A DNA stretch of 64,000 nucleotides from Gallionella capsiferriformans ES-2. Lineage in GTDB: Bacteria; Pseudomonadota; Gammaproteobacteria; Burkholderiales; Gallionellaceae. Below the pieces are notes generated by a model that saw only the letters and a program-made list of their open reading frames with translations, was not told where the DNA came from and made no database searches. Where the stretch lies: the NCBI RefSeq assembly GCF_000145255.1, contig NC_014394.1, positions 2,604,001 through 2,668,000 on the forward strand. The letters run 5' to 3'. The position numbers were made by a program, and so were the translations under genes. Positions 1 to 64,000 of the stretch are shown here, piece by piece (within the stretch, counting starts at the first letter, position 1; every line of letters begins with the position of its first letter).

Positions 1-1736
1 ATGTTATCGACTCCGAGTGGGCCCGACCTGACCGGACACAACACGATCCCAGCTCCAATGCCCCCCGCTTGCAGCCATAGTTCAGCTAGTTGATCCGGAT
101 CGTTTGATTCAACCAATGAGCAGTCAGCGCTGTCCACCAAGCGACTGACTGCAGCCGGAGGGAGTTTCACAAAACTGTTTCTCAGGTCGGTTGCAAAGCG
201 GTGAATTCCACTTTGTTCATCCTGCCGCATTACCTGCTTAAGCTCAAAGAACGGTACACTGGAGCTTTGCAACGCGTGGAAAACCAACCCCTTGCCAACT
301 GGCAGTATCTGCATGGAATCACCAACAAATATTATTCTTACTGCATATGGCAGTAAGCGAACCAGCCTATACATGCTGAGTAGGTCAAGCATCGACGACT
401 CGTCAACGATCAACAACAAATAATCAGGCAGCTCCGGCTTGCCTTCGCCCGTGTGTTCGGCAATAAGCTTGGCAATGGTCTGCGCAGGTTTCCCGGTACT
501 CTCGGCTATCCTCTGGGCAGCCCGACCAGCAACAGCAACCTGATACGAGGGAAGTTCCGATGCCAGCGACTCATAGCATCCTAGAACTGCCCGAAGGATG
601 GTTGTTTTTCCCGTGCCAGCACCACCGCTGATGCCACACACTGGCGCCAGCACTGCGCCAATGACGGCTTCCCGTTGCTCTGGCAGAAGCTGGAAGTCGA
701 GGAAGTGCGCTTCATATTGCTGCAGCGCTTCCTCAACTGTCCTGCGGTCAATTTGAGTTTCCCACCTCGCTTGACCAGCACCGCTCCCTGGCGATCTGAA
801 CAATGCCTTGACCAGAAAATCTGCCACTTCGTGTTCCATCAAGGCACAGCCGTAGCTTTGATAGACTGCCTTGCCACACTTAACCATAAGCTTCTGACCT
901 ACTGAAATGTCACCGAGATCCTTGGGCATTGAGCATTGGGTCAAGAGCTCTGCCCGACGATGTAATGTTGCCACATCAATAACCGTTGAACCGGTCTCCT
1001 CGGAATGCACAAAGGCTACATGTGCGGCAACACCCCCGATATATTCTGGATCGTCGATGGTGAAGCCCATTCTTGCGGCAATCACATCCACCTTTTTGAA
1101 GGAAACCCCAAGACCAAGCAGCATGAACGGATTGCCTTGGAGTAAAGGCAAGGCGTCCTCGCCCAAAGCTTTTAGGATCGACTTGCTGATACCAGCAGGA
1201 ATTCCGTGCTCGTCAAGAAACGCGATGACCCTGAACAATTCACTTGACGGCCAGTTTTCCAAGAGTGCATCTACTGTCGAATCAGACATTCCATGAATGG
1301 CCAGCAGTGATTCTCGATCCCTTTTCTCAACCCACTTTGCCAAGTGTTTGTTCCGGACGAGGCGATTGGATAGAATATCGCCGATTCCAGCGATGTTTTC
1401 TTTGAGCCAACGCGCCAAGGTTTGGCCCGTTGGCTTGACGAATGTCACTGTAGTGGCCGTGATGGTTCTTTCGTAGCGCCGGTCACCGTTGTGTACATAA
1501 CTGGTAATGAATTCCGGCCCATCCACAAGCCAAACAGTCCCTGGCGCAACAAGTTCTATGTCAGTATCAGGAAACCTTACGATCAGAGGATAGGGCGAAG
1601 GGGAAGAGCGAATAGAGCCGTTACGGTTGATGACCGAGACCGCCGCATAACGTCCGCCATTACGTACTCGCTTGCCTACCTGTACTGGAGTACCAACGTG
1701 GTAGACCCTTGCCTCGGATTTGGCAACATTGTTCAT
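1..1736 (-). CDS. RecD2-like SF1B DNA helicase of the mobile island (3' part beyond the window)
   Basis: Translating the minus strand from the ATG at 1734-1736 gives 578 uninterrupted residues running off the window edge. An N-terminal beta-rich region is followed by helix-hairpin-helix-like segments (about residues 105-165), as in RecD2. The helicase core follows: Walker A GGAGTGKTT near residue 371, Walker B LLLIVDESSM near 435, a motif like GDSMQILPVGKG and a later VMRQDEQS motif. RecD2 enzymes are 5'-3' ATP-dependent helicases. The start overlaps the stop of the upstream small gene by 4 bp (ATGA), so it belongs to the recombinase operon. Family membership is well supported. A role in island excision, replication or transfer is inference, and the C-terminal motifs are not visible. 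Confidence 0.85.
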   Translation of the reverse strand, partial: MNNVAKSEARVYHVGTPVQVGKRVRNGGRYAAVSVINRNGSIRSSPSPYPLIVRFPDTDIELVAPGTVWLVDGPEFITSYVHNGDRRYERTITATTVTFVKPTGQTLARWLKENIAGIGDILSNRLVRNKHLAKWVEKRDRESLLAIHGMSDSTVDALLENWPSSELFRVIAFLDEHGIPAGISKSILKALGEDALPLLQGNPFMLLGLGVSFKKVDVIAARMGFTIDDPEYIGGVAAHVAFVHSEETGSTVIDVATLHRRAELLTQCSMPKDLGDISVGQKLMVKCGKAVYQSYGCALMEHEVADFLVKALFRSPGSGAGQARWETQIDRRTVEEALQQYEAHFLDFQLLPEQREAVIGAVLAPVCGISGGAGTGKTTILRAVLGCYESLASELPSYQVAVAGRAAQRIAESTGKPAQTIAKLIAEHTGEGKPELPDYLLLIVDESSMLDLLSMYRLVRLLPYAVRIIFVGDSMQILPVGKGLVFHALQSSSVPFFELKQVMRQDEQSGIHRFATDLRNSFVKLPPAAVSRLVDSADCSLVESNDPDQLAELWLQAGGIGAGIVLCPVRSGPLGVDN

Positions 1737-2215
1737 TCAGGCAGTCCGAATCCAGGTAAACCTTTGGCAATTAGGTGCCTTTGCTCTTCGTAGGCGCGGA
1801 CTCTCTTCCTCAGCATACTGACTTCAGCCTCAAGCTCGCTTACCTTGCTCGCCAAGCGGTTGGCATCGACTGACGATTGCTGCACAACCTTCCGCGAACG
1901 GTCAAGTGCTGCGTTAACGCTTTCGACACTTTGCTTGTCCGGTCCGCCAAACCACTTCTTTTCAACCCGAGCAATAGCTTCCCTCAATGGCTCATTTTGG
2001 TGGAATGGGGTCTTGTTTTTCCATCCGATCCCTTCGATGGCGATCTTTTCTCGGCTTACCGTGCCAGCGAACTTGCCTTTCCATTGTTCCTTCGTACCGG
2101 CATGTTCAACCTCAGCGGCCCACGCTTCAAACTCTTCGAGCTTCTTTTTTCCAATCTGTGCGCAGCTCAAGCCATCATAGTTAAGGCTTTTATTATCTTG
2201 CTTTTTTCGAGCCAT
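1733..2215 (-). CDS. Small coiled-coil protein in the recombinase operon
   Basis: This 160-residue, highly charged protein has a basic N-terminus and a C-terminal heptad-like segment (about residues 118-148, SELEAEVSMLRKRVRAYEEQ) predicted to form a coiled coil. I do not recognise the family. It starts 3 bp after the stop of the preceding small gene, and its stop overlaps the helicase start, so it is probably translationally coupled to both. By analogy with TnpC of Tn554 it could be an accessory DNA-binding or recombinase-bridging factor. No catalytic motif is visible. Confidence 0.75.
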   Translation of the reverse strand: MARKKQDNKSLNYDGLSCAQIGKKKLEEFEAWAAEVEHAGTKEQWKGKFAGTVSREKIAIEGIGWKNKTPFHQNEPLREAIARVEKKWFGGPDKQSVESVNAALDRSRKVVQQSSVDANRLASKVSELEAEVSMLRKRVRAYEEQRHLIAKGLPGFGLPE

Positions 2216-2218
2216 CGA

Positions 2219-2644
2219 TCACCCTTTTTGGTTGCGCTTGTTCTTCGCCGTTAGTGGAAAATCCAGCTTTGAGATGTCGAAATTTGGCGCATGCATATAG
2301 ATAATGCTTAGCCAACGGACAAACTTTTCTTTGTACGCGTCGTTCTCAGCAGACAGGCGCCTAACCTGTTCGACGAGGTTATTTACCTGCGATTCGAACA
2401 TCGCGATCGTTTGATCGCTTGATGCCCTTGATGACTTTGCCTCACGCAGGAAGGCTTTGCGCTCGTTGAATGTTCGCTTGATAATCTCGTAACGCAACAA
2501 CGTCTGCTTGGTCACCACAGTTTTGAGCCCAAGTTTGCGGGTGATGCTCTCGCAGTAGAGCTCCCAAGTTAGTTCGCCTTGCCAATTGTTCAGTATAGCC
2601 AGCAACTGATTGATACTGTCCTCCGTGACAATCTTCTTAGGCAT
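2219..2644 (-). CDS. Small helix-turn-helix/coiled-coil accessory protein, GinD/TnpC-like
   Basis: This 141-residue protein has an N-terminal helical region compatible with a helix-turn-helix (about residues 10-55). A heptad-rich stretch follows at about 75-105 (VNNLVEQVRRLSAENDAY), then a basic C-terminus. Its start overlaps the end of the third recombinase by 8 bp (ATGCCTAA). Size, position directly after three tyrosine recombinases and predicted fold match GinD of GInt islands and, more loosely, the 125-residue TnpC of Tn554. In GInts the small fourth protein is required for recombination. Equivalence here is inferred from architecture, not from alignment. Confidence 0.7.
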   Translation of the reverse strand: MPKKIVTEDSINQLLAILNNWQGELTWELYCESITRKLGLKTVVTKQTLLRYEIIKRTFNERKAFLREAKSSRASSDQTIAMFESQVNNLVEQVRRLSAENDAYKEKFVRWLSIIYMHAPNFDISKLDFPLTAKNKRNQKG

Positions 2645-4760
2645 GACGAACCCATCCCAAGAATTTCTTCGTCATTGAGGACCGAACGGACTGTTGATCA
2701 GCATCGGACGCCTCTGGAACCACTGCTGATCTAGCGCGCTGGAGTGGGCTGGGATCCAACTCCGGGGGGACACAAACATGAGCCCCTTCCGGCGTGTCGA
2801 GATCCTTGAGTCGCGAGATGATGGCTCTGATTTTTCCAAGACGGAAACCTAGGAAGCGAAACCAACTGTCGGCGCCGAACGTTTTAACATCCAGTTGTAG
2901 CGCTGCACGCGATAGCTCCCTGGATAGTCCAGATTCCAGGGACTCAAGATTTTCGAGTTTGTCATCGAGACCCTTTATACACTTGTGGTCATCGCAGCTA
3001 GCGCAGGCTTCGCCTCCGCCCTTCAAACAAGGGGCCATCGCCCAGTCCCTTACGCAGAACCCATAGAGTGTAGGGTGTGCAACGCCGGGACGATCTATGC
3101 CCAAGGATTCATACGTCACTGGCAAATTCAATCGAACGGCTTCTAGGGAGGTAGGAGCCTGATTGTGCCTGATTACATCCTTAGCCGCTTTGTCCTTTTC
3201 CTCTTTTGTTAGAAATTTATAAGCTTTATTGTCATTCTTGTTCGCCCTGCCCGCCCATTGTGCGAGCAGCCACGCGCTCATACCGCCACGTTCTGCCCAG
3301 GTAGAAAGCCAGACCCTCGGCTGGTGGCTGGTCAGCATTATCGGAGTCTTGCCGTCTTCATCCACTTTATTGAAGCGATCAAAGATCGACTTTATGCGCA
3401 ATTTTTTGCCAGAATTTGACTGATAATCTCTACCGCCTAACTCGCAGTTCAATGCGTTAATGTTCGGGATCACCCAACTAAACTGTTTTGGTAGAAAGTC
3501 AGCATGAAACTGCATGTCCAGCACGAGCAACAAAGAATCCCAAACAGGTCGATTTGACCTAGGCATGTTCGGCCAACTGTGGGTGCAGTATTTATCATGG
3601 GTGAGCTCTGCCAGTCTCCGATAAGTCACCGGACCCGATGCACGCATATTCTCTAGCCACTTGATAGGGTTTGGGTTTATAACGCGCCAAGCGTCGTCAC
3701 CTTGAAGATCTTTTCCCTCTTGTTGCCTGATTTTGAGTTTTTCAATAGTGACGTCTGCATAGTTCATAGCGCAGGAAAACTGAAGGACATCCAGAGGCTC
3801 ATCCTCACCAAAATCGACTGGCGTGATGCAACGCGAGTGGCGCATGAACTTGCCAGGATTCTCGAAAGCGAACTTAGCCGCAATTCTGGCTGATTTGCCA
3901 ATCTTAATTAGACGTGCGAACGCGTCGCGGACCACAGGTTCCAGCTGAACGGGAACAATCTTTTTGGTCCATTCAGCCTTCTTTTTCGGAAACCAAAGCA
4001 CTTTCAACCTTCCGTCTTCTTCGATCAGGCTATCGACCATCAATGAACCGGGTTCGCTGCCTCGGCCTGGTGCAAACATCAGCAGTACGATGACCGATGA
4101 CCAATATTGGTCATATTCTTCCTCCGCCATCCGGAATATGTCCGCCAACGCGAGCATTTGATGAATGCTGGGGCAGCGTTCTTCCTGCCACGCTTTGTCC
4201 TCAGCAGTTGTGCCTTGAGCTCGGAAGCGCTGGCGCGGGTAGGGATTGGTCCAGATCGGCAACGACGGGCAAATAGCTTTCTCCCGCAAGAAATTGGCGA
4301 GCATTTCCAACTCGTTGCCGATGTGATAACGCCGTGCTTCAGAGTTACGTTGCCGAATCAATTCCGAGGTTTTTGAAATCACAACCCCGTCAACATCCAT
4401 AATGTCTTGGCTGCGCCCCAAGTCTCGTAGAGCATCGTAGACGGTCGCAAGTGCAGATGTCTTGTTACCGATTGACGTTACCTGCTGCTGTTCCTGATGG
4501 AACCTTACATACGCCTGGGCAAAACTTAGAAACGGCTCATGGAATGGAGTGTAATTGTATGGATCATTCTTCTTGGAATATTCCGCGAACCGCATCGCAT
4601 GTTTCCTGCCGTTGGCATCTGTGTATATCCATTGGTGAACAGCAAACCCGCCTTGATCTTCATAGAGCGCAAGTGTGTCCCGACAGTAAGTCACGAAATC
4701 GGCGAGATTCTTCTTGGGATCGTCCGCTGTAACAGGAATGAATGAGACAACTTTACTCAT
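2637..4760 (-). CDS. Tyrosine recombinase 3 of the island (GinC/TnpB-like)
   Basis: A 707-residue protein counted from the ATG at 4758-4760, whose ATGAGTAA overlaps the upstream stop; an in-frame GTG at 4772 lacks a well-spaced ribosome site. The tyrosine-recombinase catalytic domain is recognisable: Arg about 233 in APGRGSEPGSL, an H-x-x-R box in TSHQPRVWLS (about 479/482) and the nucleophile Tyr about 514 in NKNDNKAY. The usual third-box His is Arg in AGRANK. About 60 residues after the tyrosine lies a cysteine cluster (C569, C578, C586, C589, C594) that could bind zinc. The long N-terminal region would be the arm/core-binding part. It probably acts with the other two recombinases in island integration and excision. 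Confidence 0.85.
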   Translation of the reverse strand: MSKVVSFIPVTADDPKKNLADFVTYCRDTLALYEDQGGFAVHQWIYTDANGRKHAMRFAEYSKKNDPYNYTPFHEPFLSFAQAYVRFHQEQQQVTSIGNKTSALATVYDALRDLGRSQDIMDVDGVVISKTSELIRQRNSEARRYHIGNELEMLANFLREKAICPSLPIWTNPYPRQRFRAQGTTAEDKAWQEERCPSIHQMLALADIFRMAEEEYDQYWSSVIVLLMFAPGRGSEPGSLMVDSLIEEDGRLKVLWFPKKKAEWTKKIVPVQLEPVVRDAFARLIKIGKSARIAAKFAFENPGKFMRHSRCITPVDFGEDEPLDVLQFSCAMNYADVTIEKLKIRQQEGKDLQGDDAWRVINPNPIKWLENMRASGPVTYRRLAELTHDKYCTHSWPNMPRSNRPVWDSLLLVLDMQFHADFLPKQFSWVIPNINALNCELGGRDYQSNSGKKLRIKSIFDRFNKVDEDGKTPIMLTSHQPRVWLSTWAERGGMSAWLLAQWAGRANKNDNKAYKFLTKEEKDKAAKDVIRHNQAPTSLEAVRLNLPVTYESLGIDRPGVAHPTLYGFCVRDWAMAPCLKGGGEACASCDDHKCIKGLDDKLENLESLESGLSRELSRAALQLDVKTFGADSWFRFLGFRLGKIRAIISRLKDLDTPEGAHVCVPPELDPSPLQRARSAVVPEASDADQQSVRSSMTKKFLGWVRHA

Positions 4761-6315
4761 GACGGTACTCACCCTCGAACGTTTTGAATTCCGCCTTCCT
4801 AGTTGCGCACATTTGAATCACCTGCGTAATCGCAAGCAACACTCGGTCTGACGCACTGATGACCTTTTTAGATACGCCAGCATCCTCCTGATCACGCCTC
4901 TCCTTGTGCAATTCATCGAGTGCCTGTTGGTGAGGTCCATACAGCCATGGCTGAAATCTCTTGCATAGGTAGCAACTTTTCCAGCCATCCGCACAGAACT
5001 TATTGTTACCGCAATTTCCAACTGAAATATCAGTATTCAGCTTCACCCTGCTATGGGGATCATTGCCCCGAACCGCATCTCTTTCTGACTCTACCAATGT
5101 TCCTGCGAATGCCATGGCCAAAGGAGCCAAAACCGGGGCCATCACCTCATCAACCACCTTCGCGATTTCATTCTCTGATCGCGCGTATACACCAACCTGC
5201 TGCGTATCACTGTGATCAAGAGCCTCAGCGATAACCATCGGCCCGAATCCCTCTTCAGCCAAATTTGTCGCAAATGTTCTTCTCAAACGAGTACAACCAA
5301 TGATCAATCGATCACCCGTACGCTCGCTATGCGCAATCACAGTTGAATTGAGTTTGAACATAATATTGTTTATTGATCTCGAAGTTACATGCAGGAAATC
5401 TTTATCATGATAGGAAGAGATATCCGAGGACGAGCACAAAGCCAAGCGATTATAAGTTGGGAATAGTGGCAACGACGATTTTAATCCCTCATCGATATCT
5501 CCAAGAGTGCGATTAACCCAGGAGATAACGTCATTTCGTTGATCGTTCAGTGCATCAAAAAAGTCTTTACAGATCATTACACGCTTGAATTCCTTTCGAA
5601 AAGTCTTCCCTCCCTGCTGCTTAACCCTAGGTATGTCCAGATAATAGGAGCACGATTCCTTGTTGTCCGTAAAGCCAAGATCACCGAATCTTAAATAACG
5701 AATCTGAACTGGCCGCCTTCCAGTCATGCTGACTGCCAGCAGGAAACTGTAGTCGTGCTGTGATAGACGTTTTTCCTCATATGCATTCGCTAAGCCATAC
5801 AACAGCGACTGATGCTCCAACGAAGTATATGCGCCGGAATAAGGACAGTTCGTCAGTACGGCATACCCCTTAACGCAGCCTTTTATTCTCAACCCGTCTA
5901 AATATTCGATCTCTTTCCTAGTAATACCGGAAAATTGCCACTCATACCAACTCTCCAGAAAGCTTCTAAGTGCGCCCAACTCCCAAAGATGCTCGTCATC
6001 TAGCTTAGATCGAAAACTAGACAAGGCTTCCGCAGAAAAATCTTTTGACCCCGTGACCCTAAAGAATTTTTTGGCCCGATTGATAATGGAATCGCAGTAA
6101 CCGGAAGAAAGCTCTTGCGCAAAGCGGGATAGAGACTTTCTGAACCCCTCGGAAGTTCTTTCCTCAACCTCTAATTCTGATAGGAAACTGAGCTTTATGC
6201 TGATGGAGCCATCTAGCATCCATATGTTGCTATTTTCATCAAACTCGTAACCTGCCGACGATGTTTGTAGTAACAATGCGCTGCTTGACGCTGCATGTAG
6301 TTTAGTTTTCGTCAT
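4753..6315 (-). CDS. Tyrosine recombinase 2 of the island (GinB-like)
   Basis: A 520-residue protein from the ATG at 6313-6315, preferred over an upstream TTG; it overlaps the end of recombinase 1 by 14 bp. Catalytic positions are Arg about 201 in MTGRRPVQIRYL, box II CTRLRRTFAT with Arg about 345 but Thr where His is usual, His about 368 and Tyr about 377 in DHSDTQQVGVYAR. After the catalytic domain comes a cysteine-rich motif (C435, C441, C448, C451; FCADGWKSCYLC), a likely zinc knuckle also seen in a different form in recombinase 3. The function is strand exchange at the island ends. The non-canonical box II residue occurs in other tyrosine recombinases and does not by itself imply inactivity. 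Confidence 0.87.
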   Translation of the reverse strand: MTKTKLHAASSSALLLQTSSAGYEFDENSNIWMLDGSISIKLSFLSELEVEERTSEGFRKSLSRFAQELSSGYCDSIINRAKKFFRVTGSKDFSAEALSSFRSKLDDEHLWELGALRSFLESWYEWQFSGITRKEIEYLDGLRIKGCVKGYAVLTNCPYSGAYTSLEHQSLLYGLANAYEEKRLSQHDYSFLLAVSMTGRRPVQIRYLRFGDLGFTDNKESCSYYLDIPRVKQQGGKTFRKEFKRVMICKDFFDALNDQRNDVISWVNRTLGDIDEGLKSSLPLFPTYNRLALCSSSDISSYHDKDFLHVTSRSINNIMFKLNSTVIAHSERTGDRLIIGCTRLRRTFATNLAEEGFGPMVIAEALDHSDTQQVGVYARSENEIAKVVDEVMAPVLAPLAMAFAGTLVESERDAVRGNDPHSRVKLNTDISVGNCGNNKFCADGWKSCYLCKRFQPWLYGPHQQALDELHKERRDQEDAGVSKKVISASDRVLLAITQVIQMCATRKAEFKTFEGEYRHE

Positions 6316-7615
6316 CCCCAACCATCCCTTTCGCTTGTGCCAGAGCCTCTTTCAGTACTGAGGACTGCTTATCCTGGAACTGCCGCATCGCCTTCTTTGT
6401 CATAGCGCGTGTCGCGTTTCTCTCGTAGACCTCCCCAGACTTGTCACCATCGTGGCCGTTCATGTCCTTGCGAATATCGAGCCTCTGCTGGTCAGTGAGC
6501 AGTTTTACTTGAATCGAATAAAGATCCAACTGGTCAGTGAGTCGAACATTGAAGTTGTGACGAAACCCGTGGCGCCGTATATCCTTGAATCTGTCTGGAC
6601 GAACAACCACACCCCTCTTTAATTCATGCTGGAAGTTTTTGTCCGACATAGGAAAACCTTGGAATTCGTCATTTCTATGATTGACGAACAGGAATGGGCG
6701 TTTCCTGGCGTTAGGCGTGCCATACCGAACCGACGTGATGTATTCCTGAATTTTGTCGTAGAGCCCTTGGCTGATCGGAATATCCCTTTCCAGGGTCTTT
6801 ACCTGAGGCGGGTTCATGCGTGGATCATTTGGGTCATCCCGCCTATCGATGATTCGGATAATTGGATCACCTTGGTCGTCATATGTCGCGTCACCGACAT
6901 ACAGCGATAGCAGTTCTCCAGACCGCATCCCTGTCTCATAGAGCGTTTTGAACATCACAAAATTCCTGAGTCGAACTTCTCGCGACTTAAACGGGTTGTC
7001 TGGTGAATCTTCAGCAACGACCGACATGAACTCATCAAAGTATTGCGGAGATGGATGAATTGCTAGCCCAGAGCGACTTGTCTTACCTTTTGGCCGTTGC
7101 GCCAGTAGTGCCTCGCGCATTTCCTTGGCACGATTGTTGAGTTCTCCTGCGTTTGGGCGAACCCGCAACATCGTCACTGCACAGAAGTACAAGTACTTTG
7201 CAATCACGGTAATCCGGTTGTAGGCATGACTCTTTACGACACTCTGCAGAGAGGCCACCTGGATTGGCGCAACAATATCTATCGACTTGCCAGACAGGTA
7301 CGTTACCCTATTCATGTAGCGTTTTAGGTCAAGAGAGTCCCGATGACAGTGATCCCTAAGACTCATAATATCCCCTTCGGTAGGAAATCGCTGCTCGCCT
7401 AGCTCCTCCAGTAAGTTGCGCTTTTCCAGTTGCTCCCAAACACGAAGATGCGAAATTGCCGCCAACTCATTGCGAATTGTATTCGCGGTTTTACTTGCCC
7501 TTGATTCCGCAAACGTAAACAGGGTAGGCCAAAGGCTCATCAACCCATCCTGACCCTCCAAATATGGATAGCGTTCACCATCAGAAAATCGAGCAATATG
7601 CTGGGACAAAAGCAT
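6302..7615 (-). CDS. Tyrosine recombinase 1 of the island (GinA-like), first gene of the operon
   Basis: A 437-residue protein with the full catalytic set of the integrase family: Arg231 in YETGMRSGELLSL, His349-x-x-Arg352 in RRHGFRHNFNV, His388 and Tyr397 in GHDGDKSGEVYER. The N-terminal half (about 40-190) fits a SAM-like core-binding domain. It is the promoter-proximal gene of the six-gene operon and lies 156 bp from the ssb stop codon, so it marks the integrase end of the island. It is the most canonical of the three recombinases and a good candidate for the main cleaving enzyme. The promoter is presumably within 7616-7700; I see no strong consensus there. Confidence 0.9.
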   Translation of the reverse strand: MLLSQHIARFSDGERYPYLEGQDGLMSLWPTLFTFAESRASKTANTIRNELAAISHLRVWEQLEKRNLLEELGEQRFPTEGDIMSLRDHCHRDSLDLKRYMNRVTYLSGKSIDIVAPIQVASLQSVVKSHAYNRITVIAKYLYFCAVTMLRVRPNAGELNNRAKEMREALLAQRPKGKTSRSGLAIHPSPQYFDEFMSVVAEDSPDNPFKSREVRLRNFVMFKTLYETGMRSGELLSLYVGDATYDDQGDPIIRIIDRRDDPNDPRMNPPQVKTLERDIPISQGLYDKIQEYITSVRYGTPNARKRPFLFVNHRNDEFQGFPMSDKNFQHELKRGVVVRPDRFKDIRRHGFRHNFNVRLTDQLDLYSIQVKLLTDQQRLDIRKDMNGHDGDKSGEVYERNATRAMTKKAMRQFQDKQSSVLKEALAQAKGMVGDDEN

Positions 7616-7735
7616 GTCTTAACTTTACCTTTTTTAACTTCCACCACACAAAAATAGGTTTAATTCTAATTTAAACAAAAAATTTGCGCAATAAAAAATA
7701 ACGCCCTGTAAATACAGGGCGTTATAAGTTAAGAC
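7616..7735. other. Island-chromosome junction region with inverted and direct repeats (candidate attachment region)
   Basis: Between recombinase 1 and ssb there is a perfect 10-bp inverted repeat: GTCTTAACTT at 7616-7625 and AAGTTAAGAC at 7726-7735. A 10-bp direct repeat TTTAACTTCC lies at 7633-7642 and again at 7760-7769, beside the ssb stop. The ssb terminator hairpin lies between them. Such repeats are what recombinase binding sites of tyrosine integrases look like, but the exact boundary cannot be fixed without the other island end or an empty site. Confidence 0.4.
7690..7722 (-). terminator. Rho-independent terminator of ssb
   Basis: A perfect 9-bp stem ACGCCCTGT/ACAGGGCGT with a 4-nt loop (7701-7722) lies 50 bp after the ssb stop. 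On the minus strand it is followed by a T-rich run (complement of 7690-7700). It probably belongs to the chromosomal backbone, which would place the island boundary between it and position 7615. Confidence 0.75.
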
Positions 7736-7771
7736 TGATTCTTATTTTTACATTTTACATTTAACTTCCGC

Positions 7772-8254
7772 CTAAAAAGGAATATCGTCGTCGAAGTTAT
7801 CAAAATTGCGTGCCTGACTTGCAGCGGGCGCAGGTGCTGATCTCGGTGCCGATGGCGCTTGAGAACGCGCAGGCTGAGACTGCTGGGACGGCTGATCGTC
7901 CATCACTTCAAAGCTGCCACCGGTTGATTTTCCGCCCAGCATGGTCATCTCGTTCACCAGAATTTCCGTGGTGTAACGATCTTTGCCTTCCTTGTCCTGC
8001 CACTTGCGCGTCTGCAGCTTACCTTCGACATAGATCATCGAGCCTTTTTTCAGGTATTCACCAGCGACTTCCGCCAGACGACGATAGAAGGTCAGGTTAT
8101 GCCATTCGGTTTTTTCCTGCTTGACGCCGCTCTTGTCCTTCCAGTTTTCAGAAGTTGCCAGCGTCGCATTGGTGACCGCTTCCCCGTTAGGCATATAGCG
8201 CGTTTCCGGGTCTTTGCCTAAACGGCCGATCAAAATCACTTTATTTACCGACAT
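7772..8254 (-). CDS. ssb: Single-stranded DNA-binding protein
   Basis: A 160-residue protein with the SSB OB-fold at residues 1-110, beginning [20 protein letters not shown] and containing [17 protein letters not shown] Gln/Pro/Ala/Ser-rich linker and the conserved acidic tip FDDDIPF, which recruits SSB partner proteins, complete it. It coats ssDNA during replication, repair and recombination. The mobile island lies directly downstream, leaving the reading frame and terminator hairpin intact. Length and all motifs are normal. Confidence 0.97.
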
Positions 8255-8500
8255 GTCCTACTCCCTTTGTTCATGCAATGGACCCGCCTGTCGCCAGCCC
8301 ATCGATCATAAGTTAAAAATTCATCCGCTTTTGATTTTAAACCATCTGATCAAATAACATCAGGCGAAATTATACGCTGATCGCGGCGGCGGCCTCTTTG
8401 ATACCTTATCAGCCAGTTGCATGTCGTCTATTTTCAGTCCGCTTTATCCGACTATATTTGTCAGGTAAAATAGCTGCATTACCGTACAGGACTCCGTCGC

Positions 8501-10057
8501 ATGATCAAATTTACCTTCGATAACCGCTTCGTCAGCGAATTACCGGGCGATCAAAGCGGCTCTCCCCACTCACGCCAGACACCTGACGTCTGCTGGGCGG
8601 CTGTCAATCCGACACCGACGGCCCAGCCTGTCCTGCTGGCTTATTCGAACGCGGCAGCCTGCCTGCTCAATCTCAGCCATGAGGATGTGCATTCGGCAGA
8701 ATTTCTGCAGGCCTTTAGCGGCAATCAGTTATTGCCGGGAATGCGCCCTTTTGCCGCCTGCTACGGCGGACACCAGTTCGGCCATTGGGCCGGACAATTG
8801 GGCGATGGACGTGCGATTTCGCTGGGTGAGGTGATCAACCTGCAAGGTGAGCGATGGGAACTCCAACTCAAGGGTGCCGGCATGACGCCGTACTCCCGTC
8901 GCGCCGACGGACGTGCCGTGCTGCGCTCTTCACTGCGCGAATTTTTGTGCAGCGAAGCCATGCACCATCTGGGCATCCCCACGACACGCGCACTGAGTCT
9001 GATCGGCACGGGCGACGATGTGATGCGGGATATGTTCTACGACGGGCACCCGAATGATGAACCCGGCGCCATCGTCTGTCGCATCGCCCCCTCCTTCATC
9101 CGCTTCGGTAATTTCGAACTGCTGGCGGCGCGCGGCGAGCACGAGTTACTCAGACGTCTGGTTGATTTCACCATCGACCGCGACTTTCAAGAGATCAGCA
9201 AAGAACCGGACGACTATTTGTCCGACTGGTTCAGTCTGGTGTGCGAGCGAACAGCCAAGCTGGTGGTGGAATGGCTCAGAGTTGGCTTCGTACATGGCGT
9301 GATGAACACCGACAATATGTCCATTCTCGGTCTGACCCTCGATTACGGCCCCTACGGCTGGATAGACAACTTCGACCCCGGCTGGACGCCCAACACCACG
9401 GACAGCGAATGGCGGCGCTATTGCCTGTCGCAGCAACCCCCCGTGGCACGCTGGAATCTCGAACGACTGGCCGATGCGCTCTCGACCATCAAAGGCGCAC
9501 GTTCACTGCGCGAGCGTGGACTGAAGCATTTTGATGCCACCCTGCAAACGAGCATGACGAGCATGCTCGCCGGAAAATTCGGCTGGCTTGTCTGGTGCGA
9601 TACCGATGCCGAACTGGTTGAAACTATTTTTGACCTGATGCAAACGGCCCAAGTTGATATGACCCAATTTTTCCGCGCACTGGCGAACATTGAACAGGAA
9701 GCGCCCGATCTTGCCGTGTTACGCAGCGCGTTTTATCAGGAAGCGCTCTATCACAATCACAGCACGCTGTTTAACGACTGGCTCCAACGCTACGCTGCGC
9801 GCCTTTGCCTGCAACAGGAATCCGATGACACACGCCGCAAGCGAATGAACCTAGTCAATCCGCGTTTTATTTTGCGCAACTATCTCGCCCAGCAAGCCAT
9901 TGAGGCTGCGATGCAAAATGACATGAGCTTCCTAGAACGGCTGATGCAGGCAGGCCAGCGCCCTTATGACGAGGAGATAGATGCAGATCTTGTCGCACTA
10001 AGACCTGACTGGGCGCTCAACAAGCCCGGCTGTTCAATGCTCTCTTGCAGTTCCTGA
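8501..10057 (+). CDS. selO: Protein adenylyltransferase SelO (YdiU family)
   Basis: A 518-residue SelO/YdiU pseudokinase-fold protein that transfers AMP from ATP to Ser/Thr/Tyr residues of target proteins. Characteristic segments are GGHQFGHWAGQLGDGRAI, the loop RRADGRAVLRSSLREFLCSE and the metal-binding region GVMNTDNMSILG. The C-terminus is LSCSS: the Cys-Ser-Ser end corresponds to the place where eukaryotic SelO carries selenocysteine. It is divergent from ssb across a 246-bp gap and convergent with the acetylation gene, with only 6 bp between stop codons. A role in redox stress is known for the family. Confidence 0.95.
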   Translation: MIKFTFDNRFVSELPGDQSGSPHSRQTPDVCWAAVNPTPTAQPVLLAYSNAAACLLNLSHEDVHSAEFLQAFSGNQLLPGMRPFAACYGGHQFGHWAGQLGDGRAISLGEVINLQGERWELQLKGAGMTPYSRRADGRAVLRSSLREFLCSEAMHHLGIPTTRALSLIGTGDDVMRDMFYDGHPNDEPGAIVCRIAPSFIRFGNFELLAARGEHELLRRLVDFTIDRDFQEISKEPDDYLSDWFSLVCERTAKLVVEWLRVGFVHGVMNTDNMSILGLTLDYGPYGWIDNFDPGWTPNTTDSEWRRYCLSQQPPVARWNLERLADALSTIKGARSLRERGLKHFDATLQTSMTSMLAGKFGWLVWCDTDAELVETIFDLMQTAQVDMTQFFRALANIEQEAPDLAVLRSAFYQEALYHNHSTLFNDWLQRYAARLCLQQESDDTRRKRMNLVNPRFILRNYLAQQAIEAAMQNDMSFLERLMQAGQRPYDEEIDADLVALRPDWALNKPGCSMLSCSS

Positions 10058-10063
10058 ACGCCA

Positions 10064-11182
10064 CTACAAACGGGCTTTGAGCAGACTCGCCAGCCACAGA
10101 CGCTCGGCTTCCTTGACGGGCATCTCGATGACGCGCTCCGGCACTTCCCAGACCACCACGCGGGGTGCGAAGGAACGGAAGGTCACGCCGCCAAAATAGG
10201 CGATCGCAGCACCGGCAAAGTCACCGCCATCTTTGGCCTCATTGGCCACCGACTCTCCCAGATGGCGCTCTAAAAACGGCACGAAGTTGCTGTTTCTGGA
10301 ATAAGACGTACCGATCAGCGTTGTCGTAGGGGCTGAGGCCTCGCCGAACAAGTCATCGCTCCCTTGTGCCAGCGGCGGCAGCACGGTGACCTGCGCCAAC
10401 TCGACACGAGGCCGCAAGAAGGCCGGTAGCCCGTCGATGCCTGCCAGATGCACCAAATCCCCGGGCCTTGCCGTCAGTGCCGTGTTGAGCACCACCGCCT
10501 CGCCACCCGCATCTCCCGCCCAATGGCGCGCGCGCAAGGCGGATGCAACCACCCGCGCCGACCTGTTGGCCCCCGCTTCATTCCAGTGCGTATCGGTGTG
10601 GTAATAGCGCTCGCCTTCCTGCTCGGCCAGCGCTTGAGTCAGGTCCAGCGCTGCAACACCCTGTTCTTCCAAAGCCGATTGCCAATTCGCAACGCGGGCA
10701 GCAAAGCGCTCAGACCGCTTCAATCCGCACAGATGCGCGCTCTCGATGCGTGTTTTATCGGGCACAATCACCATCAGCAATTTGATGCCGCGCTCGGCCA
10801 GCCGGCTATTGAGTTTTGCCGCCAGTGTTGTCCTGAATTGGGCAGCATTTTCGCTGTCGGGATGCGGCTGGAGTTCGTCGGTCAAAAACAGCCAGTCGGC
10901 ACACCCGGGGCGCACACTAGGCCCCAAATCGCCGGTCAGATTCCACAGCATGCCGCGCTCAATCTGGCTAAAAGTTGGCCCCAACACGAAGTGCTGATTC
11001 AATAATTTAGTGAAGCGTTTGGTCGACTCCCCCGAGAGGATTTTATCCGCATCTTTGAGCGCGGCCCACTCCGTTTGGGGGACCGCCTTTAAGGAGATGA
11101 CCGATACGACCAGTCCTGCAATCAGCAGGCAGACAAAAGCGGCTGCGGGCAGGATAGTCAGATATTTTCGATTAATCAGCAT
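10064..11182 (-). CDS. AlgJ/WssI-like O-acetyltransferase (cellulose acetylation)
   Basis: A 372-residue protein with one N-terminal membrane anchor (about residues 8-30) and an SGNH-hydrolase-like periplasmic domain of the AlgJ/AlgX type. The signature YYHTDTHWNEAGA near residue 190 supplies the Asp-x-His pair, and GTSYSRNSNF near 290 fits the nucleophile region. It is the last gene of the leftward cellulose operon, 10 bp after the MBOAT gene. In Pseudomonas the equivalent WssI helps transfer acetyl groups to cellulose in the periplasm. AlgJ of alginate synthesis is the alternative label, but no alginate genes are present here. Confidence 0.82.
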   Translation of the reverse strand: MLINRKYLTILPAAAFVCLLIAGLVVSVISLKAVPQTEWAALKDADKILSGESTKRFTKLLNQHFVLGPTFSQIERGMLWNLTGDLGPSVRPGCADWLFLTDELQPHPDSENAAQFRTTLAAKLNSRLAERGIKLLMVIVPDKTRIESAHLCGLKRSERFAARVANWQSALEEQGVAALDLTQALAEQEGERYYHTDTHWNEAGANRSARVVASALRARHWAGDAGGEAVVLNTALTARPGDLVHLAGIDGLPAFLRPRVELAQVTVLPPLAQGSDDLFGEASAPTTTLIGTSYSRNSNFVPFLERHLGESVANEAKDGGDFAGAAIAYFGGVTFRSFAPRVVVWEVPERVIEMPVKEAERLWLASLLKARL

Positions 11183-11192
11183 GATGTCATCC

Positions 11193-12599
11193 TCAGAACT
11201 GAAAATACAAAAAGGGTGGCGACTGCTGTCCGGTCAGCACGATCAGCGCATAGGCGAAGGCCAGTGCCGGCCAGATTGAACGCCACAGGCTATGACTGAA
11301 TATCCCCCATCCGCGCCCGGCATATCGCGTGGCAGGATAAACGATACAAACCATGCCGATCACAAACGAGGCGTAAATGGAAGGCCGCAAGGCAAGCGAG
11401 ACCGCATCGCCCATCGCAACGCCGTGCAAACCGAATTGCCCCGCCCACATGTGCAGCGCAGATGAAAAATCTGCTGCGCGAAACACCGTCCAGGCCAGCA
11501 TCACGACCCACAACGTTAACAGGCGCGAGAAGAAATCGGGCATGGCATAACCGCGTGCGTTGTAGACGCGTGCCGTACAAAGCGCAACACCATGAATGAT
11601 GCCCCAGATCAGGTAGTTCCAACTCTCCCCGCCATGCCACAGACCGCCGATCGACATGGTCAGCAACAGATTGATATAGGTACGCCGCTCCCCGCCGCGA
11701 TTGCCGCCCAGCAACGAGATATACAGATAATCGCGCAGCCACGACGACAGTGTCATGTGCCAACGACGCCAAAAGTCCTGAATCGACACCGATAGATACG
11801 GGTTATTGAAGTTAGGCTCGAATTTGAACCCCAGCATCAGACCAAGACCGATGGCCATCAGACTGTAACCGGCAAAATCGAAGTACAGCTGTATCGTGTA
11901 GGCACCGCAGCCTATCCAGGCGTCAATCAAGGTCGGAGCCGACTGTTTAAAGACGAGGTCAACCAAGGGCGAGAGCGGATCAGCGATCAGCACTTTCATC
12001 GCAAAACCGATCATGAAACGGCGCACGCCGAGTGAGAATTCCTCGGCAGAAAAGAAGCGCTCCCGCAATTCCTTTTCGATGACTTTATAGCGGACGATAG
12101 GCCCTGCAATCAAATGCGGAAACATCGCAATATAGGAGGCGAAGAAGCTGAAACGGTACTGCGCCTGAACCACTTTGCGGCGCACGTCAACCAGATAAGA
12201 CGTCGCATGCAGCACGGTAAAGGATAACGCAATCGGCAGAAACACCGTCTCCCAGATGATCAGCGGACGATCGGCTCCGCCAAAGAGATCATTGAGGGAG
12301 CGCACAACCACATTGGCGTATTTGTACCAGGCAAGGCTAGCGAGATTAACGATAATGGCACCCGCCATGATGCGAGTCTTGAACGTTTCCGAACCCGATT
12401 TATCGATCAGGATCGCAGCAAGCCAAGTGATCCATGTCAAAAATATAATCAGAATCAGAAATTTAGGCGTCCACCAGGCGTAAAAAAGCCAGCTGCCGAA
12501 CAACATCGTGTGGTTGCGGTAGCGGGGCGGGGTGAGAAAATAAAACGCGAAAAAAACCGGCAAAAACAGCGTCAAAAATTCCAGGGACGCAAATACCAT
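11193..12599 (-). CDS. AlgI/WssH-like MBOAT O-acyltransferase
   Basis: A 468-residue polytopic membrane protein of the MBOAT family, about 10-12 hydrophobic segments. Conserved features are FPHLIAGPIVRY, SIQDFWRRWHMTLSSWLRDY and the active-site-type histidine in GGLWHGGESWNYLIWG. It moves acetyl groups across the inner membrane for exopolysaccharide O-acetylation. Its position between algF- and algJ-like genes, downstream of bcs genes, points to acetylated cellulose as in the wss operon rather than alginate. Confidence 0.88.
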   Translation of the reverse strand: MVFASLEFLTLFLPVFFAFYFLTPPRYRNHTMLFGSWLFYAWWTPKFLILIIFLTWITWLAAILIDKSGSETFKTRIMAGAIIVNLASLAWYKYANVVVRSLNDLFGGADRPLIIWETVFLPIALSFTVLHATSYLVDVRRKVVQAQYRFSFFASYIAMFPHLIAGPIVRYKVIEKELRERFFSAEEFSLGVRRFMIGFAMKVLIADPLSPLVDLVFKQSAPTLIDAWIGCGAYTIQLYFDFAGYSLMAIGLGLMLGFKFEPNFNNPYLSVSIQDFWRRWHMTLSSWLRDYLYISLLGGNRGGERRTYINLLLTMSIGGLWHGGESWNYLIWGIIHGVALCTARVYNARGYAMPDFFSRLLTLWVVMLAWTVFRAADFSSALHMWAGQFGLHGVAMGDAVSLALRPSIYASFVIGMVCIVYPATRYAGRGWGIFSHSLWRSIWPALAFAYALIVLTGQQSPPFLYFQF

Positions 12600-12638
12600 A
12601 GCTTAGAATCTCCGTGTGCCGATTTAACAGACCATCAC

Positions 12639-13310
12639 TTATTTTTTGTCGTCGTTGATCACAAATGCCTGCCTGACGTTGTTCGCCGTCAACAGGAAAA
12701 GGCTGTAGCGCGACCCCGACTCCAGCCCGGACAGATCAACCGGCGTTGCGCTGCCGCTACAGTTAATCGCCCCTGACTGCTTGTCGCTGCCCGTCATCTG
12801 GCGCTGCATGGACAAGGGTTTAACTTCATAGGTGGCGGTAGCATTTTTTTCAGCAACGATCATATTCGCGCTGCTGCATTTAGCATCAAGATTGAGCAAG
12901 GCAAGCGAGACACGCGTGCCGCTAAATTCGCTGGGCGTTTCTCTGAGCAAGGAAGTCTTGATTTGTTTAGCACCCGAAGGCAGTACGGCGACCGTGATAA
13001 ATTCCCACGGCTTACCGACTACGTCTACCGCCACACGACCCGCTTTGCCCTGAATATTTGCCGTGAGCTTTGCGCCTGACTTAATCTTAAAAAAACGCGT
13101 GACACGCGCATCAGGCTTCGTACCCAGTACCTTTTCCTTGCCCTTGGCGGTGGCAATGGCGACATCCGCATCGGTCGCATTCACAAAGCGCACAAACGAT
13201 GACTCTTCAGAAGGACCGGTTTCATACAGCTGCGGTTCCGCGAGTGCAACTCCGGACAATAGTGTAAAAACCGCCAGAGCACTCAATAAACACGTCACAT
13301 TTTTTTTCAT
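12639..13310 (-). CDS. AlgF/WssG-like periplasmic acetylation factor
   Basis: A 223-residue secreted protein with a clear signal peptide (LLSALAVFTLLSGVALA, cleavage near residue 25). The mature start LYETGPSEESSFVRFVNATD resembles AlgF, which begins with a similar LY-GP-SFVR motif. The rest is two beta-rich domains. AlgF/WssG proteins are needed for polymer O-acetylation together with the I and J proteins. It lies 39 bp upstream of the MBOAT gene in the same operon. Assignment rests on the N-terminal motif and context. Confidence 0.75.
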   Translation of the reverse strand: MKKNVTCLLSALAVFTLLSGVALAEPQLYETGPSEESSFVRFVNATDADVAIATAKGKEKVLGTKPDARVTRFFKIKSGAKLTANIQGKAGRVAVDVVGKPWEFITVAVLPSGAKQIKTSLLRETPSEFSGTRVSLALLNLDAKCSSANMIVAEKNATATYEVKPLSMQRQMTGSDKQSGAINCSGSATPVDLSGLESGSRYSLFLLTANNVRQAFVINDDKK

Positions 13311-13567
13311 AGCAACCTCAATATTTAATTTTGTATATTATATGCAGCGTAAATAATCTGACGGGCAATCGCTCGGCACAGATCCTAGCCAAAAACGACG
13401 CTGGCTTTGATGCCTGCCGCGCGGTGCTCAGGTGGTCGCATGGCGATATCCGGTGAGCCTGCTAGCAGTAAACTCATCTATATTCCTCTGGTTCAACTAC
13501 CGCCCCAAGTTTAAGTGCAGTCCGGGTGACTGTCCAGCCTGTCACCTTACTCCAACCATACGCATCG
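13311..13567 (-). other. Residual sequence of a deleted/frameshifted bcsC 3' portion
   Basis: No intact gene here. On the minus strand a different frame from the bcsC open frame reads LEKYIDKYAKTPAIAMRM just after the abrupt basic end of the bcsC ORF, which looks like natural protein. A short frame further on ends AGIKASVVFG. I read this as scraps of bcsC left after frameshift and a large deletion; the beta-barrel domain is absent. Confidence 0.45.
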
Positions 13568-14707
13568 CTATCGCCGGCGTTTTCGCGTACTTGTCGATGT
13601 ACTTTTCCAAAGCGGCGGTGGTTCTGCCGTCTGCGCCGGACTGACATTAATCGCCAACTCAACGGCGACCTGACGCAGCAATAATTCCGCATCGGCATGT
13701 TTTCCCTGTCTTATCAGGGCATCTGCGCGGTCAAGTTGCAGATGTGCCCACGACGTCTTTTGCAATCTGGCCATTTCCGGCGTCCGAGAAACGGGTGATA
13801 TCCGCTCCAGGGTATGCATAGTCTCCATCCACAAATGCTGCTCAGCATACAACTGTGCGCTGGCAAGCAAGGCGGCAGGAGAATCAGGTGCACTCAGCAA
13901 TACACTGTCGATCTGTACCCGTGCACGGGAAAACTCACCCGCCCCCTGATACAGCTGCGCCAGATCCAGACGGGACTTTAGGCTATTGGGATTTTTGAGC
14001 AGACTATCTTCCAGCGCTGAGCGGGCCTGATTATCTGCACTGACGGGATTGACAGGCTCACGCACTCGCACCCCGTTCGAAGCCGGTGCTGACGTGGCCA
14101 ATTTTTGCCTTATCTGCGCTGCCAGATCGCTGCGGCCGCGCGACTCCCAGTACTGCGCACTGTCAGTTTGTTCCTGACGCGTAGGCTTAGCGAGCGGCAC
14201 ACTGACCGCTTCAGGTGAATTCGCCGCGAAAGTGACTACTCTTGCCTGTATGGGTGGCGGAGGGGCTGCCGGTAACACCTTAGGCTCGCCGCGAGCCTTC
14301 TGCGCCAGATCACTGCGTCCGCGCGACTCCCAGTATTGCGCTTTATCGACTGACTTTACGGTGTCAGGTTGCGCTTGCACCCCCAACTGCGACTGACTCA
14401 ATGGCGTGACTAAAACGACAGGCGGCCTTGACTCAGCAACAGGGGGAGCCGCGACAACCACAGGAGACGCCGCTTTAACCACCACAACAGATCCGACACT
14501 CACAGCGGCAACCCGCCTGATGCGACTGCGTTCCTTCTCTGCCAGATCAGCACGTCCATGACTGTCCCAATATTTTGCGCGCGCCTGCAACTCAATATCT
14601 GACGGTGTTTCGTTGATCTGCAACGCCCCCCCCTCCTCTGCCTGAACAGGAGACAGGGACACTGAGGATATGAATAAGGCGACTCCGATTATTTTATAGC
14701 TGAACAT
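13568..14707 (-). pseudogene. bcsC: Truncated cellulose synthase subunit BcsC (TPR part only)
   Basis: About 379 residues from the ATG at 14705-14707, with a signal peptide ending near PVQA. Three copies of a Y-W-x-S-x-G-R-x-D-L-A motif (AKYWDSHGRADLAEKER, AQYWESRGRSDLAQKAR, AQYWESRGRSDLAAQIR) are separated by Pro/Ala/Val linkers, followed by two or three TPR-like helices to about residue 365. The frame then ends in a non-natural basic tail (STSTSTRKRRR). Full BcsC proteins have over 1000 residues and end in an outer-membrane barrel that exports cellulose; that part is missing. Position after bcsZ fits bcsC. Start overlaps bcsZ by 19 bp. It is either a pseudogene or a TPR-only periplasmic protein with the porin encoded elsewhere. 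Confidence 0.72.
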
Positions 14708-15843
14708 GATGGCTTCCACTGTACAACGAGTTGACCCTGCGAGGAAAATGCGAACCGGCGCGCCATCCAGCCTTGACCAAACAGAGCTAGTACCTGATCA
14801 TAATAACGAATGTCCTCACCGATTAATAAATCATTCTCTGTCTTTGAGATCAGCCTGTCATTCTGTAATTGCACCGCAACACTATTTTTCATCGTCTTAA
14901 AATAGGGTAGCAAGGCGGCAGAAAAGCTGGGGGGACTCATTCCCGACACGTCCCCGGTTTGCGTATCCACCTTCAATGGCGGCGTTATCTGATATTTCGG
15001 TATCAGTTTGTTCATACCGTAAATCAGTTTTTTCATCCCTCCAAACGCAGGATCCTGCCTGGACAACATTCCCCACCACAAGTAGATGCGTATCGCATCA
15101 TGCGTGCCAATTGCGCCCCGCAGAGGATCGATCAGGTAGCCGCGACCGGGAACATAAGCCGCCCAATCAGGCGCATAGCCCATGGCTGTGATACGGTTAA
15201 GCATGGCTAGATTGTTGTCGATGATTTGCACCCAAGGTCCCTCAGGCTCGACAACAGAAAAAGCGCGAAATAATTGTATCGGGATGTAACTCGGGTTCAG
15301 ACGCGAACCGCCTGCATCAAGAGAAAATCCATTCGCGGCGGGCAATAACACATTGCCTGCACCAGGCAGATTACGCACCAGTTGAATGCGAATATTGGCG
15401 AGCATCAAGCGACCCAGCGCCGTATAGCGTGGTTCATGCCATAAACGCCCCGCTTCTAGCAAGGTATAAGCAAACCAAGTGTCCGCATCGGAGGCGGAGT
15501 TTTGATCCACCACCCCCCATGTGCCATCGGCTCTTTTCCCCCATTGCCAGGCAGGCAGATGTGCGCTTAAGTCTCCGCCTGCCAGATTATCGCGCGACCA
15601 CAGCAGGATCTTTTCAAAACGAGGCCGGTCATCGGCGATCAGTGCAAAAAACAAGCCATACGCCTGGCCTTCAGAAGTACTGTAACGCTGCTCACTTTCA
15701 TCAGCGAGAACTCGCCCGTCAGCCTGTATAAACTGGCTGCCGAATGCCTGCCATGCCGGCCAACAAGTCTGCGCATCCGCTGACAAGGCCACCATCAGCC
15801 ATGCCAGTACGCCGATCACTATCTTAGCGATAGTGGCTGACAT
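14689..15843 (-). CDS. bcsZ: Periplasmic endo-1,4-beta-glucanase BcsZ (GH8)
   Basis: A 384-residue secreted glycoside hydrolase family 8 enzyme with a signal peptide (VLAWLMVALSADA). Motifs are CWPAWQAFGSQFIQ, the catalytic acid Glu in RYSTSEGQAYGLFFAL (about residue 56), NSASDADTWFAYTLLE and RIYLWWGML. BcsZ trims or edits nascent cellulose during export and is a standard member of bcs operons. It lies 3 bp after bcsB and overlaps bcsC. Length is close to the 368 residues usual for the family. Nothing unusual. Confidence 0.95.
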   Translation of the reverse strand: MSATIAKIVIGVLAWLMVALSADAQTCWPAWQAFGSQFIQADGRVLADESEQRYSTSEGQAYGLFFALIADDRPRFEKILLWSRDNLAGGDLSAHLPAWQWGKRADGTWGVVDQNSASDADTWFAYTLLEAGRLWHEPRYTALGRLMLANIRIQLVRNLPGAGNVLLPAANGFSLDAGGSRLNPSYIPIQLFRAFSVVEPEGPWVQIIDNNLAMLNRITAMGYAPDWAAYVPGRGYLIDPLRGAIGTHDAIRIYLWWGMLSRQDPAFGGMKKLIYGMNKLIPKYQITPPLKVDTQTGDVSGMSPPSFSAALLPYFKTMKNSVAVQLQNDRLISKTENDLLIGEDIRYYDQVLALFGQGWMARRFAFSSQGQLVVQWKPSCSAIK

Positions 15844-15846
15844 GGA

Positions 15847-18177
15847 TTATTTCCGTAACCGCTGATCAGCTAGTTTGCGCAAATAACGGAACGCGACGAC
15901 CGCCACTAGCAATGCTGCGAAGCCGATAAAGATCATCAGGAACAGCGGCTGTCTGGATAAAAACCAGTGCAACGCTGTCCACCACGGTAAACTTCCCGTG
16001 TAGTAGCTAGGCCCCATCTGAAAGCCCTCGATGCGCTGGCCGCTTTGCATCACCAGATCGCCCGTGAAATTCGCAAGCTTCTTAGGGTTCGCCATCGACG
16101 CCGTAATATTAGCAATTTGCTCCGGGTTATCGCCGGTCACCACCACAACGCTGCGACCGTTTTTCAGCGGCGACTCGAAGCCGACCAGCGCGCCTAAGCC
16201 ACCATCTCCTTTAGTAATCAGATCACCCGCACGATGCATCGCATCGTCCAGATCGACATTTCTCCAGCGCGATATCAGACGTTCAAAGGGCCCTGGCAAT
16301 TTAAGATTATGTGTCCCCTTATCCAGCAGCGGATGCATTTTGCTGGCCCAGCGCTCAAGCAGCGGTTGATTACCCGCCGTACCGATCAAAATCAGATCCA
16401 TATTTGCATACGCATCGACGCTAGCGGCCGTAATAATGGCATGCCGGATGGCTGGATATCCGGTCACGCGCCCCATGCGCCCCATCAGCATCAGATAAGT
16501 TTCCATCTCGGCACCGCCCGCATTATCAGGCATCACGACGGCCGTTTCTGACAAATCTGCCATCCGGGTGTACGGGAATCCGTCATTGACAAAGAAGGCC
16601 AGATTGGGCAATGCAGCATAATGCGGGAATGAAGAGAAATCGATACTCGAATCCTGATCGATGACGCCTCGCTCGTTATTTAAGAACACATCTTTGCAAT
16701 ACCCCTGCTTGGTGTAGTCAAAAAAGTAATGCAATTGCAATTGATTCTGACCAAAAATATTGTCGTGCGGGATCAACACGACTTCGCTACTAACCGCCTG
16801 CCCATCCTCCAGCAGTGGCAGCCTTATCTTCTTTTCAATTTTGCTAGGCACACTGGCCAGCGGCAAGGCCTTGATAAAGGCATTGTTGATATTCACGTTC
16901 AACGTTGAACGATCGGCCACCGGACGAGGGGTATAACGGTAATGCAAGTTCATCGGCACACCATCGCTGCGCCACGCAAAAATATCCGGCGGCACATTGA
17001 AGTTGACCCTGATCATATCAGGCGACAAGCCCTCAACTTGCAAATCTGATTGTTTTGCCAGCTCCGCAAGATGCACCGCTCTGTCAGTCGGAATCCAACC
17101 TGGAGCATCGTACGGTTTACGCAGCGGGATATCATCCATCTGCTTAACGCTGACGTAGGAGCCGGTCAGTGTTGCTGTGCCCAGCGTCAGTGCCTGCGCC
17201 GCAATATCCAGCTCCTTGGCATCGCGCCCCATCACAACTAATAATTTAGCCGTTGCGTTGAGCGGATTAGCGATCACTGCGAGGCTCGGGCCGTTAATCA
17301 CCGGAAGATTCAGTCCGGCGGGCACCGTACTGCCCGCGACTAGCATCACACCGTTGCCTTCAGGCAAGGTATTGAGCATGACAGGGAACTGCGCGCCGCG
17401 ATAATTGGACAGTGCACCGAACCACGATGCAACGACACCGGCGGCATGCAACACCTCGTTGTTAGGCTGCGACGGAAAAATAAACGGCAGCACTAATTTA
17501 CGGTTATCCAGCCGGTCAAAAAAGGGCGCAGGCAGCAAGGCCAGATCATCAGGCAACTTCAGATGCCGCACGGTAAGTTCCAGTTTGCTCAGATTACTGA
17601 CATTGGCCCACAACGTTGAGTGCATCGGATCTTCACATTCACGCGTGTAATGGGCAATCAATTCCAGCGTCAACTGATTAAAATCGATAAACATGCTCGA
17701 ATCGAGCTGCACATCGCTGGTATGTCCATTATTTCCTTCCCGCGGCAAGGCCAATGAGGACATCAGTTCATCGTTTAGTAACACTTTGAGATGCGATAAC
17801 TCAGGAATTAGCGCCGGCGACCAGGCATAGGTGAGTTTCAATTTAGCCGCCGTAATTACTTCATCGTTACGCATCGACAACTTCAAGGATCGTCTGCCAT
17901 TTACGGTGTGTAAATCAATCGGACTACCGGCCCCCAACTCTTCGAGCGTATAAGAATAGTGACTAATTTCATTCGATTTTTCTTTGGCCGGTTCTGTTGT
18001 TTCATCCGCTACGGTTACCTCAGCAGGCGCGTCATTACCCCTGGAAGTTGAGTGGTGTTTTTTTGCATAAGCCATTCCTGAGGAAGTAGCACAGACAACT
18101 GCCAGCAAGACCAGCAACGCCCGACGAATTTTAATTATCATCGAATTAACTTTCAGAAAATTGTGTGACTTTTTCAT
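15847..18177 (-). CDS. bcsB: Cellulose synthase periplasmic subunit BcsB
   Basis: About 776 residues from the ATG at 18175-18177, chosen because GGTGGG sits 6-7 bp upstream; a TTG 27 bp earlier is also open. It has a signal anchor (residues about 17-38), the repeated carbohydrate-binding and flavodoxin-like periplasmic domains typical of BcsB, and a C-terminal membrane helix (LFLMIFIGFAALLVAVVAF) that completes the BcsA channel. BcsB guides the glucan through the periplasm. The gene appears intact, although bcsA upstream is interrupted. Confidence 0.93.
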   Translation of the reverse strand: MKKSHNFLKVNSMIIKIRRALLVLLAVVCATSSGMAYAKKHHSTSRGNDAPAEVTVADETTEPAKEKSNEISHYSYTLEELGAGSPIDLHTVNGRRSLKLSMRNDEVITAAKLKLTYAWSPALIPELSHLKVLLNDELMSSLALPREGNNGHTSDVQLDSSMFIDFNQLTLELIAHYTRECEDPMHSTLWANVSNLSKLELTVRHLKLPDDLALLPAPFFDRLDNRKLVLPFIFPSQPNNEVLHAAGVVASWFGALSNYRGAQFPVMLNTLPEGNGVMLVAGSTVPAGLNLPVINGPSLAVIANPLNATAKLLVVMGRDAKELDIAAQALTLGTATLTGSYVSVKQMDDIPLRKPYDAPGWIPTDRAVHLAELAKQSDLQVEGLSPDMIRVNFNVPPDIFAWRSDGVPMNLHYRYTPRPVADRSTLNVNINNAFIKALPLASVPSKIEKKIRLPLLEDGQAVSSEVVLIPHDNIFGQNQLQLHYFFDYTKQGYCKDVFLNNERGVIDQDSSIDFSSFPHYAALPNLAFFVNDGFPYTRMADLSETAVVMPDNAGGAEMETYLMLMGRMGRVTGYPAIRHAIITAASVDAYANMDLILIGTAGNQPLLERWASKMHPLLDKGTHNLKLPGPFERLISRWRNVDLDDAMHRAGDLITKGDGGLGALVGFESPLKNGRSVVVVTGDNPEQIANITASMANPKKLANFTGDLVMQSGQRIEGFQMGPSYYTGSLPWWTALHWFLSRQPLFLMIFIGFAALLVAVVAFRYLRKLADQRLRK

Positions 18178-20276
18178 AATGTACCCACCAATTTGAATCA
18201 ACAATCGCTCGCGCGCTTATACTTTTACAACCAACCCAGTCAACCGACCAAAATGAATTTACTCATGAGCGACTCGGCCTGACCAGCAGACGGCGACCCA
18301 CCCTGAAAAATCCGCTTAATTTTCGTCTTACGAAACCCTGATTAATCCGATCATCCGTGGTCTCTTTGTGATAAAAAAGACCGCGTTCAGGGTGCGCTTC
18401 TTTAGGCTTATTCTGATAACTGTTCTGCACGCCCGCTTTTAAGTCGCCCCACAAGTGCTGATAGCCTCTCATGCTGTGGTAGCAAATTTCCTTCAGCCCT
18501 GCCAGAGGGCGATCAACAACGCGATTATCATCCCAATCCAGCCACGCATCGGCACGCGCAAGCGTACACTGCACCAGATCCATTTGCTGCTGCAAACTCA
18601 ACTGATCAAACTCGATGCCCACAATCGTATCTCTGGCAAAAACAACCTTAGCCGGAAAAACGAATTCCCGCTCACCCATAAAGAGCGATACGCGCGCCAT
18701 GCTGTTCAAGGGCGCCATATTAGCCTCAGGCATCACCAGCCCCAGACCGCCTTCTGAATAATCATTCGCGCGACACACGAAACTTTGTCCGCTCGCCAGC
18801 TTCAACATCGCTTTTTGATTACAGTTCACGCGGTGACTGGAACGCACCTGCTTGGTTTCCGTCGCGACTGCAATGGTGGCCCCCAGAATCACGAGGTTAT
18901 AGACCGTCCAGAGCAGATTCAAGATGACAGTATCGACCTCAAAAGTATTCCACCAGAACAACCTGACCACGCCGATCAATAATCCTGCAACATTGAGGGC
19001 CAGCATGATCAGGTAAGGTTCACTGATCTTCCAGTCAAAGAATTCCTTTTCTACCAGACCACCCTTCGCTGTCACGTTGAATTTACCCAGTTTCGGATTC
19101 AACAAGGCTACCAGGGTAGGACGGAAAATGTACCAGGCCAGCGTCGCTTCATACAGCTCCGCCCAGAAGGAATGGCGATGTGCGCCCTGCATGCGGGAGT
19201 TGGTGATGTTAGCGTGAAACAGATGCGGCAGCGCGTAAACGGCGATCGCGACGGCGGATGCATTGATAATGTGCGCCTGAAAAAACAGATAAGACAAGGG
19301 CGCTAGCAAGAACACCATGCGTGGCAAGCCGTAGAAGAAGTGCAACATCGCATTGGAATAGCATAGCCGCTGCATAAAACTCAGCCCTTTGCCGAACAAG
19401 GGGTTGTCAACCCGGAAAATTTGCGCCATGCCGCGTGCCCAGCGGATACGCTGCCCGACGTGAATCGACAAACTTTCGGTCGCAAGTCCTGCCGCCTGTG
19501 GTATCGAAATATAAGCCGTCGTATAACCTAAACGGTGCATCTTCAATGCGGTATGCGCATCTTCTGTAACCGTCTCAATGGCTACACCGCCGACTTCCAG
19601 CAAAATCGTTCGCCGTGTCACGGCACAGGACCCGCAGAAAAAAGTCGCATTCCACAGATCATTACCATCCTGAATCAAACCATAGAACAACTCGCCTTCG
19701 TTGGGCACACGGCGGAACGTGCCCAAATTGCGCTCAAACGGATCCGGCGACAGAAAATGGTGAGGCGTTTGCAACATGCCGAGCTTCTTATCCCGCAGAA
19801 ACCAGCCTACCGTCATCTGCAAAAATGAACGCGCCGGAATGTGATCGCAGTCAAAAATCGCCACGAACTCACCGCTGGTAACTTTAAGCGCTTCGTTGAT
19901 ATTGCCGGCTTTGGCATGATTATTGTTAGGACGGGTCAGATGCGCAACGCCCACACTCTTAGCAAACTCGGCAAATTCCTCACGGCGGCCGTCATCGAGT
20001 ATATAGATATTGAGCTTTTCACGCGGCCAGTCCAGCGCCATTGCCGCGAGCACGGTAGGCCGAACCACTTTGAGCGACTCGTTGTAAGTCGGAATAAAAA
20101 TATCCACACTCGGCCACTGCGTCGTGTCTTCAGGCATGGGTTCGGGCAATCGCCTGAGCGGCCAAATAGTTTGCGCATAGCCCAACAACAGCACCAACCA
20201 CGCGTAGACTTCGGCGATCACCAGCGTAACGCTGAAAAAAGTGTCCACCCAACTGCCCATCGACAGTGTTTCAGTA

Positions 20277-20285
20277 TAGCGCCAG
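20277..20285. repeat. Target site duplication, left copy
   Basis: TAGCGCCAG directly before the left IS end. The identical copy at 21632-21640 follows the right end. Confidence 0.95.
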
Positions 20286-21631
20286 CACTACTGTCCGGTA
20301 GATTTTAAGTTCATTTCGCTGTAGCCCTTTATTGACGTGGCTTTCAGCACGTTTTTGCATTCCGACGATTTCAAATACTATCTGGAATCGCCTTTGGTTA
20401 AAAAACCGTATCGTTTGCCCTTTAATCGGCAGACGGAGCGGCAGCATGAATCGGGGCAAAACAGTTTTCGCACAATTGCTGGACTTCGTGCCGTTCAATC
20501 ATTTCGAATATCTGACCGAGCGCTTTGCCGCCAACCACGGGATCAAGCATTTCTCCGCATGGAGCCAATTCATCTGCATGGCCTATGCACAACTGACCCG
20601 GCGCGATGGCTTGCGTGATTTGGTTGCCTGTCTCAATTCTCAGAAGAGCAAGCTTTACCATATCGGTATCCGCAGCAAAGTATCCCGTTCCACACTGGCC
20701 GATGCCAACGAACGGCGCGACTGGCGGCTGTTCGAGGCACTCGGCCATCGTTTGATCTCCATAGCGCTCGAACTGTACCGGGACGAGGACATCGGCCTGG
20801 GACTCAAAGAACCGCTCTACGCCATGGACTCGACCACCATCGATCTGTGCCTGACGCTGTTCCCCTGGGCGGAATTTCGTTCAACCAAGGCCGCCGTCAA
20901 AGCGCACACCATCATTGATCTGCGCGGTTCAATCCCTGTGTTTCTGTCCATTACCACCGGCAAGGTTCACGATGTCAATCTGCTCGACGTGATCCCATTC
21001 CCCGCTGGCACCATCGTCGTCATTGATCGGGGCTACCTGCACTTCGCCAGATTGTATGCGCTACACCAGCGCCAAGTTACCTTTGTCATCCGCGCAAAGA
21101 ACAATCTCCGCTTTACCTGGATTGCGTCGCGCGAAGTGGACAAAGCCACTGGATTACGCTGCGATCAAACCATACTGCTGGCGACACCCAAATCAAAAAC
21201 CGCTTACCCGGAACGCCTGCGCCGGGTTTCTTTCCGCGACCCGGAAACCGGCAAGCATTTGGTGTTCCTGACCAATCGCTTCGATTTGCCCGCGCTGACC
21301 ATCGCCAATATCTACAAAAAATCGCTGGCAAATCGAACTGTTCTTCAAGTGGCTCAAGCAAAAACCTTGCCATCAAACATTTCTATGGCAATTCCCTCAA
21401 TGCCGTCAAAATCCCAAATCTGGATCGCAATATGCGTTTACCTGCTGGTCAGCATTGCCAAAAAACAGCTCAATCTTCCTGCCTCCCAGCAGATTTTACT
21501 GAATCTTTTTGAGGTCAATATGTTCGATAAAACCCCAATAAATCAAATGGTTGCAAATGCGATACAGAATCTTGACGAACCGGACATCAGTAAACAATTG
21601 AATCTATTCGATTTTTAACCGGACAGTAGTG
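20286..21631 (+). mobile_element. IS4-family insertion sequence in bcsA
   Basis: A 1346-bp element with 14-bp perfect terminal inverted repeats CACTACTGTCCGGT (20286-20299, and as complement at 21618-21631). It is flanked by a perfect 9-bp direct duplication TAGCGCCAG. It contains one transposase gene opposite in orientation to bcsA. Ends, duplication length and the YREK-type transposase agree with the IS4 family. The identical target duplication and terminal repeats suggest a fairly recent insertion. Confidence 0.95.
20446..21618 (+). CDS. IS4-family DDE transposase with scrambled catalytic-Glu segment
   Basis: A 390-residue frame from the ATG at 20446 (MNRGKTVFAQLL), after a GCGGCAG leader. 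DDE positions D1 (YAMDSTTIDL) and D2 (IVVIDRGYL) are present. The expected Y-(2)-R-(3)-E-(6)-K motif is not in the annotated frame. It appears perfectly (YKK-RWQIELFFKWLK) only in the +1 frame, because one extra base lies at 21316-21322, another in the A run 21360-21364 and a third in the C run 21413-21415. Together they add three bases and restore the frame, so the protein is full length but residues about 293-325 are wrong. The enzyme should be inactive unless these are sequencing errors. Confidence 0.9.
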   Translation: MNRGKTVFAQLLDFVPFNHFEYLTERFAANHGIKHFSAWSQFICMAYAQLTRRDGLRDLVACLNSQKSKLYHIGIRSKVSRSTLADANERRDWRLFEALGHRLISIALELYRDEDIGLGLKEPLYAMDSTTIDLCLTLFPWAEFRSTKAAVKAHTIIDLRGSIPVFLSITTGKVHDVNLLDVIPFPAGTIVVIDRGYLHFARLYALHQRQVTFVIRAKNNLRFTWIASREVDKATGLRCDQTILLATPKSKTAYPERLRRVSFRDPETGKHLVFLTNRFDLPALTIANIYKKSLANRTVLQVAQAKTLPSNISMAIPSMPSKSQIWIAICVYLLVSIAKKQLNLPASQQILLNLFEVNMFDKTPINQMVANAIQNLDEPDISKQLNLFDF

Positions 21632-21989
21632 TAGCGCCAGTATAAATAGCGGCTGGAGGCATTGACCGAAAACACGATCATAATCAGGGTGAACAAAGTG
21701 CCGGTGTAGTTGCGCAAATACAGCGCCAGCGCAAAAACCATGCCCGCATAAATCGCCTGCCCAAGCAAGCTGAGCGAGACACTCATGCTGACCAGGAAAA
21801 GGATAAACGCAAAAATCATCGCGGCCGCACGCCAGTAACTGTGCTCCCAGCCATACCACTCGCGAGCTGCAATCACCAACTCATTGAGTTTCTCAAACTT
21901 ATAGCGTTCCGGTGCTCTCGATTTACTGCGGCGGTCTACCCCCTTAAATTGAGGCTCAGTCACCGGCAGATAGGCGATTTTCGGCTTAC

Positions 21990-22760
21990 TCACCTGATAG
22001 CCTGGTCAACTTGATTTTGCAGCCAGCCAGTCAATTGCGCGATATCATCAACCGCCTGACAATGTGGCGCATATTCCGCTGCCGGCTGCTGATAAGCCAG
22101 CGCTTCGCTCAAGGATTCATCGCGATGAATCGGAAAGGGCGCCAGTCGACCACCCAATACCGTCTGCATGACGGTTTTAATATCGCGGTTAAGCGGATGA
22201 TCGGCATCAAACTGATTTAAGACGTAATACGAACCATAAAAATCAGTGCGATTGGCGCAATAGTAGTCGAGCAGGCCTTCAATTGCCGTCAGCGTTGCAT
22301 AGGAACCCGCATCCGGTATCATCACGACCAGTACTATATTAGCAATCGATAGCGCTTGCTGCACATACACCGAAGGCCCCGGCGGCGTATCTAAAATCGT
22401 ATAGGAATTTGGATCGCGCCCCAACTCCATCAGATTATCGCGCAACCATTCCGGCGTTTGCGACAGGTGTGCTTCGAAGGTAATGCGCTCGAATTCCGAC
22501 ACCTTGCCATAGGGCACAAAGCTGACCCCATAAGCGCTGTCATACTCGGTGTAATACCAGCTGCTTTGCTGCAATGTCTGATGAACCAGCCCATTAACGT
22601 CAGCCGGATCAGCCCCCAGATGCAGGCGCAACGCGTTTTGCGGATCAAGGTCGACCAACCTGACAGGGTGCCCGCCCGCAGCCAACTTGCACGCCAGATT
22701 GACGGCGACAGTTGTCTTACCGACACCACCTTTTGGTGAAATAACAGCAATTACGGTCAT
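21990..22760 (-). CDS. bcsQ: BcsQ/WssA-like MinD-family ATPase
   Basis: A 256-residue ParA/MinD-type ATPase with the deviant Walker A SPKGGVGKTTVAVNLA at residues 8-23 and DTPPGPSVYVQQAL as the switch/Walker B region. In cellulose operons BcsQ localises the synthase complex and is needed for secretion. Its stop overlaps the bcsA start by 4 bp, and its own start shares one base with the bcsP stop (TAATG). Length matches the family (about 250). Confidence 0.93.
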   Translation of the reverse strand: MTVIAVISPKGGVGKTTVAVNLACKLAAGGHPVRLVDLDPQNALRLHLGADPADVNGLVHQTLQQSSWYYTEYDSAYGVSFVPYGKVSEFERITFEAHLSQTPEWLRDNLMELGRDPNSYTILDTPPGPSVYVQQALSIANIVLVVMIPDAGSYATLTAIEGLLDYYCANRTDFYGSYYVLNQFDADHPLNRDIKTVMQTVLGGRLAPFPIHRDESLSEALAYQQPAAEYAPHCQAVDDIAQLTGWLQNQVDQAIR

Positions 22761-23317
22761 TATTTTTTCAAAAATCCAAACAAGCTGCGCAAACTTTTAT
22801 CTTGCGTATCCACCGCAACATTGTTTTGCGGATTAAGCAAACGTGAGAAAACCGAAGTAATTTTATCCTGATCCGAACGAACCGCCACAGCATCAGGCTT
22901 GCCAGACGCAGCAGGCGCGTTCATTGCAGCAAACAAGGAGCGCGTTGCAGGGGCCGGCGTGCTTAAATTTGAAAACAGCGAACGTGCGGGAGGCGGTACA
23001 TCCGCTTTGGCAAAAATACCCGACGATGGCGATCTTTCGTTTTGCGGCGCGCGATTCAGCACCGTCACCCCGGGCTGCAAAGCCGCGAACGAACCGGTAT
23101 TGGCTCCCGGCAAACCTGACGTGCGAGCAACCGGATTTTCAGATGACGCTTTGAGCTTAGGCGCACTGGCACGTTCTTTTTCAATCGCAGTCACGATAGG
23201 CCAGGCTTTTTGCGCCTGATCAACTATATATTCCTGCTGGATTTCCTGATAAGTTCCGGTATCCCCGCCAAACTTTCTGAAAAGATTGCGTATGTCCGCA
23301 TTGGCCGATTTTTTCAT
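22760..23317 (-). CDS. bcsP: BcsP-like cellulose biosynthesis protein
   Basis: A 185-residue protein. The N-terminal 45 residues (DIRNLFRKFGGDTGTYQEIQ, then KAWPIVTAIEKE) resemble the BcsR/BcsP motif in which a short helix and a WP pair are conserved. The remainder is Ala/Pro/Ser-rich and probably disordered, with recurring RSLF patches (ARSLFSNL, TRSLFAAM, LRSLFGFL). It lies between bcsD and bcsQ, the place of bcsP in betaproteobacterial operons. The precise role is not established; BcsR-type proteins work with BcsQ in complex assembly. Confidence 0.7.
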   Translation of the reverse strand: MKKSANADIRNLFRKFGGDTGTYQEIQQEYIVDQAQKAWPIVTAIEKERASAPKLKASSENPVARTSGLPGANTGSFAALQPGVTVLNRAPQNERSPSSGIFAKADVPPPARSLFSNLSTPAPATRSLFAAMNAPAASGKPDAVAVRSDQDKITSVFSRLLNPQNNVAVDTQDKSLRSLFGFLKK

Positions 23318-23356
23318 GGTTTAATTTCACCCCGTTTGATTCTCATCATGTCGCGA

Positions 23357-23818
23357 TTATCTTCCGAAACGAAAAACCAACAGAAAATCTTCCTGCTCTG
23401 CAGCCTGAACCTGAGAGATGCGCAATTCAGGCCCTGCACCTAGCGCCGCAAGCCAGTGACCATAAATTCCTTCCAGAATCGCCGGTGACCAAGCACGCGC
23501 ACTTTCCCCGAAAGCGGCCTGCAATGGTGAGAGGTGGTGTTCGATATACAAACCATCAGTCTTCTCAACCAGCACGACCCACCCCCAGTCCATATCGAAC
23601 CAGATGGTGTTAATCGACTCCTGCAAAGCCGCGATCGTATCCCCAACAGGAGCAGGAATATCCTGAGCCATCGAGACACCCAGTCGCGCCATCAAAACTC
23701 GCAGTTCAGCAACCGGAATTTGCTGACCAAACTCACTGGCAAATGCACTAAGGAATCCCTGCCACTGAACAGAGCAACGCTGCTTGACGAAATACTCCAG
23801 ATTCAATTCATTATTCAT
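23357..23818 (-). CDS. bcsD: Cellulose synthase subunit BcsD
   Basis: A 153-residue protein close to the 156 residues of Komagataeibacter BcsD. It has the family pattern of an N-terminal helical segment (WQGFLSAFASEFG), an aromatic strand INTIWFDMDWGWVVL and the C-terminal DFLLVFRFGR. BcsD forms periplasmic ring-like octamers that order glucan chains in crystalline cellulose producers. It is the first gene of the leftward operon, preceded by GAGGATAT before the ATG. Its presence marks a type I-like bcs operon. Confidence 0.85.
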   Translation of the reverse strand: MNNELNLEYFVKQRCSVQWQGFLSAFASEFGQQIPVAELRVLMARLGVSMAQDIPAPVGDTIAALQESINTIWFDMDWGWVVLVEKTDGLYIEHHLSPLQAAFGESARAWSPAILEGIYGHWLAALGAGPELRISQVQAAEQEDFLLVFRFGR

Positions 23819-23981
23819 CTATATCCTCCAAAAAACAGCGCCAATGGCAATAGTTTCGGATTCTAGCACCTCCCACAAATATTTTGTAAGCCATAATCCT
23901 ACAATTACCCAAGGAATTGGATGATTTTGTACAGTCGCCTTAAAATTTTCGATCATTATCTGCAAAAAACTTACCCGCGCT

Positions 23982-24009
23982 CTTGAAAATCTCAAAATCG
24001 CCCCAATCT
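23982..24009 (+). promoter_or_regulatory. Sigma-32 (RpoH) heat-shock promoter of grpE
   Basis: CTTGAAA at 23982-23988, a 12-bp spacer, then CCCCAATCT at 24001-24009. This matches the RpoH consensus CTTGAA-N(11-16)-CCCCAT-T closely. It lies 28 bp before the grpE start. Confidence 0.85.
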
Positions 24010-24037
24010 ACCGCAAGCAAAAATTTTGGAGAACGCC

Positions 24038-24574
24038 ATGGAACAAAACCAACCCACCACACCCGACACTGAAGCCAGCATAGAATCAAATCCCGCCTCT
24101 GAAGCGAATGAAGTGATGCCGAGCCCGGAAGAACTGCTGCAAGCTGCCGAACGCCGCGCTCAGGAACACTACGATGCATGGATGTACGCCAAGGCTGAGA
24201 GCGAAAATATCCGTCGCCGCGCATCAGAAGATGTCAGCAAAGCGCAAAAATTCGCTGTTGAACGTTTTTCAAATGAAGTGCTCGCCGTCAAAGACAGCCT
24301 AGAAGCAGGACTTGCCGTTGAAACCGCCACCGTCGAAAGTTTCAAGAGCGGCATGGAACTCACCCTCAAACAACTCAGCAGTGTGTTTGAAAAATTTAAC
24401 ATACTGGAAATCAATCCTGTTGGCGAAAAACTCGATCCGCACAAACATCAGGCAATCAGCATGGTACCGAGCGAGCTTCCTGCAAACACCGTTGTCAGCG
24501 TCATGCAAAAAGGCTACACATTAAATGACCGCGTACTGCGCCCGGCGCTGGTACTGGTATCGCAAGGGCAGTAG
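24038..24574 (+). CDS. grpE: Nucleotide exchange factor GrpE
   Basis: A 178-residue protein from the ATG at 24038, preferred over an in-frame TTG at 24026 because GGAG lies 7 bp upstream. It has an acidic disordered N-terminus and a long coiled coil (about 40-90, [20 protein letters not shown]). The beta-domain contains [19 protein letters not shown] and ends in [15 protein letters not shown]. GrpE releases ADP from DnaK. It has its own heat-shock promoter and is followed by dnaK, 144 bp away with another. Confidence 0.97.
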
Positions 24575-24582
24575 TCTCTAGA

Positions 24583-24647
24583 CGTAAGTCGTTAGTAAAA
24601 CCCCGCGCAGCGGACAACTCCAACTAATGACTAGCTACTTACGACTG
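24583..24647. repeat. Heptamer-like inverted repeat patch between grpE and dnaK
   Basis: CGTAAGT-CGTTAGT near 24584-24597 is answered by ACTAATGACTAGCTACTTACG near 24622-24643 on the other arm. The units are 7 bp long and related. It may fold in the transcript between the genes; it is not a classical terminator because no T run follows. Confidence 0.5.
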
Positions 24648-24650
24648 CCT

Positions 24651-24678
24651 CTTGAAATATGAAATACCCGCCCCATCT
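24651..24678 (+). promoter_or_regulatory. Sigma-32 (RpoH) heat-shock promoter of dnaK
   Basis: CTTGAAA (24651-24657), a 13-bp spacer and CCCCATCT (24671-24678): an essentially perfect RpoH promoter, 40 bp upstream of the dnaK ATG. Confidence 0.9.
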
Positions 24679-24718
24679 AGGGCGACATCGTAATCAACAC
24701 ACTTAAAAGGAAAGCATA

Positions 24719-26641
24719 ATGGGAAAAATCATCGGTATTGATCTGGGCACAACGAATTCTTGCGTCGCAGTAATGGAAAACGGCAAGACCAAGGTAATCG
24801 AAAACGCAGAAGGTACGCGCACCACCCCTTCCATCATCGCTTACATGGAAGATGGCGAAGTGCTGGTCGGCGCAGCCGCCAAACGCCAGGCTGTCACTAA
24901 CCCTAAGAACACCCTGTACGGCGTAAAGCGCCTGATCGGTCGCCGCTTCGACGAGAAGATGGTACAAAAAGACATCGACATGGTGCCTTTCTCTATCGTC
25001 AAGGCCAAGAATGGCGATGCATGGATCAAGGTTCGCGACAAGGAATTCTCAGCGCCTGAAATCTCCGCGCAAATCCTGATGAAGATGAAGAAGACTGCCG
25101 AAGACTACTTGGGCGAGTCCGTCACCGAAGCTGTTATCACCGTTCCTGCCTATTTTAACGATGCACAGCGCCAAGCGACTAAGGATGCGGGCCGTATCGC
25201 AGGTCTGGATGTTAAGCGCATCATCAATGAACCTACCGCTGCCGCTTTGGCTTTCGGTATGGACAAGCAAGAAGGCGATCGCAAAATTGCCGTGTATGAC
25301 TTGGGTGGCGGTACATTCGATATTTCCATCATCGATATCGCAGAAATCGATGGCGAACACCAGTTTGAAGTGATGTCCACCAACGGCGATACCTTCTTGG
25401 GCGGCGAAGACTTCGACATGCGCGTGATCGAATTTTTGGTTGAAGAATTCAAGAAAGAATCCGGCATCGACCTGAAGAAGGACATGCTTGCACTGCAACG
25501 CCTGAAAGACGCGGCTGAAAAGGCCAAGATCGAACTGTCCTCCGCTCAGCAGACTGAAGTCAATCTGCCGTACATCACAGCAGACGCAACCGGCCCTAAG
25601 CATCTGGCTGTCAAGATCACCCGTGCTAAGCTGGAGAGCATCGTTGAAGATCTGGTGGCACGCACCATCGAGCCTTGCAAGATCGCCATGAAGGATGCAG
25701 GCATCTCCATTTCCGACATCGCTGACGTGATTCTGGTGGGTGGTCAAACCCGTATGCCTATGGTTCAAAAGAAAGTCGAAGAATTCTTCGGCCGTGAACC
25801 ACGTAAAGACGTAAACCCGGATGAAGCTGTTGCTGTTGGCGCTTGTATCCAAGGTGGCGTGTTGCAAGGTGAAGTTAAAGACGTATTGCTGCTGGACGTA
25901 ACCCCACTGTCTCTCGGTATCGAAACCATGGGCGGCGTGATGACCAAGCTGATCAAGAAGAACACCACGATTCCTACCAAGGCGTCCCAAGTATTCTCAA
26001 CAGCCGACGACAACCAGTCTGCCGTGACTATCCATGTGCTGCAGGGCGAGCGTGAAATCTCTTCCGGCAACAAGAGTCTGGGTCAGTTTAATTTGTCAGA
26101 TATTCCACCCGCACCACGCGGCATGCCGCAGATCGAAGTGACCTTCAACATCGACGCGAACGGTATTCTTCATGTAAGCGCAAAAGACAAGGCAACCAAC
26201 AAGGAAGCCAATATCACCATCAAGGCGAGCTCAGGTCTGTCAGAAGCTGAAATCGAGAGCATGGTTCGCGATGCAGAAGCCCATGCCGATGACGACAAGA
26301 AGGCGCTGGAACTAGTGACTGCTCGCAATCAACTGGACGCCTTGATTCACTCAACCCATAAATCGCTGAAAGAATACGGCGAACAGCTGACAGCGGACGA
26401 AAAGAGCGCCATCGAAGCGGCTTTAAAAGAGGCAGAAGAAGTCGTGAAGAGCGACGACAAGGATGCCATCGAAGCCAAATCGGAAGCACTGGCCACCGCC
26501 GCACAAAAACTGGGCGAAAAGATGTATGCCGCAGAACAGGCTAAATCAGCTGAAGCGGGTGCAGGTGCAACACACGAAGCCCAAAAGGACGAAGGCGATG
26601 TTGTCGATGCTGAGTTCACCGAAGTGAAGGACAAAAAGTAA
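24719..26641 (+). CDS. dnaK: Hsp70 chaperone DnaK
   Basis: A 640-residue Hsp70. The N-terminal ATPase domain starts [18 protein letters not shown] and has the signatures [14 protein letters not shown] and [14 protein letters not shown]. The substrate-binding domain follows the [14 protein letters not shown] linker. The C-terminal lid ends in the acidic tail [13 protein letters not shown], the usual EEVD-like DnaK end. AAAGGAAAGC provides the ribosome site. It works with GrpE and DnaJ encoded on either side. Confidence 0.99.
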
Positions 26642-26792
26642 GGAGCGAGGATTGAGGGGTGATGATTGAGTAACATCAGCCTCAACCCTTGGATTCTTTA
26701 CACTTGTACATAATGTGAATCAGTAAGGAGCAAAGAGAGAGGAGCATGGAAAGAGGACGCTAAACAGCTACTCAATCCACGCTCCTCAATCC
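26641..26792. repeat. Degenerate GGATTGA-type heptamer repeats between dnaK and dnaJ
   Basis: GAGGATTGAGG and GATGATTGAG (about 26647-26670) are mirrored by CTCAATCCACGCTCCTCAATCC (26771-26792). The same 7-bp theme recurs at 33.7, 34.5, 36.5 and 37.4 kb. No protein is encoded. No RpoH promoter was seen here, so dnaJ may be read through from dnaK. Confidence 0.6.
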
Positions 26793-26801
26793 TTTTAAGC
26801 C

Positions 26802-27941
26802 ATGAGCAAAAAAGACTATTACGAAGTCCTCGGCGTCAATCGCGACGCATCGGACGAAGAAATCAAAAAGGCTTATCGCAAACTGGCGATGAAGCATCAC
26901 CCTGACCGCAATCCGGACAACCCTAAGGCAGAAGAGCACTTCAAAGAAGCCAAAGAGGCGTACGAGACGTTGTCGGACGGACAAAAACGTGCGGCCTACG
27001 ACCAGTACGGTCACGCCGCATTTGAAGCCGGCGGCATGGGCGGCGGCAGCCCGTTTGGCGCAGGCGGCGCAGGCGCGCAAGGATTTGATTTTTCAGATAT
27101 TTTCGGCGACATCTTCGGCGGCGGCCGCGGAGGGGCCGGCGGGCGCAGCAATGTGCAACGCGGTGCCGACCTGCGCTATAACTTAGAAATCACACTGGAA
27201 CAGGCAGCGCGCGGCACCGAAACGCAAATCCGCGTGCCCACCATGGAAGAGTGCGATACCTGTCACGGTTCGGGTGCAAAACCCGGCACGAGTCCTACCA
27301 CCTGCACCACCTGTGGCGGGCATGGTCAGGTGCGTATGCAGCAAGGTTTCTTCTCGATCCAGCAACCCTGCCCGCGCTGTCACGGCAACGGCAAGATGAT
27401 TTCACAGCCTTGCAAACCTTGCAACGGCAGCGGCCGTATCAAGCAGCATAAAACCCTGTCGGTGAAAATTCCTCCGGGCGTAGATAACGACGATCGCATC
27501 CGCTTATCAGGCGAAGGCGAGCATGGCGTCAATGGCGGCCCATCCGGCGATCTGTATGTCGTGATCCACGTAAAAGCCCATGCAGTATTCCAGCGCGATC
27601 ACAACGATTTACATTGCGAAATGCCGATCAGCTTCAGCACCGCTGCGCTGGGTGGCGAAATCGAAATCCCGACACTGGATGGCAAAGCGCACATCAAGAT
27701 CCCGGCAGAAACGCAAAGCGGCAAGATTTTCCGTCTGCGCGGCAAGGGAATCAAGGGCGTGCGTAGTGCTACCCATGGCGATTTGCATTGCCATGTCATC
27801 GTCGAGACGCCGGTCAACCTGACCGACCGTCAACGCGAATTACTGCGTGAATTTGAAAGCATCAACGATCTCAATAGCGCGCACCACAATCCAAGAGCTA
27901 AATCCTGGATGAACAAAGTAAAGGATTTCTTCGCGTCCTAA
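26802..27941 (+). CDS. dnaJ: Co-chaperone DnaJ (Hsp40)
   Basis: A 379-residue type I Hsp40. It has a J-domain with [11 protein letters not shown] (residues about 29-39) and a Gly/Phe-rich linker (about 75-115). Four zinc-binding C-x-x-C-x-G-x-G motifs follow ([32 protein letters not shown]), then two C-terminal beta domains. It stimulates DnaK ATPase and delivers clients. A strong terminator follows. Confidence 0.98.
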
Positions 27942-27959
27942 ACAGCATCCTTGCATGTC

Positions 27960-27996
27960 AAAAGCCCCCGAAGTGGATAACTTTGGGGGCTTTTCA
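27960..27996. terminator. Bidirectional terminator between dnaJ and kup
   Basis: The stem AAAAGCCCCCGAAG pairs with CTTTGGGGGCTTTT around a short loop. A's before and T's after the stem allow it to end both dnaJ (plus) and kup (minus). Confidence 0.9.
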
Positions 27997-28009
27997 TTTC
28001 AACTACCCC

Positions 28010-29878
28010 TTACAACACCACCTTAGTGCCCAGTTCGACTACCTGATTCGCGGGCAGATTGAAGAAGCTCGCCGCCCCTTCCGATTGTCGCGTCATCCAC
28101 GAAAACAACGCGCAGCGCCACGAGGACATGCCGCCGAATCCGTCCACCACATTCGAACGTGCGACGAAGTAGGTAGTGCTCATACTGTCTAGCGTTACGC
28201 CGTGTGAGTCCAAGCCTTGCAAGGCCAGCGGAATATCCACTTCCTGCCGAAAGCCAAAATGCAGCGCGACGTTATACATGCCGGGGGCGATTTGAATCAC
28301 TTTCAGGCGTTGTTCCGCTTCGATGTAGGGCACGTCTTTGGTAACCACATGCAAGAACAGCGTTTGTTCATGCAGCACCTTGAAGTGTTTTAGATTATGG
28401 AACAGCGCGCTGGGGACGGTGTTCGGATCGGCGGTTAGATAGACCGCCGTGCCAGCAACGCGCGGCACATCCGGTTGCGAGCCGGAGATAAAGCTCGCCA
28501 TCGGAATGTCGAGTTTGCGCCGTTGCTCGGCAACCAGCGAGCTACCGCGCTTCCATGTCGAAAGTAGCACAAACAGGAACAAGCCTAACGCCAGAGGCAT
28601 CCAGCCGCCGCTGGCGATTTTGCTCAGATTGGAGCCAAAAAACAAGACTTCCAGCAGTGCGATAACGAGTAGTCCGCTCAGCAGCGGCAGCCGTGCGGCT
28701 CCCGGCAGCATCAGCGTGACGAAGCAGGTCAGCAGTGTCGTGATAATCATCGTGCCGGAGACGGCAATACCGTAAGCCGCCGCGAGTGCGCCTGAGGAGC
28801 CGAACTCCAGCACCAGAACGATCACGCCGACCAACATCATCCAGTTCACGGCGGGAATGTAGATTTGCCCGCGCTGCGAATCAGAAGTGTGCTGAATGAA
28901 TAGGCGCGGCAAATAACCCATGCGCATGGCTTGCAGCGTGATTGAGTACGCGCCCGAGATAGTGGCTTGCGAGGCGATGACTGTGGCGGCGGTGGCCAAC
29001 GCGACCAGCGGCAACAGGAACCAGTCCGCCGCAAGCAGATAGAACGGATTTTGGATCGCCTCCGCCGAGCGCAGCACCAATGCGCCCTGGCCGAAATAAT
29101 TGATGAGCAAGGCCGGGCACACCAGTCCGTACCATGCCAGCCGCACCGGCGCAGCACCAAAGTGTCCCATGTCCGCATACAGCGCCTCGCCGCCGGTTAG
29201 TGCAAGAAACACCGCCGACAACAGGAAGAACATGCCAGTCGGATGTTCCAGCGCGAAATTGATGGCGTACATCGGATTGAGCGCGTTCAACACGACGGGG
29301 TTTTGTACGATGCTGAGCGTGCCGAGTACAGCCAGTGCCGCGAACCACAAGAGTGTGACCGGGCCGAATAGTTTACCGATGCTGCCCGTACCCCGGCGTT
29401 GGATGAAGAACAATCCGGTAAGCACGCCGATAGTGACGGGGAGGATGAATTTTTCCAATGCGGGGGTAATGACGCTGAGACCCTCGACCGCGGAAAGCAC
29501 CGAAATGGCAGGGGTGATGAGCGCATCGCCGTAGAACAAGGCTGCCGCAAAAATACCCGCCGTGACGATCAGCAGTTTCCAGTGCGTCACCCCCTGCGCC
29601 GAGCGGTTCGCTAAAGCGGTCAGCGCCAGTACGCCACCTTCGCCTTCGTTGTCGAACTTGAGCATCACCCACACGTATTTGATCGAGATAATGAGCATCA
29701 TCGCCCAGAACAAAGCCGATAACGTCGCAAGCACGTTAGGCTCGGTGGGTGTGAGCCCGTGACCACCGGCGAAGGCTTCTTTGAAGGCATACAGCGGGCT
29801 GGTGCCGATGTCGCCGTACACCACGCCTAACGCCGCGAGCGCCAACGTACTCGTGGCAGTCTTGTTATTCTGTTCCAT
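28010..29878 (-). CDS. kup: Low-affinity potassium transporter Kup
   Basis: A 622-residue KUP/HAK transporter from the ATG at 29876-29878; AAGGAG sits 9 bp upstream, and an earlier TTG contains this ribosome site. It has about 12 transmembrane segments, the family start LALAALGVVYGDIGTSPLYAFKEAF split over helix 1, GGEALYADMGHFG and a cytoplasmic C-terminal domain. It imports K+ with H+. Its start lies 14 bp after the kdpE-like stop, suggesting co-transcription with the two-component system. Confidence 0.95.
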   Translation of the reverse strand: MEQNNKTATSTLALAALGVVYGDIGTSPLYAFKEAFAGGHGLTPTEPNVLATLSALFWAMMLIISIKYVWVMLKFDNEGEGGVLALTALANRSAQGVTHWKLLIVTAGIFAAALFYGDALITPAISVLSAVEGLSVITPALEKFILPVTIGVLTGLFFIQRRGTGSIGKLFGPVTLLWFAALAVLGTLSIVQNPVVLNALNPMYAINFALEHPTGMFFLLSAVFLALTGGEALYADMGHFGAAPVRLAWYGLVCPALLINYFGQGALVLRSAEAIQNPFYLLAADWFLLPLVALATAATVIASQATISGAYSITLQAMRMGYLPRLFIQHTSDSQRGQIYIPAVNWMMLVGVIVLVLEFGSSGALAAAYGIAVSGTMIITTLLTCFVTLMLPGAARLPLLSGLLVIALLEVLFFGSNLSKIASGGWMPLALGLFLFVLLSTWKRGSSLVAEQRRKLDIPMASFISGSQPDVPRVAGTAVYLTADPNTVPSALFHNLKHFKVLHEQTLFLHVVTKDVPYIEAEQRLKVIQIAPGMYNVALHFGFRQEVDIPLALQGLDSHGVTLDSMSTTYFVARSNVVDGFGGMSSWRCALFSWMTRQSEGAASFFNLPANQVVELGTKVVL

Positions 29879-29892
29879 CAAAATTCTCTCCT

Positions 29893-30585
29893 TCAAATAT
29901 CGAGCCGGTAACCCACGCCGGTCTCGGTCACAAAAAATCTGGGTTGTGCCGGATCCTCTTCCAGCTTCTGTCTCAGATGGCTCACATAAATGCGCAGGTA
30001 ATGGTTACTTTCAACGAAGGCTTTTCCCCACACCGCGCTCAGCAGGTGGCGGTAGGTCAGCACCTTGCCGGGTTCGACCAGCATGGCACACAGCAGGCGG
30101 AATTCGATGGGGGTGAGGCGTACGGCTAACCCCTTGCGCGTGACGCTGCGCTGCGCGAGATTAACCTCGATGTCGCCAAAGTGAACATGTGTCTCGGCAG
30201 TTGCGCTTTCCTGCGGCGCGCGGCGCAACTGCGCGCGCACCCGCGCCAGCAGTTCGCCGGTATAGTAGGGTTTGGTCAGATAATCGTCCGCTCCCGCATC
30301 CAGTGCGCGTATCTTCTCGCCCTCTGCCGAACGCGCTGAGAGCACCAGCACCGGCAGCGAAAATTGCGTGCGCAGATCGCGAAGGAAGGCAATGCCGTCG
30401 CCGTCCGGCAAGCCGAGATCGAGAATGAGAAGTTGTACTGCATCGGCGTGCAGTTGCGCCAACCCTTCTTTCAGCGTGCCGCTCTCCCGCACGCGGTAGC
30501 CTTCTTCCTCCATCGCAGTGCGCACCAAGCGGCGTATCTGCGCCTCGTCCTCGATCAGCAGGATAGTCTGCTCACTCATACTCAT
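29893..30585 (-). CDS. kdpE: KdpE-like OmpR-family response regulator
   Basis: A 230-residue regulator with a receiver domain (phospho-acceptor Asp in LLILDLGLPDGDG, about residue 56; conserved Lys in DYLTKPYYTGELLARVRAQ). The winged-helix output domain ends FVTETGVGYRLDI. It overlaps the sensor kinase gene by 14 bp and precedes kup. KdpE normally activates kdpFABC. None is present here, so regulation of kup is a reasonable inference from the operon. Confidence 0.88.
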   Translation of the reverse strand: MSMSEQTILLIEDEAQIRRLVRTAMEEEGYRVRESGTLKEGLAQLHADAVQLLILDLGLPDGDGIAFLRDLRTQFSLPVLVLSARSAEGEKIRALDAGADDYLTKPYYTGELLARVRAQLRRAPQESATAETHVHFGDIEVNLAQRSVTRKGLAVRLTPIEFRLLCAMLVEPGKVLTYRHLLSAVWGKAFVESNHYLRIYVSHLRQKLEEDPAQPRFFVTETGVGYRLDI

Positions 30586-32089
30586 CCTCCGTCTCGATCA
30601 CGGGCGGCTCGCCCAGCGTCAGCGTGAAAGTCACGCAGGCCCCCGCATCATTGTCGGCATAGATACTGCCGCCGTGCGCGCTCACAATACTGCGACAGAT
30701 GGCGAGCCCCAGCCCCACGCCAGGTACGTTCGATTCTATATCCCCGCGCTCGAACAGCTCAAACAGGCGTTCCAGCCGATCGATCGGGAACTGCGAACCC
30801 TCGTTGCAAACCGAGAGGTGCGCAAATTTCTGGTCGGCACGTACCGCAATGCGGATGGACGAGCCGGGCGCTGCGTATTTGGCGGCATTCTCCAGCAGGT
30901 TACACAACACACGTTCCATCAACACCGCATCGAAGCGCAGCAGTGGCATGTCAGCGGGGAGCACCACACTCACCGGATGCTGCGCCAGCGCAGGGCCAAG
31001 CAGTTTAATGCTCGCGCCGATCACCTCTTCCACCGGCTGCCATTCGAGGTTGAGGCGGATGTCGCCCGCGCGCAGTTTGGCCATATCAAGCAGGTTGGAC
31101 GCCATACTGTTCAGGCGAAACGTCTGCTGGCGCATCGCATCCGCCATTTCGTGCAAGGCCTGTGGTAGCGCCGATTGCGCCAGCGTGTCGGCCATGCCGT
31201 ATAACACGGTGAGTGGCGTGCGAATGTCGTGCGACAGTGCAGAGAGAATGCTGTTGCGCAGGCGCTCATCGGTCATTTGCAACTGCGCTTGCTGCGCGAT
31301 TTCAACGAAATGCAGGCGTTCGACCGAGGCCGCAACCAGCGCAGCGATGGCTTTAAACAAGGGTCGCCGTTCATTGCCTAACAGGCCCACATCGTAAAAA
31401 GAGAGCACCAGCACGCCGCGCGCCTGCGGCGTGTCGTGCAGCGGTAAGATCAGCCAATGCAGTGCGCCGTCCAGCGTGGCTTGCGCCGCCCCCTGCTGGA
31501 GCGCAGCCTTCACCGCGTAATAGGGTTTACCTGAGAGCGGGGTCTGGCCGGGTATAACGGGCGACATTTCTTCACCGTGCCGCATCAGCAGCTGGCTCTG
31601 GCAGGATTGCGTTTCATGCAGAAAACGGCGCGTCATTCCCTCTATCTGTTCCAGCGTCAGCGCGCCCGCCAATTGGCTGGCGAGTTGATACAGCGCATTC
31701 GATTGCCGTTCGCGTTCTTGCGCGGCTTCTTTTTCGCGCTGCAAACCCTGCGTCAGGTTACCAATGATGAGCGCCACGGCAAACATCACCGCTAACGTGA
31801 CAGCGTATTGCACATCGCCGACGGTGAACGTGAAACGCGGTTGAATGAAAAAGAAATCGAGCAGCGCCGTGCCGAGCAGCGCCGCCGCAATAGCCGCCCC
31901 CTTGCCTGCGCGCGCCGCCACGACAGCCACTGCCAGCAGATAGAGCATCGCCGTATTGGCCGGGTCGAGGAAGTCGCGCCAAGGCCAAGCCAGCAAGGTG
32001 GCAATAACACAAGCGATGACAGCCCATAACATGCGCGCGCACGGGCTGTGCGGTTGCGGGAATGTGCTAAAGAAGCGGAGGAATTTCAT
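30572..32089 (-). CDS. Short KdpD-like sensor histidine kinase (lacks the KdpD/Usp N-terminus)
   Basis: A 505-residue kinase with four membrane helices in a DUF4118-type sensor (residues about 20-110), a GAF-like linker (about 135-270), a dimerisation domain with phospho-acceptor His in SALSHDIRTPLTVLYGM, an N box NLLENAAKYA and a G box GVGLGLAICRSIV. Full KdpD has about 890 residues, with a cytosolic KdpD plus Usp region that binds c-di-AMP or ATP; that region is missing. The signal may therefore be sensed by the membrane part only. It starts the kdpD-kdpE-kup operon. Confidence 0.88.
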   Translation of the reverse strand: MKFLRFFSTFPQPHSPCARMLWAVIACVIATLLAWPWRDFLDPANTAMLYLLAVAVVAARAGKGAAIAAALLGTALLDFFFIQPRFTFTVGDVQYAVTLAVMFAVALIIGNLTQGLQREKEAAQERERQSNALYQLASQLAGALTLEQIEGMTRRFLHETQSCQSQLLMRHGEEMSPVIPGQTPLSGKPYYAVKAALQQGAAQATLDGALHWLILPLHDTPQARGVLVLSFYDVGLLGNERRPLFKAIAALVAASVERLHFVEIAQQAQLQMTDERLRNSILSALSHDIRTPLTVLYGMADTLAQSALPQALHEMADAMRQQTFRLNSMASNLLDMAKLRAGDIRLNLEWQPVEEVIGASIKLLGPALAQHPVSVVLPADMPLLRFDAVLMERVLCNLLENAAKYAAPGSSIRIAVRADQKFAHLSVCNEGSQFPIDRLERLFELFERGDIESNVPGVGLGLAICRSIVSAHGGSIYADNDAGACVTFTLTLGEPPVIETEDEYE

Positions 32090-32521
32090 ACGAAGGGATT
32101 ATTCCAGCCTGCACATAAAAATGCTGTAAAAAAATTATGTCCATTTTGGCTGTTTTAGCGAACAGCACACCCCGTGACCTGAGCTTCCCCCCGATATTTC
32201 GACTTCCGGTAATCCCCTCATTTTTAGTTGGAATCAGAAGTAGAGTGGGTTAAAAATATAAAATTCTATAATTTTTTATTTACTGCTGAATTCCCGAGAA
32301 ATGGCAATTCAGACATGCTGTTTGACAGGCCGAATAACCTGTCGCGAGCTGCTTGCTCATCAAACGTTTCAACAAAAAAAACGGCGACCAGGCTATAAAA
32401 CCTGAGTCACCGTTCTCAATTCAAACGACCTAAAAACTAGGCACGTTCAAGACAAAGCCGTTTAAAATTCACCAGTCTCCTGCTTGGTTAAGGATCTCTT
32501 CTCCAAACAGCGACCGGTGGA
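32090..32521. other. Intergenic region upstream of the kdpD-like operon
   Basis: 432 bp between sodB and kdpD, both leftward. The kdpD-proximal part is AT-rich (TATAAAATTCTATAATTTTT near 32256-32276) and probably holds its promoter. The sodB-proximal part holds the sodB terminator. No coding potential is recognised. Confidence 0.6.
32374..32414 (-). terminator. Probable terminator of sodB
   Basis: On the minus strand AACGGTGACTCAGG pairs imperfectly with CCTGGTCGCCGTT (one wobble, one bulge). A run of eight T follows. It lies about 110 bp after the sodB stop. Confidence 0.7.
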
Positions 32522-33106
32522 TTACGCGAAATTCTTCGCGACGAAATCCCAATCAACCAGATTGTTTAAATACGTTTCGACAAACTTAGGACGCATGTTG
32601 CGGTAATCGATATAGTAAGCATGTTCCCACACGTCAACGCACAACAGCGCCTTATCAGCGGTCGTCAGCGGCGTACCGGCAGCACCCATATTGACGATAT
32701 CAACCGAACCGTCCGCCTTCTTAACCAGCCATGTCCAGCCGGAACCAAAGTTACCGACAGCAGACGCCTGAAAAGCTTTTTTGAATTCGTCGAAGTTGCC
32801 CCACTTTGCATTGATCGCATCAGCCAACGTGCCGGAAGGTGCGCCGCCGCCAGCAGGCTTCATACAAGTCCAGAAAAAGGAATGATTCCATACCTGAGCC
32901 GCATTATTGTAAATGCCGCCGGCAGGAGCCTTCTTGATAATCGCTTCAAGATCCAGCGCTTCGAACTCGGTACCTTTGATCAGGTTGTTGAGATTCGTCA
33001 CATATGCCTGATGATGCTTGGCGTAATGGTATTCAAACGTTTCTTTGGACATATGCGGTTGCAGTGCATCCGTCGCATAAGGCAGAGCGGGTAAGGTATG
33101 TTCCAT
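32522..33106 (-). CDS. sodB: Iron superoxide dismutase
   Basis: A 194-residue Fe-type SOD from the ATG at 33104-33106 ([15 protein letters not shown]), with GAAAGGAAAA as ribosome site; an upstream in-frame start has none. Metal ligands are in [13 protein letters not shown] (His), WNHSFFW (His) and [15 protein letters not shown] (Asp, His). FGSGWTWLV is the family signature. The Fe/Mn choice rests on overall resemblance to SodB. It detoxifies superoxide in the cytoplasm. Confidence 0.96.
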
Positions 33107-33174
33107 GTTTTTCCTTTCGTTAAGATAATAAAAATGGGTCATGCAATGCGTTAAATAATACCACAGCTTTTTAG

Positions 33175-36100
33175 TCAGACTTCAAGCAAATTACCCTCCG
33201 CGAAGATGACCGCGCAGCGTACCGCCTTGTCCGGATAAACAGCCTGCATCGCGATGCGGTACTCCTCAAGCTGGGCCGCATGAGACTGCATCGCGCTATT
33301 TAAACCTGTTTTATAGTCCAGCACCCAGACTTCCGTCTCAAATTCAACTAGGCGATCGATGCGGCGCAATTGCCCGGACGCATTCACGTAGCCCACCTCA
33401 TTCGCAGCCTGTAGATAATACTGCGCATCGAAAAATCGCGAAAGCGCCGGTGCACTCAACATGACTTGTGCCTGCCGCCAAAGCTCGGGCATCAGCGCGG
33501 ATGGAATATTGAGTTTGCGCTGCAATTCCTGTTCTTGATTTTCCCGGAAAAGTGCCTCCGGTATCGCTAAGTATTGCAGCAAACCGTGCAGCCAGACACC
33601 CTGACGCTGCGCATCGTTCATCACGGATTTTCGCATGCCGACCGGCAGTACCTGCAACAGGCGCGGATCTGGGAGGCAGGATAGGGGATTGAAGATTGAG
33701 GATCGTTGATTGAGCAAAGGTGCCACAGCGAGCGGATTTTCAGCAGCACCCTCTGTTGTATCGGCAATGCGCTGGTACCAGCAATGCTCAAGTTGCGCGC
33801 CGCTGCCGCTCACCAGCAATGCTTGCTTGGCGCGGGTCATCGCAACGTAGAGCAAATTCAAATCTTCGCGCAGGGCCAGCGCCGCTTCCTGTTGAAAATA
33901 GCACTCGCGCACCCCGCCACGACTGGCTTTATCGCCATAGATTGAAAAATGCACCGGCGCTTTTGCATCGGTCGGCCAGTCAACCAGCACGTCATACCCC
34001 CGATCAACAGGCGGACGGGCATTGGCATCCAGCAACCACACGATGGGCGCCTCTAAGCCCTTGGCTTCATGAACGGTATAGATGCGAATTGCGTTCCCCG
34101 CCTGCGCCACCCGGCCTTCATCGGGCGACTCGTTGTCATCCGCACGGCGCAGTTCGGCCAATTCACGCAAAAATCCCGACAAACTGGGATAGCGCCCCGA
34201 ATCGACATTCAGCGCAATTTCCAGAAATGCCTGCAAGTTGGCAAGCACCGTCGCACACATCACCTCTGGCACGGCTGCCGCATAACGCGCCTGTGCATCC
34301 CCCTCGAAATAAATACGGTCGAGTAAATCATGCACCGGCAACTTGTCGGCCAGCAAAATCCAGGCTTGCAGCAACTGATGCGCGCGTTGCAATGCCGGCG
34401 TCGCCGTACCCGTTTCGACCAGACTCTTCAGCCGCTGCCACCAGCTAGGATTGAGGACTCGGGATTCAGGATTCAGTTCAGACGCACTTGAATCGCCCCC
34501 CCCCGCATCTTGCATCCTGAGTCCTGACGCCTGAATCTTCATCAGGTCGTCGTCGGTGCAGGAAAATATCGGCGTACGCAACGTGTGAGCGAGGGCAAGA
34601 TCTGCAAACGGCGTGATCAGGAAGGTCAGCAGCGACTGAATATCGGACGCCTCCAGCGTATCGAGCAGACCGCCCCGGCGCGAGGTTAAAAACGGAATCG
34701 ATTCACGGCGCAACGCCTGCTCGTAGATTTTCAGATGGGTACGGCGCCGCACCAGCACCATGATGTCGGAAAATTGCGCGACGCGACTTAAACCTTCATC
34801 TTGAACCTGCCACACACCGACAATCTGATTTATTTTTTCAGCGAATTGCGCCGCTTCCAGTTCACGTGTGCCCGCATCAACATCGGGATACGCCCTCTGC
34901 AACGGATTGCGCAGCGTCAATTTACCGTTCTGCGTTGAAGGCGTATCGCTTTTTTCCGGCAGCACTGCCAGCGGCAACACCCCGACATAACCGGGCAGCG
35001 ATGTCTGGTGAGCCTGATGCGTCACAAACCCCTGATATTCAGGCAGTCCGTCGAACACGCCGTTCACCGCAACCAGCACCGCAGGGGAATTGCGCCGCGT
35101 TTCATTCTTTTTCAGGTGTAGTGCTGCATAATCCTGCACCAGATAGCGGCGCACCACATCGAACAAGCGCGCATCAGCCCGGCGAAAACGGTAGATCGAC
35201 TGCTTAGGGTCACCCACCACAAACACCGTCGGCGTGCTGTCCACGGCCTTGGATGCCGCAAACCAGGATTGCAGGATCTGCCACTGCAGCGGATTGGTAT
35301 CTTGGAATTCGTCCAGCAAAACATGACGATAGCGACTATCCAGCTTGTATTGCAGATATTCGGCATGATCGCTGTCATTTAGCAGCTGGCACACCCGCCA
35401 TTCCAGATCGCCAAAATCAAGACATTGCTGACGCTGCTTCAGTTGCTGATACGCGGCAAGCAAACCCACCCCGCAGCGTAGCGCATGGCAATTTGTCTGG
35501 TAGAGCTGTTGCGTCTGCAACTGGTTATAAACGTCCAGCAACTGGGCGCGCACTAATTCGACGGCCTGCCCCAACTGCACCTCGTCTTGCCCTTTGTTCG
35601 CCTTGATCGCGCGCGGCTCATTCTTTTTCGTAAACAACTCATCCCACAGCAATTCGAAGCGCAATGCTGCTAACTGAAGCCCTTCCAGCGGCGCAAGCAG
35701 GCGCACAGCCTTTGCTTTCTGCGCGGCACTGGCATTGAGTAATTGAGACAGCGCGTGCACCTGACTTGAGAAATGAGGGCGATCAAACAGTTCAGCCAGC
35801 GGATCGCGCGTCAGATCAACGTCAAATTCGCTACCTAGATTCTGTATTGCGAAGTCTAAAGCCGACTCCCCCTGTCCCGCCGTATAGGCCCACCATTCGC
35901 TGCGTTTATTGACGAAGTTTCCCAGCAGGCTTTGCGTATTGGACAAGCCCAATTCTTTGAATAACACCATCATAGACTGAGCCGTTTCGCTCTCGGGCGC
36001 ACTCTGCAACTCATCCAAAAACATCTGCCATGCTTCCTGCCACAGCTGAGCGGTTTTCTCGACCAGTTGCACGCCCCCCGCGCTGCCAGCGCTGACCGGC

Positions 36101-36474
36101 GCACGCTGTAAAATCTGCATAAACCAACCGTGAAAGGTGCTGATGGTCACGGACGGGCGGGCCAGCAAAAACTGCTGATACAGCAAGCGGGCGCGAGGCA
36201 AGGCCAGCTCCACATCGTCCACCCCGCGCTGCACTAGGAAATCGCGCACGAAGTCATCATCTTTGGCGGCCAGTTCATACAGCCAGTCACGCAAACGCGC
36301 TTGCATTTCCTGCGCGGCCTTGCGGGTAAAGGTGATGGCCAAAATTTCTCCGGGCGCAACCCCATCCAACAACAATCGCACGACCCGGGACACCAGCAGC
36401 CATGTCTTGCCGCTGCCGGCACACGCCTCGACCACGACGCTCCGGTTCGGGTTCAGCGCCTCGCGGTTATCCAT
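33175..36474 (-). CDS. AddA-like UvrD/Rep helicase-nuclease
   Basis: A 1099-residue SF1A helicase with Walker [14 protein letters not shown] (about 15-27), Q-motif/[10 protein letters not shown], Walker [28 protein letters not shown] and [13 protein letters not shown], then [15 protein letters not shown]. Near the C-terminus LDYKTG is a PD-(D/E)XK nuclease motif. With the adjacent AddB-like protein it should process double-strand DNA ends for RecA loading. The start overlaps the addB stop by 8 bp. Two stretches, about 34446-34540 and 33675-33715, are low-complexity inserts made of GGATTGA/GGATTCA heptamers, read in frame ([10 protein letters not shown]). Confidence 0.9.
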
Positions 36475-39268
36475 TTAATTCGCCTCCCACGCCCAGCGCC
36501 GCAATCCTCAATCCTCGATCCTGACTTTCTTCCCACTCACCCAGGCGACATAAGCCCTTCATCTCGCAATAGGCACAAATTTTTTCCGTGCCATGGGCGG
36601 GCATACCGGCGCCCTCCCTGATCTGTGCGAAAATTTCCCCTAAACGCGCGAGGGTGAGTTGTGCCAGTTCGTCTATTTCTTCATCGGGTGAAACGGCCTG
36701 CACCGTGTCATCGTCCAGACTGACAAAAGCCGCTGTTTTTGCGGCCTGAACATGCGCATAGCAGGCCAGCTGCACGTCTTCGCCGGGCGATTTCAATTTA
36801 TTTTTAAGACCCTGAATTGACTGCGTTTTATAATCAATCACGGCAAATGCATCCGCATTTTCCACAGACACATCGACACGATCAAGCCGCCCGCGCAGCA
36901 GCAGATTGCCGGACACGGCAACTTCAAACGGCACTTCAGCCGCATGGTAGCGCCACCCGTCCGCTTCAATTTCCAGCTGCCAGTGCAAATAGGCCGGAAT
37001 CAGTCCCTGCCAGCGTAACAGCCATGCTTGTGCCAGATAGTCATGCGCCAGCGCATTGGCAAACACCTCGTCGCTGATCCGCCGCAGAACGCGTTCGGCC
37101 TCTCCTTTGTCGCGGCTGCCGAGCTGCGGGATTTCGGCATGAAAACGCTGCAACACTTCATGCACCCAGGTACCGTAATCGCGCTTATCCAGATCCTCGC
37201 GCACGTCATCCAGTTCATTCAAATGCAGCACATGCCGCGCAAAATATTGATAAGGACACGCCACCAGCGAGTTATAGCCGGACGGGGATATTTTTTGCGG
37301 AATCAGTTCCGGCGGCACGACGGGGCGCGGCATTTTTGCTGGATCCTGAATCCTGCATCCTTCACGCAAAAACTTGGTGTGTAGCACCTTAGTTGTGCGG
37401 GGAAGACCCTTGCGGTCTGAATCTTGGATTCTGACTTGCGCCAGCGGCAGCAGGCCGCCCAGCTCAACATTCATCAAATCATGTCCAAAGGCCAATAAAT
37501 GCATTGCGCGCAACATCTCAAAGTACGGGCTGAGCAGATTCGGTTCGCCGTTGCAATTAGCCTGCCAAGTCGCAAGCACCGTCCCGTTCATCGCCAGCAG
37601 CGATAATAAATCGTCACGTACCTGATCCTGTTGCACGCAGGACAAGGGCAACCCCAGCGTCGTACGCACTGCATCGTTAAACCAGAGTCCGGCATTGACG
37701 GGCGCGGGCAGATGCCCCGCGTCACAACCGAGCAACAGCACCGCATCGAAACAACGCCAGCGGGTGGCTGCCAGATGAGTGAACAACACAGGACTGTCTA
37801 CCGACAGATCGCGATACGTATTTAAATCGAGCTGCTGCGAAAGCCAGCGTCGCCATTCCGAAAAGCTGCAACTTGTCGTGTCGGCCTGCAATTCCTCCTG
37901 CCAGAGCGCCAGCAACTGCATCAGCTGCTGACCTGCCGCATCCTGACGCCAGCCGTGAATAACGCCCAAAAGGTCGAGACTCTGATGCAACGCTGACAAC
38001 CAGCCGGACAGGGAAGCATGACGAGCAGTAAGCAAACGCGCCGCCTGACGCAAGCGCACCAATGCGGGCACCAGTTCGGGCGCTTCACGTTCGGCCGCCG
38101 CGATATGTTCATTAAGATGCAGGACCACACCGTGTCGGCGCACCAACTGCTCAAACTGGTAGGCGGCCTGTTTGCGCAACACCTGATTTTCGGCAAACAA
38201 AAAAGGCGACTTGAGTAAGTCGAGTACATCCTGATAATAAAAATCGCCCTGCACCGCTTCCAGCCAGCGCATCAGCACCGTACTGACCGACAGCGTGGCA
38301 AACGTCCAGCCGGTTTCATCCTGCACCATGACGCGGGCGCGTTCCAACAATGCGCGCAATCGCCGTGCCACCATGCGGTCTTGCACGACGACCGCAATGG
38401 CGGTTTTACCCTCGAGTAGCCAGCGTCGCACCTGCACGTCGGCCGCTTGTGCCTCCTGCTCCATGCCGTGCGCGCCAAAAAGCCCGATTCGATCCGTTAA
38501 AGCCACGCCCGCCACACGTGATTGCGCAGCACTGCGCAAATCCTCACCATGAAGTTCCTGCTGTAAAGCCGCAGACAGCAGCGCACAACCCGCATCCATT
38601 CCGAGCAGTTCGCGCAGATCGAACACGGTCACACGGACTCGCTCACGGCAAGCCGCCAAAAAACGCATTTCGGGTGCATCAAGATCGCAGGTTTGTAATA
38701 CAAACAGCGGCATCGTCACTTGCTGCGCTAAGATCGCCAGTCGCTGCTGATACGCGGCCGTCACATCCAGTTCGTCATGCGCCGCCATCGCATACCATAA
38801 CTCGTGAACGACGCGCGCCTCGAACTGCATCGCCACACCGCTTTGCGCCTGATAAGCCGCCACCAGTTGACGTGAAAAAGCTTCGGTTGATTCAGGAAGT
38901 GAAACATGATGCCGCGTCAGCTCATCCATCAGCGTCAGCAATTCACGCGACAGGCTCCATAGATCGGCATCGGGAAACCAGTTGCGATCGCGTAGCGCTT
39001 GATACAACGTAAGCAGGCGTTGCGTATCGGACTGAACAGATACTGCGAGCGGGATGGATTGCGCCCAGTCGGCGAGCGTTGTCATCTGCGGTAACAACAA
39101 AGCCGGCAGCCCCGCCGCCGCGCTCAATGCCTGAGCCAGCGGCCCGGCGGCATGGTAGTTGGGCAGCAGCACCATCGCACCGCGCAAGTCGGGAGGCGCC
39201 TGACACAAAAGAATTTGTGCTGCGATATGGCTATAAAAGCCCGATCCTGACTGCGGGTTGTCTGGCAA
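36467..39268 (-). CDS. AddB-like PD-(D/E)XK nuclease subunit
   Basis: A 933-residue partner of the helicase, apparently starting at a TTG (39266-39268) that abuts the fdxA stop. The N-terminal half is a degenerate helicase fold. The C-terminal third has a nuclease domain with VIDYKTQS and an iron-sulfur-type cysteine set (ACPYQYFARHVLHL plus ICAYCEMKGLCRLG), as in AddB. It loads and cuts the second strand in the AddAB reaction. A heptamer-derived insert at about 37342-37437 encodes RIQDSDRKGLP and CRIQDPAKMP. The C-terminal tail QDRGLRIAAL is of the same origin. Confidence 0.85.
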   Translation of the reverse strand: MPDNPQSGSGFYSHIAAQILLCQAPPDLRGAMVLLPNYHAAGPLAQALSAAAGLPALLLPQMTTLADWAQSIPLAVSVQSDTQRLLTLYQALRDRNWFPDADLWSLSRELLTLMDELTRHHVSLPESTEAFSRQLVAAYQAQSGVAMQFEARVVHELWYAMAAHDELDVTAAYQQRLAILAQQVTMPLFVLQTCDLDAPEMRFLAACRERVRVTVFDLRELLGMDAGCALLSAALQQELHGEDLRSAAQSRVAGVALTDRIGLFGAHGMEQEAQAADVQVRRWLLEGKTAIAVVVQDRMVARRLRALLERARVMVQDETGWTFATLSVSTVLMRWLEAVQGDFYYQDVLDLLKSPFLFAENQVLRKQAAYQFEQLVRRHGVVLHLNEHIAAAEREAPELVPALVRLRQAARLLTARHASLSGWLSALHQSLDLLGVIHGWRQDAAGQQLMQLLALWQEELQADTTSCSFSEWRRWLSQQLDLNTYRDLSVDSPVLFTHLAATRWRCFDAVLLLGCDAGHLPAPVNAGLWFNDAVRTTLGLPLSCVQQDQVRDDLLSLLAMNGTVLATWQANCNGEPNLLSPYFEMLRAMHLLAFGHDLMNVELGGLLPLAQVRIQDSDRKGLPRTTKVLHTKFLREGCRIQDPAKMPRPVVPPELIPQKISPSGYNSLVACPYQYFARHVLHLNELDDVREDLDKRDYGTWVHEVLQRFHAEIPQLGSRDKGEAERVLRRISDEVFANALAHDYLAQAWLLRWQGLIPAYLHWQLEIEADGWRYHAAEVPFEVAVSGNLLLRGRLDRVDVSVENADAFAVIDYKTQSIQGLKNKLKSPGEDVQLACYAHVQAAKTAAFVSLDDDTVQAVSPDEEIDELAQLTLARLGEIFAQIREGAGMPAHGTEKICAYCEMKGLCRLGEWEESQDRGLRIAALGVGGELNG

Positions 39269-39592
39269 TTAGCGTTCGAGCAGGTGTAATTTATCCTTTA
39301 CGCCCTGCCATTCTTCAGCATCAGCCGGAGGGTCTTTCTTTTCGACGATGACGCCCCACAACTTGGACAATTCCGCATTCAGCGCAGTGAAGTGAGTCTG
39401 ATCGGCAGGCAAATCATCCTCCGCGAAGATCGCTTCAGCCGGGCACTCGGCCACACACAAAGTGCAATCGATACATTCGTCAGGGTCAATCACCAAAAAA
39501 TTCGGACCTTCGCGAAAGCAGTCTACCGGGCACACATCCACACAGTCGGTAAATTTACATTTGATACAGTTTTCCGAAACAACATAAGTCAT
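39269..39592 (-). CDS. fdxA: 7Fe ferredoxin FdxA
   Basis: A 107-residue ferredoxin from [13 protein letters not shown] at 39592; an extension of seven codons is possible but unlikely. Cysteines C-x2-C-x4-C-x3-C ([13 protein letters not shown]) and [11 protein letters not shown] fit a [3Fe-4S]/[4Fe-4S] ferredoxin of the FdxA type. It is an electron carrier whose partner is not visible here. It lies directly upstream of addB and divergent from trxA, 270 bp away. Confidence 0.93.
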
Positions 39593-39862
39593 TGCAACAC
39601 TCCAGATAAACAAAAGTGCTTCTATTTTAGCAGAGGCATCAGATAATAAATCAGGCTATTTAATAAGGCCATCTTGCATTATGGCGATAGCAAACCGATA
39701 GCCAATCGAGACTTGCGGGCGGCCTTAATCGTAAATGTGCACATCACACACTTCACAGCACGCAATTTTTTAGTTAGGATGCGAACTCAAGCGATAAATT
39801 TATATCGTCATTTCCAGCCATTACAATTGCTTCACACCCTACATTCATAGCGAGATTCAATC

Positions 39863-40189
39863 ATGAGCGAACATATTCATTACGTTACAGATGCCACGTT
39901 TGACGCAGAAGTCATCCAAGCGGCCCTGCCTGTGCTGGTCGACTACTGGGCTGAATGGTGCGGGCCTTGCCGCATGATCGCACCTATTCTGGACGAAATC
40001 GCCAAGGAATACGCAGGGCGTCTGACGATTGCAAAATTAAACGTAGACGAAAACCAGCAAACGCCGCAAAAATTTGGCGTGCGCGGCATTCCGACTCTGA
40101 TGCTATTTAAAAACGGCAACATTGAAGCGACCAAAGTGGGCGCTTTGTCAAAATCGCAATTAACCGCTTTTATTGACAGCCACATCTAG
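39863..40189 (+). CDS. trxA: Thioredoxin
   Basis: A 108-residue thioredoxin with active site [11 protein letters not shown] (Cys about 33 and 36), the cis-Pro loop [10 protein letters not shown] and conserved [13 protein letters not shown]. It reduces disulfides in the cytoplasm using thioredoxin reductase. It lies 136 bp upstream of rho, the trxA-rho order common in proteobacteria. Confidence 0.98.
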
Positions 40190-40325
40190 AACCTGTATTG
40201 TCACACCCGCATTGCACACCTGACGTATCGCCGCAACTAATAACAAGCGAACCAGACCGTGCGGGTGGACAACTCCACCGTCTCATCCGGCATTTCCCCA
40301 TCAAGACCACTCTTCGCGCGTTACC

Positions 40326-41582
40326 ATGCATCTATCTGAAATCAAATTAAAACACATCACCGAACTCGTTGAAATGGCAGCCGCCAATCAAATCGAGAAC
40401 GCCAACCGCATGCGCAAGCAAGACCTGATGTTCGCACTGCTGAAAAGCCATGCGAAAAAAGGCGAGAGCATTTACGGCGACGGTACACTGGAAATTCTGC
40501 CGGACGGCTTCGGATTCCTGCGCTCCCCTGACACTTCGTACCTTGCAGGCCCGGACGATATTTATGTCAGTCCGAGTCAGATACGCCGGTTTAATCTGCA
40601 TACCGGCGATTCGATCGAAGGCGAAATTCGCACTCCGAAGGATGGCGAGCGTTATGTTGCGCTGGTGAAGGTTGACAAGGTCAACGACGAACCGCCAGAA
40701 AACGCCAAGAACAAGATTCTGTTTGAGAATTTGACACCGCTGTTTCCAACCCGGCCGCTGATCTTAGAGCGCGATATCCGCGCCGAAGAAAATATCACCG
40801 GCCGCGTCATCGATATCGTGGCACCTATCGGCAAGGGTCAGCGCGGTCTGTTAGTCGCCTCCCCGAAATCCGGCAAAACGGTCATGCTGCAGCACATCGC
40901 ACATTCAATCTCAGCCAACAATCCCGATGCCACCTTGATCGTACTGCTGATCGACGAGCGCCCTGAAGAAGTAACCGAAATGACCCGCACCGTGCGCGGC
41001 GAAGTGGTTGCCTCAACATTCGATGAACCAGCCAGTCGCCACGTACAAGTAGCTGAAATGGTGCTGGAAAAGGCCAAGCGCTTAGTTGAGCACAAAAAAG
41101 ATGTCGTCATTTTGCTCGATTCGATCACTCGTCTGGCGCGCGCCTACAATACGGTGATCCCATCCTCCGGCAAGGTATTGACCGGCGGCGTGGATGCCAA
41201 TGCGCTGCATCGCCCGAAACGTTTCTTCGGCGCGGCACGCAACATCGAAGAAGGCGGCTCGTTGACCATCATCGCAACGGCGCTGGTCGATACCGGCTCC
41301 CGCATGGACGATGTGATCTACGAAGAATTCAAGGGCACCGGCAATATGGAAATCCATCTGGATCGCCGCATGGCCGAAAAACGCATTTATCCGGCGATCA
41401 ACATCAACCGCTCGGGCACCCGCAAGGAAGAATTACTGCTCAAGCCTGACGTACTGCAACGCATCTGGCTATTGCGCAAATTGCTCTACCCGATGGACGA
41501 ACTCGAATCGATGGAATTTTTACTCGGAAAAATCAAGGCAACCAAAAACAACGCCGAGTTCTTCGACTCGATGCGCCGTTAA
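40326..41582 (+). CDS. rho: Transcription termination factor Rho
   Basis: A 418-residue Rho, one residue short of the E. coli protein. The N-terminal RNA-binding domain contains [20 protein letters not shown]. The P-loop is [15 protein letters not shown], Walker [17 protein letters not shown], the Q-loop [13 protein letters not shown] and the R-loop [14 protein letters not shown] hexameric RNA helicase that ends transcription. Complete and normal. Confidence 0.99.
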
Positions 41583-41617
41583 AAGCATCCGTAATCTATT
41601 TTTAAACAAAAGGTTTT

Positions 41618-41645
41618 TGACGCGGGCGGATTTTTCTGTATAATC
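41618..41645 (+). promoter_or_regulatory. Sigma-70 promoter of rplU-rpmA
   Basis: TTGACG at 41618-41623, a 16-bp spacer and a perfect TATAAT at 41640-41645, 37 bp upstream of the rplU start. Confidence 0.88.
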
Positions 41646-41682
41646 CTCGCTTTCGCAAAATCCGCACTCAGTCGAGGTTGTT

Positions 41683-41994
41683 ATGTACGCAGTCATTAAA
41701 ACCGGTGGTAAGCAATATCGCGTTATTACCGGCGAAACTTTAAAAGTTGAACTTATTTCCGGCGACATCGGATCAGCAATCGTGCTGGACAAGGTGTTGA
41801 TGGTATCCGACGGCGAAAAGCTGTCAGTCGGCAAACCTCTGTTGCTTGGCGCAACCGTTGCAGCAACCATCGTTTCTCATGGTCGTGGCGACAAGGTTCG
41901 CATCTTCAAGATGCGCCGTCGTAAGCATTACCAAAAGAATCAAGGTCATCGTCAAAACTATACCGAAATCCGTATCGACGGCATTTCCGCGTAA
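41683..41994 (+). CDS. rplU: 50S ribosomal protein L21
   Basis: 103 residues, the normal bL21 length, beginning [14 protein letters not shown] and ending with the RNA-binding signature [20 protein letters not shown]. First gene of the rplU-rpmA pair. Confidence 0.99.
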
Positions 41995-42011
41995 TTTAAG
42001 GAGCACATACC

Positions 42012-42269
42012 ATGGCATCAAAAAAAGGCGGGGGCAGTACCAGTAACGGCCGCGACTCACACTCGAAACGATTGGGTGTTAAGCGTTACGGCGGCGAACT
42101 GATTAATGCAGGCAGCATCATTATTCGTCAGCGCGGCACAGAATTTCACCGCGGCGAAAACGTTGGCATGGGCAAGGATCACACCCTGTTCGCCAAAGTT
42201 ACCGGCCGTGTTGTGTTTGCCATCAAGGGCGCGCAACAGCGCAGGACAGTTTCCATCGTTGCAGCTTAA
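42012..42269 (+). CDS. rpmA: 50S ribosomal protein L27
   Basis: 85 residues beginning [20 protein letters not shown], the bL27 signature whose N-terminus reaches the peptidyl-transferase centre. AAGGAG precedes the start by 10 bp. A terminator follows at once, yet obgE begins only 20 bp after it. Confidence 0.99.
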
Positions 42270-43403
<1,134 letters not shown>

Positions 43404-43442
43404 TTGCTGAATGGAAAATTAACAGTTGATAATGGATTGAGC

Positions 43443-44576
43443 ATGTCTGGATCGACAATTAAAACAGTATTGACCGGCTGCCGTCGCATCGTCGTCAAAG
43501 TCGGCAGCTCCCTCGTCACCAATCAGGGCGCAGGCCTTGATCTGAAGGCGCTTGGCAACTGGGCACGTCAGATCGCCGCACTGAACGGCAAAGGCTATGA
43601 AGTCGTGCTGGTATCCTCAGGCGCGATCGCAGAGGGCATGCAGCGTCTGGGCTGGACGAGCCGCCCGGTCGCGATCCACGAATTACAGGCAGCCGCAGCC
43701 GTCGGTCAAATGGGACTGGTGCAAGCCTATGAATCCTGTTTTCGGCATCATGACTTGCACGCAGCACAGGTATTGTTAACGCATGCAGATCTGGCAGACC
43801 GTGAGCGCTATCTGAACGCGCGCGCCACGCTGACCACCCTGCTCTCATTGCGCGTCATTCCCATCATCAATGAAAACGATACGGTGGTCACCGATGAGAT
43901 TAAATTCGGCGACAACGACACCCTGGGCGCCCTAGTCACCAACCTGATCGACGCCGATGCCCTGGTGATACTCACCGACCAGAGCGGTCTGTTTACTGCC
44001 GATCCGCGCAAAGACCCGAGTGCCACGTTAGTCGCCAGCGCACAGGCAGGGGACGCAAGTCTGGAAGCGATGGCGGGAGGAGCCGGCAGCGCGATCGGTC
44101 GCGGCGGCATGCTCACCAAAATCCTCGCCGCAAAACGTGCCGCCGCAAGTTGCGCGCACACCGTGATCGCCTCAGGGCACGAACCGGATGTGCTGCTGCA
44201 TCTATTCGAGGGGGTCGCCATCGGCACGCTGCTCACTGCACCGGCGCTGCCGCTTGCAGCGCGCAAACAGTGGCTGGCAGGACATCTGCAAGTCACAGGC
44301 CGTCTGGTGCTGGATCAAGGCGCGATCAAAGCGCTACGCTCCGACGGCAAGAGCCTGCTGCCTATCGGCGTCAAACAGGTATCAGGAGAATTCGGACGCG
44401 GCTCGGTCGTCGCCTGCGTCAGCGAACAGGGTACGGATATTGCGCGTGGCCTTGTCAACTACAACTCGGATGAAGCCGTCCGTATCGCAGGCCGCGCGAG
44501 TCAGGACATTGCAACATTGTTAGGTTACGGCGGGGATGCCGAAATCATCCATAGAGATAATTTGGTATTGCTGTAA
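43443..44576 (+). CDS. proB: Glutamate 5-kinase
   Basis: 377 residues from the ATG at 43443 ([10 protein letters not shown]), preferred over an in-frame start 39 bp earlier. The amino-acid kinase domain contains [41 protein letters not shown] and GRGGMLTKI. The C-terminal PUA domain (about 275-365) ends [11 protein letters not shown]. It phosphorylates glutamate in the first step of proline synthesis. A 13-bp hairpin spans the stop codon. Confidence 0.97.
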
Positions 44577-44589
44577 GCAATACCAAATT
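44559..44589. repeat. Perfect 13-bp hairpin spanning the proB stop codon
   Basis: AATTTGGTATTGC (44559-44571) pairs with GCAATACCAAATT (44577-44589). The 5-nt loop contains the TAA stop. No T run follows, so a classical intrinsic terminator is uncertain; an mRNA 3'-end stabiliser is another possibility. Confidence 0.7.
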
Positions 44590-44631
44590 TCGATTTCAGA
44601 TGTGCAGCAGCAACTGAAATCACAATCCACA

Positions 44632-44751
44632 ATGAGTAAGGCAAGATTACGGCGATACACCAACCATCGACAAGCAGAGCCACAACAATTAATAAGTCAA
44701 GGTTTCGGCGAAAGTATTTACAGTCTGACTCCTAATCTCGTACTGCTATAA
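44632..44751 (+). CDS. Possible 39-residue protein in the proB-cdg spacer
   Basis: An ATG at 44632 opens a 39-codon frame beginning MSKARLRRYTNHRQ and ending NLVLL, the same five residues that end ProB. A related KARLRR-coding sequence recurs near 44757. The 44577-44937 spacer (361 bp) otherwise holds only the hairpin above and the likely promoter of the diguanylate cyclase. I do not recognise a family; it may be a decayed duplication rather than a gene. Confidence 0.3.
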   Translation: MSKARLRRYTNHRQAEPQQLISQGFGESIYSLTPNLVLL

Positions 44752-44937
44752 ACGTGCAAGATTAAGACGAATACAACCATCCGTCGCTGCTGAGTCATCA
44801 CCTCGTCTTATGGTTGCAATACTCAAATTCATGTACGTTGGCTGACAGCCCTGATCAGCATTACAAACCCGCCGGACAACGGCTGATTTTGTAATTTATT
44901 GTTGAAATTTTGCCACACCTTAAGGAGCGGGTTTGTC

Positions 44938-46278
44938 ATGAGCAATACATTTTTCCCTACTGCCGGTGAAATTGCCCATCTGGGTGTCGTACAGACATCC
45001 GGCTCATCGACGATTGAAGACGCCATCGTAATGATGGAATCGAACAACCTGAGCGATATCATTTACGAGGTGGAACAAGGGCATGCCATCTTCACCGTCG
45101 AAGATCTGATCAAATATCGCCGCCATGGACACAGCATGTCCGCTCAACTGAAATCGCTAAAACCGCACCTGCTGGTTTATGTAAGAGAAGATGAGAATGT
45201 GCTGCACTTATTGCCCTTTTTTAACAGCAAAGACAACCGCTATCTCGGCGTTAAAAATGCTGCCGGAGAACTGCACGGCATCGTGTCCTACACCGATGTG
45301 CTCGCCTCGGTCGATCCTGCGGTGATGATGGAACATAAGACGCTGGCCGAAGTGCTGGAAAAGGGCCGCGTTGAGACCATCAGCGGATCAGCGCTGACCG
45401 AAACGGTACTGGACCAGCTGATTTACCCTGAAGATGCCGTGCTGATCGCAGAACAAGGACAGCTGGCCGGCATCGTCACAACCAAGGATATCATCCGCAT
45501 GATCCGTGATCATGTCGATATGAGTCAGCCCATACGCTGCCACATGACCACCCCTGTCTGGACGATCAATTGCAATGAAACCATCAAGGCGGCGATCGAG
45601 CATCTGAAAGTACGCAAATTTAAACGCGCCATCGTCGTGGACAATGAAAATAAGGTGATCGGCGTGATCACCCAGCAGGAGCTGATCAGCATCACCTATG
45701 GCCGATGGGCTGAGTTAATGAAACTACACGCCCATGAACTGGGCGAACTCGTGCAGGTTCTGGAAACAAATAACAACAAGTTGAGACAAGAGTCATTGAC
45801 CGACGCACTCACGGGCGTTGGCAACCGCCGCATGATCAATCAAGCCATCGAAGCTGAAATCGGCAGGTATTACCGCCAGGAGAGATCGGCGTTTTCACTA
45901 CTGCTGCTGGATATCGATCATTTCAAAAAAATCAACGATACGCACGGACACCCGTTTGGCGACGAAGTCTTAAAGTCATTATGCCTAACCGTGAAAAAAA
46001 GATTGCGTGCAACCGACACGCTAGCTCGTTGGGGCGGAGAGGAATTCGCTGTGCTATTGCCCGCTGCAAGTTTGAGTGCCGCCACAAATCTCGCGAATCA
46101 CATCCGCGAGGATATCGAAAACAACAAAATTCCAGCCGAATCTTCCGTGACCGTCAGCATCGGCACGGCAGAATATCGACGCGGTGAATCGCTGGAAATA
46201 CTGTTACAGCGCGTAGACAAAGCACTTTATCAGGCAAAACAAAATGGTCGCAACACCGTTATTCCTGCGGACGACTAA
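44938..46278 (+). CDS. Diguanylate cyclase with four CBS motifs
   Basis: 446 residues from the ATG at 44938, with AAGGAGCGGG upstream. Two CBS pairs occupy about 15-270 (for example STIEDAIVMMESNNLSDIIY and KAAIEHLKVRKFKRAIVVD). A GGDEF domain follows, with DALTGVGNRR, LDIDHFKKINDTHGHPFGD and active site GGEEF. An inhibitory RxxD site (RATD) sits five residues before GGEEF. It should make c-di-GMP with product inhibition. CBS pairs usually sense adenine nucleotides. c-di-GMP would act on PilZ proteins such as BcsA. Confidence 0.92.
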   Translation: MSNTFFPTAGEIAHLGVVQTSGSSTIEDAIVMMESNNLSDIIYEVEQGHAIFTVEDLIKYRRHGHSMSAQLKSLKPHLLVYVREDENVLHLLPFFNSKDNRYLGVKNAAGELHGIVSYTDVLASVDPAVMMEHKTLAEVLEKGRVETISGSALTETVLDQLIYPEDAVLIAEQGQLAGIVTTKDIIRMIRDHVDMSQPIRCHMTTPVWTINCNETIKAAIEHLKVRKFKRAIVVDNENKVIGVITQQELISITYGRWAELMKLHAHELGELVQVLETNNNKLRQESLTDALTGVGNRRMINQAIEAEIGRYYRQERSAFSLLLLDIDHFKKINDTHGHPFGDEVLKSLCLTVKKRLRATDTLARWGGEEFAVLLPAASLSAATNLANHIREDIENNKIPAESSVTVSIGTAEYRRGESLEILLQRVDKALYQAKQNGRNTVIPADD

Positions 46279-46314
46279 TTCGAATTCATCAACGCGAACC
46301 TCACACGCATGGGA

Positions 46315-46782
46315 TCAATCGGGAAATTTAACACAGGTGATATTCATCTGCTGAGCAGCAGACTCAACGGCCCGCAGCAACGAATCGAAATGATCCTGCG
46401 ATTCTAGTCGCGGAATATTAACCATCACCTGCTCGGAGAACAGGCGCAGAGTTTGCGCATCATCGCCTTTGAACGCGGGCAAAATTGCCTGGAAATAAAA
46501 TACACCTGATCGCAGCCCCACGGCTAGCAAATACCGTCCGACCTGATCACGCACTTCAAAATAGTGTGATGCACTATCACTAACCGCTGAATCGAAGCTG
46601 GCAAACTCACTCACGATAACTTCAAGGAATGACTGCGCTCGAACGAGCTGAGGGGCGAGAGTTGCGTGATATACGCCCGCACGCTGAAGGACAACCGGCG
46701 GATCAAATTTTCCGTCCTTTTTCGGACGTATCACCAGCACCACGACGATCACCAACACCAGTAGAATAATGCCTTCGTACAT
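46315..46782 (-). CDS. Uncharacterised single-pass membrane protein
   Basis: 155 residues with one N-terminal membrane helix (IILLVLVIVVVLVI, residues 5-18), then a soluble domain with mixed helices and strands. No catalytic motif or cysteine cluster is visible; I do not recognise the family. It lies 43 bp after the pbpG stop on the same strand, convergent with the diguanylate cyclase. Confidence 0.75.
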   Translation of the reverse strand: MYEGIILLVLVIVVVLVIRPKKDGKFDPPVVLQRAGVYHATLAPQLVRAQSFLEVIVSEFASFDSAVSDSASHYFEVRDQVGRYLLAVGLRSGVFYFQAILPAFKGDDAQTLRLFSEQVMVNIPRLESQDHFDSLLRAVESAAQQMNITCVKFPD

Positions 46783-46825
46783 TCTTATCCCACAGGGAAG
46801 TAGTTAACTTCCCCTTGGATGACTC

Positions 46826-47869
46826 TTAACCGCGACTGGCTACGCGACCCTGCGTGCTGGCGCTTTCAATCCATTTCTTGACGCGATTTGCATCTCCGAT
46901 ACGGGTTGTTTTACCAACAGAGTCGAGCAACACAATAATGACCGGACGCTGGCGAATTTGCGCCTGCATCACCAGACAGCGCCCCGCTTCGTTGATGTAA
47001 CCTGTCTTACTAACGCCGATTTCCCACGATGCATTTTTGACCAACGGGTTGGTGTTGTTGAACGTCAGCTCACGTCCGCGCGCACCCTCTACCGAATGCG
47101 TCGCCGTCGTAGTGTACTGATGGATCAGTTTATAGTTACGCGCCGCGGCAACCATTTTAACCAGATCGCGCGCCGTAGAAACATTTTCGCTATTAAGACC
47201 CGTCGGATCGCGAAATGTCGTGTGCGTCATACCCAGTTTGCGCGCCTTCGCATTCATAGCAGCCACTGCAGCCGCCATGCCACCCGGATAATTGCGGGCC
47301 AGCACGGACGCCGCACGATTTTCCGATGACATCAACGCCAGCTTTAGCATTTCACTGCGAATAAAGGTCGTCCCCACACCCAAACGAGAATGCGTACCCT
47401 TCAGAATATCAAAATCCGCCTCCCCCACACTGAGCGCCTCATTCAGATCCGGCTCAGCATCTAACACCACCATCGCGGTCATCAGTTTGGTAATGGAGGC
47501 AATCGGGGCTACCGCATCCGGATTTTTGGTATACAAAGGGCGCTGCGTCTGTTCATCGTAAATCAGCGCAATGGAAGACGCCAATTTAGGACTTGAAACC
47601 GGCTGAAAAGCCGCTGAGGACAATTGTGTATCAAATTTTTCCGCAACGCGACTGCCTTCTAACGCACTTTGACGCAGCGCGTGATGCTTCTGAGGACGCT
47701 TTGTTGCGTGGAGGGTACCCCGCTTGGCATGCTGCACGACAGCGTGCTTAGCCGGAGGTTTGGCATGCTGCGCGACTGCACGTTTGTGATGCTGAACGGC
47801 CTTATGTTCGGCGGCTTGCGCGACTACACCGTAGCTTGCCAGAATACAAACCAATAGTAATTTTTTCAT
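46826..47869 (-). CDS. pbpG: D-alanyl-D-alanine endopeptidase (PbpG/PBP7 family)
   Basis: 347 residues with signal peptide LLLVCILASYGVVAQA. A His/Lys/Ala-rich low-complexity region (about 20-75) with repeated KHAVVQHAKR-like units is followed by a peptidase S11 domain. Active-site motifs are SITK (Ser nucleophile, about residue 126), SEN and KTG. PBP7-type enzymes cut peptide cross-links in peptidoglycan. The basic repeat region is longer than in E. coli PBP7 and might bind polyanionic wall or membrane. Confidence 0.92.
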   Translation of the reverse strand: MKKLLLVCILASYGVVAQAAEHKAVQHHKRAVAQHAKPPAKHAVVQHAKRGTLHATKRPQKHHALRQSALEGSRVAEKFDTQLSSAAFQPVSSPKLASSIALIYDEQTQRPLYTKNPDAVAPIASITKLMTAMVVLDAEPDLNEALSVGEADFDILKGTHSRLGVGTTFIRSEMLKLALMSSENRAASVLARNYPGGMAAAVAAMNAKARKLGMTHTTFRDPTGLNSENVSTARDLVKMVAAARNYKLIHQYTTTATHSVEGARGRELTFNNTNPLVKNASWEIGVSKTGYINEAGRCLVMQAQIRQRPVIIVLLDSVGKTTRIGDANRVKKWIESASTQGRVASRG

Positions 47870-47933
47870 TTTTTGCTCCCATTACACCTATAGGGCAAAA
47901 GAATACCCCAAAACAAAAATAAATCAATATAAA

Positions 47934-49730
47934 TCAACATTCAGGCGGCTCTTGCTCGACACGTTTCTGAAGATTCCACATTTGCGTATATACACCATTA
48001 CGCTGCAGCAGCTCAATATGTGCACCTTGCTCTACAATACGCCCCTGATCCATCACCAGTATCTGGTCAGCATCCACCACCGTTGAGAGGCGGTGGGCGA
48101 TAATCAACGTTGTGCGGTTTTTCGCAATACTGCGCAATTCCGCTTGTATCGCCTTCTCAGATTTTGAGTCTAGCGCCGAGGTCGCTTCGTCGAAAATCAG
48201 TATGGCCGGATTTTTCAAAATCGCCCGCGCAATCGCGACGCGCTGCTTTTCACCGCCTGAGAGTTTAAGACCGCGCTCACCGACCTGAGTCTCGTACCCC
48301 ATCGGCAGCGACTCGATAAACTCGTGGATATGCGCCGCCTGCGCGGCAGCAATGACCGCATCCCGATCCGCAGCAGGCTTCCCGTAGGCGATATTGTAGT
48401 AAATCGTATCATTGAACAGCACCGTATCCTGCGGCACGATACCGATAGATGCACGCAAACTGCTTTGCGTCACCGTGCGTATGTCCTGACCGTTAATGCG
48501 CAAACAGCCGCCCTGCACATCGTAAAAGCGAAACAGCAGGCGTGAGAGCGTCGACTTACCCGCGCCACTCGATCCCACCACCGCCACGGTGTGTCCCGCC
48601 GGAATCGTAAAATTCACGTCATACAAGATTTGCCTGTCCGAGTTATAGCCGAAAGCGACTTGCTCAAACACAACTTCGGCGGCCCCGACGGATAAATCCG
48701 GTGCTGCCGGCGCATCGGCAACTTCCCGCGCCTGATGCAGTAAACCGAACATTTTTTCCATGTCGGCCAGCGCGTGACGTATTTCGCGATACACGAAACC
48801 CAGAAAATGCAGCGGCATATACAACTGCAGCATGAACACGTTGATCAATACCAAATCACCCACCGTCATCGTGCCACTGACCACTTCATCGGCAGCCAGC
48901 CACATCAATGCCGTGATACCGATGGCGATGATCACGCTCTGCCCTGCATTTAAGAAGGCAAGCGATGTCTGGTTACGCACCGCCGCCGTCTCCCAGTGCT
49001 CCATATTGTGATCGTAACGACGCGCCTCATACTGCTCGTTACCAAAATATTTCACCGTTTCATAATTGAGCAGACTGTCGATCGCGCGGCTGTTCGCTTT
49101 CGAATCGAGCTCATTCATGGTGCGTCTGACCACCATGCGCCACTCGGTAACAAACAGCGTAAAACCGATATAGCAAATGAGCGTAACGAAGGTGATGCCG
49201 GCAAACCAAGGATTGTATTTATTCAGCAGTATCGCTGCTACCAAACCGATTTCGAGCAAAGTCGGCAAGATATTAAACAGCATGAAATTGAGTAAAAAAC
49301 CAATGCCGCGCGTCCCCCGGTCAATGTCACGCGACACGCCTCCGGTCTGGCGGTCCAGATGAAAGCGCAGACTTAAACTGTGCAAATGCTCGAACACCTG
49401 TAGCGCAACGCGCCGAATGGCCCTTTGCGTCACCTTGGCAAACACCGCATCGCGCAATTCGCCGAACAACGTGCTCATCAGGCGCAACAACCCGTAGCCC
49501 ACGATCAGCGATACTGGAACGATCAGCACCGCATGGGATTTATCCAGCGCATCGATGATTTGTTTGAGCACCAGCGGCACGGTGACATTGGCCAGCTTAG
49601 CGAAGATCAGCAGACTCATCGCCAGTATCACCCGCCCCTTGAATTCCATCAGATAGGGAACCAGCGAGCGCAGCGTCTGCCAACCACCTTGCGTGTCGTG
49701 TTCAGAGGATGAAGTTGAATGTGATTGCAT
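47934..49730 (-). CDS. Atm1/HMT1-type ABC half-transporter (permease-ATPase fusion)
   Basis: 598 residues with six membrane helices (about 35-320), including the Atm1-family stretch LLNYETVKYFGNEQYE. The nucleotide-binding domain has Walker A GSSGAGKSTLSR, signature LSGGEKQRVA and Walker B ILIFDEATSAL, then H-loop IAHRLST. Bacterial Atm1 homologues export glutathione-linked compounds and help with metal detoxification. It functions as a homodimer in the inner membrane. No dedicated partner gene is beside it. Confidence 0.93.
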   Translation of the reverse strand: MQSHSTSSSEHDTQGGWQTLRSLVPYLMEFKGRVILAMSLLIFAKLANVTVPLVLKQIIDALDKSHAVLIVPVSLIVGYGLLRLMSTLFGELRDAVFAKVTQRAIRRVALQVFEHLHSLSLRFHLDRQTGGVSRDIDRGTRGIGFLLNFMLFNILPTLLEIGLVAAILLNKYNPWFAGITFVTLICYIGFTLFVTEWRMVVRRTMNELDSKANSRAIDSLLNYETVKYFGNEQYEARRYDHNMEHWETAAVRNQTSLAFLNAGQSVIIAIGITALMWLAADEVVSGTMTVGDLVLINVFMLQLYMPLHFLGFVYREIRHALADMEKMFGLLHQAREVADAPAAPDLSVGAAEVVFEQVAFGYNSDRQILYDVNFTIPAGHTVAVVGSSGAGKSTLSRLLFRFYDVQGGCLRINGQDIRTVTQSSLRASIGIVPQDTVLFNDTIYYNIAYGKPAADRDAVIAAAQAAHIHEFIESLPMGYETQVGERGLKLSGGEKQRVAIARAILKNPAILIFDEATSALDSKSEKAIQAELRSIAKNRTTLIIAHRLSTVVDADQILVMDQGRIVEQGAHIELLQRNGVYTQMWNLQKRVEQEPPEC

Positions 49731-49868
49731 GACAGTTAAATAAAATCAGTAAGCGATGATTATAGCCTCAGGTCTGCCCAGACGCTGCCATTGTCGGTCC
49801 GTATCAGGAGACTCGTTACGACAAGGAATGCTGCCACCCTGACAACGCATATTCATCAGAACCGACAA

Positions 49869-50057
49869 TTACGCAAACTGAGTTGCTTTGCGGTGAAAAT
49901 ATTGACAAGACTGCCCGGAAGCTTCCCGCACCTCAGTCGCCGGTTCACGACGGCTTTTAAAGTCCAGCGCACGGCAGCCGTATCTGAAATTGACCTGATG
50001 CGTCACATAATAATGCCGGCAGTCGCGGCACCGCACATTTTCCTTGTCTTGCGACAT
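49869..50057 (-). CDS. Small cysteine-containing protein
   Basis: 62 residues with four cysteines (CRDCRHYYVTHQ, RYGCRAL, QSCQYF) suggesting one zinc site. It starts immediately at the clsB stop (shared base at 50057), so it is translationally coupled to clsB. Size, composition and coupling support a real gene; the function is unknown. Confidence 0.75.
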   Translation of the reverse strand: MSQDKENVRCRDCRHYYVTHQVNFRYGCRALDFKSRREPATEVREASGQSCQYFHRKATQFA

Positions 50058-51193
50058 CAGATCACACTTCTCCCGTATCCCAGCACACCGATCACCATGC
50101 GCACGGTAGCATAGCTCAGTCTGGCCAATATATGAGAGCCCCAGCCCCTGACATTTTCATGATCCGCCTCAATACGCACCGCATTACAAGCAATAGCAGT
50201 CATCAATTTATCGCGCAAACAGTCGGAGAATGCGGCATCAAACACCATCAGATTCGCTTCACGGGCCAGCATCAGGCTGAACGGATCGATGTTGGACGAA
50301 CCCACCGTCGCCCACGTGCCATCAACGACCGCGACCTTGGCGTGCAAAAATCCAGGCTGATATTCATAGATTTCGATTCCAGCCGCCAGCAGTTGGACGT
50401 AAAGCGCACGGGTTGCATAATGCAGCAGGCGATTTTCAGCCCGGCCTTGCAGCAGCAACACCACGCGCACACCGCGGCGGGCCGCCTGTATCAGCGTACG
50501 GCGAAAAATCCGTCCCGGCAAAAAATAAGCATTCGCGATTACCACCTCGCGCATTGCCGTACTGATCTGTTTCAAGTAGGCGCGTTCAATATCGCGGCGA
50601 TGGCGCAGATTATCCCGCAGCACGACGACGACACGAGTGCCAACAGCGTGCCCGGGACTGATATCACGCGCCATACGCTTGCCACTGGCCCACGCGACAG
50701 CATTCCACATCCTGCGCATCACGGCATGAATTTCAACCGCAACAGCACCACTCAGACGTACGGCGAAGTCAAAACGCGGCACAACCCCGTCATCGATGAT
50801 ATTGATGCCACCGATATAGGCCAATTCGCCATCAATCGCGATAAGCTTGCGATGCATACGCCGCAAACGATGGCGACGCAGCTTAAAACGATACAGCTCA
50901 CGCCTGAAAAAGTGCACTTGCACTCCGGCTGATTTGAACTCGTCCAGCCAGACCGGTAAAAAATCGGCCGCACCAAAACCATCCATCAGCACACGGACAA
51001 TCACACCGCGGCGTGCGGCGCGCTGCAGGGCATCGCTAACAGCGCGTCCTGTCTGATCTGCAGCAAAAATATAAGTTTCCAGATACACGAAGTGGTGCGC
51101 CGCATCGATGTCAGCGCATAGCTGTGGAAAATACGCCGCGCCATTTTGCAGCAACGCCAGCTCATTCCCCTCGACTTGAAAAACGTCAGACAT
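50057..51193 (-). CDS. clsB: Cardiolipin synthase B (phospholipase D family)
   Basis: 378 residues from the ATG at 51191-51193, whose ATGTCTGA overlaps the upstream stop by 8 bp; a longer frame to 51433 lies inside the upstream gene and is rejected. Two HKD motifs are present: HRKLIAIDGELAYIGG and HAKVAVVDGTWATVGSSN. It condenses phosphatidylglycerol-type lipids into cardiolipin in the inner membrane. Confidence 0.93.
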   Translation of the reverse strand: MSDVFQVEGNELALLQNGAAYFPQLCADIDAAHHFVYLETYIFAADQTGRAVSDALQRAARRGVIVRVLMDGFGAADFLPVWLDEFKSAGVQVHFFRRELYRFKLRRHRLRRMHRKLIAIDGELAYIGGINIIDDGVVPRFDFAVRLSGAVAVEIHAVMRRMWNAVAWASGKRMARDISPGHAVGTRVVVVLRDNLRHRRDIERAYLKQISTAMREVVIANAYFLPGRIFRRTLIQAARRGVRVVLLLQGRAENRLLHYATRALYVQLLAAGIEIYEYQPGFLHAKVAVVDGTWATVGSSNIDPFSLMLAREANLMVFDAAFSDCLRDKLMTAIACNAVRIEADHENVRGWGSHILARLSYATVRMVIGVLGYGRSVI

Positions 51194-51935
51194 TGCGCTG
51201 CAATGTCGCCGATATTGCCGCATGATCCGACAGTCGTTGCCACGCGCCGCCGGCATGCACCTCGGCTTGCGCCACCGTAAATCCGCGCATATAGATCCGA
51301 TCGAGTCGAAACAGAGGCAGACGCGCCGGAAAGCTGCGCGCGACACGACCGCCGTGCAACTGAAATACATCGTGCATGCCAAGTTCACTCGCGATGACAG
51401 CCCCCATCTGATTGCGCCAATCGTTAAAATCACCGGCGATGATCACCTGTACATCGGGCGGAATTTCATGCTGCACGTACTCAATCAGTGCACGCGTTTG
51501 CGCACGCCGCCCACGGGCAAACAGTCCGAAATGCGCACACAGGCTGTGTAGTCGCTGCCCATCCGGCAATGCGATCTCGCAATGCAGCAGGCCGCGACTC
51601 TCGAAACGATGCGCAGAGATGTCGGTATTAAGCGTCTGTACGATAGGATAACGGCTCAGAATCGCGTTACCGTGATGACCGGCTTCGTACACGCAATTCT
51701 TGCCATAAGCAGAATGCGGCCAGCGTCGGTCGGCGATAAATTCGTGATGCGCGCCATCGGGGTAATTGGCAAAACGCCCGGCGTGCCCGGTATGCTCGCC
51801 CTGCACTTCCTGCAAAAACACGATATCCGCATTCAGCTCATGCAGCCGCTCACGCAACTCGTGCATCACCACCCGGCCGTTGAAGTGGGAAAATCCCTTA
51901 TGGATATTGTAGGTAGCGACAGTCAGCGTTTGCAT
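51186..51935 (-). CDS. Endonuclease/exonuclease/phosphatase-fold protein
   Basis: 249 residues with the EEP fold: N-terminal VATYNIHKGF, DIVFLQEVQGEH (metal-binding Glu), IIAGDFNDWRNQ (Asp/Asn), then LDRIYMRG and RLSDHAAI (Asp-His). It is coupled to clsB by an 8-bp overlap, a pairing frequent in proteobacteria where the EEP protein (YbhP-like) accompanies ClsB. Substrate unknown; a phospholipid or nucleic acid phosphodiester is possible. Confidence 0.9.
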   Translation of the reverse strand: MQTLTVATYNIHKGFSHFNGRVVMHELRERLHELNADIVFLQEVQGEHTGHAGRFANYPDGAHHEFIADRRWPHSAYGKNCVYEAGHHGNAILSRYPIVQTLNTDISAHRFESRGLLHCEIALPDGQRLHSLCAHFGLFARGRRAQTRALIEYVQHEIPPDVQVIIAGDFNDWRNQMGAVIASELGMHDVFQLHGGRVARSFPARLPLFRLDRIYMRGFTVAQAEVHAGGAWQRLSDHAAISATLQRNV

Positions 51936-52006
51936 GATTACGTTCTGATTCCTTGCACATCAAGCGGTTAACGCATCCCAGCCCGCAGGTACACGCTCGC
52001 CATGAA

Positions 52007-52504
52007 TTAGCGGGCAAGCTCCTGATTAACGCCGCGATAAAAGCGCTCATAAAACCCTTTGTCACGCACCATCTCGCCGCGCACCTTCACCTGAGCATCG
52101 ACTTCGCTGCTATTGCTAACCGAGATAGGAAACAGCAGCGGAATACCGACCGATGTACTCTTACGGCTAGTTTTAATGTCGAAATGCTCTTCCGTGGCAG
52201 TGACAAATAAAGTGGAACCCGCAGTGCGCGCGCTGCAGTTTACATAGAGGCGCAACTGAGCCTGCTGATTTTCATCCACCTGAAATTCTTTGACTCCGAT
52301 CAGTCGCTCTCCAGCGCCCGGCTGAACAATATAGCCATCTCTTAGCAACACCCGGCGTGCAGCCTCACAAACAGGATCAGGTGCGACGGAAAAATCCCTG
52401 CTGTGTCGTGAATCAGCACGAAATGCTTCTCCGTCAGAATAGTTTCTCGTACCGCTACATGCGGCAAGCGACATTAAGATAACAATCAGTCCATAGCGAT
52501 TCAT
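52007..52504 (-). CDS. Putative lipoprotein
   Basis: 165 residues from the ATG at 52502-52504. A lipoprotein signal with lipobox SLAAC gives acylated Cys about 19. The mature part has alternating strands (VCEAARRVLLRDGYIV, QAQLRLYVNCSAR) reminiscent of DUF2242-type lipoproteins, though I cannot confirm this. It stands alone between clsB/EEP and nadA. Confidence 0.8.
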   Translation of the reverse strand: MNRYGLIVILMSLAACSGTRNYSDGEAFRADSRHSRDFSVAPDPVCEAARRVLLRDGYIVQPGAGERLIGVKEFQVDENQQAQLRLYVNCSARTAGSTLFVTATEEHFDIKTSRKSTSVGIPLLFPISVSNSSEVDAQVKVRGEMVRDKGFYERFYRGVNQELAR

Positions 52505-52701
52505 TTTTCTCTCCCGGCAAAAATAGCGTTGATGAGATAAATCGTGCCAAGTTATGTCGCCCATGCGCCGTGATGCTCGCATGCCAAAAATCATAAACTA
52601 TGGCGAGAGGACTATACATGACTGGGGATTTTTTTTCATTGATTGATGGAAAGCTTGCCCGCATTCACAGCATAAACCGTCAGCATGACGTACTACAAGA
52701 C

Positions 52702-53778
52702 TCAGGCATTGCCGATACCGCGAGTCGGCAGCTTAATCTGGCGCGCAAAATCCAGCATGCGGTGTATCGGCTGAACTGCGCGAGGAATAATAGCCGGATC
52801 GACAAAAATTTCATTCGTGCCGGATTCGAGCACCACAGCCAGATTGATCAGCCCGTTCATCGCCATCCACGGGCAATGGCTGCAACTGGTGCAATTGGCC
52901 CCCACGCCTGCGGTCGGCGCTTCCAAAAAAAGCTTATCAGGGCACAGCGTGCGCATCTTGTGCAGGATGCCGTTGTCGGTGGCAACGATAAACACGCGGG
53001 TGTCAGACGCTCGTGCGGCATTGATCAGCTGCGTGGTTGAGCCGACCACATCGGCTAATTGCACAACCGCACGCGGCGCTTCAGGATGCACCAGCACCTG
53101 ACAACCAGGATGCTGTGCTTTTAATTCGATGAGCTCACGGGCCTTGTATTCATCATGGACCACGCACGCCCCCTGCCAGAGCAGCATGTCAGCCCCCGTC
53201 TGCTCTTGAACATAACCGCCCAGATGGCGATCGGGCGCCCAGAGGATTTTTTTTCCCTGCTCATGCAGATGTCTGACCACGGGCAACGCGATGGAACTGG
53301 TCACCATCCAGTCGGCACGCGCCTTAACGGCGGCACTGGTATTGGCATACACCACCACCGTCCTGTCGGGATGCGCATCGCAAAACGCGGCGAACTCGTC
53401 CGCCGGACACCCAAGATCGAGCGAGCATTCCGCCGCGAGTTCCGGCATCAGCACGCGCTTTTCCGGATTGAGTATTTTGGCGGTCTCGCCCATGAAGCGC
53501 ACCCCCGCGACAACGATGGTTTTAGCCCTGTGCTGATGACCGAAGTTCGCCATATCCAGCGAGTCGGAGACGATGCCGCCGGTCGCTTCCGCCAAGTCCT
53601 GCAAATCAGGGAGCACATAATAATGTGCCGCCAGCACGGCATCCTGCTCGATCAACAGGCGTTTGATACGGGCAATCAATTCAGGTTTTTCCCGCGCATC
53701 CGCCTCGCGCGGCACTTGAGCCCATGCGGATGCGGTCGAACACCCCGGATGATCGTAAGCAATACTGATAGGATTCAT
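52702..53778 (-). CDS. nadA: Quinolinate synthase A
   Basis: 358 residues from the ATG at 53776-53778, which overlaps the nudB stop (ATGA). Iron-sulfur ligands are in [19 protein letters not shown] and [13 protein letters not shown]. NadA makes quinolinate from iminoaspartate and dihydroxyacetone phosphate for NAD synthesis. Other family motifs, [14 protein letters not shown] and [11 protein letters not shown], are present. Complete. Confidence 0.97.
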
Positions 53779-54230
53779 GACATTTTCCTGATTACGCGCT
53801 GCGTCAGTTGCAGGATTGCCTCGCGGTTGCTCGGCGAAAAAACCTTTTGTGCCGAGTCCTGCCAGTGCAGCCACTGATAACTCAAATGTTCGCGGGGGGA
53901 GAGCTGAATTTGCTGCCGGCCAGGCAATTGCAAACCAAACACATGTTCGGTATTTTGCGTGATGCCCTCAGGGTAACGATGACGCCAGTGCGAATAAATT
54001 TCATAGGTATTTTGCAGCTGCCAGTGCGTAAACTCATACTGATTCGCATCCAGTCCCGTTTCCTCACGCACTTCGCGTATCGCCGTATCGCGCAATGACT
54101 CCACGCCTTCACGGCTACCCGTCACCGACTGCCAGTACCCAGGATGATCGGCACGCTCGAGCAGCAACACCTCCAGATCGGCTGTGTAAATCACCACCAG
54201 CACCGATACAGGCTGTTTTTTTCCGTTCAT
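53775..54230 (-). CDS. nudB: Dihydroneopterin triphosphate diphosphatase (Nudix)
   Basis: 151 residues with the Nudix box starting [20 protein letters not shown] and continuing TGLD (about residues 37-59). It resembles NudB, which removes pyrophosphate from dihydroneopterin triphosphate in folate synthesis. It sits between the barstar-like gene and nadA in the aspS operon, overlapping nadA by 4 bp. The substrate is inferred from family and context. Confidence 0.9.
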
Positions 54231-54232
54231 AG

Positions 54233-54625
54233 TCAGGCAAAAAATATCCAGAACGGAATATTGCGTTGCCGCCAGTACACGACCGTATCATCGAAAATAT
54301 CCTGCGCAATTTCACGATCGTTAGACGACAGCCCCAGCGTCGGACTGACATTGCGTAACACCAGCACGAAACCGGGCGCGGCGTCCCACGACAGGTCGCA
54401 CAGCACATCGACCAACGCATCCCAATTTTCACCGAACTCACCCGGATATTTCGTCGCGCGAGACAAAGCATTAAGCAGATTTTTCTTGCCCTTGACGCCT
54501 TTTAATTCGGCCTCAAACACCGCATATCCTGCCGCATCGGCAGCCTCCAACAGCACATCCACATCACAGTCCAGCTTATGGCAGCCAGCCGCTGCCAGAT
54601 TGTTCAGTTGAGGTACTGCACTCAT
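54233..54625 (-). CDS. Barstar-family RNase inhibitor
   Basis: 130 residues. The C-terminal 85 match barstar: LKGVKGKKNLLNALSRA, then YPGEFGENWDALVDVLCDLSW, with the helix-loop acidic face that blocks barnase. The 35-residue N-terminal extension is unusual. It starts 2 bp after the RNase stop, so it is co-expressed with it. It should neutralise the RNase in the cytoplasm. Confidence 0.9.
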   Translation of the reverse strand: MSAVPQLNNLAAAGCHKLDCDVDVLLEAADAAGYAVFEAELKGVKGKKNLLNALSRATKYPGEFGENWDALVDVLCDLSWDAAPGFVLVLRNVSPTLGLSSNDREIAQDIFDDTVVYWRQRNIPFWIFFA

Positions 54626-54627
54626 AG

Positions 54628-54990
54628 CTACTCCCGTATGCGATTAAAAGATTGATAATGGTCTGCGCTGTAGTAGTACTCGCCCGGCACACCCGTGATA
54701 ATGCGACGCGCCCCCCGGTTGCGCACACCCGGAGTTTTTACTGTGTATTCATGGTAATAGCCGCGAGTCTGCTTAGGCAAGACCCGCTCATAATTACCAA
54801 ACACCACGCCGTCCCTGTCGTAGTCGAACGGGCCTCCCTGACGAATCGCACGCAAAGTGGCACGCGCTTCTACCGGCAAATCGGCCACCGTAATAACCGC
54901 AACATCGGCCGTGACCGGGTGATGCGAATGCGCCTCTGTCGGCAGGCAAAACGCCATCAGAATCAGCCAGAGTTGCAGCATGCGAAACAT
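54628..54990 (-). CDS. Secreted guanyl-specific ribonuclease (RNase Sa/barnase family)
   Basis: 120 residues with a signal peptide (LQLWLILMAFCLPTEA). The mature domain has the microbial RNase pattern: VEARATLRAIRQGGPF, VLPKQTRGYYHEYTVKTPG with catalytic Glu, RGARRIITG with Arg, and YYYSADHYQSFNRI with catalytic His. It cleaves RNA after G. It lies 1 bp after aspS and 2 bp before its inhibitor, an intact toxin-immunity pair embedded in a housekeeping operon. Confidence 0.93.
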   Translation of the reverse strand: MFRMLQLWLILMAFCLPTEAHSHHPVTADVAVITVADLPVEARATLRAIRQGGPFDYDRDGVVFGNYERVLPKQTRGYYHEYTVKTPGVRNRGARRIITGVPGEYYYSADHYQSFNRIRE

Positions 54991-54991
54991 A

Positions 54992-56788
54992 CTATTCCTT
55001 GACTACTTCAACCGTCGGCTGTTGGCGCAGACGGATGTGCAAGTCGCGCAACTGACGCTCATCCACGGCAGACGGCGCTTGCGTCAACAGACACTGCGCA
55101 CGCTGGGTCTTGGGGAAGGCGATCACGTCGCGGATCGATTCGGAACCCGTCATCATGGTGACGATGCGATCCAGACCGAACGCCAAGCCGCCATGCGGTG
55201 GCGCGCCGTACTGCAAGGCATCGAGCAGGAATCCAAATTTCAGCTGCGCTTCTTCATCGCCGATATTGAGCGCGCGGAATACCTGACTTTGCACCTCCGC
55301 TTTATGGATACGCACCGAACCGCCGCCCAATTCCGATCCGTTCAATGCCAGATCGTATGCCTTGGCAAGGCACTTGCCCGGATCCGATTCCAGCAGCGCC
55401 AGATGTTCGTCTTTGGGCGCGGTAAACGGATGATGACAGGCGTTCCAGCGTTTTCCTTCTTCGTCGTATTCGAACATCGGGAAGTCCACCACCCACAACG
55501 GCTCCCAGGCATTTCCGTTGACATGGCCTTTTTCATGACCGATCTTACAGCGCAGCGCACCCAGCGCGTCGTTGACGATTTTTTCCTTGTCGGCGCCGAA
55601 GAAAATAAGGTCGCCGTTTTGTGCGCCCGTGCGTTCGATCACCGACTTCAACGCCGCTTCATGAATATTCTTCACGATAGGCGATTGCAGACCGGTTTCA
55701 TTCGGCTGGGTAATATCGTTAACCTTAATGTAAGCTAATCCCTTCGCACCGTAAATGCTGACAAACTTTGTGTATTCGTCGATCTCGCCGCGGGTGAAGG
55801 CAGCCCCTCCTGGCACACGCATCGCAGCAATGCGGCCGTTCGCCGAATTCGCAACACCTGCAAACACCTTGAAGGCGACATCCTTCATCACATCGGTGAC
55901 TTCGGTCAGTTCGAGCGTCACACGCAGATCAGGCTTGTCGGAACCGAAACGCGCCATCGCTTCGCTGTAGGGCATACGCGGGAACGGATTGGGCAGATCA
56001 ACCGCCAGCGCTTCTTTAAAGACGGTGCGGATCAGCTCTTCTGTCAATGCCGTGATCTGTGTCTCGTTCAGGAACGAAGTCTCAATATCCACCTGCGTGA
56101 ATTCAGGCTGACGGTCGGCGCGCAAATCTTCATCGCGGAAACATTTAGTGATCTGGTAATAGCGATCAAAACCCGCCACCATCAGCAACTGCTTGAACAA
56201 CTGCGGCGACTGCGGCAGCGCAAAAAATTCGCCCGGATGCACGCGTGACGGCACCAGATAATCGCGCGCGCCTTCCGGCGTGGACTTGGTCAGCATCGGC
56301 GTTTCGATGTCAATGAAACCGCGGCTGTCTAAGAAATTACGGAAGGCACGCGTCACCTTGTAGCGCAGCATCAGATTTTTTTGCATCTGCGGACGGCGCA
56401 AATCGATCACGCGATGGGTCAGACGCACGTTTTCCGACAAGTTTTCATCATCAAGCTGGAACGGCGGGGTGATCGATGCGTTCAACACTTCGATTTCCTG
56501 ACACAGAATTTCGATCTCACCGCTGACCAGATTGCTGTTGGAGGCGCCTTCAGGGCGACGACGCACCGTACCTGTGATGCGCAATACATATTCGTTGCGC
56601 ACCGATTCGGCGACTTTGAACATCTCCAGTTGATCCGGATTGCAAACGACCTGTGCCAGACCTTCGCGATCGCGCAGGTCGATGAAAATCACCCCGCCGT
56701 GATCGCGGCGGCGGTGCGCCCAGCCGCAAATGCTCACGGTCTGGTCGAGTTGGTCGGTATTGAGTGTGCCGCAGTAATGTGTACGCAT
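54992..56788 (-). CDS. aspS: Aspartyl-tRNA synthetase
   Basis: 598 residues: N-terminal anticodon-binding OB domain ([20 protein letters not shown]), class II motif 2 ([20 protein letters not shown]), GAD insertion domain and motif 3 ([16 protein letters not shown]). It charges tRNA-Asp, perhaps also tRNA-Asn if the genome has GatCAB. It is flanked by a DUF502 gene 5 bp upstream and the RNase 1 bp downstream. Confidence 0.98.
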
Positions 56789-56793
56789 AATAT

Positions 56794-57411
56794 TTAAGAA
56801 AGTGTAGGTGAAGGCGTGATAGCCGATGGCGTATCGGATACCACACCCATTGAAACGATGGAGCGCAAAGCCACATCAACCGTCATATCCAGCACGATGG
56901 TGTCAGCACGGCGCACGAAAAAATAAAAACCGTTAACCGGACTCGGTGTGGTGGGAATAAACACCGCCACATACTCCTCGTCAAACTTACTGACCACCTC
57001 ATTGGGCACATTGGTTTGAAACGCAAGCGACCAGGCATCCGGATGCGGATAGCGAACCAGCAGCACCTTGCGAAAAGAATTGCCACTGCCGGATAACAAG
57101 GTATCGCTGACCTGTTTGACGCCTTTATAGATATTGCCGACGAAGGGGACGTGCAGCATCCCCTTCTCGGAGGCCGCCCATAATCTCTGTCCGAACACAT
57201 TGCGGATCAGCAAGCCAGTGAGCAACACCACCGCGAAGGTCAGAATAATCCCCAAACCCGGAATATGGATGCCCAGCAAAATATCCGGATGCCAGTCTCT
57301 CGGCAACAGCAGCAAAGTCTGATCCATCGTCGTGATGGTCAGATTCAGCACCCAGATCGTGATACCTAACGGCACCCAGACCAGCAGGCCTGTGACAAGA
57401 AATTTCTTCAT
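56794..57411 (-). CDS. DUF502 membrane protein
   Basis: 205 residues with two N-terminal membrane helices ([18 protein letters not shown] and [15 protein letters not shown]). The DUF502 body includes [18 protein letters not shown] and [20 protein letters not shown]. The function is unknown. The fmdB-DUF502-aspS order is conserved in Betaproteobacteria. Its start overlaps the fmdB stop by 4 bp. Confidence 0.93.
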
Positions 57412-57647
57412 TCGCTAGCCGACGGACATGATGAGGCGCTAGGGCAAGGCGCACAGGATGCCGGCTTATTTTTGAAATCAGTCGCATAATAGCCGTTGCC
57501 CTTCAGCTGAAAACCGGGCGCCGTCAACTGTTTGGAAAATGTTTCCTTGGCGCATTCAGGACATGTGCTGAGCGGTTCATCACTCATTTTTTGCATGACA
57601 TCTTTTTGCAGACCGCAATCAGAACACGCATAAGCATAAATTGGCAT
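57408..57647 (-). CDS. FmdB-family zinc ribbon protein
   Basis: 79 residues with CSDCGLQKDVMQ and CPECAKE, a C-x2-C...C-x2-C zinc ribbon, then FQLKGNGYYATDF typical of FmdB. The C-terminal tail has additional cysteines (CAPCPSASSC). Regulatory function is presumed for the family but not shown. First gene of the operon leading to aspS. Confidence 0.92.
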   Translation of the reverse strand: MPIYAYACSDCGLQKDVMQKMSDEPLSTCPECAKETFSKQLTAPGFQLKGNGYYATDFKNKPASCAPCPSASSCPSASE

Positions 57648-57967
57648 GAATTTTCCTGTCGAATCGTTTCAAAATTGGGCATTATACCTGAGCGAGGCGA
57701 TTTTCTATGCATCCGTATATGGCATTGAATCGTTAAAATACAAGAGCCCGTTCGAAATTATAGCGTTCCGGCCAGCCGGAGCGAACAGCAGCGCAACCAG
57801 ACGTCCTGCAAACGATCAGGCGTTTATTATGTATAATGCAGCCGCCCTGCGTAAAGCCAATCAGCGTAGCGGCCTATTACAACTCCAGATCTCTTCGATC
57901 ACACATTTCGTCTGCCCCGATTGGTGCCGCTCATTCTTGAGCGTCAGGCCGTCGCAGGAGCCATGCT
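57648..57967. promoter_or_regulatory. Divergent promoter region fmdB / rhlE with long rhlE leader
   Basis: 320 bp without a gene. TATAATGC at about 57832-57839 is a good -10 for rhlE and would give a 5' leader of about 120 nt. A hairpin CGTTCCGGC/GCCGGAGCG lies near 57766-57785. Nothing else is recognised. Confidence 0.55.
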
Positions 57968-59482
57968 TTGCCAAACACAATTACCGCCTCACCCGTTACC
58001 TTTGCCAGCCTCAATCTGGCTGAACCCATCATGCGCGCCATTGCTGACGCCGGTTACACGCAACCCACCCCCGTACAGGCACAGGCGATACCGCTGGTGC
58101 TCGCCGGCGGCGATTTGCTGGCCGGCGCGCAGACCGGCACAGGTAAAACCGCAGGCTTTACCCTGCCGGTCTTACATCTGCTCAACAGTCGTCCCGCCGC
58201 TAATCCCGGTGCTGGTCGCCCGCGCTGCCTGATTCTGACGCCGACGCGCGAACTTGCCGCCCAGGTCGAAGAATCGGTACAGACCTACGGAAAATACCTG
58301 TCGCTCAAATCCTTAGTGATGTTCGGCGGGGTCAACATCAATCCGCAAATTAAATCATTACGCGGTCAAGTGGACATTCTGGTCGCAACACCCGGTCGCC
58401 TGCTCGATCACGTCGGACAAAAAACGCTGGATTTATCCGCTGTTGAAATCCTGATTCTGGACGAAGCCGACCGCATGCTGGATATGGGTTTTATCCGCGA
58501 CATCAAAAAGATACTCGCGCTGCTGCCTAAAACGCGCCAAAACCTGTTGTTTTCCGCGACGTTCTCCGAAGAAATCAAGACGCTGTCTGACGGACTGCTC
58601 AACAATCCGGGCTTCGTCGAAGTCGCACGCCGCAACACCACCTCGGAACTGGTCGCACAAACCGTCCATATGGTTGCGCAAAAACTAAAAAGCCATTTGC
58701 TCTCCCACCTGATCAAGCACAATGACTGGAAGCAGGTGCTGGTGTTTACCCGCACCAAGCACGGCGCAAACCGTCTGGCAGAGAAACTCAATGCCGACGG
58801 CATTCCCGCTGCCGCGATCCACGGCAACAAGAGCCAATCGGCACGCACCAAAGCCTTGTCGCAATTTAAGGACGGCACAATGCCCGTGCTGGTTGCAACC
58901 GACATCGCAGCCCGCGGTCTCGATATCGACATGCTGCCCCACGTGGTCAATTTTGAACTGCCGAATGTACCCGAAGACTATGTACACCGCATCGGTCGTA
59001 CCGGACGCGCAGGCAGCAATGGCGCGGCGATTTCACTGGTAGACAGCGAAGAGTTGCAACATTTGAAAGACATCGAACGCCTGATCAAGACACAGATTCC
59101 AAGAATTGCCATTGACAGCTTCGTGCCGCCTACCCACATTCCGCCTGAAGCACCGCGCCCTCCCCGCCCGCAGCACGGCCAGAAACGCCACAGCAACACC
59201 ACGGCCCGTCCGCCGCGTGAAGGACAAGCGCCTCGCGATGGCAACCGCCCGCCGCGCGAAGGTCAGGGGCCAACCGGCAATCGAGCACCACGCGACCCGC
59301 AAGCACGAACACAGCCGCCACGCGGCCCGCAATCGACAGGTCAACCTCGTCCGGCGCAAAAACCTCGCTCCGCCCAATCGACACCGAAGCCGCAACCTTT
59401 GCTGTCTGAAGCCGCCCGCCATCAGGCTATGCCGCAACCTGCACTGTTTTCACCCCGTCCTGCGGCAAGACGCGGCAAATAA
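57968..59482 (+). CDS. rhlE: DEAD-box RNA helicase RhlE
   Basis: 504 residues from a TTG start at 57968, supported by GGAG 7 bp upstream and by the family start [19 protein letters not shown]. Motifs are [45 protein letters not shown] and [11 protein letters not shown] Pro/Arg/Gln-rich disordered tail (about 385-504, repeated PPREGQ units) should bind RNA. It unwinds structured RNA in ribosome assembly or decay. Confidence 0.95.
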
Positions 59483-59512
59483 GCAAACGCTGTCGAAAAT
59501 TTACTATTAACG

Positions 59513-59542
59513 GTTCCTGCCTGAGTTTCTCAGGGCAGGAAC
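59513..59542 (+). promoter_or_regulatory. Hairpin in the leader of the small basic protein gene
   Basis: GTTCCTGCCTGA pairs with TCAGGGCAGGAAC (one bulge). No T run follows. It lies 16 bp before the next start codon and could act as an attenuator or partial terminator after rhlE. Confidence 0.45.
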
Positions 59543-59558
59543 ACATCAGGACACCATC

Positions 59559-59711
59559 ATGGCCAAGACAAATTACACCTTCGAAAAACGGCAGAAAGAA
59601 TTAGCAAAACAAAAGAAGCAGGCTGACAAACTGCTGAAGAAAACCGCAGCAAAAGCAGATCAGAACGAGCAACCGCAGCCTATATCCGACGACAACGCCG
59701 TCGCTTCGTAA
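59559..59711 (+). CDS. Small basic coiled-coil protein
   Basis: 50 residues from the ATG at 59559, beginning MAKTNYTFEKRQKELAKQKK: a Lys/Gln-rich helix followed by an acidic tail. I have the impression that this opening is widespread in proteobacteria, but no function is known to me. It lies 76 bp after rhlE and directly before a very strong terminator, consistent with a real, well-expressed gene. Confidence 0.75.
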   Translation: MAKTNYTFEKRQKELAKQKKQADKLLKKTAAKADQNEQPQPISDDNAVAS

Positions 59712-59727
59712 AGCTAGGCTGCATCTG

Positions 59728-59776
59728 TTCGCCCAATAATAAAGCCCGGTTAAACCGGGCTTTATTATTGGGCGAA
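59728..59776. terminator. 49-bp near-perfect palindrome: bidirectional terminator
   Basis: Arms of 24 bp (59728-59751 and 59753-59776) are perfect complements around a single central base. The core is AAAGCCCGG/CCGGGCTTT. The AT-rich outer part supplies the T tract on both strands. Confidence 0.9.
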
Positions 59777-59788
59777 TTCCACCGCTAA

Positions 59789-60160
59789 CAGCAACTAATT
59801 TCAGAGGGGGGGATTACCGGGTTACAGTACCGCCATCGGTCAGGATCTGGGCATCATCGGCACTCAGACTGTCGACACGCATGATTATCCAGGAATGACA
59901 CTGGAAATTCAGCGCAACGAAACTCAGGAGTATGTCGTTGTCAAATTTACCAAGTATCAGCACGATGCCGTCACGATTGAATCGCGCCGCAACAACGGAG
60001 AATGGGAAAACATGGGAATTTCGTTAAAGAAACCGTGGTTGGATGGCCGATGCTGATGTAAGGCGTACCGGAAGTGCGCGAATATCGCATACGCTGGTAT
60101 AACGATGCGACGACCAGCGGCGAATTTAGCCCAGTACAGAAAATCACCGTTGGCCCGTAA
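59789..60160 (+). pseudogene. Decayed gene of unknown beta-rich protein
   Basis: One frame reads naturally from 59789 (GYSTAIGQDLGIIGTQTVD, then EYVVVKFTKYQHDAVTIES) to a TGA at 60054-60056. The adjacent frame continues from about 60062 (VPEVREYRIRWYNDATTSG, then EFSPVQKITVGP) to a TAA at 60158-60160. A frameshift and a stop (60054-60061) join the two halves. No start codon is visible. The C-terminal part resembles a fibronectin III-like strand pattern. I do not recognise the family. Confidence 0.6.
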
Positions 60161-60167
60161 AAAACAG

Positions 60168-60206
60168 GTGCCTATTGTTTTCCACAAAAAATAGGGCAAT
60201 AGGCAC
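60168..60206. repeat. 10-bp inverted repeat
   Basis: GTGCCTATTG (60168-60177) and CAATAGGCAC (60197-60206), loop 19 nt. No T tract on either side. Confidence 0.5.
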
Positions 60207-60209
60207 ATA

Positions 60210-60410
60210 TCATTCCGCCAATATCTGCTTTTCGGCCTCTAATTTCATTCCGAGAATATCCGCTAACGAGACTAACCGGACCATGACGAAGTGCAGCTTC
60301 CGGGTATGCAATTTAAAGAGATCGATGCTTTTCAATCGGCCCAAATCCGTCAGTCAATGCCTGCCAAAGACCTCTGGATACGCGTCCCGTGATTTGTGTA
60401 TGCGTCTCCA
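60210..60410 (-). pseudogene. Possible gene remnant
   Basis: On the minus strand an open frame with natural-looking sequence (LTDLGRLKSIDLFKLHTRK, MVRLVSLADILGMKLEAEKQ) ends at 60210. It is preceded in frame by RDAYPEVFGRH and a stop at 60354-60356. Too short and broken for identification. Confidence 0.3.
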
Positions 60411-60418
60411 GTCAGAGC

Positions 60419-60808
60419 TTATCGTGCTCCCAATAAGCTTTCAAGCACTGCAAACAGCTCTCTTTCTTCAAAGCGCACATGCTCGGCCAGACATTGTCCA
60501 AAATTGTCCAATGCAACAGCATCAGTTTGCTGCAAGCCGTGGAGTAATGCACGTAACCGCTCGTGGTCAGCCAACGTACGTTGCACCAGTGCTTGTGTTT
60601 CCGGACTTTTCAGTAACGGTAGTAAGGATTGTTCCTCAAACTGGAAGTGAACCTCCAACTCTGCGGAAAAGGCCAGAATCGCGCGCTGACAAGCTTGTGT
60701 AATCTGTGCCGACTCACCTGACAGTGCCGCCCGTTTACACGTTTGGGCCAAAATGAGTGCAGAGTGGTGTTCACGCGATAGCGGTTGCAGAATGGCGCTT
60801 CTTTTCAT
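60419..60808 (-). CDS. Hemerythrin-like di-iron protein
   Basis: 129 residues from the ATG at 60806-60808. A four-helix hemerythrin HHE pattern: LSREHHSALILAQ, LEVHFQFEEQSLL, LADHERLRALL and LAEHVRFEERELF provide His/Glu ligands for a di-iron site. Such proteins bind oxygen or nitric oxide, or sense iron. It starts 7 bp after the FmdE-family gene and is downstream of norB, which suggests a link to NO metabolism. Confidence 0.85.
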   Translation of the reverse strand: MKRSAILQPLSREHHSALILAQTCKRAALSGESAQITQACQRAILAFSAELEVHFQFEEQSLLPLLKSPETQALVQRTLADHERLRALLHGLQQTDAVALDNFGQCLAEHVRFEERELFAVLESLLGAR

Positions 60809-60815
60809 ATAAACC

Positions 60816-61424
60816 TCAAACGTAGGTGACAGCAAAGACGGCCGGATCGTTACCATGATCCAACAGAATGCAGCGTACCCGCTCCTGCCAAAGCTCTCGG
60901 AATTCAGTCACTTCCGCCGGACTTGCAGTGTTGGACAAACAGCTTGCCATCAATTCGGACAGACGCGGCGGTGCCGGAACTTGTTGCAGATTGAATGCAA
61001 TTTCAACAGCCTGATTTGTATCAAGCCGGGTATAGCGGACTTCTCCTTGCATAGCCACGGAAAAAAACAATCGCTCGCGCCTGTCGAAACGGCCACCGAT
61101 ACCCTTGAAGCCAGACTCGGACATTGCGCCCGTCAGCATGCTGACGACATTCGCAATCACGCCCGTGACTCCACTCTCGCTGCTCCTTCTGAACTCCACT
61201 CGTATATCGCCACGCACAGGCGTCGCATCTGGATAGAGCGCGGACAAGGCTTTATAAGTTGCCCAATAGGCTGAGGCGACCGTCGGGCAGGAGTGTCCTG
61301 CCAGTCGTACCACATCAAAATAACCGTACTGCAACACCCCCTGCTCCGTTGCGCCAAGAAATTCGGCCAACGGGTCATAGAAACTGATTCTAGGCACTGC
61401 ATCAAAAAAAACCGGATAACTCAT
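60816..61424 (-). CDS. FmdE-family protein
   Basis: 202 residues with the FmdE-type motif VRLAGHSCPTVASAYWATYK (His, Cys near residues 43-45), then GDIRVEFRRSSESGV and GFKGIGGRFDRRERL. FmdE is named after a formylmethanofuran dehydrogenase subunit; bacterial members are uncharacterised metal-binding proteins. It is coupled to the hemerythrin gene (7 bp) and lies on the same strand as norCB, 224 bp after norB. A denitrification-associated role is inference. Confidence 0.78.
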   Translation of the reverse strand: MSYPVFFDAVPRISFYDPLAEFLGATEQGVLQYGYFDVVRLAGHSCPTVASAYWATYKALSALYPDATPVRGDIRVEFRRSSESGVTGVIANVVSMLTGAMSESGFKGIGGRFDRRERLFFSVAMQGEVRYTRLDTNQAVEIAFNLQQVPAPPRLSELMASCLSNTASPAEVTEFRELWQERVRCILLDHGNDPAVFAVTYV

Positions 61425-61471
61425 GTGAACCCCTGTAATTTTTCAAGAAACGATGAGCGATGAAGCGTACT

Positions 61472-61503
61472 AAAACCCCACCCTGTAATTCAGGATGGGT
61501 TTG
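61472..61503 (-). terminator. Candidate terminator after norB
   Basis: On the minus strand ACCCATCCTG and CAGGGTGGGGT form an imperfect stem with a 5-nt loop, followed by TTTT. It lies beyond the heptamer array, before the FmdE-family gene. Confidence 0.5.
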
Positions 61504-61510
61504 TGTCATG

Positions 61511-61648
61511 CTGCCTTCTGCCTTCTGCCTTCTGCCTTCTGCCTTCTGCCTTCTGCCTTCTGCCTTCTGCCTTCTGCCTTCTGCCTTCTGCCTTCTGCCT
61601 TCTGCCTTCTGCCTTCTGCCTTCTGTCTTCTGCCTTCTGCCTTCTGCT
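61511..61648. repeat. Heptanucleotide tandem array (CTGCCTT), about 19 units
   Basis: Sixteen perfect CTGCCTT units from 61511, one CTGTCTT variant (61623-61629), two more perfect units and a partial unit. The array ends inside the norB stop codon (TAA complement at 61648-61650). The purity shows recent slippage expansion. Confidence 0.98.
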
Positions 61649-63087
61649 TAGTGAGGAAGTAGCACCTGTGCGGGCCGGGTTTCACGCTTGCCTATGGTCA
61701 GCAAGTCCCAGATCAATATCCCGTAACCTGCCGCGAACATCACGCCGAAGATTTCACGCCAGACCATGCCCTGTATGAACCAGGGATGAGCCTGCGCTGC
61801 GAAATAACCAGCCCAGGTCGAGCCTTCTATGGCGCGCTCGATCTGCGATTGCTCGTACCCTGACACCAGCATGCCCATGGTCATCCCCAGCATGCCCAGA
61901 TTCAACAGCACCAGCGCCCATTTCCACTTCCAGTTGCCTTTCATGTCGCTGCTCATCCACACATTGCCGCGCCATTTCTGCGCGACGATGTAGAAGAATG
62001 CGATATTGATCGTGGCATACGCACCGAAGAAGGCCAGATGACCATGCGATGCAGACCATTGTGTGCCGTGGGTGTACAGATTTATCTGCGGCAGAGTGTG
62101 CATAAAGCCCCACACACCCGCACCGAAGAAGTTACCGAACGCCTGCGTGATCAGCCAGCCCATCGCGGGATGATTGTTGTTGCGCATCTTGTTCACCCCG
62201 GAATCGAACACCGCATGCACCACCATCGCAACCAGCGGCACGGGTTCAAGGGCTGAGAAGAATCCACCGATAGACAGCCAGTATTCCGGTGTGCCGATCC
62301 AGAAGTAATGATGACCTATACCTAAGATGCCGGAGCCGAACATCAGCGCCACTTCGATATACAGCCATGTCTCCACGATCTTGCGTGGCGTGCCCAGTAC
62401 GATCATCAGACCGTAAGCCATGATGCAACCTACCATCACTTCCCAGGTCGCTTCGACCCACAGATGGATCACCCACCACCACCAGTATTGATCTACCGAG
62501 ATGTTGGCGGTGTAAAACATGCCCGCCATATAGATAGCGAACAAGGCGATCATATCCAGCGTCAACACACCGCCGATACCTGTCCACTTGCCTTTGGCGA
62601 AGGTGGCTGCCACATTGAAGAACACCGCCATCACACAGACCACGATACCGATATCGGCCCAGCGCGGCGCTTCGATGTACTCGCGACCTTCATTGATTAA
62701 CCATATCGTAGACTGATCGCCCGGCCCTACCTGCACCAGCAGATAGACTGCCACAACCACCACGACTGCCAGTGTGAATATCCAAAAAACGATATTACCC
62801 AGCTTCAGGCCGACAATGGGAATACCGGATTCTTCCTCCAGCAGCCAGTAGACCGACCCGATGAAACCGAACAGCATCCACACCACCATGGCATTGATAT
62901 GCACCATGCGGTTGACCGAGAAATCCAGTACCCCATATAGAAAGTCCGGTATCAGGTATTGCAGTCCGGACAGCAACCCAAACAAGATTTGCGCACCGAA
63001 CAACACCACCGCGACGGCAAAATACTTCACCGCCAGTTTCTGCCCGCCATTGAGGTTGGCAGAATCGAGAGTTCCAAGCGTACTCAT
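61648..63087 (-). CDS. norB: Nitric oxide reductase catalytic subunit NorB
   Basis: 479 residues from the ATG at 63085-63087, placed one base after the norC stop; a longer frame overlaps norC. Twelve membrane helices with ligands for haem b, haem b3 and Fe[26 protein letters not shown] (His and the FeB-associated Glu), [10 protein letters not shown] and [10 protein letters not shown]. With NorC it reduces NO to N2O with electrons from cytochrome c. A cNor-type enzyme; no quinol-oxidase extension is present. Confidence 0.96.
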
Positions 63088-63088
63088 A

Positions 63089-63679
63089 TTAGTTCTCCTG
63101 ATCGAGTGGTTTGAAGTTGGACGGGAAGCCATTGGTGTCGATGGTAGACATCCACTTCAGGAAGGCCACGATCGCGTGTGCCTCATCATCCGTCACCCCC
63201 AGCTTGGGCATGCGTCTGCCCACGCTGTTATGCAGTTTGTCTGAAGGATCCATGATGAACGCCACCATCTGCTCCTCGCGGATCTCGCGTGAACCCCAGA
63301 AAGGATCAAGCCAGGCTTTGGTCAGGTCGGGAGCGTAATACGCACCATTTCCCAGCAGCGTATGACAACCCATGCAGTTCTTTGCCTGTACGGTCAGCTT
63401 GCCATGACTCACCAGAGCTTCGGCTTCGGTCAGCATCTTGCCAAACAGCGGTTCATCAGCAGTCCCGATCACCGGGACTTGCGCATGACGCGACTCGTCA
63501 TAGACATATTCGACGCGATGATTGATCGCCGAATACGCGGGTACCCGTTTCGACCCTGCGGTGATTTGCGACATGGTGTCGAAAGTCAGAAATATTAATA
63601 TGACGAATGAGCCGGCCGTTACCCAAATGGCGGTCTTACGCCAAAAGGTCTCGGATGCCCACCAGTTGCTGGTAGTCAT
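63089..63679 (-). CDS. norC: Nitric oxide reductase cytochrome c subunit NorC
   Basis: 196 residues with an N-terminal membrane anchor (TAIWVTAGSFVILIFLTF) and one haem c site, KNCMGCHTLLGNGAYY (about residue 102). The axial Met candidate is in GRRMPKLGVTDDEAH. It passes electrons to NorB. Somewhat longer than the roughly 146 residues of Pseudomonas NorC, mainly before the haem site. Coupled to norB by a 1-bp gap. Confidence 0.95.
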   Translation of the reverse strand: MTTSNWWASETFWRKTAIWVTAGSFVILIFLTFDTMSQITAGSKRVPAYSAINHRVEYVYDESRHAQVPVIGTADEPLFGKMLTEAEALVSHGKLTVQAKNCMGCHTLLGNGAYYAPDLTKAWLDPFWGSREIREEQMVAFIMDPSDKLHNSVGRRMPKLGVTDDEAHAIVAFLKWMSTIDTNGFPSNFKPLDQEN

Positions 63680-63684
63680 GATGC

Positions 63685-64000
63685 TTACTCCTTACAGGAT
63701 TGATGAAATTTTTCGTGAGGGTTTTGGTTAATACAATTTAAAGCCAGCGTATCTGCGTCATCGTGGGTACCCACGCACAGATGCCAGATGGCGTGCGGTG
63801 CAAACATGTAACCGACCAGCATGAGTACCACGACAGTCACCCAGAACAGACTGCCAAACAGATGCGCCACAGTCGCCAGTGCCATGACCGATGCGAACAA
63901 AGCGGCATAGGACAGATAAGCCAGCGGCATCACGCGCGGCACACATTTGATTTTTGAATAGGCGAACAGGAGGGCATACAGCGCACCGAACACGATCACA
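63685..64000 (-). CDS. Membrane protein upstream of norC (N-terminus beyond the window)
   Basis: At least 104 residues; the frame is still open at the window edge, so the visible GTG at 63997-63999 need not be the start. Three hydrophobic helices (about 1-14, 25-45, 50-70) precede a soluble tail with HLCVGTHDDADTLALNC. I do not recognise the family. It ends 5 bp before norC, so it belongs to the nor operon and may assist assembly or electron transfer. Confidence 0.65.
   Translation of the reverse strand, partial: VIVFGALYALLFAYSKIKCVPRVMPLAYLSYAALFASVMALATVAHLFGSLFWVTVVVLMLVGYMFAPHAIWHLCVGTHDDADTLALNCINQNPHEKFHQSCKE

Follow-up and report, generated by a model that had tools for sequence, protein, structure and literature searches.

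The closest described relatives of the locus analyzed here are GInts (Genomic Islands with three Integrases; Bardaji et al. 2017, PMC5385486), which carry a ginABCD operon. In the available part of PMC5385486, GInts have imperfect flanking repeats of 10-17 nt, occupy the end of ssb without altering its product, leave as circles by means of all four gin genes and possess an AT-rich 3′ end, and GinD is presented as an essential recombination factor. The third recombinase, GinC, is stated in the same portion of that source to lack the first Arg, and in the accessible text of PMC10214605 to lack the catalytic motif and tyrosine. In E. coli, the place between yjcB and ssb is a known defence-island hotspot (PMC11728103, in excerpt). 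Here we describe a locus that we interpret, with a probability of roughly 0.82, as the integrase end of a GInt-type island inserted at the tip of ssb, forming part of a two-element stack and carrying an E-H module shared with gamma-mobile-trio (GMT) operons.

Gene Content of the gin Operon

The window (the whole analyzed stretch of 64,000 nucleotides, positions 2,604,001 to 2,668,000 of contig NC_014394.1 of Gallionella capsiferriformans ES-2) begins with six packed genes on the minus strand (1-7615), the sixth of which continues past position 1. The first gene of the operon, 156 bp past the ssb stop codon, encodes Int1 (6302..7615, 437 aa), a GinA-like tyrosine recombinase (Pfam PF00589, 1.5e-11) with conserved R231, H349, R352 and Y397. 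It is followed by the GinB-like recombinase Int2 (4753..6315, 520 aa; NF041502, 547 bits) and the GinC-like recombinase Int3 (2637..4760, 707 aa, or 711 aa if the GTG at 4772 is used as start), both of which have a C-terminal Cys cluster. The small GinD-like protein D (2219..2644, 141 aa) belongs to a family found at the same position in 92 of 105 operons. The fifth gene, E (1733..2215, 160 aa), encodes a VPA1267-family protein that is a remote homologue of D and matches NF040697 weakly, below the cut-off, and the sixth, H (1..1736 in the window, 762 aa in total), encodes a RecD2-like SF1B helicase (Pfam AAA_19, 1.6e-34; HHH_RecD2, 3.1e-15) ending at genome position 2603448 (L021:19448), 552 bp outside the window. 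All six genes lie on the minus strand. The initial annotation had described these frames correctly, and its overlaps hold with ATG starts. Its reading of a recombinase trio with a small GinD-like helper likewise stands, but it overlooked genes five and six as a VPA1267-like/RecD2-like pair.

The catalytic residues of the recombinases are well preserved. In Int2, R202, K233, R346, H369 and Y378, together with C436, C442, C449 and C452, are conserved in 6/6. Among 100 aligned Int3 proteins, which include near-copies, R237 and K264 occur in 99/99 non-gap rows, R486, R509 and Y518 in 98/98 and H483 in 95/98, while the second His position is an Arg. Fold and profile matches of Int3, the former obtained with Foldseek and with VIA (a re-ranking of Foldseek matches), include XerH, XerC and the Tn1549 integrase. 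Int3, called non-catalytic in print, thus keeps R, K, R, R and Y in every gap-free copy of the alignment, and may itself catalyze recombination.

Insertion at ssb and the Ends of the Island

The target gene ssb (7772..8254, minus strand; Pfam SSB, 3.3e-40) has an intact frame ending in DDDIPF-stop. The attL core CCTTTTTAG (7772..7780, minus strand) comprises its Pro-Phe-stop codons, the same core as that defined by comparison in E. coli and Tepidimonas (general form CCNTTYTAG). Its partner CCGTTTTAA, the attR core, is found 27.6 kb away beyond the window (genome positions 2584182-2584190), and the two cores agree at 8 of 9 positions, up to the last base. A perfect hairpin, ATAACGCCCTG...CAGGGCGTTAT, recognized by its self-complementary matches and followed by a T-run (7698..7725, minus strand), lies on the side of attL that belongs to the element and resembles a terminator. 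A terminator scan of the ssb-Int1 gap was positive in 67/67 cases with 36 expected in shuffles, a criterion that is too loose.

The 9-bp core and a flank match are the basis on which attR is provisionally placed. The full att pattern matched once at the far end (TTGCCGTTTTAAAAAATACC at 2584193), and a candidate attR inside the insertion-sequence region was rejected because the full-pattern search gave this one match only; the shorter core alone also yields chance matches (8 found). Beyond attR, the flank aligns at 39/50 positions with the terminator that immediately follows ssb in the relative G029, with a local score of 45 where 200 shuffles reached 27 at most, and the original ssb terminator likely lies beyond the far repeat. 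When flanks of 28 relatives were scored, G029 (L027) and L031 stood out and most did not. The last 200 bp inside attR are 69% AT, compared with 51% for the whole stack, and the GC content of the stack is 48.6% versus 53.8% in the rest of the window. The junction of a circular form is predicted to read ...TAATTG-CC[G/T]TTTTA-GGCGGAAG... (attI).

A comparison with relatives, which the initial annotation had called for, agrees with this picture: among 29 ssb loci of relatives, 27 show no Int1 in the 0.6-1.6 kb covered downstream of ssb, and the other two hold a different GInt there. The outcome that would have spoken against the initial annotation, this operon at one place in all relatives, was thus not observed. 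The same-genus relative G028 and the Gallionella sp. contig L187 begin the same way behind ssb. In G029 the backbone resumes 2.1 kb after ssb, and the same backbone lies 54.6 kb away in the window's genome; two other relatives show gaps of 9.3 and 12.4 kb to a neighbouring backbone block. The site thus varies between relatives, and we claim only 27.6 kb of the interval for the GInt stack. A search of the 2562-2584 kb stretch for a third, lost GInt gave no second good core.

Two Stacked Elements

Cargo was expected to continue left of position 1, and it does. Left of H come two proteins of 226 and 264 aa without a Pfam match, followed by a transposase cluster that, judged by eye, is IS21-like and contains an IS66-like element. 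Beyond the transposases lies a second gin-type operon, in which a 282-aa C-terminal piece of Int2 precedes full-length Int3, D, E and H; behind it are genes for SRAP, for UmuD-like and UmuC-like proteins and for two proteins of unknown kind. Neither PADLOC nor Pfam matched any of the stack's four unknown cargo proteins. Int3 of the inner copy is 45% identical to that of the outer copy, and H is 49% identical. The island is therefore made of two divergent elements stacked at one site: insertion sequences have broken the inner operon and cost it Int1 and the start of Int2, and the outer operon is open and complete. The initial annotation was right about the outer operon but missed the decayed second one behind it. 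The junction between the two elements was not found in the core search and was probably lost with the deletion.

Survey of gin Operons

To place the locus among its relatives, we surveyed 105 operons, comprising 20 loci found via NF041502 or Int3, 80 loci that are the best 80 of 144 fetched with the Int2 alignment of the ssb-type clade, two plasmid loci and the window's own stack; several of these rows are near-identical. An ssb gene lies directly upstream and co-directional in 71 of the 87 operons for which over 700 bp of sequence precede Int1. By source, this holds for 62/65 in the Int2-alignment set, a figure that describes the ssb-type clade only, for 6/19 among loci found via NF041502 or Int3, and for the window's own operon, L188 and L189. 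Of the three exceptions in the Int2-alignment set, two (L176 and L180) come second in a tandem array, and other sites include ribonucleotide reductase (L098, L099) and an HhH-GPD repair gene (L100). All 75 SSB proteins end in IPF or VPF, indicating that the element restores the SSB tail. The core encodes this tail, which is among the most conserved bacterial protein ends and thereby offers one site to very divergent elements. No match to Int2 was found in a phage collection.

A Portable Helicase Module Behind ginD

E and H follow D in 18 of the 105 operons. Their genes overlap by 4 bp in 14 of these, and in the remaining four the result depends in part on which start is chosen; D escaped recognition in L097 and L098, where approximately 0.4 kb is left for it. 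The helicase motifs of H are invariant (17/17). On a tree of 99 operons, a quick one with long branches, 11 changes are needed to explain where the pair occurs, 8 or more of them forced by well supported branches, compared with a mean of 16.8 when labels are shuffled (0/500 shuffles as low as 11). The pair is thus clustered, yet has been gained or lost many times. Distances among 17 operons correlate at 0.90 for Int2-Int3, at 0.50 and 0.56 for the recombinases with H, and at 0.75 for E-H. Moreover, H and E of L100 and L122 are 67 and 59% identical, while Int2 and Int3 of L100 share at most 23% identity with any other E+H operon, which marks a swap of the pair.

The same pair occurs outside gin operons. 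Profile-profile comparisons link E to the VPA1267 proteins encoded in GMT operons (100%, 140 columns) as well as to D (96%, 66 columns), and H to both ATPases. A search with H in plasmids yielded 130 records at E up to 1e-40, and of four places opened, two are GMT operons with the order gmtY - integrase - gmtX - VPA1267 - AAA ATPase, in which gmtZ, of the VPA1269 family, takes the second place, and two have no recombinase trio. E+H was absent from four other complete GMT loci, those not found through the helicase, and a fifth was cut by a contig end. The VPA1267 model, run over Gammaproteobacteria, proved too insensitive, with matches in 3/274 genomes at E up to 0.001 and none over the cut-off. 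Judged by sequence comparison, E and H are a portable pair common to gin operons and GMT operons. In Paraburkholderia elongata (L176), a second operon begins 0.2 kb behind H, with the core CCTTTTTAA seen by eye at the junction, which leaves the first element no room for cargo. This first element appears to be ginABCD-E-H without cargo, and E-H is therefore probably mobility machinery.

The Same Element in Chromosomal and Plasmid ssb Genes

Exact element ends come from a comparison of the E. coli ESY002 chromosome (L210) with plasmid p20-20P1 (L211), which are homologous over 11,931 bp. All 4 mismatches fall inside ssb, and the 11,892 bp that run from just past the ssb stop to the attR core are identical. 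The core in the E. coli attL is that of the host, with TTC or TTT for Phe, and the core in attR is that of the element. Plasmid pETN48 has the same element behind its own ssb, near psiB, in two blocks that are at least 99.9% identical around an IS. This 11.9-kb GInt hence occupies the chromosomal ssb as well as the ssb of one F-like and one P1-like E. coli plasmid, and such copies plausibly mark a transfer route. Its Int1 was matched in 378 of 5426 E. coli genomes, at 379 chromosomal and 28 plasmid places, the ssb context having been viewed in one of each. In the plasmid collection Int1 lies behind ssb in 35 of 37, among the matches listed, as read from the feature list or the matched stretch. 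Similarly, Tepidimonas has two copies 21,741 bp apart that are identical over the 12,000 bp compared, from CCGTTCTAG on; such tandem copies fit replicative movement, and ordinary duplication fits equally. The E. coli and Tepidimonas comparisons together define the core as Pro-Phe-stop of ssb. A literature search that scarcely covered subscription papers returned nothing on GInts in plasmid ssb genes, nor on the helicase or a VPA1267 protein in GInts, which is no proof of novelty.

Discussion

In our reading the element integrates site-specifically into the last codons of ssb at the CCNTTYTAG core, restoring the SSB tail and supplying its own terminator-like hairpin, and the three tyrosine recombinases and the GinD-like helper would perform strand exchange at the ssb tip. 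Movement may involve a single-strand, replicative copy-out step like that proposed for strand-biased circularizing integrative elements (SEs), in which H, a 5′-3′ SF1B helicase loaded by E as an adaptor, could unwind or clear that single strand, and the elements may travel on plasmids and phage-plasmids via their ssb genes.

A different view of E and H, which we consider unlikely, takes them for ordinary cargo or for a defence pair placed first behind ginD by chance. The first cargo behind ginD is often defensive, with type I restriction-modification and other systems in all four of four selected loci without E+H; the E. coli element carries avs4 as defence cargo, and H of the inner copy matches PADLOC RecD-type models (169.6 bits to typeIV_RecD). 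Most gin operons, moreover, do without the pair (87/105), which is dispensable for these relatives. Such a view would nevertheless have to accommodate the recurrence of the pair, at one position and with an identical 4-bp coupling, in 14 of 18 operons, the two GMT operons that end with it, the first element of L176, which seems to be the operon alone, and the remote homology of E to D, the essential GInt recombination factor in the available part of PMC5385486.

That the operon is a dead relic, decaying and fixed in the lineage, is likewise doubtful. The inner copy is indeed broken by insertion sequences, and in an order-wide search full-length Int3 matches came only from the window's own genome and any match from 2 of 300 genomes; against this, the outer copy has six open genes with catalytic and helicase motifs kept, and the operon is absent from the ssb loci of the relatives compared. 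The island may still be active. Far less probable is a different recombinase-trio element, of the RIT, Tn554 or SE type. These families share the logic of several recombinases and a small coiled-coil helper in one operon, and the 6-bp-like asymmetry of the ends resembles that of SEs in the accessible text of PMC10214605, but gene order and sizes and the ssb and nrd 3′ end sites fit GInts as described in the available part of PMC5385486. The constant gene order and homology across operons also rule out the possibility, raised in the initial annotation, that the recombinases are unrelated integrases.

A broader and rather speculative picture, which as a whole is rather improbable, may be drawn. 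A plasmid entering a cell as a single strand expresses its leading-region ssb early. GInts might ride on ssb genes, parking behind those of chromosomes, F-like plasmids and phage-plasmids and being read from the ssb promoter, such that arrival of a plasmid would switch the gin genes on and the island would be copied out as a single strand and into the chromosomal ssb of the new cell. E-H would then be a portable unit for processing single strands, picked up by unrelated recombinase-trio elements, and Int3 a working enzyme. By description, GInts possess no mobilization system themselves; the chromosomal and plasmid ssb copies suggest how they travel, together with defence genes such as avs4. 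With a helicase module common to GInts and GMTs and a full set of Int3 residues, the movement of multi-recombinase elements becomes directly testable.

Comparison With Known Systems

Like SEs in the accessible text of PMC10214605, the island has a multi-recombinase operon with a coiled-coil helper, and the host core in attL with the element core in attR is an asymmetry shared by the E. coli GInt. SEs differ in their protein families, which the same text sets apart by clustering; their 'srap' is a recombination helper, whereas the SRAP of the inner copy is a peptidase, a different thing. With GMT operons, the island shares E and H, whose homologues after gmtX are a VPA1267 protein and an AAA ATPase (L200, L201), and Int1 is remotely homologous to GmtY (profile-profile 98.9%). 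GMTs differ in having two recombinase-like genes rather than three, GmtZ matches Int2 over 87 columns only and Int3 not at all, and the GmtX-D match (55%) is not significant. Int1 reaches 35.9 bits where the GmtY cut-off is 340, and no GmtX or GmtZ match was found; the island resembles GMTs in its accessory genes.

The likeness to GInts, as described in the available part of PMC5385486, is more extensive and includes the operon of an A-B-C trio plus helper D at one end with cargo behind ginD, insertion at the ssb end with the frame intact, an AT-rich far end and short imperfect direct repeats at both ends, whose 9-bp core is near the lower limit of published lengths. The initial annotation, which had recognized the integrase end of a GInt-like island, is borne out in this respect. 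The assignment to GInts is supported, and the link to the published GinA-D rests on gene order, site and NF041502. The island differs from described GInts in its two extra conserved genes, E and H, in its two stacked elements and in an Int3 that keeps its catalytic residues except for the second His (Arg), where the published GinC is said to have no first Arg. While the GInt class itself is already known, the E+H module in GInts, the Int3 residues and the chromosomal and plasmid ssb copies are what this analysis adds.

Insertion sites and the ssb hotspot

The variable hotspot behind ssb extends past the GInt stack. The entire ssb-to-backbone interval of a relative (G029) measures 2.1 kb. To the left of the island, approximately 22 kb (genome 2562098-2584182, covered by L022 and the left end of L021) also lies between ssb and the backbone. 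By eye, its contents include genes for arsenic resistance and cytochrome bd as well as hydrogenase-like ones. At three loci in other relatives (L042, L038, and L053), the first 60 bases behind ssb are similar to the GInt left end (TACCT...GTAAA, then a hairpin) and are followed by no gin operon; these sequences are possible scars of lost GInts.

Between ssb and Int1 (window 7615-7772), two copies of GGAAGTTAAA and the inverted pair TCTTAACTT / AAGTTAAGA are candidate arm-type or operator sites. In both Int2 (window 4753-6315) and Int3 (window 2637-4760), the C-terminus beyond the catalytic Tyr contains conserved clustered cysteines that possibly bind zinc. Elsewhere in the same genome, four more tyrosine-recombinase matches fall inside 13 kb (G000:C1:1637779-1650419).

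GInt sites cluster at DNA-metabolism genes, including genes other than ssb: directly upstream of surveyed operons with the VPA1267-like protein and RecD2-like helicase (L098, L099, and L100) lies a ribonucleotide reductase in two cases and an HhH-GPD repair gene in one. A GInt of E. coli (L210, L211, and L215) carries avs4 and an AbiGi-family gene, with identical copies in plasmid ssb genes and the chromosomal ssb. Its chromosomal site, yjcB-ssb, is a known defence hotspot (PMC11728103).
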